21,302 nucleotides of DNA from a virus. The DNA is taken from IMG/VR virus record IMGVR_UViG_3300017963_002035, positions 1-21,302 of that record; one strand, 5' to 3'. The notes under the pieces are model-generated. The model was given only the letters and a program-made list of their open reading frames with translations. It was not told where the DNA came from and made no database searches. Within the stretch, counting starts at the first letter, position 1. The number at the start of each line of letters is the position of its first letter. Below are positions 1 through 21,302 of this stretch, one piece after another. A program made the position numbers and the translations under genes.

Positions 1-2
1 AT

Positions 3-1931
3 GGAGCTGGCGTGCTTACGGGTGATGGGGCTGGCCCCGTCACTGCTGCTTCGGGCACCATCGATTATGTGACGGGAGCGGTATACCTTACCCATGCCCA
101 TACGGCGACGGATGCGGCCACGGTAAGCTTTTGCTACTATCCTGGTCTTCCTGTTATGGGACTACGCCAGCGTGAGCTGAACCTTGTGAATGCTGAGGAC
201 CTCATAGCATTCGACACCAAGTATGCTTACGAGCTGGCTAGCGGAAGCTTTAGAGAGCTTGTAGCAGGTACCCAGTGGAAGGGCAGCGACTCTGATTTCT
301 TTTGGTCCACCAACTACTGGACAGACGCTAGTGGCAACAAACTCTTCTGGGTCACCAACTTTTCTAATCCGGCATCAGCGTCGGACCCCATCCGCTACTA
401 CAATGGTACGGCCTGGACGGACTTTGCCCCTCTTATCACGTCTAACGATACGCTATACCAGGCTCGTGTGCTGCTGCCCTTCCGCGGCCGTCTTTTGGCG
501 TTCAACACCTACGAGGGCACGACGGCGGGGGGCATCTCGGCCAGCACCAACCAGCCGCAGAGGATCAGGTGGTCGCAAATCGGTACGCCTATAGCGTCCG
601 ACTCGTTCCGCTCCGACGAGATAGGCAAGGGTGGATACCTAGACATCCCCACGGCCCAGCACATCGTGGCGGCAGGGTTTGTTAGAGACAACCTGGTTGT
701 CTTTTGTGAAAGGTCTACATGGCTGCTGCGCTACACTGGGCGCAAGTTCCAGCCTTTTGAGATAGAGAAGGTCAACACCGAGCTAGGCTCGGAGAGCACG
801 TTTAGTCTTGTTCCTTTCGACACCTCGGTTATAGGCATTGGTGATAAACGCATCGTCAACTGCGATAGCTTCAAATGCGATCCTATCGACATCAAGATTC
901 CAGACTTTGCGATAGAGATAGAGAACGAGAACAACGGCCCTAAGAGAGTGCATGGTTTTAGGGATATTGTCCCTAGGCTCGCCTACTGGGTGTATCCTTC
1001 TAGCGACGCGGACACAACTGGCCAGGGCACCTATCCTAACAAACGGCTGCTATACAACTACGAGGAAGATTGTTGGGGCATCTTTAACGACTCGATCACA
1101 TGCTTAGGCTACCGTTGGAAGACCTCAGATGTCACATGGAATGATGTCGCAGAAGATACCTGGGAGAGCTACAACAGCACGTGGATTGATCTCCAAGCAA
1201 ATCAGCCTGTTATCATCGGTGGCAATCAACAAGGGTACGTCCATGATCTAGACCAGAAGGGCGACGATGACGAAAGCCTGTTTATCACCGCTGTTACGGC
1301 TGATGGCTCCTCGACAACGACCCTGACCATACCCAACCACAATTTAGCCGCCGACGACATCATAGTCGTTTCCGACATACCAGCGGGCACGGGATACGCA
1401 ACAGCACTCAATGACCAAGTGTTCCGCGTGGACCCGACCACGGCCGACGTGGTAGAGTTGTACACCTACAACAGCGCCGACGACAATTGGATGACTCCTT
1501 TTGTGACGGCGGCGGCATCGTATGTAGGGTGTGGGCAGGTCAGGGTTAAAGACAACTTTCATATTACTACACGCAAGTTCGACAAACGCAAAGAAGGCCA
1601 GAAGATTCAGGTGGGCCATGTCGACACGCTGTTCGAGGACACCTCGACAGGAGACGTAACGTTAAGGGTGTTGGTAGACTATGTACCGACCGCCGTCAAC
1701 ACAGGCGCGGACACGTTCTTCAACGTCAACGTGCCAACGACGGGTTCAGCTCTAGATGTACAGGCATCGACGCAATACTGGATCAGGAGCTTTTGCCCTA
1801 CCCGAGGCAACTTTGTTCAGCTGGACTACACGCTAAGCAATGCGCAGATGAACAGCACCGACAGCAGCAGCAACGTGGTGATTAGCGCAATGGTTGTCTG
1901 GCAACGCAAAGCCGGAAGATTAACAATATAG
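3..1931 (+). CDS. large virion structural protein, 5' truncated by window edge
   Basis: The reading frame is open from the first full codon at position 3 and the protein sequence flows without a break through a GTG at 12. The true start therefore lies outside the window, and at least 640 residues are visible. The early part has the repetitive beta-type texture (IDYVTGAVYLTH, then PGLPVMGLRQREL) of a large phage structural protein, followed by a long Trp/Tyr-rich body with motifs such as SDFFWSTNYW, RGRLLAFNTYEGTT and ELGSESTFSLVPFD. From memory, such proteins are common in tailed-phage virion clusters. The body could be a beta-propeller or tail-nozzle type fold, but this is inference. No enzymatic motif is seen. 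It is the first gene of the + virion block and is followed after 9 nt by the next structural gene with a GAGGTG ribosome site. Virion role is likely; the exact tail or connector position is unknown. Confidence 0.75.
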   Translation, partial: GAGVLTGDGAGPVTAASGTIDYVTGAVYLTHAHTATDAATVSFCYYPGLPVMGLRQRELNLVNAEDLIAFDTKYAYELASGSFRELVAGTQWKGSDSDFFWSTNYWTDASGNKLFWVTNFSNPASASDPIRYYNGTAWTDFAPLITSNDTLYQARVLLPFRGRLLAFNTYEGTTAGGISASTNQPQRIRWSQIGTPIASDSFRSDEIGKGGYLDIPTAQHIVAAGFVRDNLVVFCERSTWLLRYTGRKFQPFEIEKVNTELGSESTFSLVPFDTSVIGIGDKRIVNCDSFKCDPIDIKIPDFAIEIENENNGPKRVHGFRDIVPRLAYWVYPSSDADTTGQGTYPNKRLLYNYEEDCWGIFNDSITCLGYRWKTSDVTWNDVAEDTWESYNSTWIDLQANQPVIIGGNQQGYVHDLDQKGDDDESLFITAVTADGSSTTTLTIPNHNLAADDIIVVSDIPAGTGYATALNDQVFRVDPTTADVVELYTYNSADDNWMTPFVTAAASYVGCGQVRVKDNFHITTRKFDKRKEGQKIQVGHVDTLFEDTSTGDVTLRVLVDYVPTAVNTGADTFFNVNVPTTGSALDVQASTQYWIRSFCPTRGNFVQLDYTLSNAQMNSTDSSSNVVISAMVVWQRKAGRLTI

Positions 1932-1940
1932 AGGTGCCTT

Positions 1941-2558
1941 ATGGCTTACAATTCCACGATACCCCAGGCCACGGACAAGCTTCTGACAAGCCAGCAGCAG
2001 ATGCTTGCCAACTTCGGCAGTCTACAGACGACCTTTAACGTTGACCACTACGGTTTTAACACGCCGACGGTAGCAGCGGACATTGGTAAGCACAAGACGA
2101 TCACCACGCCAGCAGAGAGCGCAGCGCCGTCAGCCGCGGCAAGTGAACCTGTTATGTTCGCCCTGGACCTAGGAACGCTAGGCGTTGTGCAGCTCAGCAG
2201 GTCGGAAGATACGGCAGGCAGCCCGACAACGTCTAAAGCGGCAGGGTTAACAGCTTTACACGGTGAAATAGCAACCGCTGCAACGACGGATATTCTAGAT
2301 TGTACGTCACTAAACCAATGTATCCTAGAATGCTATGCTTACGGTGATAGTGGTAACTATGCCCGTGGCAGCATTTTGTGGGATCCCTCGGGCAGTGGTG
2401 CTTTCAAGGGTCAGTCGGGGACATTTTTCGGTGATCGTAATCAATCGAGTGGTGCCTTTGCATGGCAAATTTCTAGCAAGACGATCCAACTGAATCATTC
2501 GTTGAGCACGGGGACCAATGTAGTATGGACCATTCACATTCGTAGGTACGACGTTTAA
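1941..2558 (+). CDS. putative small tail/virion protein
   Basis: This 205-aa protein starts at an ATG preceded by GAGGTG and ends in a TAATG overlap with the next gene. The motif GKHKTITTPAESAAPSA at about residues 49-65, followed by a short beta segment (FALDLGTLGVVQLSRSED), resembles small phage tail proteins in which a conserved G-K-H-x-x-T/V-x-x-P stretch precedes an apparent beta-sandwich. The C-terminal half (SGNYARGSILWDPSG ... WTIHIRRYDV) is rich in predicted strands. There are no membrane segments or catalytic signatures. Its place between a large structural protein and other virion genes supports a structural role, perhaps at the tail tip. The precise function is not recognised. Confidence 0.65.
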   Translation: MAYNSTIPQATDKLLTSQQQMLANFGSLQTTFNVDHYGFNTPTVAADIGKHKTITTPAESAAPSAAASEPVMFALDLGTLGVVQLSRSEDTAGSPTTSKAAGLTALHGEIATAATTDILDCTSLNQCILECYAYGDSGNYARGSILWDPSGSGAFKGQSGTFFGDRNQSSGAFAWQISSKTIQLNHSLSTGTNVVWTIHIRRYDV

Positions 2559-3094
2559 TGACTGCACCTGAAGGACAGGCCGACACGTTTCTGACGGTAT
2601 ACGATGAGATACCGGACGAGTGGACGGACGCTCAGGAGTTTCTGACAGAGCAACTTCGGGAGATCACCAACGGCGTAAACGATCGCGATGTGGGCATCTA
2701 CTTCGAAGATATCTATGCCAATGGGCAGAAGTGGCAGCCATCAAGCACGGCGTTAGCGTCGTCTTCGACTCCTGCCGAGCCGAGGACGGTGTTTCGTAAG
2801 GTCATTAACGTTGGACCTTTAAACGACTTCACGGCCACAAACCCGCAAAACGTAGCGCATGGCATTACAACAAGTGCAAATTTTTGTATAACTAGACTAT
2901 ATGGAGCTGCAAGCGACCCAGGAGCGAGCACGCTGACGAGTGGCATACCGCTCCCCTACGTGGATCAGGCAGGCACCAATAGCATTGGACTAACAATGGA
3001 TGCGACCAACATCATCCTTACCATGGGCACCGCTGCAGACATGTCGGCCTATACGTGTGCGTGGGTGGTCGTCGAATGGATAAACGAGGCATAG
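2558..3094 (+). CDS. putative structural protein, FRKV...VAHGI type
   Basis: The 178-aa product begins at an ATG overlapping the preceding stop codon (TAATG), so it is probably translationally coupled. A helical N-terminus (residues 1-50, TEQLREITNGVNDRDVGIYF) is followed by a beta-rich C-terminal domain. That domain contains FRKVINVGPLNDF, NVAHGITTS, TNSIGLTMDATNIILTMG and a final aromatic strand CAWVVVEWINEA. This FRKV / VAHGI / TNI / VV-EW pattern recurs in small proteins of tailed-phage structural clusters as I know them. I read it as a minor tail or adhesin-tip protein. No enzyme motif is visible. It is followed immediately by the 3096 gene. Confidence 0.65.
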   Translation: MTAPEGQADTFLTVYDEIPDEWTDAQEFLTEQLREITNGVNDRDVGIYFEDIYANGQKWQPSSTALASSSTPAEPRTVFRKVINVGPLNDFTATNPQNVAHGITTSANFCITRLYGAASDPGASTLTSGIPLPYVDQAGTNSIGLTMDATNIILTMGTAADMSAYTCAWVVVEWINEA

Positions 3095-3095
3095 C

Positions 3096-3680
3096 ATGGA
3101 CCCATTGACAATAGCATCGATCGCAGCCCCGTTCCTCTTGCAGGCTTTGAGCCCTGGAAAGAAAGAGGAGGTGCAGCGTTACAGCCCATTGCGCGGCAAT
3201 CAGGAACAGCTTTTCAAGCAGCTACAACAGGCATTGCAGGGTCAAGGTGCTGGCGGCGCGTTCGGTGAATCAGCGGACTACTACCGCCGCCTGCTAAGCG
3301 GCGATGAAGCCGGAGCGTTCGAGGCTCCTCTTCGAAGAGAGTTTCAGGAGGACATCCTGCCAGGCATCGCGGAGCAGTTCGCTGGCATGGGTTCTGGCGC
3401 TCTGTCCTCCTCTGGATTTCAGCAGGCTAGCACACGGGCTGGTACGGACCTGGCCGAGCGTCTAGGCTCATTACGGGCCGGTTTGAGGATGCAAGGAGCG
3501 CAAGGGCTAGCGGGGCTTGCGCAGCAAGGATTGTCACCAGTGGATGAGATGGTATTCCGCCCTCGCACACCTGGGCTAGGCGAGCAGTTCGCTACATCAA
3601 TCGCAGGTGGCGTTGGCCAGGGTTTAGGACAGATTGGTGCATCATACTTGGGTAACAAGCTGCCCTTTTTGAATAAGTAG
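3096..3680 (+). CDS. putative internal virion / DNA-ejection-type protein
   Basis: This 194-aa protein starts with a short hydrophobic amphipathic segment (MDPLTIASIAAPFLLQAL), followed by a basic patch and Gln/Ala/Gly-rich helices. The central part (FQEDILPGIAEQFAGMGSGALSSSGFQ, then AGTDLAERLGSLRAG; positions about 90-130) follows a pattern often seen in phage proteins encoded between tail and fibre genes, where a conserved I-P-x-I-x-x-x-F-A-G-x-G-x-x-x-S-S motif precedes a long helix. The C-terminus is glycine-rich (SIAGGVGQGLGQIGASYLG) and could insert in a membrane. Its position ahead of two further helical proteins fits an ejection-protein set that leaves the capsid with the DNA. That role is inference. 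Confidence 0.6.
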   Translation: MDPLTIASIAAPFLLQALSPGKKEEVQRYSPLRGNQEQLFKQLQQALQGQGAGGAFGESADYYRRLLSGDEAGAFEAPLRREFQEDILPGIAEQFAGMGSGALSSSGFQQASTRAGTDLAERLGSLRAGLRMQGAQGLAGLAQQGLSPVDEMVFRPRTPGLGEQFATSIAGGVGQGLGQIGASYLGNKLPFLNK

Positions 3681-3688
3681 GAGATCCG

Positions 3689-5143
3689 ATGGCACTACAC
3701 ATCATCGAAAGAGATACACCGTTTGGACAGGTAGCACAGAACTTCGGCAGGGGTCTGGGTGAAACGTTCAGCTCTGAGGTGGGCAAACAGCGCAAGGCCG
3801 CTGCTTTCCGTGGTTTGACCGAAGGCGAGGAACCGCTAACTCTCAGCCAGATGTATTCGCAGCTCCTCAATACGGGCGCGTTTGAGCTGGACGAGATTCA
3901 GAAGCTTGAGCCCTTTATGGTCAACCTAGCACAGCAGCAGGCGAGACGAGGAAACACAGAGCCGCCAGCCGGTGGCGTCAACGTGCCACAGGGGCAACCT
4001 CTCACGTCGGTACAAGCGCCAAAAGGCGATACGCCGCAAGACTTCGCACCACCGGCAGAAAAGTACCCTGTCTCGTTGGTTGACCCGAAATATCAAGACT
4101 CACTGACGAAAGAACCCATAATCGTCAATACCGAGACGATTCGCCAACGGATGAATGAGCTCGAAAGACAGCAGCCTGGGCGCTTCATCAGAGACAGCGA
4201 CCTAGAGGCAGCCGCGCGTGAAAGCCTGGAAGCGGAGCGGACCAAGCTAAGTGACGACAGAGCTATCGCCACCACGCAGCAAAACCGCACGGACGTGCTG
4301 CGCAGTAAGTTCGACGACAGTGTGCAGAAAAAGATTCAGGCTAGTGGTTTTGGAGAAGCGTGGGCTAAGTTGCCGCAGGTAGCACAGGACAGGCTGTTTT
4401 CTGATGCTGTCCAGGCTGTGCGTGCGGGGGCATCGCTGGATGATGCGGCCAACGCAGCAGCGAAAAAGGCGCTGGAGGTGACAAAGATCCTTGGCCAGTT
4501 CTACAACCGTGGGGGTTTGGGTCTTCTTGGAGTTCCTAGCGAGCAATTCCGTCGAGATATGGCATCATATCGTAAATCGTTTGCCGATCTAGACATGCTA
4601 GACGAGTATGCGTCTGAGCTGCAAGCAAAAGGATTTGGCGAACACCTGTCGTCGGCGATGGCTTATCCTGTCTCAGAAGGCGTTATGAAGGAAATCGGAC
4701 GCCTACAACCAGAGGCTAAAAAAGAAGCCTCCATATGGAAAAAGCTTGTTCTGAGTCCGTTTAGCCCTGTTGGTTTCTTCACCAAGCCAGCCGAAATAGC
4801 CATCAATGAGTGGCGCAAAGATCAACCTAGGGCGCTAGAGAGAAGCCAGCAGTTTGCCGAACGTCTAGCGAAAATCATCACTCCCGAAGATAGCATAGAT
4901 GCAATTGCGTTAGCTGCCGACGATGCTGGGCTTGATAGTGGTGTTATTTACGACTATTTCCGCCAATTGACGGCACAGGGGCAGTATCAGCCCTCGCCTC
5001 GACAGGAAAGAGAGATTTCGCAAGCTCGGCCTGTCAAGCCGTCGTTGCAAGATATGGTTACGGCCTTAACCCAAGGTGCTGGCGAGCAGGGTAAATTTGG
5101 GTTTATTGACTCAATACGACGCAGGTGGTTTGGTAAATCATGA
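3689..5143 (+). CDS. putative internal virion (ejection) protein, largely helical
   Basis: A 484-aa protein with a good ribosome site (TAGGAG, ATG at 3689). The N-terminus MALHIIERDTPFGQVAQNFG is followed by a proline/glutamine-rich linker at about residues 85-130. Long charged helices follow (RFIRDSDLEAAARESLEAER at about 160-180; an alanine-rich helix near 245-265). There is no signal peptide, transmembrane helix or enzyme motif. It overlaps the next gene by ATGA and lies within a run of three proteins of similar helical, Ala/Gln-rich character. By position and texture it is likely an internal virion protein of an ejection apparatus; a tape-measure-like role is less likely at this length. 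Family not recognised. Confidence 0.6.
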   Translation: MALHIIERDTPFGQVAQNFGRGLGETFSSEVGKQRKAAAFRGLTEGEEPLTLSQMYSQLLNTGAFELDEIQKLEPFMVNLAQQQARRGNTEPPAGGVNVPQGQPLTSVQAPKGDTPQDFAPPAEKYPVSLVDPKYQDSLTKEPIIVNTETIRQRMNELERQQPGRFIRDSDLEAAARESLEAERTKLSDDRAIATTQQNRTDVLRSKFDDSVQKKIQASGFGEAWAKLPQVAQDRLFSDAVQAVRAGASLDDAANAAAKKALEVTKILGQFYNRGGLGLLGVPSEQFRRDMASYRKSFADLDMLDEYASELQAKGFGEHLSSAMAYPVSEGVMKEIGRLQPEAKKEASIWKKLVLSPFSPVGFFTKPAEIAINEWRKDQPRALERSQQFAERLAKIITPEDSIDAIALAADDAGLDSGVIYDYFRQLTAQGQYQPSPRQEREISQARPVKPSLQDMVTALTQGAGEQGKFGFIDSIRRRWFGKS

Positions 5144-5886
5144 GTGCAGCACTACTATCCAAGATCGCACCGTTGCTCAACAAGGCCATTCCGATCGGCA
5201 TGGCTGCGAATCAAATCAGCAAGGTGGATCCACGACTAAAACGCTTTTTAGCTGGCGCTGTAGCGTCTGGGTACGGCCTAGAGCAGGCCATGGAGCAGCT
5301 CAGGGGACTAACTTCCGACCCAGGACAGCGGAGCCAACAGGCTAGAGAGAGGCAAGCAGCCGCACAGGGAACAGCATTGCCATCCGAAAAGGCTAGAGTA
5401 AGAGAGCGTGAAGACGAAGCTAAAGGCGCAAGTGTACTGCGTGGTGGTGTCCAGTTAGCAGCCGGCGCGGCGCTGGCCGGAGCCGGGCCGATGGGCGCTA
5501 TTGGATCACTGTTGGGTATAGGTGGTGGTGGTGATGGATCAGAAACCATGTCACAGGCTCCAGCGGCAGACGGTCGCAACTACTTCCAGCGGGCTATGGA
5601 GGGCGTCAGCTTCTTTGACCTTGATGATGGTCTTAAGGCCAAGGTGGGCAGCCTCAAGCAGCGTCTAGACAGCATGGAACAGCAGGGTGTCCCCTACGAG
5701 GACCGCAGCGTGCAGAACGTGGTCAAGGCTATGCGCCAGCTCGTAGGACAGCAAGGGATGGTAGAGCAGGAGTCAGCACGCTTTGAGATGGGACAGCCCC
5801 AGCAGATGGGTGGGCAACAAGGCGGTAACGCCGATGAGCAGGCTATCGCCATCCTCCAACAGATAGCCCAGAGGTTCGGACTATAG
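5140..5886 (+). CDS. putative ejection-type protein with glycine-rich hydrophobic segment
   Basis: This 248-aa product is coupled to the preceding gene by an ATGA overlap. It opens with short hydrophobic helices (ALLSKIAPLLNKAIPIGMAA) and has a strongly charged middle (residues about 60-100). A hydrophobic Gly/Ala stretch at about 104-128 (LAAGAALAGAGPMGAIGSLL) could insert in a membrane. The C-terminus is very rich in Gln, Met and Gly and ends in a helix (EQAIAILQQIAQRFGL). Such a composition fits a protein that is ejected with DNA and interacts with the host envelope. This is inference from context. No known domain is recognised. Confidence 0.6.
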   Translation: MSAALLSKIAPLLNKAIPIGMAANQISKVDPRLKRFLAGAVASGYGLEQAMEQLRGLTSDPGQRSQQARERQAAAQGTALPSEKARVREREDEAKGASVLRGGVQLAAGAALAGAGPMGAIGSLLGIGGGGDGSETMSQAPAADGRNYFQRAMEGVSFFDLDDGLKAKVGSLKQRLDSMEQQGVPYEDRSVQNVVKAMRQLVGQQGMVEQESARFEMGQPQQMGGQQGGNADEQAIAILQQIAQRFGL

Positions 5887-6527
5887 TGGCGCTTAACGAG
5901 CTCAAACAGTCGATCAGTCAGCTAGCGTCGTACATGGCGGCGAACTACGCTAACCTGTCGTCAGCCGTTAAGACCAAGGCAGCCGAGGTGCTCAACGCTC
6001 TCATGAACAGGGCGGCTCAGGAAGAGGGCGACGTTCCATCGGACCAGCCTGTACCTGACACAGCAAAGCTGCTATGGGAGCTCGCTGGGCGTGGCCCCTC
6101 GGCGTTTGTCAAGTACATGAGACAGTTTCCCGATCCGGCCCTGGAGCCGTACTTAAAAGGGCAACCGCTTGTTAGCCTCATCGAGCGCCTAGAACAGGAG
6201 ATGCCCAAGGGCGAGCCACAGGAAGCGGGCGGCATACCAAAGGCGTGGCTACAGTCTTCTAACGTCTACGGCTTCAAGTATGACCCCAAAAGCCAACGGA
6301 TGTTTGTACGGTTTCATGGCGAGGACAGAGACGCAGGCCCTGTTTACCAATACGATTCGGTTCCGCCCGAGGTTGCCGAGATCATCAGGATGGGAGCGGT
6401 ACCAGCAAAGACAGATGGTAGCAACAAATACGGGTCGTGGTGGAAGAATAAGCAGCCATCGCTAGGCGCGGCCGTCAACGCACTGCTTGCCAAGGGCCCG
6501 TTTCCCTATAAAAAGTTAGGTGGATAA
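5886..6527 (+). CDS. KTSC-domain protein of the virion cluster
   Basis: The start is a GTG that overlaps the previous stop (TAGTG). The 213-aa protein has a helical N-terminal half (residues 1-110) and a C-terminal KTSC-like domain at about residues 123-202: SSNVYGFKYDPKSQRMFVRF, then VYQYDSVPPEVAEIIRMG, and a closing YGSWWKNK. KTSC domains (Pfam family named after the Lys-Thr-Ser-Cys signature) are about 60 residues with a Y-x-Y-x-x-V-P core. Here the classical terminal residues are altered. Such domains occur in phage and bacterial proteins and are proposed to bind nucleic acid or protein. It ends the ejection-type run and is followed by a promoter for the next gene. Whether the protein is packaged in the virion cannot be seen. 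Confidence 0.6.
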   Translation: MALNELKQSISQLASYMAANYANLSSAVKTKAAEVLNALMNRAAQEEGDVPSDQPVPDTAKLLWELAGRGPSAFVKYMRQFPDPALEPYLKGQPLVSLIERLEQEMPKGEPQEAGGIPKAWLQSSNVYGFKYDPKSQRMFVRFHGEDRDAGPVYQYDSVPPEVAEIIRMGAVPAKTDGSNKYGSWWKNKQPSLGAAVNALLAKGPFPYKKLGG

Positions 6528-6530
6528 CCC

Positions 6531-6558
6531 TTGCGGCAAAGGCCGAAAGCATTACAAT
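6531..6558 (+). promoter_or_regulatory. sigma70-like promoter for the 6584 gene
   Basis: TTGCGG at 6531-6536 and TACAAT at 6553-6558 are separated by 16 nt, in the only sizeable intergenic gap (56 nt) of this part of the virion block. The -10 matches TATAAT at 5 of 6 positions. Transcription would begin about 15-20 nt ahead of the AGGAGG ribosome site at 6571-6576. It pairs with the terminator at 7338-7364 to bracket one gene. Confidence 0.55.
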
Positions 6559-6583
6559 CAAAGATTGAATAGGAGGAAAAGTT

Positions 6584-7333
6584 ATGGCTAACAGAACAAG
6601 CGCAGACCCCAACCGAACGGCAGGTCTAGGCGTCAATCTCAATCCCCCACAGGTCGAGGCCGAGCGCGCGCCTACGACACAAGATCAGCGTGACATCGGC
6701 ACACTCTGGATTGATAAGACGAATAACGCGTCTTATCAGCTCACCAGCGTAGTTGCTGGGTCGGCCAACTGGCAGCTCCTTGGCTCTGATTCAGGTGCGG
6801 TAGCGACGATCAACTCGCTGTCGCCCACATCGGGCAACATCGTCGTTGCTGGTACAACCGATGAGATCGACGTGGCTAGCGTTGGTAGCACCGTCACACT
6901 ATCGCTGGCTGAAGTGTTGCCCACTCAAGCTGAGGTTACGTTGACAGCTACTCAGGTCAAAGCCCTTGCTACAACGCCAATCACGCTTGTAGCAGCTCCT
7001 GGCGCTGGCAAGGTTGCTCAGTTCTTGGGTGCCACGCTTAAACTGGTTTATGGTGGTAGCAACGCCTTTACCGAGGTGGGAGACAACCTAGGCATCAAGT
7101 ACACCGACGCATCGGGCGTACAGGTTTGCACCACCATTGAGTGCACGAACTTCATTGATGCTACGGCAAGCACCTACACCAACGCAGTACCTTCAGCCGA
7201 TGCCATTGTTGCAGCGACAGGCGCAGAAAACCAAGCGCTCGTTCTGGACAACCTGGGCAGCAACTTTGCGGGCAACGCCGCTGATGACAACACGCTGGTA
7301 GTCAGCGTTCTATACCGCGTAGTCGAAATCTAA
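6584..7333 (+). CDS. putative abundant tail-fibre/decoration-type structural protein
   Basis: The 249-aa protein has the strongest ribosome site of the block (AGGAGG, 7 nt before ATG), its own promoter and its own terminator, all of which suggest high expression. Residues about 38-62 (GTLWIDKTNNASYQLTSV) are a motif often found in phage fibres and base proteins, where a G-T-x-W-x-D-x-x-x-x-x-x-Y strand precedes a W-x-x-L. A low-complexity Ser/Thr/Val region follows (GSTVTLS). The C-terminal domain, from about residue 122, contains TPITLVAAPGAGKVAQFLGA and YTDASGVQVCTTIE. It looks like a beta-domain shared among phage structural proteins. No enzyme motif is visible. Fibre, decoration or major tail component are all possible. 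Confidence 0.6.
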   Translation: MANRTSADPNRTAGLGVNLNPPQVEAERAPTTQDQRDIGTLWIDKTNNASYQLTSVVAGSANWQLLGSDSGAVATINSLSPTSGNIVVAGTTDEIDVASVGSTVTLSLAEVLPTQAEVTLTATQVKALATTPITLVAAPGAGKVAQFLGATLKLVYGGSNAFTEVGDNLGIKYTDASGVQVCTTIECTNFIDATASTYTNAVPSADAIVAATGAENQALVLDNLGSNFAGNAADDNTLVVSVLYRVVEI

Positions 7334-7337
7334 TCAT

Positions 7338-7364
7338 GGAGGGGCATTGCCCCTCCTTTTTCTT
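7338..7364 (+). terminator. rho-independent terminator after the 6584 gene
   Basis: The arms at 7338-7346 and 7348-7356 are perfectly complementary over 9 bp; in practice a 7-bp GGAGGGG/CCCCTCC stem has a 5-nt loop. They are followed directly by TTTTTCTT (7357-7364). The stop codon of the 6584 gene lies 5 nt upstream. The next gene starts at 7376 with no visible promoter, so the terminator is probably leaky and sets a dose step between the two genes. Confidence 0.85.
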
Positions 7365-7375
7365 AGGGCAGAGAA

Positions 7376-7711
7376 ATGGCAGAGACAAATTTTCTACAGG
7401 CTATCGAGATGACGGTTTACGATACAGCGGGCCTTACGGGCACCTACGCTGCTATCAATGGCACCGGCACAGAGGAGGCCGTTAACGTCGTCAAGTTCTA
7501 CAACGCGTCTAACGTTGGTGTGACCTTGAGCTATGATGGCAGCACGGACCAGGATTTCATCCCTGCTGGTGGCACGTTTATTTTGGACCTAGAGACTAAC
7601 GCTAGCGGATTTGGCGGCAGCTCAGGCCATTGGATGATGCGCAAGGGCCAGGTGATCTACGCTAAAGGGTCGGCCGGCACCGGAAACCTGTATTTCGTCG
7701 GATACTACTAG
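7376..7711 (+). CDS. small virion protein, beta-rich
   Basis: A 111-aa protein rich in Gly, Thr and aromatic residues. The pattern GTYAAINGTGTEEAVNVVKF, then SYDGSTDQDFIPAGG and a C-terminal KGQVIYAKGSAGTGNLYFVG, is typical of small phage structural proteins built as a single beta-sandwich. In that pattern an S-Y-D-G-S/T-x-D motif precedes a G-T-G-N-x-Y-x-x-G-Y-Y terminus. It starts 12 nt after the terminator of the previous gene, using a weak AGGGCAGAG ribosome site. It is probably a decoration or tail-accessory protein; the exact role is unknown. Confidence 0.6.
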   Translation: MAETNFLQAIEMTVYDTAGLTGTYAAINGTGTEEAVNVVKFYNASNVGVTLSYDGSTDQDFIPAGGTFILDLETNASGFGGSSGHWMMRKGQVIYAKGSAGTGNLYFVGYY

Positions 7712-7721
7712 GAGTTAGCGC

Positions 7722-8276
7722 ATGTCGCAGTATTGGCTTTCCGTAGGGGGTGGGGGAACTCCCACAATCCCAACATCATTCGTCACTGATGTTGGCGGAC
7801 CTGCCGTGCCTGCGGCGAACGTTCTCGACCTTCTCGGCGCATCTTCGACAGATAACAACCCCAATGGTATTCAGACGGATGGAGCCACGGCGGCCACCGT
7901 TAAGGTAGAGCTTACCAACCGGCAGGTCGGAACGGTACAGACGACGGATGCCACACCTACGGCTGTTATCACGTTTGACTGTGCGACCGCTGGAGCAACT
8001 AACGGTGTTTACACGTTTAGCATTCTAGCGTGCGCATTTGATTCGACCAATACGCAGGCCAACGGCTACCAGATTGTGGGAACTGTACGCACCGATGGAA
8101 GCACGACAGCTACGCTCGTTGGAACGCCTGACAAGATCGTCAACGAAGAGACGACATCGGCAGATTTTAACCTTGTTGTCTCTGGCAATAATGCCATTGT
8201 GCAGGCTACGGGCGTGGCGGCGACAACGATTAACTGGAACGCCCAGCTAGAGTATATTTATCAGGCAACGCCGTAG
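7722..8276 (+). CDS. putative tail-fibre accessory/adhesin protein
   Basis: The 184-aa protein starts after a TAGGAG ribosome site that overlaps the previous stop. The N-terminus (SVGGGGTPTIPTSFVTDVGG, then PAVPAANVLDLLGA) is a flexible fibre-like stretch. The PA(V)PAANVL motif recurs in the 8311 fibre. Residues about 65-180 form a beta-domain with TTDATPTAVITFDCATAG, a GYQIVGTVRTDGS strand, PDKIVNEET and FNLVVSGNNAIVQATGV. I know this arrangement as a domain found at the C-terminal end of various phage fibres. Context and composition fit a receptor-binding or fibre-tip component. Confidence 0.6.
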   Translation: MSQYWLSVGGGGTPTIPTSFVTDVGGPAVPAANVLDLLGASSTDNNPNGIQTDGATAATVKVELTNRQVGTVQTTDATPTAVITFDCATAGATNGVYTFSILACAFDSTNTQANGYQIVGTVRTDGSTTATLVGTPDKIVNEETTSADFNLVVSGNNAIVQATGVAATTINWNAQLEYIYQATP

Positions 8277-8310
8277 AGCTGCGTCATAAGTAGTTAACTG
8301 TGAGAGTGTA

Positions 8311-10023
8311 ATGGCCGGATTTGACAACGATGTGGTTTACGGCAGCAACGTAGACTTTAGCGGCGGATCACCCGTCACGGGCAAGATGACGACAGACGGA
8401 CAGTTGCTGATTGGCTCAACGTCTACACCCAACATCAAGGTTGGTATTCTTTCTCCTCCCGCTGCTGGCATCACGGTTAACTACAATGATCCTAATCTAG
8501 AGCTAGCGCTTGCTGACGATCTCGCCGCTCTAGAAGGTCTAGCCACCACTGGCCTCGCCACGCGCACAGCGTCGAATACATGGACGACGAGGACGATTGC
8601 GGAGGGCACAGGCATCGACGTCACTAATGGCGATGGCGTGTCTGGTAACCCTACTATAGCCTTTGACGTAACAGAGGTTACAGCGCTGGCTACGAGCTAC
8701 CTCACTGACGACGCTATGTCGGCGGTTCCTGCTGCTAACGTGCTCACGGTAGCGGGTGGCGAGGGCATCGACACTAGCTCGTCAGGAAGCACAGTAACCA
8801 TCTCCGGCGAGGACGCTAGCGACACCAACAAGGGCATCGCTAGCTTCGCTGCTGCTGACTTTGACGTATCTAGCGGTGCGGTGAGCTTGGAAGATACGGT
8901 GGTTAAGAGCGTATCAACGGATGGCAGCGCAGCCACGCCTTCAGGACATGCTTTCACCATTGCCGGAACCGGTGGTATCACGACTAGCGGCAGTGGTGCA
9001 ACTGTCACGATCGATGGATCAGGCGCAGGATTTCCGCAAGCGCGTCAAGCTATAGCATGTGTCAACGGCACAGCTTACAACCTTAGCTGTATACAGAGCG
9101 GTTCAGATATCACGATTACTGGTGGTGACGGCACGAGCCTGAGCGCATCCAACCCCGCATACATTTGGATGCCATCGAACGCTACCGCCGGTGCAAAAGT
9201 ATTACATACTATCACAGCCGACGTGACTTTCGATGTTTCGGACATGGACGGCAACACATTCGGTACGACTGCCTCAAGAGCATGGTCGGAGTCGTCGAAG
9301 CCGCTGTTCCTTGTGGCGCTCGCAGACGCATCAGATGAAAACCTGGTGTTCGGCATCGCAGCCGTGCCGAACCTCACCCAAAGCCCAGCCTCATCGGCCG
9401 ACATCGGTGATCCATCCGCGGCCAATGCCGATGTTGCTCATGGTCTTTTCATCATCTCTGACGTGACAGAGGCAGACTATACTGGGAAAGCCTGCTGTAT
9501 TCTCGGCATGTTGCAGGCGGTGAAAGATGCGTTAGACCAGTGGACAGTAGTCTGTAACTCGTACCACTACAACGTTGGCATGTGGGATGAGTCCAAGCAA
9601 TTCGGCATGATACAGGGGCATTTTGGAGCTAACAGCGGGTCATTCTGGTTGCCCAACAGTGGCACACCTCCCGCGTGGGGCCAAGAGTTCTATTTCTATA
9701 CAGTCAACCGGTATGGAGAAATAGCCATCAAGCACCGAGCTGATAACGATGGTGGAACAGATGGATCTGGTAACGTAGCGGCGCAACTAAGCATCCCATT
9801 CCCATGTTGCAATTCTGCCGGGGCATCCGGAATGCAAAGCATGTGCTTAATTGGAGTGCCTGCCGGAAACCGAATTGGTCAAATTTTTTCTGTAAATGCT
9901 GGTAGTTACATCTTCTTTAACAACGTAACTAGCAACACAACACATTATTATTCGGCGTGGTCCGCTGGAAACCGTAACATACGCCTTGATGCCAGATATA
10001 CACCATACAATGGATATAACTAA
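8311..10023 (+). CDS. main tail-fibre / receptor-binding protein
   Basis: At 570 aa this is the longest fibre-type gene. Residues 1-250 are low-complexity Gly/Ser/Thr/Asp repeats: LAALEGLATTGLATRTASNT, WTTRTIAEGTGIDVTNGDGV and VAGGEGIDTSSSGSTVTISG, echoed later as IAGTGGITTSGSGATVTIDG. They match the shaft style of trimeric phage fibres. A distinct domain follows from about residue 250 to the end. It has nine cysteines in all, counting C253, and includes ITADVTFDVSDMD, WTVVCNSYHYNVGMW and a Tyr/Asn-rich tip ending RYTPYNGYN. The tip coding region (about 9880-9970) is visibly more AT-rich than the shaft, which suggests domain exchange. The ribosome site is weak (GAGAG). The stop overlaps the next ATG (TAATG). 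Confidence 0.75.
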   Translation: MAGFDNDVVYGSNVDFSGGSPVTGKMTTDGQLLIGSTSTPNIKVGILSPPAAGITVNYNDPNLELALADDLAALEGLATTGLATRTASNTWTTRTIAEGTGIDVTNGDGVSGNPTIAFDVTEVTALATSYLTDDAMSAVPAANVLTVAGGEGIDTSSSGSTVTISGEDASDTNKGIASFAAADFDVSSGAVSLEDTVVKSVSTDGSAATPSGHAFTIAGTGGITTSGSGATVTIDGSGAGFPQARQAIACVNGTAYNLSCIQSGSDITITGGDGTSLSASNPAYIWMPSNATAGAKVLHTITADVTFDVSDMDGNTFGTTASRAWSESSKPLFLVALADASDENLVFGIAAVPNLTQSPASSADIGDPSAANADVAHGLFIISDVTEADYTGKACCILGMLQAVKDALDQWTVVCNSYHYNVGMWDESKQFGMIQGHFGANSGSFWLPNSGTPPAWGQEFYFYTVNRYGEIAIKHRADNDGGTDGSGNVAAQLSIPFPCCNSAGASGMQSMCLIGVPAGNRIGQIFSVNAGSYIFFNNVTSNTTHYYSAWSAGNRNIRLDARYTPYNGYN

Positions 10024-10505
10024 TGCTTAGGTGGTGGATAGGATTAGCAGCGGTTATATCATCATTAGCATCGGCTCATGACATCTACCACGAGCGCGTG
10101 GATGGCTACGTGCCAGTCATAGCCCATGCGGGCTTTATGGGTTTAGACACGCAGGCTACGCTATCTCGTGTGGAGTGTGAGCTAGCAAACGGGCAGTGTG
10201 TCGCGGTCAGCGCCAATACCCAGTTTGTATCCGAGTATGGCACACAGAAGATGTGCTGTGGATGGTATCTCGTCGCTATAGCCCCAAATGGCCAGGAGAC
10301 ATGGCTTGTGCGCACTCGCGGGGAGAACATTCTCTCTCAGAATCAGCACTACATCAACGCTGCTGTCTGTGGGTTCTTCAAGGCTGATCAAGAGGGCTTG
10401 CACGCTTTCGAGATGCGGGGCTATTGTGGTACATTCGATCTGCGCAAAGACGGCATGATTAGCACGACCTACAACGAAATCCAAATCCTTGTGTTCGATG
10501 AATAA
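10023..10505 (+). CDS. predicted secreted six-cysteine protein
   Basis: The 160-aa protein begins with a textbook Sec signal peptide: MLRWW, a hydrophobic core GLAAVISSLA, and an A-S-A site with predicted cleavage after residue 18. The mature part has cysteines at 52, 59, 78, 79, 116 and 135, enough for three disulfides, which would form only outside the cytoplasm. The rest looks beta-rich. The start overlaps the fibre stop (TAATG), and the stop overlaps the next start (ATGAATAA), so it is coupled to fibre genes. Virion proteins normally lack signal peptides. A periplasmic or surface role during infection, such as receptor masking or superinfection exclusion, is an inference. The family is not recognised. 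Confidence 0.65.
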   Translation: MLRWWIGLAAVISSLASAHDIYHERVDGYVPVIAHAGFMGLDTQATLSRVECELANGQCVAVSANTQFVSEYGTQKMCCGWYLVAIAPNGQETWLVRTRGENILSQNQHYINAAVCGFFKADQEGLHAFEMRGYCGTFDLRKDGMISTTYNEIQILVFDE

Positions 10506-10734
10506 AGCCACCCTAGAGTTTAACCTATCTCACGACACCGGCGACCGCGACGCGTTCCTGCGAGCATGTCGAGCCGACGAAGCTTGGGCTACCCTTTGGG
10601 ACATCGACCATGGCATCCGCAACCTGCTGAAGCATGGCGACGACAAGCAATTGACCAGTGATGCGCTAATTGACTATCTTGAAGGCGTCCGCACACGTAT
10701 CCACGAAGGTGGCATGATGGACATTTACACATGA
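10498..10734 (+). CDS. small conserved phage protein
   Basis: I chose the ATG at 10498, which overlaps the upstream stop, over an in-frame TTG at 10489. This gives 78 aa. The product begins NKATLEFNLSHDTGDRDAFL, followed by a helix with W-A-T-L-W-D-I-D-H-G-I-R-N-L-L-K. This resembles a class of short acidic phage proteins with the layout A-T-L-E-F-(N/D)-L-P/S...D...F...A...W...LW-x-(I/L)-D that are often encoded near tail or lysis genes. Function is unknown. It ends in an ATGA overlap with the 10731 gene. Confidence 0.6.
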   Translation: MNKATLEFNLSHDTGDRDAFLRACRADEAWATLWDIDHGIRNLLKHGDDKQLTSDALIDYLEGVRTRIHEGGMMDIYT

Positions 10735-11282
10735 GCCAATTTTTCTTAGCAGGTACAGGTGGAAGTAGCAGCGGCTCTACCCGCAAAGAGTACTCGTTTC
10801 CTGCGGAGAGCCTTGCGGCACTAGAAACTAACTTTGCTCCCGTCCTGAGGGTAGCGGGCACCAACGTAAACATGTTCGTCAGGGCGTACGATGACACAAC
10901 AGAAGAGTACGCCAACGGCAAGCTGTTTGTTCCTGGCGAGGTCAACACCTCTGGAACGGTCACCTTTCGCGCTTACGTCACCGCCGCGACAGCGGCAGCA
11001 TCAAAAAACATCGGCCTTACCTTCGGCCATCTTGCTCTCAACGGTGGTGAGGATTGGGACCCGTCCAGCCCCTACACCGAGGAGGATACAGGAGCTGTAG
11101 CTATCAACGCTACGCAGGACAACATTACCGAAGTTACCTGGACCGAGACGATGAGCAATCTAGGCTGGGCCGCTAACGATGTCGTGCTCTTTCGCCTGTC
11201 TAGAGACGTAGGCGTAGCGGACAATCTCAGCGGCGACATGTATCTGCTTTCCTTCGCTGTCGAGCTGCCCAGGAGCGCATAA
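10731..11282 (+). CDS. putative fibre-associated beta-sandwich protein
   Basis: This 183-aa protein is coupled to its neighbours on both sides (ATGA and TAATG). After a flexible Gly/Ser N-terminus (AGTGGSSSGSTRKEYSF), the body is a single beta-type domain: NVNMFVRAYDDTTEEYANGK, FVPGEVNTSGTVTFRAYV, NIGLTFGHLALNGGE, and a final strand MYLLSFAVELPR. The FDD/YDDTxEE..G..FVP....SGTVTFR pattern and the GW..(N)DVV.FRLSR segment are familiar from phage fibre-cluster proteins that look like jelly-roll carbohydrate-binding modules. The binding role is inferred. Confidence 0.6.
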   Translation: MSQFFLAGTGGSSSGSTRKEYSFPAESLAALETNFAPVLRVAGTNVNMFVRAYDDTTEEYANGKLFVPGEVNTSGTVTFRAYVTAATAAASKNIGLTFGHLALNGGEDWDPSSPYTEEDTGAVAINATQDNITEVTWTETMSNLGWAANDVVLFRLSRDVGVADNLSGDMYLLSFAVELPRSA

Positions 11283-11974
11283 TGGCTACTGCGTCGGGTT
11301 CAAGAGACTTCGGCACCGCCTCAGAGCGCTCCTATATCACTGTGGCCACACGGCCAAATATTGGGACGGCTGATATCACAGCTATCGGCTGGTTTAAGTC
11401 CTCCTCGCTCGCTGCTAATCAGACAATCATCGGTGGCGCCTCCATCGACTGGGATTTCATCGAGACACGCCCCAACGATGCCGGAACGGTCTATGGCGGC
11501 ACCAGCGCTCTAGAGGGCACGAGTACCTATTCTACGGGACAGTGGGGCTTTGTGGGCATGACCTATGATGATGCGACGCCTACAAGAACCATCTATTTTG
11601 GTGAAAGCGATGTCAACGCCGTAGCGCAAGGAAGTGACAGTCAGACGGTAGACGCAACCACAGGAACGGGGTGCGCCATCGGCATACTCTATGACGGCAC
11701 ACCGGACTTTGCGATGTCTGGCGACATCGGCAACGTGCTCCTCTTCGAGGCTGAGCTAACCGCAGCACAGATGCAGGAGGCCCAATGGAATCCATTTTTT
11801 TGTCCGGTTAACCCCTGGGCGCATTGGCCGCTGTTCTTCGCGGGCACCACCTCTGAGCTAGACATATCAGGCAATGGCAGAACCGGAACGTTGACATCAT
11901 CGGGCGGTGACCCTAAACCACTAGTCAACGTAGACAGCCCACCAGTGGGCATGTACGCCATGATGGCTCAATAG
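11282..11974 (+). CDS. LamG/concanavalin-like adhesin domain protein
   Basis: The 230-aa protein has features of the laminin-G/concanavalin A-like fold. These include an opening DFGTASERSYITVATRPNIG, ITAIGWFKSSSL, a WGFVGMTYDD strand, a D-G-T-x-D-F-A-M-S-G-D-I-G-N-V-L-L-F strand (around residues 138-156) and the typical ELTAAQMQEA helix. In LamG_3-type proteins the GDIxNVxLFxxxLTAAQ motif precedes a C-terminal HWPL...DxSGNGRTGTL stretch, which is also present here. Such domains bind glycans, so attachment to a host surface polysaccharide is likely. It is the last of the fibre-type genes. Confidence 0.75.
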   Translation: MATASGSRDFGTASERSYITVATRPNIGTADITAIGWFKSSSLAANQTIIGGASIDWDFIETRPNDAGTVYGGTSALEGTSTYSTGQWGFVGMTYDDATPTRTIYFGESDVNAVAQGSDSQTVDATTGTGCAIGILYDGTPDFAMSGDIGNVLLFEAELTAAQMQEAQWNPFFCPVNPWAHWPLFFAGTTSELDISGNGRTGTLTSSGGDPKPLVNVDSPPVGMYAMMAQ

Positions 11975-11993
11975 AGGACAAGGGAACGTGAGA

Positions 11994-12206
11994 ATGGCCG
12001 ACGACAGACTCCTATGCGATATATTGACCAAGCTGGCGGATGTCCTCCACATGCTAGAGGACCAAGCGCACGAGCTGCGGGCCATGCGTCAGATGGTCGA
12101 GGAGCGGCTAGAGAAGCCCACCAAGCCCGTGGTGAAGCGTATGCCTTGGTATTCTGAGCCTCACGATCTTGGGATGACCGAAGCTCGTAAGCCGGAGGGT
12201 GAATAG
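11994..12206 (+). CDS. small coiled-coil-type protein
   Basis: Of two in-frame starts, GTG 11988 and ATG 11994, I prefer the ATG because AAGGGA lies about 9 nt upstream of it but only about 3 nt before the GTG. The 70-aa protein is mostly one long helix (LLCDILTKLADVLHMLEDQA, then AMRQMVEERLE) with heptad-like leucines, followed by a proline/charged tail. No known family is recognised. It ends TAGTG, overlapping the next start. It could be a chaperone, a scaffold or a lysis-timing factor; nothing decides between these. Confidence 0.5.
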   Translation: MADDRLLCDILTKLADVLHMLEDQAHELRAMRQMVEERLEKPTKPVVKRMPWYSEPHDLGMTEARKPEGE

Positions 12207-12412
12207 TGGACATGGAATTCATCGCCGAGAAAGTCAAGCCCATTATGGAACAAGCGGGCTACCACAGTTTTGTTCTTGTAGGCCTAGCCTATCGTCCTAC
12301 AGACGACGCGGACGTGCTCTCTATCGACCAGTCCTACGACAACATCACAAGCGATGAGCTTGAGCAAGTGGGCTGTGTGCTCATCCAGGGTGCTGCCACG
12401 CTGCACGCTTGA
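12206..12412 (+). CDS. small hypothetical protein
   Basis: A 68-aa protein beginning with GTG at 12206, 6 nt after GGAGGG. An ATG two codons later, at 12212, is also possible. It has an alpha-beta texture: EFIAEKVKPIMEQAGYHSF, then VLVGLAYRP, an acidic loop with NITSDELEQV, and a final VLIQGAATL. No catalytic residues are recognisable. It is the last intact gene before the disturbed junction, and it is directly followed by a GAGGAG ribosome site that now leads into foreign-looking sequence rather than a start codon. Confidence 0.5.
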   Translation: MDMEFIAEKVKPIMEQAGYHSFVLVGLAYRPTDDADVLSIDQSYDNITSDELEQVGCVLIQGAATLHA

Positions 12413-12421
12413 GGAGTTAAC

Positions 12422-12463
12422 GAAAACTTAAAAATTGGCGAGGTCCAAAATCGACCCCGCCAA
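12422..12463 (-). terminator. rho-independent terminator of the - strand P63C remnant
   Basis: On the - strand, arms at 12463-12453 and 12445-12435 form an 11-bp GC-rich stem with a 7-nt loop and one G.U pair, followed by TTTTTAAGTTTT (down to 12423). The same hairpin read on the + strand has an A.C mismatch and no T run, so it acts only leftwards. It lies about 26 nt past the stop of the P63C fragment, suggesting that the imported segment kept its own 3' end. Confidence 0.6.
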
Positions 12464-12488
12464 GTGTGCGGCAACTAAATATCGAGTG

Positions 12489-12836
12489 TCATTTGATTAT
12501 TTGGACACGCCTTATCCATAAAATAAACAAATTCCGCTCAAACTTATCAACCAACTCTCTGTTAATCAAAGGCATGAAGCAATCAAAACGCAGGATGTTT
12601 GGCAGTTGGCGACCCTCGGACTCTTCAAAAATCTGAACAGCCTTGGAAACCCGACCTCGCCTACCCGTTTTGCTTTTGCCGAAGGCTGTCTGCATTCCAC
12701 TTTGTGAAATGAGTCGTTTGCCGTCGAGAACGGCGCAAGGTATGACGCAGCCGTTCAAATCTATAGCGCCAACATATTCCGTCGAGGGCAATCCCTTCTT
12801 ACCTTGTAAATCAAAAAAAATCGTAAGCAAGAACAT
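12489..12836 (-). pseudogene. P63C-domain protein, N-terminal fragment
   Basis: The frame encodes up to 115 aa, of which about residues 12-98 look like a real protein. IDLNGCVIPCAVLDGKRLIS, then QSGMQTAFG and LPNILRFDCFMPLINREL correspond to the N-terminal part of P63C proteins (pattern IEIPCxVLxDGxRVLSQRGMxxALG ... L..FL....LKPFI..EL). Full P63C proteins run well beyond 200 residues, so the P63C domain itself is missing here. The first about 11 residues are antisense to a small phage gene and lack a good ribosome site. It is therefore a fragment with altered ends rather than a working gene. The DNA is AT-richer than its neighbours. A terminator follows its stop. A short functional derivative cannot be excluded. 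Confidence 0.5.
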
Positions 12837-12930
12837 CCGAGAGATGAAGAAAGCAGGCTACAGCCAAAAGCAGGCAGTAGCCGCTAGCCTCACCAAGGCA
12901 GGCAAGTCGAAGAAGCCCAAAAAAAAGTAA
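12808..12930 (+). pseudogene. small basic phage protein, 5' end lost
   Basis: The last 40 codons of an open frame encode KSKKIVSKNIREMKKAGYSQ, KQAVAASLTKAG, then a Lys-rich end. I recognise this as the core of a small basic phage protein (S-K-N-I-x-x-L/M-x-x-x-G-Y-P/S-Q-K-Q-A-V-A-A/I-A-x-x-K-A-G-K) that normally starts a few residues upstream. Here the upstream frame (from 12643) runs antisense through the P63C fragment and is not a natural N-terminus. No start codon with a ribosome site lies nearby; ATG 12844 would leave only 28 aa. A GAGGAG site stranded at about 12411-12416 is probably its former ribosome site. Confidence 0.5.
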
Positions 12931-12937
12931 AGCACCT

Positions 12938-13041
12938 GTCATAGGAATGTCCGAAATACGGACAATTCGGACACATGTCTGGCCGTATTGTGTACATGAT
13001 AGCCGTATCATGCACAAAATACGGCCAATCCTATGCATGAC
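12938..13041. repeat. nested inverted-repeat structure in a 171-nt intergenic gap
   Basis: The gap 12931-13101 is full of symmetry. A central hairpin pairs 12981-13001 with 13006-13026 (21-nt arms, 19 matches, loop GCCG). To its left, TGTCCG 12948-12953 pairs with CGGACA 12959-12964, and TGTCCGAA 12948-12955 can alternatively pair with TTCGGACA 12966-12973. An outer stem brings CATAGGAAT 12940-12948 against AATCCTATG 13027-13035 (8 of 9). There is no T run, so it is not a simple terminator. It may be an operator, a structured leader RNA, a replication start or a miniature mobile element; the sequence does not decide. Confidence 0.7.
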
Positions 13042-13067
13042 AATTAATATGCCCAATCTAGTATAAC
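13037..13067 (+). promoter_or_regulatory. possible promoter for the 13102 operon
   Basis: ATGACA (13037-13042, 5 of 6 to TTGACA) is followed by AATTAAT. Two candidate -10 boxes follow: TAGTAT at 13059-13064 with 16-nt spacing, or TATAAC at 13062-13067 with 19-nt spacing. Both are upstream of a GGAGG ribosome site and the ATG at 13102. The nested palindromes lie directly upstream and touch the -35, a position suited to regulation. It is a moderate match only. Confidence 0.4.
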
Positions 13068-13101
13068 CCGAGTATCTGGCTACAACCGCACGGAGGCGGC
13101 C

Positions 13102-13293
13102 ATGGTGCTAAGAGAGATATTCACGGGTGTTATCCTGATCCTGATATTCATCGCGGGGGCAGGTGTGTTATCCCTGGAGCTATGGGAGGCCAAGGAGGGC
13201 CGATCTAAAGAACAGGACGGCCCTGTCAGGGAGCTGGTCGAGCAGGTGGTCGAGGATCATCTAGGCATCGATCTAGACATCGACAATGGCTAA
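13102..13293 (+). CDS. small single-span membrane protein
   Basis: The 63-aa protein has an ATG with GGAGG 6 nt upstream. Residues about 7-24 are a continuous hydrophobic helix (FTGVILILIFIAGAGVLS). The rest is a charged, acidic soluble tail (VRELVEQVVEDHLGIDLDID). With one N-terminal transmembrane span and a short helical tail, it could be a phage envelope factor such as a holin-like or inner-membrane spanin-like protein. The tail is shorter than a typical spanin and no endolysin is encoded nearby in the window. Function is therefore open. It overlaps the next gene by 8 nt. Confidence 0.55.
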   Translation: MVLREIFTGVILILIFIAGAGVLSLELWEAKEGRSKEQDGPVRELVEQVVEDHLGIDLDIDNG

Positions 13294-13489
13294 CTTATCG
13301 CCATACAAATCAATCTGGACGACGTGGCAGGTCTTGCGCGATGTTGACCGCCTCATGGCCAACAGCCCAGGCTGGCAGAAGGGCGTATGGGACAACGACA
13401 CCAGGCGCACCGACTACTGCGTCGAATCTACATTCCGCGACAAACGTTTCAAACAGCGTGTTAGGGAGGCTCGCAAGCGTAGACAATGA
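13286..13489 (+). CDS. small basic hypothetical protein
   Basis: A 67-aa protein whose ATG lies inside the end of the preceding gene (8-nt overlap) and whose stop overlaps the next start (ATGA). Trp/Tyr-containing helices (YKSIWTTWQVLRDVDRLM) are followed by a strongly basic C-terminus (RDKRFKQRVREARKRRQ) that could contact nucleic acid. No family is recognised. The triple overlap arrangement supports it being a translated gene in a three-gene operon. Confidence 0.5.
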   Translation: MANLSPYKSIWTTWQVLRDVDRLMANSPGWQKGVWDNDTRRTDYCVESTFRDKRFKQRVREARKRRQ

Positions 13490-13698
13490 ACGGAGATCAC
13501 ATAGCCCCTACGGGCCGCATACATATCCATGTCAACAACGAGGAGGCATTGTATCGGGCACCGAATCACCCATGGCACATAGGCAGGCCTGCGTCAGAGG
13601 CGCAGGAGCCAGAGGATCATGGTGTGCACGATACGACCACATCCGCATCCACAGGGAATGAAAAGGAAGACAACGCTCACTGCTGTCCTATTCTGTAA
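13486..13698 (+). CDS. small hydrophilic hypothetical protein
   Basis: The 70-aa product starts at an ATGA overlap with the previous gene. It is rich in His, Glu, Asn and Pro (GRIHIHVNNEEALYRAPNHP, then a polar Ser/Thr/Glu stretch) and ends CCPIL. The C-terminal half looks disordered. No domain is recognised. The two terminal cysteines followed by three residues faintly recall a lipidation-type end, but such boxes are eukaryotic and this is not claimed. Support is from gene order and coupling only. Confidence 0.4.
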   Translation: MNGDHIAPTGRIHIHVNNEEALYRAPNHPWHIGRPASEAQEPEDHGVHDTTTSASTGNEKEDNAHCCPIL

Positions 13699-13702
13699 AG
13701 GA

Positions 13703-13745
13703 GGGGAGGACACCAAACCTGAACCCTGTGTTCATCATCCTCCCC
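13703..13745. terminator. possible hairpin between convergent gene blocks
   Basis: GGGGAGGA 13703-13710 pairs perfectly with TCCTCCCC 13738-13745, and the CAC/GTG bases just inside (13711-13713 / 13728-13730) could extend it after a bulge. It sits in the 52-nt gap where the + and - blocks converge, a natural place for a two-way transcription stop. Neither side has a strong T run, so confidence is low. A TAAAGGAGG at 13696-13704 looks like an orphan ribosome site. Confidence 0.3.
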
Positions 13746-13750
13746 ACCAA

Positions 13751-14053
13751 CTACTTGTCCGTTTTACGTAGCTGCACATAGACCCAGGAGCCTACAGGCT
13801 CCCAAGATAGGAGGGCGGCACGCTGTTCCTTTGCGATCCGTTCGAGCTCATCTTGGCTAGGATCATGGTCAAGCACGACCTCGTAACGCTCACCCAACGG
13901 CTCTCTGCACTCTTTGGCTTGGGGTAGCATGTGTGTAACGTATAGGTCATCTTCCTTCTCGATCTTGATGATCTGCGCGTTCCAGACCTTCTCGGCCCAG
14001 TCTAGATGCTCATCGGTCGGGCGGTATGCCCACGTGAGTGGCCAACTATTCAT
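13751..14053 (-). CDS. hypothetical early protein
   Basis: A 100-aa protein and the last gene of the - operon. Its ATG overlaps the preceding stop by 8 nt. The sequence is mixed alpha/beta and Trp-rich: WPLTWAYRPTDEHLDWAEKV, then VTHMLPQAKEC, an acidic DHDPSQDELERIAKEQ helix, and a closing strand WVYVQLRKT. No conserved domain is recognised and there are no membrane segments. Probably a small early accessory protein. Confidence 0.5.
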   Translation of the reverse strand: MNSWPLTWAYRPTDEHLDWAEKVWNAQIIKIEKEDDLYVTHMLPQAKECREPLGERYEVVLDHDPSQDELERIAKEQRAALLSWEPVGSWVYVQLRKTDK

Positions 14054-14246
14054 CGCGGCACCTCGTGTCTGCTGTCCTGCCAGCGTAGGAGCTGTCCAGG
14101 TACGCGCCGCCCTCTAGCTCGTCATCATCCCAGGACTCGTCCCAGTCGGGATCGCCTGCGCGGTATTCCATCCTCACTTCTGGCACCGGCGGATGTAAAG
14201 CGGCTTTACAACTCATCTGATAGGCTAAAGCAAGTTCATGTATCAT
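14046..14246 (-). CDS. small acidic hypothetical protein
   Basis: A 66-aa protein starting with ATG 1 nt after the preceding stop, with GGAAGG about 6 nt upstream. An internal ATG at codon 11 is possible. It has a short N-terminal helix, then a very acidic stretch (RAGDPDWDESWDDDELEGG). Codons 13-17 lie on the 15-bp palindrome at 14195-14209 that recurs in the 16532 gene. The family is not recognised. The acidic patch might mimic DNA, as some phage inhibitors do, but this is speculation from composition alone. Confidence 0.45.
   Translation of the reverse strand: MIHELALAYQMSCKAALHPPVPEVRMEYRAGDPDWDESWDDDELEGGAYLDSSYAGRTADTRCRDE
14195..14209. repeat. 15-bp palindrome GTAAAGCGGCTTTAC, copy 1
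   Basis: A perfect inverted repeat (7-bp arms around a central G) inside the 5' part of the 14046-14246 gene. An identical copy occurs at 16714-16728 in the 5' part of another gene of the same operon. Both are read in the same frame, as K-A-A-L. Confidence 0.75.
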
Positions 14247-14247
14247 A

Positions 14248-14487
14248 CTATCCTTCCATATCTATTGGCGGGTTACAGGCGGGGCAATCGTAATGCTCTT
14301 TGGCATCATACCACGCGCCACACCCGTAGCACATGCGATCCGCAGCGTAGAGAGTAGCCACGGAAAGCATGAAAATAACAAAAATTAATGCCATTACAGC
14401 ATATCCCATCCACGGGCATGGGTCGACCCTGCGCCTGTCGGCCTCTAGCTGCATCTGGAGCTCATAAAGATCATGTTTTTTCATCAT
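14248..14487 (-). CDS. membrane-anchored zinc-ribbon protein
   Basis: I start this gene at 14487 (ATGATG, overlapping the TGA of the 44-aa gene) rather than at an upstream ATG at 14532, which would run antisense through that gene's helix-coding frame. The 79-aa protein has a charged N-terminus (KKHDLYELQMQLEADRRR) and one transmembrane span at about residues 27-46 (MGYAVMALIFVIFMLSVAT). A C-terminal CYGCGAWYDAKEHYDCPAC follows: two CxxC pairs at 53/56 and 68/71, typical of a small zinc ribbon. Cytoplasmic or periplasmic placement of the ribbon is unclear. Function unknown. Confidence 0.6.
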   Translation of the reverse strand: MMKKHDLYELQMQLEADRRRVDPCPWMGYAVMALIFVIFMLSVATLYAADRMCYGCGAWYDAKEHYDCPACNPPIDMEG

Positions 14488-14618
14488 TTCACCCATAGTA
14501 CGCTCAAGACGAGACCACCCAGCAGCAGCCACGCCACTGATCCAACACCGTGCGAAACCTGCGCCATGGCGACGCAGATTCCGAACAGCACTCCAACTAA
14601 CCAGGTGGGAACTTCCAT
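14484..14618 (-). CDS. 44-aa two-span membrane protein
   Basis: A short gene that simple length cut-offs miss. Its ATG overlaps the TGA of the SpoVG-like gene (TGATG), and its own TGA overlaps the start of the zinc-ribbon gene (ATGATG), so all three are coupled. The peptide is almost wholly hydrophobic: segments at residues 3-21 (VPTWLVGVLFGICVAMAQV) and 25-43 (VGSVAWLLLGGLVLSVLWV) with a short S-H-G turn and a C-terminal Lys. Two spans and a tight turn suit a small pore-forming or envelope-modulating phage protein, including a mini-holin, but this is inferred from topology only. Confidence 0.6.
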   Translation of the reverse strand: MEVPTWLVGVLFGICVAMAQVSHGVGSVAWLLLGGLVLSVLWVK

Positions 14619-14935
14619 CAGAAGGGAATTCCTTCTACTGGAGCGTCCGGGATCTCGTTGGTCTCAGGCGGTTGCTTCTGCAAGTAGGGGCCGACAGCCT
14701 CTAGGAGCTCATCAGCAAGCCTGTTCTGTAGCTTTCCATCGAACTCTACCGTCTTGACCCATTGATCCTCGGCGTCTTTGCAGCTAGGAGGAGCCACAAA
14801 GAACCCTCCTGCTTTGGTGCGGATGACTTTCCAGCCGCGCAGGGTCACTTTCATCTTAGGCAGATAGAAGGCGATGGTGGCCACCACCGACGGCTTGTCA
14901 GTGATGGGTATGTATTCCACAATTTCTACAGTCAT
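14618..14935 (-). CDS. SpoVG-like nucleic-acid-binding protein with SSB-like tip
   Basis: The 105-aa protein starts 9 nt after the ERF stop with TAGGAG as ribosome site. Residues about 13-52 (TIAFYLPKMKVTLRGWKVIR, then GGFFVAPPSCK) follow the SpoVG pattern, in which V-x-V-x-F...-K-V-I...G-x-F-(I/V)-A-x-P-S-x-K forms the beta-core. SpoVG proteins bind DNA and RNA and are common in phage replication blocks. The C-terminus is a proline/acidic tail ending DAPVEGIPF, like the acidic IPF tip of bacterial SSB. I infer a single-strand-binding or annealing partner of ERF. Family match by eye, moderately sure. Confidence 0.55.
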   Translation of the reverse strand: MTVEIVEYIPITDKPSVVATIAFYLPKMKVTLRGWKVIRTKAGGFFVAPPSCKDAEDQWVKTVEFDGKLQNRLADELLEAVGPYLQKQPPETNEIPDAPVEGIPF

Positions 14936-14944
14936 TGGTATCTC

Positions 14945-15493
14945 CTAGAAGGGTATAGATTCATCGTTATCGTACTTAGGGTGAGCGCCAGCGGAAGGAG
15001 GCGGAGCCTTTGCAGGCTGTGCTTGCACTGGTTCAGGTTCGAGGCTTCCGTCATGGTCCTCGTCGGTTACAAGCCCTAGAAGCTGGGCCATGCCGTATCT
15101 TTTTGCATAGGTACTTGCCGTCCCTACACACTGCATGTCCTTGTCCTCAGAGAAGCCACCGCCACGCTTAGGCTTGCCCAGAACAATCATAGGAACCAGT
15201 GACTTGATCCATTGCCCTGACTCCGCATGAACGACCATCGACGACATGTAGGAGGTCCCAGCGACACGCTCCGCGCTCTGTAGCAGACATAAGCCATGCT
15301 TAGACAGGATCGGCATGATTACCTTGAACATGTCCGTGATGTCACAATAGTGGTATTCGACACCGTTAGGCAACCTAGCCTTACGAGTTTTTGGGATGGT
15401 GGGGAAGGCCACCTGTGCCAAGCAGAGGGCTTTTGCGATCTCTCCGATCTCGTCGCTGTGTGTCATCGTTGCGCTTTCCATTTGTTTCTCCAT
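14945..15493 (-). CDS. ERF-family single-strand annealing recombinase
   Basis: This 182-aa protein carries the ERF core. Residues 47-70 (YHYCDITDMFKVIMPILSKH) match the Y-x-(Y/D)...D-x-x-x-x-(I/V)-x-P-I-L-x-K-H-G-L block, and residues 121-150 (GTASTYAKRYGMAQLLGLVT, DEDHDG) match the G-S/T-A-x-T-Y-A-K/R-R-Y-x-L...L-L-G-(I/L)-V-T-D-x-D-x-D block. ERF proteins anneal complementary single strands in phage recombination and genome circularisation. A proline-rich linker leads to a terminal YDNDESIPF, an SSB-like tip. The start may be M1 (15493) or M5 (15481), which has GGAG 6 nt upstream and is perhaps better. The 5' end overlaps the preceding ORF by more than 100 nt. Confidence 0.85.
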   Translation of the reverse strand: MEKQMESATMTHSDEIGEIAKALCLAQVAFPTIPKTRKARLPNGVEYHYCDITDMFKVIMPILSKHGLCLLQSAERVAGTSYMSSMVVHAESGQWIKSLVPMIVLGKPKRGGGFSEDKDMQCVGTASTYAKRYGMAQLLGLVTDEDHDGSLEPEPVQAQPAKAPPPSAGAHPKYDNDESIPF

Positions 15494-15608
15494 GTTGGCT
15501 TTCTAGGTAGTTCAGTAGTTCTTGTCTTTCTTGTCTTTGCTCGGGTGTGAGCCAGTCGAAATAGCTGGTCCACATCATACGTCGCATGCTGTCATTGATC
15601 TTGGTCAC
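15381..15608 (-). CDS. small overlapping hypothetical protein
   Basis: I chose a GTG start at 15608, which has AGGGAGG 7 nt upstream; this gives 75 aa beginning TKINDSMRRMMWTSYFDWLT. The first 40 residues look like a real helical protein (PEQRQERQELLNYLESQHG). The remainder is basic and runs out of frame through the first about 38 codons of the ERF gene, so the gene may originally have ended earlier. The alternative is that only the 5' part matters, as a leader. No family is recognised. Its start lies inside the end of the cysteine-rich gene (17-nt overlap). Confidence 0.4.
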   Translation of the reverse strand: MTKINDSMRRMMWTSYFDWLTPEQRQERQELLNYLESQHGETNGKRNDDTQRRDRRDRKSPLLGTGGLPHHPKNS

Positions 15609-15855
15609 AGTCACACCTCCCTGTTTCCCCGTAGAACACAAAGCATTGAGGGCAGCGCAGAAACTCCTTGCACTGGCACCAACCTTTGTCGTTGTAGGGC
15701 TTTTTACAATGGGTGCAGATGTCTGGGTTGACGGGTGTCTTGCCCTCGTCCCAGTCGTCGGACGTGCGGCCTACCCAGGAAAAGAATCCATCATCCTGTA
15801 GATAGGAGTCAGGCTCGTAGTAGAGGCCGCGTTGATGATGGTGAATGTCTTTCAT
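15592..15855 (-). CDS. cysteine-rich zinc-binding-type protein
   Basis: An 87-aa protein following a possible promoter and a GGGAG ribosome site. The N-terminal half is acidic and aromatic (LYYEPDSYLQDDGFFSWVG). The C-terminal half contains CTHCKKPYNDKGWCQCKEF, then CPQCFVFYGETGRCDCD: four C-x(1-2)-C pairs that could bind two zinc ions. No catalytic residues are seen. Small Cys-rich proteins of this sort are common in early phage operons and often act as protein- or RNA-binding modulators, but the specific role is unknown. Confidence 0.55.
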   Translation of the reverse strand: MKDIHHHQRGLYYEPDSYLQDDGFFSWVGRTSDDWDEGKTPVNPDICTHCKKPYNDKGWCQCKEFLRCPQCFVFYGETGRCDCDQDQ

Positions 15856-15888
15856 ACGTTTCTCCCTTTTGGGCTTTAGGATGATTAC

Positions 15889-15917
15889 ACTTTAGCATAA
15901 CGTGTCATATAGGGCAA
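15889..15917 (-). promoter_or_regulatory. possible - strand promoter ahead of the ERF operon
   Basis: On the - strand, TTGCCC (15917-15912) and TAAAGT (15894-15889) are separated by 17 nt, in the 62-nt gap before the 15855 start. Each box matches the sigma70 consensus at 4 of 6 positions. Initiation would be near 15882, leaving a leader of about 27 nt with GGGAG. It could restart transcription of the Cys-rich/ERF/SpoVG group. Confidence 0.4.
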
Positions 15918-16184
15918 CTACGACTTGATCATCACGCCCTTTTTTGTCTCATGGACGGGAAAAAGCCGTTCCCAGTCAGTCACCTTGTCGATGTCGATGC
16001 TACGCATCTGGTACAGCCACTTAAGCTTGTCTGGGTGGACATGCCTATTATGCTTGCGCATGTGCGCCCGCATGGCAGCGCCAGCCTCCTGCTTGCTGTG
16101 ATAGATCTCCTTGCTGCTGTACCACTCGGGATGGCGCACGCCGCGGTCAACCTCGTACGAGCATGTGACGTGATAAATAATCAT
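15918..16184 (-). CDS. hypothetical early protein
   Basis: An 88-aa basic protein with an ATGA-type overlap to the DUF1064 gene upstream (4 nt). It opens with a strand, MIIYHVTCSYEVDRG, continues with helices (KQEAGAAMRAHMRKHNRHVH), and ends in a charged stretch. The E-A-x-x-A-M-x6-H-x-R motif also occurs in the 18917 protein, so the two may be distant relatives. No enzyme or membrane features are seen. Confidence 0.5.
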   Translation of the reverse strand: MIIYHVTCSYEVDRGVRHPEWYSSKEIYHSKQEAGAAMRAHMRKHNRHVHPDKLKWLYQMRSIDIDKVTDWERLFPVHETKKGVMIKS

Positions 16185-16531
16185 TTGACCTCTCTGCCGT
16201 GCTTGTCAAGACATTCTATCGTAATGCCATAGAGCGCTTCAATCTCTCTTTTTTTTACACGGAAAGTGGATTCCTTCGCCGTCGCCGGTGACTTTACATC
16301 GACCCATCGGAGTTCGAACACGTCGCCCTCTCCTCGCTCAAAGACGAGGAAATCGAGCCGGTAGACCGTCCCACCTTGCAGCCTGAGTGGAACCTGTTCG
16401 AGCCAAAACGCGACCTCGCCAGCCTTCTGACGTAGCCGTAACAGGTCACTGTACGCTCTTTCGGCCTGACTGTCGTATGTCCTGCCGCCTCTAGTGGCCT
16501 TCTTCGCGCCATATTTGTTCCTCCCCTTCAT
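16181..16531 (-). CDS. DUF1064 PD-(D/E)xK-type nuclease
   Basis: The 116-aa protein opens RNKYGAKKATRGGRTYDSQA, the N-K-Y-x-A-K-K ... (F/Y)-D-S-x-x-E-A signature of DUF1064 proteins, which are short phage and prophage proteins with a restriction-endonuclease-like fold. The likely catalytic set is visible: E24, D60 in YRLDF, and D78/K80 in VDVKS, the D-x(n)-(D/E)-x-K pattern. DUF1064 members sit in replication/recombination blocks, where they are thought to cut branched or specific DNA. The product probably acts in the cytoplasm with ERF and the helicase. Its length is normal. It follows the zinc-ribbon gene with no gap. Confidence 0.75.
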   Translation of the reverse strand: MKGRNKYGAKKATRGGRTYDSQAERAYSDLLRLRQKAGEVAFWLEQVPLRLQGGTVYRLDFLVFERGEGDVFELRWVDVKSPATAKESTFRVKKREIEALYGITIECLDKHGREVK

Positions 16532-16738
16532 TTAGTCCCTCTCGTACCACCTGATCTTCCTAGGCTTGCCGTCGGCCCCTAGGCCCCAGTCCCAGACTGT
16601 GAGCAAAAGGCGGTGCGTGCCACACTTGTCACAGTCGCCCATATGGGCGGTGGCTCCGATTGTGGCTTGTCGGTCGCCGCCCAGGGCTAGGGCGCAGGTT
16701 TCGCAGACCCAACGTAAAGCGGCTTTACTTTCGTTCAT
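16532..16738 (-). CDS. zinc-ribbon protein, paralogue A
   Basis: The start at 16738 is set by a TAATG overlap with the preceding gene, giving 68 aa; an upstream in-frame ATG at 16795 would run through that gene. Cysteines at 12/15 (CETC) and 36/39 (CDKC) form two zinc knuckles. It aligns with the next protein upstream: C-x-T-C-A-x-x-L-G-G, then 24 residues between the first cysteines of each pair in both, G/GD-C-D-x-C-G, and V-x-D-W-x-L near the end. The two are tandem duplicates. Codons 5-8 lie on the repeated 15-bp palindrome. Function unknown. Confidence 0.6.
   Translation of the reverse strand: MNESKAALRWVCETCALALGGDRQATIGATAHMGDCDKCGTHRLLLTVWDWGLGADGKPRKIRWYERD
16714..16728. repeat. 15-bp palindrome GTAAAGCGGCTTTAC, copy 2
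   Basis: Identical to 14195-14209. It begins 10 nt after the A of the 16738 start codon (- strand), so it could form a hairpin in the region covered by the initiating ribosome. The same 15 bases in two otherwise unlike genes is unlikely to be protein constraint alone. Confidence 0.75.
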
Positions 16739-16950
16739 TAGTCTACTTCCCAACTCCATGGCTGATATGGCTGCCCACCAGTGTCGAGCTGCCAATCATG
16801 GACATGCGCTAGGCCATTCGACAAGCCGCAGTTGTCGCACACTCCTGGGGTGACTGTCGCTACATGGCCTTCCGGCCACATGCCGCCGAGCGATATCGCG
16901 CAGGTACGGCAGATATAGCTAAGCTTCTTCTCCTTATTCTTCTTCGCCAT
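16738..16950 (-). CDS. zinc-ribbon protein, paralogue B
   Basis: A 70-aa protein with a basic N-terminus (AKKNKEKKLSYICRTCAISL) and two CxxC pairs at 14/17 and 38/41, separated exactly as in its downstream neighbour. It shares with that neighbour the C-x-T-C-A-x-x-L-G-G block, the C-D-x-C-G block and H/V-x-D-W-x-L...G-x-P. The start overlaps the end of the 17257 gene by 17 nt. It is a small zinc-ribbon protein, possibly a nucleic-acid or protein adaptor in replication. No catalytic motif is seen. Confidence 0.6.
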   Translation of the reverse strand: MAKKNKEKKLSYICRTCAISLGGMWPEGHVATVTPGVCDNCGLSNGLAHVHDWQLDTGGQPYQPWSWEVD

Positions 16951-17257
16951 TCTTACGCCTCTTCGCTGCGTCCATCATCTTCGTCACGAGATCGAACGCC
17001 TCGATATTCGTTTTCAGCTGATCGGCAACGCGCCCATACATATCGTCGATCATGATATGTATCTTCCTGGGTGTTAGCTTCAACCGTAGACACGATATCA
17101 AAAACAAATTACTTACGGTAGTTAGGATAGCTAAATCTGCCACGGAGGGAGGAATTTCGCGCGTCTCGATCTCATCGACGGCGTAGGCCGTGAGGCCGAC
17201 AAAGCGGTGCATCATCCCCTCGGCTATCTCCTGAATGTCCTTGTCATACTGTCCCAT
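16934..17257 (-). CDS. helical hypothetical protein
   Basis: I set the start at ATG 17257, which has AGAGGAG about 5 nt upstream; the longer open frame to 17368 runs through the tnpB left-end hairpins. The 107-aa protein is mainly helical (YDKDIQEIAEGMMHRFVGLT, then a hydrophobic but not clearly membrane-spanning VADLAILTTVSNLFLISCLR) with a basic, then acidic C-terminus (AAKRRKNGEEE). No family is recognised. It is the first gene downstream of the inserted tnpB. Its supply of transcript may depend on read-through across that insertion. Confidence 0.55.
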   Translation of the reverse strand: MGQYDKDIQEIAEGMMHRFVGLTAYAVDEIETREIPPSVADLAILTTVSNLFLISCLRLKLTPRKIHIMIDDMYGRVADQLKTNIEAFDLVTKMMDAAKRRKNGEEE

Positions 17258-17271
17258 CGGTCTCCTCTGAA

Positions 17272-17289
17272 GCCCGCACGGATGCGGGC
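17272..17289. repeat. left-end hairpin near the tnpB element boundary
   Basis: GCCCGCA 17272-17278 and TGCGGGC 17283-17289 form a perfect 7-bp stem with loop CGGA. A second weaker hairpin follows, GCCTC 17300-17304 with GAGGC, and TGC/GCA inside it. IS200/IS605-type elements carry subterminal hairpins at their ends, and this one lies between a - strand ribosome site and the tnpB promoter. The exact element end cannot be fixed from the sequence alone. Confidence 0.45.
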
Positions 17290-17331
17290 GACCCCCAAGC
17301 CTCGGTTGCGAAGCAGAGAGGCGGAAAGGGC

Positions 17332-17368
17332 TTGAAACATGCGGCGGCGTGTGGTATGATGATATCAT
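17332..17368 (+). promoter_or_regulatory. strong sigma70-like promoter of tnpB with palindrome
   Basis: TTGAAA 17332-17337 and TATGAT 17355-17360 are spaced by exactly 17 nt. The start of transcription would be near 17367, leaving only about 12 nt before the ATG at 17378. A perfect palindrome, ATGATATCAT at 17359-17368, overlaps the -10 and start point, a place where a repressor (perhaps TnpB itself) could act. No clear ribosome site fits, so translation may be near-leaderless and weak. Confidence 0.6.
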
Positions 17369-17377
17369 AGTGAGTCC

Positions 17378-18508
17378 ATGATGAAAGCATTTAAATTTAG
17401 AATCTATCCCAACTTAAGACAGCGGCGGCAACTCTCCAAGGATATTGGATGTGCTAGGTACGTATATAATTGGGGTATTGACCGGCGACGTGAACACTAC
17501 GCCGAATCAGGCAAACACTTTTCGACGGCCGAGCTTAGCCGCCTACTTACGAAGACCAAGGACTCACTATCTTTCCTTCAGGGCGCTAGCTCGACCGTCC
17601 TTGTTAACTCCCTCTGGGCACTCGACGAGGCATACGGACGATTCTTCAAAAAACTGGCTCGATATCCCCGCCGAAAGAGCCGTCGGTCCAAGAGGTCGTC
17701 CTCTTACCAGATGGACAAGCGCCGTGGAGATAAGATCTTCATCGATGGTCAAAAACTCGTCCTTCCACGACTCGGCCCTATGCGCGTCGTATGGTCTAAG
17801 TCAGTTCCAGCGATGCCAAACAGCGTGACGGTTTCCCAGGAGGCCGACGGCTCATGGTACGCATCGCTACAAGTCGACTGTAAGTGCACAGTAGACGCAC
17901 CGCCGAGCTGCCAAGAAATAGGTCTAGACCTAGGACTAACCGATTTTGTCACCACCAGCGACGGCGACAAGATCAAGCCCCTTCGACCGTATCGCAACGG
18001 ACGAGCCAAGATTAAAAAGCTAGCTCGTCATATGTGCCGGAAGAAAAAAGGATCAAAGAACAGACAAAAAGCGCGTAAGAAGCTCGGAAAAACCCAGGTT
18101 CGGATAGCCCGACAGCGGCGCGACTTCCTGCACCAGACAAGTACCTCGATCGTACGCCGACACCGGCTCATAGCGATTGAGGACCTCTCGGTGTCCGGCA
18201 TGATGGCCAATGGAAAACTCGCGCAGAGCATCGGTGACGCAGGGTGGTATGAGTTTCGGCGGCAACTCGAATATAAGTGTGCCTGGTATAGGCGTGATCT
18301 TGTGGTAATTGGACGGTTCGAGCCGACAAGCAAGACATGCTCATGCTGCGGGCACAAGCTAGATGAGCTAAGCTTAAGCGAGCGAGCATGGAGATGCCCA
18401 AGCTGTGGGGCGGTGCATGATCGGGATGTGAATGCCGCGCGTAATATTTTGAACACCGCGAGGAGCGCGGGAAGAGCTTGTGGAGCAGACGGAAGACCGA
18501 AGGCGTAA
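17378..18508 (+). CDS. tnpB: TnpB RNA-guided nuclease (IS200/IS605 OrfB)
   Basis: The 376-aa protein has full family length and order. It runs from an N-terminal MKAFKFRIYPNLRQRRQLSK and a GCARYVYNWGIDRR helix through a basic Arg/Lys region (R98-R107). Next comes RuvC-I with D184 in IGLDLGLTDF, then RuvC-II with E268 in LIAIEDLSVSG. The zinc finger has C321/C324 and C340/C343, and RuvC-III has D350 in HDRDVNAARNIL. All three acidic residues are present, so the nuclease looks intact. TnpB proteins cut DNA using a guide RNA made from the element's 3' end. It lies opposite to the surrounding - operon, and no TnpA gene is in the window. It may be a stranded IS or a phage-kept nuclease. Either ATG (17378 or 17381) can start it. 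Confidence 0.92.
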   Translation: MMKAFKFRIYPNLRQRRQLSKDIGCARYVYNWGIDRRREHYAESGKHFSTAELSRLLTKTKDSLSFLQGASSTVLVNSLWALDEAYGRFFKKLARYPRRKSRRSKRSSSYQMDKRRGDKIFIDGQKLVLPRLGPMRVVWSKSVPAMPNSVTVSQEADGSWYASLQVDCKCTVDAPPSCQEIGLDLGLTDFVTTSDGDKIKPLRPYRNGRAKIKKLARHMCRKKKGSKNRQKARKKLGKTQVRIARQRRDFLHQTSTSIVRRHRLIAIEDLSVSGMMANGKLAQSIGDAGWYEFRRQLEYKCAWYRRDLVVIGRFEPTSKTCSCCGHKLDELSLSERAWRCPSCGAVHDRDVNAARNILNTARSAGRACGADGRPKA

Positions 18509-18603
18509 GCTAACGGCGGTCTGTGTTGAAGCAGGAAAAGCGCAGCCAGCGAGGCACACGATGTGCCGACCCTATGCCGGTATTCCCGCCAGGGCGCTAG
18601 GCG
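18440..18603 (+). ncRNA. putative omega (guide) RNA region and right end of the tnpB unit
   Basis: The last part of tnpB and the 95 nt after its stop are dense in hairpins: CCGCG/CGCGG (18456-18460 / 18466-18470), GGCACA/TGTGCC (18553-18558 / 18562-18567), and GCTAACG just after the stop, which can pair with CGTTAGC near 18600. In known TnpB elements the omega RNA covers exactly this region and continues past the right end into flanking DNA, which supplies the guide. Ends are approximate. If this holds, the guide would come from the first about 15-20 nt after the element end, near 18604-18625. Confidence 0.4.
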
Positions 18604-18993
18604 TTAGCCGCCGACTCCGATTGGACCATGTCGGAGAGAGTGTAGCCATCGCATCAGGCGTGCGTCCAGCTCGCCCCAACTGTCCATGGCGTCTTGGACC
18701 GTGTCGGACTTCGTCTTCATGTCCTCGCGCCCAATCAGCTCGGTACAAGCTTGAAATGTCGCGAACCAGTCGTCACCTATCGTTGGTAGCTGCCTTTCTA
18801 GATGCTCCCATCCGTCCGAACCATCGGGAATCGTGCGGATGATGTGTTGAACCTTTCCCCAGTCGCCAGGAAGGTCATCTATGGCCTGCGCCATAAAGCG
18901 CGCATCATCGACGTCTTTATGTAGCGTAGCCAGGACGGTCGCCATCACAGCCATCTGTTTGGCGCTCGGTTTTTCGGCGGAGGTATGGTTCAT
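18604..18993 (-). CDS. hypothetical early protein
   Basis: I start at ATG 18993 (MNHTSAEKPSAKQMAVMATV), giving 129 aa; the longer frame up to 19185 would overlap almost all of the preceding gene. The product is helical and acidic (DDARFMAQAIDDLPGDWGKV, IPDGSDGWEHLERQLPTIGD). No known family is recognised. Its 3' end abuts the presumed right end of the tnpB unit, so the last codons may have been changed by the insertion. The 5' end overlaps the 18917 gene by 77 nt out of frame. Confidence 0.5.
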   Translation of the reverse strand: MNHTSAEKPSAKQMAVMATVLATLHKDVDDARFMAQAIDDLPGDWGKVQHIIRTIPDGSDGWEHLERQLPTIGDDWFATFQACTELIGREDMKTKSDTVQDAMDSWGELDARLMRWLHSLRHGPIGVGG

Positions 18994-19222
18994 ACGTCTC
19001 TCTGTGATAATGGAGTTGAAGGGCTTCCATGGCTCTGCTTGCTTCGTCATAGCTGGAATAGGCACCCAGAATGACCCAGTGGCTGGTCCTTGGGGGCCAC
19101 GACATCTCGGCATGTACATGCTGAATGTGTCGAGCCAAGGTGGACATATGCCATCGCGCGAGTACTTCAGCATCTTCGTTTCCAATATTGTATTCCACCA
19201 CCCATATATCTTTAGTCTTCAT
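18917..19222 (-). CDS. hypothetical early protein
   Basis: A 101-aa protein whose ATG overlaps the helicase stop by 11 nt; AGAGG lies about 8 nt upstream. Beta then alpha texture: KTKDIWVVEYNIGNEDAEVL, WVILGAYSSYDEASRAMEAL, then a His-rich helix. The last about 25 residues run out of frame through the next gene's start. The EAxxAMxxxxxxHxR motif resembles one in the 15918 protein. No function can be given. Direct coupling to the helicase suggests a replication-linked role, which is inference. Confidence 0.5.
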   Translation of the reverse strand: MKTKDIWVVEYNIGNEDAEVLARWHMSTLARHIQHVHAEMSWPPRTSHWVILGAYSSYDEASRAMEALQLHYHRETYEPYLRRKTERQTDGCDGDRPGYAT

Positions 19223-20654
19223 GTAATCCTCTCAACTGTCGGTCAAAGGCTTCTGCATCCGCCTGCGATTTGTTTATTTCATTCATATGATCCTCAATCG
19301 TAGTCGGCACTTCGGTGATGTCGGCTGTTTCTTTGTTGTAATATGCAATTATTTGTCCCGTTTCCCTGTCTCGATTTTTTTTGATTAAATACCTGGTGTA
19401 TCCAGGCTCAATACTAGGATCGAAATATTCCTTACGCCATGGAAGAATAATGACGTCCGCATCCTGCTCTAGATAGCCGGACTCACGAAGGTGCCATATC
19501 TGTGGTTCCGTCTTGTTGATATCCGTGATACTCCTGTCGGGTCTCGACATCTGAGCTGCACTGACGACGCAGATGTCGAGCTCCTTGGCTAGTGCTTTGA
19601 GTCCCTGCGAGTTCTCGCTGACAGCTTCGTAGTAGTTCTTGGTGCCCATGGGCGCGACGAGCTTCTGCACATAGTCGAGATAGATCACGTCGAGCCTATC
19701 CTGCGCCATGAGCTGCAAAGCCTTATGACGTAAAGAGGCGAGGCTGATGCGCCCAGCGTCAAGGATCATGCAGTTGCTCTCAAACGCCCTCGCCTTGGCG
19801 TAGTTCTCCATGATGCGAGTCTGCTCTTCCTTGGTAAACTTGCCCGACCCTATCTTGGCTGGGTGCACGGAAGAGAGAATGCCGATGATCCTGGTAGCAA
19901 GCTTCACATCGGACATTTCTAGGCTGACATAAATACTTTTGACTCCCCTGATAGCACCACGAGCCATCCACTGGCATAAAAGCTCGGATTTTCCGGTTCC
20001 AGGCATCGCCCCAATCACTACAAGATCTTTAGGTTGAAGACCAAGGAGGTAGCCGTCAAAACTGTTAAAACCCGTGGTCGGGCCGTGCATGGCCGTGATG
20101 CCACGCTCGGCGTTTTCCCTTCGTTCGGTCAAGGATGCGTCAAAAGCTTCTGCGTCGCCAAGGATATCGGTGAGGGTCTTGAGCCGCAGCTGCTCGGTGC
20201 CACCTGTCAGCCCAGCTAGTTGCTCGTGAACCTCGTCAAGAATGTTATCCTCATGCTCGTCGGAGCTGATCGCCTTGAGAACACCATTCGACATGAGGAC
20301 AAGAGACCGACGGCAGTATAGGCGTGATAGTGCATCAAGAGCATCGCCTACGGGCAGCTTGCGGTAGTTAGCATCAAGACTATGAAGACGTTCAAAACCG
20401 CCAGCAGCCTTGGCATTGGCCTCCCGCTGTAGGTGCTCGAAGACCGCGCGGGGGGAGGGGTAATGCCTATTAGTGTAGAACGATTTGAGCGCATCAAATA
20501 GTGCCTGGTTCTCCGGCCATAGGAACCAGGTGCGCTTGGCGCGGCTGAATACCTCCTCCAGTCGTGGGCGCGAGGACAGGCACGCGCCCAGAATGGAGTC
20601 TTCGCACTCTTTACCCTGCTTGGAGTCGCCAGGGAGTTTATTTAGCTTCGCCAT
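19212..20654 (-). CDS. DnaB-type replicative DNA helicase
   Basis: The 480-aa protein has normal DnaB length. Its N-terminal helical domain spans about residues 1-155. The RecA-type ATPase domain follows: Walker A GAMPGTGKS 215-223, SLEMS 244-248, Walker B in LDVIYLDYVQ 321-330, an SAAQMSR segment 365-371 (canonical S-Q-L-S/N-R), LRESGYLEQDADVI 389-402, and KNRDRETG 426-433 with the arginine-finger loop. It unwinds DNA at the phage fork as a hexameric ring. Upstream is a 17-nt overlap with the small HTH gene; downstream an 11-nt overlap with the 18917 gene. No fused primase is seen, so host primase or a gene outside the window is needed. Confidence 0.93.
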   Translation of the reverse strand: MAKLNKLPGDSKQGKECEDSILGACLSSRPRLEEVFSRAKRTWFLWPENQALFDALKSFYTNRHYPSPRAVFEHLQREANAKAAGGFERLHSLDANYRKLPVGDALDALSRLYCRRSLVLMSNGVLKAISSDEHEDNILDEVHEQLAGLTGGTEQLRLKTLTDILGDAEAFDASLTERRENAERGITAMHGPTTGFNSFDGYLLGLQPKDLVVIGAMPGTGKSELLCQWMARGAIRGVKSIYVSLEMSDVKLATRIIGILSSVHPAKIGSGKFTKEEQTRIMENYAKARAFESNCMILDAGRISLASLRHKALQLMAQDRLDVIYLDYVQKLVAPMGTKNYYEAVSENSQGLKALAKELDICVVSAAQMSRPDRSITDINKTEPQIWHLRESGYLEQDADVIILPWRKEYFDPSIEPGYTRYLIKKNRDRETGQIIAYYNKETADITEVPTTIEDHMNEINKSQADAEAFDRQLRGLHED

Positions 20655-20835
20655 GCTGCTCCACCCAATCTATAAAAAGATCTTTACGAATCCAAATCAA
20701 CTTCCCGACACGGCGCACGCATAGGTCGAGTCCATTGTTTTTACGGTCGGCCAAGAGCTGTCGCAGATTCCCCTTAGTCAAGGGAATTGCAGGATCGCTC
20801 AAGAGTTGCGCCGGTGTAACATATTCGTACGACAT
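20638..20835 (-). CDS. small helix-turn-helix DNA-binding protein
   Basis: The start at ATG 20835 is supported by AGGAG 5-6 nt upstream; the longer frame to 20955 lacks such a site and overlaps the preceding gene. The 65-aa protein (SYEYVTPAQLLSDPAIPLTK, NLRQLLADRKNNG, then VGKLIWIRKDLFIDWVE) matches the excisionase/AlpA-like winged-helix style. In that style a T-x-x-x-L-L helix pair is followed by a G-x-x-x-(W/Y)-I-x-x-x-x-(F/L)-x-x-W-(L/V) wing. As the gene directly before the helicase, it could regulate the early operon or help load helicase at an origin. Confidence 0.6.
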   Translation of the reverse strand: MSYEYVTPAQLLSDPAIPLTKGNLRQLLADRKNNGLDLCVRRVGKLIWIRKDLFIDWVEQHGEAK

Positions 20836-20863
20836 AACATCTCCTGTTGCTAAGTGATACAGC

Positions 20864-21302
20864 CTAGCACCAGCCGATGTTTTCGGCGAGTCTTTTTTCT
20901 GCCCAGGCGCAGAAGTCCGCATCGGCGTAGCACATGGCGACCGACTGGGTAGCACCGCGCTTGAGACCGTCGAGGGAGGAGGCGTAGCGCACCTCTAACG
21001 ACGTCGCGCCGACTACGAAATGCGCCCAGAGTTGCGGGGCTACCTGCTTCACCTTGTCATGGAATCGCTCTAGAGCGTTTTGGATGGGGGTACAGTCGCG
21101 CGGAGCGTCCGACATGGATTCGTAGGTGGGGCGATCGCTCGACGCTCTCAGGAGCCATTTAAACGTGGCCAGCGGTCCTTTCTTGAATCCAAGCTTCTTC
21201 TGAGTCAGCAATGCAGCATGGCAGGCGTCGCTATCCAGGTCGCGCCAGCGGTTCACCGCCTTGAGGAGACTGCGCTCGGCCTCACCCCATGATTCGGATG
21301 GC
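20864..21302 (-). CDS. hypothetical protein, 5' truncated by window edge
   Basis: The frame is open to the right edge of the window, reading ...PSESWGEAERSLLKAVN into RWRDLDSDACHAALLTQKKL. A GTG at 21256 is internal rather than a true start, and at least 145 residues are visible. It is helical, with a central FKKGPLATFKWLLRASSDRP and a C-terminal AWAEKRLAENIGWC. Its position directly upstream of the HTH and helicase genes, with 28 nt between, suggests an initiator, primosome or helicase-loader type protein. No motif proves this, and the main domain may lie outside the window. Confidence 0.55.
   Translation of the reverse strand, partial: PSESWGEAERSLLKAVNRWRDLDSDACHAALLTQKKLGFKKGPLATFKWLLRASSDRPTYESMSDAPRDCTPIQNALERFHDKVKQVAPQLWAHFVVGATSLEVRYASSLDGLKRGATQSVAMCYADADFCAWAEKRLAENIGWC

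What the first reader, a model, noticed from the sequence alone, without database searches (positions are those of the whole stretch)
17270..18625. Intact TnpB unit inserted against the replication operon, perhaps a self-homing nuclease
TnpB with all RuvC acidic residues (D184, E268, D350) and zinc cysteines lies between two early genes, reversed. It has its own promoter, left-end hairpins and a hairpin-rich 3' region, and no TnpA is in the window. If the 3' region makes an omega RNA, its guide would come from DNA just past the right end. That DNA is phage replication-operon sequence, so the nuclease would target the empty site in competing relatives, a homing-like or phage-exclusion device.
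Basis: partly seen in the sequence, partly recalled or inferred. Interest (0 to 1): 0.62.

Follow-up and report, generated by a model that had tools for sequence, protein, structure and literature searches.

The report
Phage TnpB unit with guide RNA
A phage carries an intact RNA-guided DNA-cutting gene (TnpB) with a recognisable guide RNA whose guide most likely comes from the phage's own neighbouring gene, so it probably cuts copies of that spot lacking the element; this is an ordinary kind of selfish element, with an unusually changed right end.

Summary
An intact TnpB (376 aa) lies at 17378-18508 (+), against an early gene cluster, with no TnpA or serine recombinase in the record. The 3' region is a real omega RNA: a covariance model built without the window finds 18476-18537 as its only hit (48.3 bits, E 1.7e-8), and two of its stems covary strongly across relatives.

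The right end is unusual. 29 of 31 other viral TnpBs with this RNA core have GT(T)CA[ACT] there; the window does not. In relatives the loop of the first hairpin pairs with the bases just before the guide. In the window that loop is AGGAG, and its only full Watson-Crick partner, CTCC at 18615-18618, directly follows a hairpin (shuffles 0.5-1.1%).

The empty site, left end and TAM could not be found, because the flanking genes have no detectable relatives. Mycobacteriophages show the scenario is real: one 99% identical TnpB-only unit sits at three sites, and relatives lacking it at one site carry the exact scarless TTAC-plus-guide sequence. Homing is therefore likely but unproven here; exclusion of rivals is inference.

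The parts
17378..18508 (+). TnpB, 376 aa, intact RuvC (D184, E268, D350) and zinc-ribbon cysteines (C321, C324, C340, C343)
   Evidence: Pfam, PDB sequence match to ISDra2 TnpB E 1e-65, alignment of 23 relatives, AlphaFold pLDDT 88 with Foldseek best hits ISFba1 TnpB (TM 0.83) and ISDra2 TnpB
17332..17360 (+). sigma-70-like promoter TTGAAA-17-TATGAT ahead of tnpB
   Evidence: consensus match 10 of 12 with a TG before the -10; not above chance by count alone
17272..17289 (+). hairpin GCCCGCA-CGGA-TGCGGGC, possible left-end hairpin
   Evidence: fold -13.8 kcal/mol; no similarity to the right-end region, so unproven
18456..18470 (+). omega RNA stem 1, CCGCG(AGGAG)CGCGG; loop bases 18462-18465 form the pseudoknot
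   Evidence: equivalent hairpin with a 5-nt loop upstream of the core in nearly all relatives; corresponds to stem 1 of ISDra2 omega RNA (PMC10097598)
18476..18537 (+). omega RNA core; stem 2 (18477-18480 / 18532-18535) and stem 3a (18485-18490 / 18519-18524); overlaps the tnpB stop codon
   Evidence: model R1 built without the window: 48.3 bits, E 1.7e-8, only hit; covariation of both stems on 46 sequences
18593..18612 (+). predicted omega RNA stem 4, GGCGCTA-GGCGT-TAGC(C)GCC
   Evidence: 2 nt before the pseudoknot strand as in ISDra2; hairpin plus CTCC in 0.45% of shuffles; the minimum-energy fold prefers an alternative pairing
18615..18620 (+). predicted pre-guide strand CTCCGA; CTCC pairs with stem-1 loop GGAG; predicted right end of the element
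   Evidence: only full Watson-Crick pseudoknot partner within 110 nt; pseudoknot covariation in 40 relatives
18621..18636 (+). predicted guide TTGGACCATGTCGGAG (start uncertain by 1-2 nt), lying in the 3' end of gene A
   Evidence: follows the predicted right end; in the mycobacteriophage unit the same rule gives the exact border
18604..18993 (-). gene A, early gene of unknown function; its last 5-6 codons would be element-derived if the right end is at 18620
   Evidence: ORF; no relatives found
16934..17257 (-). gene B, early gene of unknown function with its own AGGAG ribosome site
   Evidence: ORF and Shine-Dalgarno; no relatives
19212..20654 (-). DnaB-like replicative helicase, defines the replication cluster
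   Evidence: Pfam DnaB_C and PHROG 19

Best explanation
It is a TnpB-only selfish unit of the IS200/IS605 kind lodged in a phage early operon. TnpB is made from its own promoter. The end of the same transcript folds into an omega RNA: stems 1, 2, 3a and 4 plus a pseudoknot between the stem-1 loop and the bases before the guide. The roughly 16 nt after about 18620, which belong to neighbouring gene A, become the guide. The complex would cut DNA that has a TAM directly followed by this sequence, which is the uninterrupted site, so copies or co-infecting relatives without the unit are cut and repaired from the unit-bearing copy. The resident copy is spared because the unit separates TAM from target. 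Shown: intact protein, omega RNA core, covarying stems and pseudoknot rule, guide-bearing DNA of phage origin. Inferred: exact right end, TAM, cleavage, homing. The unit probably cannot move by itself, since no transposase is present and the usual TCA right-end motif is lost.
For: Intact catalytic and zinc residues; structure model matches ISFba1 and ISDra2 TnpB bound to guide RNA; independent omega RNA hit E 1.7e-8; stem covariation 95.4% paired, 0 of 500 shuffles; pseudoknot rule in 40 relatives, 90.6% paired, 0 of 5000 shuffles; window CTCC plus hairpin in 0.45-1.1% of shuffles; scarless TnpB-only unit in mycobacteriophages with TTAC/TCAC on the left and exact empty sites in relatives.
Against: No empty-site relative for this phage; left end and TAM unknown; right-end motif differs from 29 of 31 other viral relatives, which could mean a decaying unit; overall folding energy ordinary and the minimum-energy fold does not contain stem 4; predicted target absent from other viral contigs by exact match; TnpB sequence is a long branch and an IS607-type origin is not rejected (p 0.37).
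Confidence: 0.62

Rival explanations
1. Decaying insertion: TnpB is still intact but the transposon ends have eroded. It is a random passenger with no useful guide and no homing, on its way to loss.
For: No transposase; no canonical right end, no TTAC/TCAC/TTGAT near the left end; TnpB present in only 1 of 50 records of the same tail-gene lineage, and that one unrelated.
Against: Full-length ORF with all catalytic residues, and an omega RNA whose loop and pre-guide strand appear to have changed together rather than decayed; many relatives in phages also lack an obvious TnpA yet remain intact units.
Confidence: 0.2
2. Domesticated phage nuclease: the unit lost its transposon ends and is kept because it cuts element-free competitors (phage exclusion), a benefit to the phage rather than to the element.
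For: Lost right-end motif with a compensated pseudoknot; guide drawn from phage early-gene DNA; a second viral TnpB (L145) also has the RNA core without the usual ends.
Against: No vertical conservation in the phage lineage; no competitor carrying the target found.
Confidence: 0.12
3. IS607-type unit: TnpB derived from an element moved by a serine recombinase, whose right end has no TCA motif.
For: Relatives L026-L028, L033 and L039 form a group with serine recombinases upstream in L027 and L028, most with right ends without GTCAA; grouping with the window not rejected.
Against: Free trees put the window with the IS605-type rows; no recombinase present; the known IS607 TAM AGGAG (PMC11061315) is not on the correct strand at the left flank.
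Confidence: 0.06

Closest known systems
ISDra2 TnpB and its omega RNA (IS200/IS605)
   Same: Domain order, RuvC and zinc residues, fold; RNA with stem 1, stem 2, stem 3a, stem 4 and a loop-to-pre-guide pseudoknot; guide from the right flank
   Different: About a third identical; no TnpA in the record; pseudoknot strand CUCC in place of the UUC/GUC type; right-end TCA motif absent
TnpB-only unit of Cheoctovirus mycobacteriophages (Rialto, Lizziana, Kimberlium)
   Same: TnpB without transposase inside a phage, same omega RNA core, guide from phage DNA
   Different: Has canonical ends (TTAC/TCAC left, AGTCAA right) and known empty sites; 41% identical protein
TnpB gene drive of IS200/605 in plasmids (PMC11870625)
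   Same: Nuclease aimed at element-free copies of the same site
   Different: Shown by experiment in plasmids; here inferred from sequence in a phage
IS607-type TnpB (ISFba1, PDB 8iaz)
   Same: Best structural match (TM 0.83), RNA-guided nuclease
   Different: TAM AGGAG/GAGGG and serine recombinase partner not found here

Membership tests
TnpB (RNA-guided nuclease of IS200/IS605 and IS607) | RuvC catalytic D, E, D and zinc-ribbon cysteines in an intact ORF | tested here: met
TnpB (RNA-guided nuclease of IS200/IS605 and IS607) | Omega RNA overlapping the 3' end of tnpB | tested here: met
   model built without the window, E 1.7e-8; covariation
TnpB (RNA-guided nuclease of IS200/IS605 and IS607) | RNA-guided, TAM-dependent DNA cleavage | not testable with these tools
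   needs biochemistry
IS200/IS605 element | Right-end hairpin followed by a TCA-type cleavage motif | tested here: not met
   no TCA within 110 nt after the core, against 29 of 31 other viral relatives; replaced by a hairpin plus CTCC
IS200/IS605 element | Left end next to a TTAC/TCAC/TTGAT-like TAM | tested here: inconclusive
   none of these motifs in 17150-17380; TAM of this TnpB unknown
IS200/IS605 element | Y1 TnpA (may be supplied in trans) | tested here: not met
   no PF01797 match in the record
IS607 element | Serine recombinase upstream of tnpB | tested here: not met
   no PF00239 match
Homing-like element | Empty-site alleles with the target in relatives | tested here: inconclusive
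   no relatives of the flanking genes found; met for the mycobacteriophage unit

The most novel reading that the evidence does not exclude
A phage-locked TnpB: transposon ends lost, the omega RNA pseudoknot re-paired (AGGAG with CUCC) so that the nuclease stays active, and the guide fixed on the phage's own early-gene site, kept as a weapon against relatives that lack it.
Probability: 0.13. Interest if true: 0.6.

Novelty: new member of a known kind. Interest (0 to 1): 0.36.

Why it matters
TnpB is common in phage sequences, but its targets are rarely worked out. The loop-to-pre-guide pairing gives a practical way to locate the guide even when the transposon end is not recognisable, and the mycobacteriophage units with known empty sites in cultured phages make phage-to-phage TnpB homing directly testable.

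Tried and rejected
Empty-site search with DnaB, gene A and gene B in viral contigs, phages and 50 related records: no homologs of gene A or gene B; DnaB matches only at about 27-29%. Gene A and gene B as one interrupted gene: possible for a third of border choices, not decidable. IS607-like GG borders: no support beyond chance dinucleotides. Similarity of left and right regions: not significant (p 0.59). Guide region matched to other loci: nothing of 16 nt or more; exact 18-mer not in viral contigs. Rfam at E up to 5: no omega RNA family reported, only chance hits. Overall RNA folding z-score: uninformative. First script for stem 1 had a bounds error, corrected.

Full report
Observation. The window is a 21,302-base IMG/VR virus record. 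TnpB at 17378-18508 (+) is intact, with D184, E268, D350 and the four zinc cysteines. Its closest solved relatives are ISDra2 TnpB by sequence (natural protein E 1e-65) and, by predicted fold (pLDDT 88.4), ISFba1 TnpB and ISDra2 TnpB. It stands against two early genes of unknown function in a cluster with DnaB helicase, Erf and DUF1064 proteins. The record has no Y1 TnpA and no serine recombinase.

The phage. The tail protein at 12-1931 finds at least 134 relatives, many in contigs near 38 kb, at up to about 50% identity. In the 50 tested, replication genes differ: DnaB relatives in 2 of 50 at 27%, and no gene A or gene B in any. Only one of the 50 carries a TnpB-family protein: a complete IS200/IS605 element with TnpA whose TnpB is 27% identical. 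TnpB is thus a sporadic acquisition in this lineage. In the wider databases TnpB is common: relatives in 399 phage records, all below 60% identity, and at least 564 viral stretches.

Omega RNA. Relatives share a motif around and after the tnpB stop codon, GCCTGTGGAGC..GTAAGACC..GAAGCAGGAA. A covariance model from 16 relatives without the window hits the window once, at 18476-18537, with 48.3 bits and E 1.7e-8. It also hits 34 of 72 viral TnpB loci that were fetched afterwards. On 46 sequences two helices, which match stems 2 and 3a of the ISDra2 omega RNA (PMC10097598), are 95.4% paired and exceed all 500 shuffles and all slid versions in covariation. Stem 2 was not part of the model used to align, so it is an independent test.

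Right end. Karvelis et al. (PMC8612924) and the cryo-EM paper place the guide directly after the right end, with a pseudoknot between the stem-1 loop and bases -5 to -3. In nearly all relatives I find a stem-1 hairpin with a 5-nt loop 4-23 nt upstream of the core. Its loop positions 2-5 pair with bases -3 to -6 before the guide: 90.6% of cells in 40 relatives, against 0 of 5000 shuffles, with loop positions 4 and 5 covarying (GGGCT with AGTC, GGGCA with TGTC, GGACG with CGTC, GGAAC with GTTC). 29 of 31 other viral TnpBs with the core carry GT(T)CA[ACT] there; the window has no TCA at all within 110 nt. The window's stem 1 is CCGCG(AGGAG)CGCGG. The rule then asks for CTCC, which occurs once, at 18615-18618, 2 nt after a hairpin (18593-18612). 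CTCC after such a hairpin arises in 0.45% of dinucleotide shuffles, or 1.1% if wobble partners are allowed. The predicted guide is TTGGACCATGTCGGAG from 18621, within 1-2 nt, in the 3' end of gene A. Against this, the minimum-energy fold pairs the stem-4 region differently and the whole region folds no better than shuffles. The rule was worked out on relatives and then applied to the window, but the search for it was made after the canonical end had been found missing, so the shuffle figures should be read with that in mind.

Precedent in cultured phages. One TnpB-only unit (about 1.33 kb, 99% identical) sits in Rialto, Lizziana and Kimberlium at three different places. Left borders are TCAC, TCAC and TTAC, right border AGTCAA. 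The Kimberlium flanks joined in a script match 322 phage records over at least 80% of the 300 nt. Three fetched examples carry the junction TTTAC|CCTCCCGGCATGACG exactly, with no bases gained or lost. So TnpB-only units move in phages, the pseudoknot rule marks their true right border, and related phages carry TAM plus target intact. For Lizziana the joined flanks match in two pieces, so that site is less clean.

How it most likely works. TnpB binds the omega RNA cut from its own transcript and cleaves DNA having a TAM followed by the gene A sequence, which exists contiguously only where the unit is absent. In a co-infected cell this would favour copying the unit into element-free genomes, as proposed for ISDra2 (PMC8612924) and shown as a drive for plasmids (PMC11870625). 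Steps shown: protein, RNA, pairing rule. Steps inferred: right end, TAM, cleavage, homing.

Limits. The left end and the TAM are not fixed. Known TAMs are absent from 17150-17380, and the hairpin at 17272-17289 does not resemble the right end. Tree position is uncertain: with IS605-type rows in free trees, IS607-type not rejected. No virus with the target was found by exact search.

Verdict. A new member of a known kind, with an unusual right end.

Noticed in passing
L136 2384-3716; L143 and L144 601-1933; L226-L228 246-265: A 1.33-kb TnpB-only unit, 99% identical, sits at three different sites in Cheoctovirus mycobacteriophages, after TTAC/TCAC; three fetched relatives have the exact scarless empty site (TTTAC|CCTCCC).
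   Followed up: yes
L145 4001-5215: A second viral TnpB with a strong omega RNA core but no canonical right end; its stem-1 loop GGGTA could pair with TACC at 5210.
   Followed up: partly
window 12977-13030: Near-perfect 25-bp inverted repeat with a tiny loop near the border of rightward structural genes and leftward early genes; perhaps a bidirectional terminator. It surfaced as a chance match to a microRNA family.
   Followed up: no
window 18604-18624: If the element ends at 18620, the last 5-6 codons and the stop of gene A are supplied by the element; for a third of possible left borders gene A would have read in frame into gene B.
   Followed up: partly
L225 1456-2891: Same tail-gene phage lineage, different complete IS200/IS605 element with TnpA and a TnpB only 27% identical: independent acquisition.
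   Followed up: yes
L195 5087-5153 and 6169-6230; L192 5093-5158 and 2022-2087: Two omega RNA cores within one viral contig, suggesting two TnpB-type units close together.
   Followed up: no
window 1-21302 with L054-L133: A widespread uncultivated lineage of phages, many contigs about 38 kb, shares the tail protein (about 41-53%) while the replication modules appear swapped; nearest cultured hits are only 26% over 40%.
   Followed up: partly
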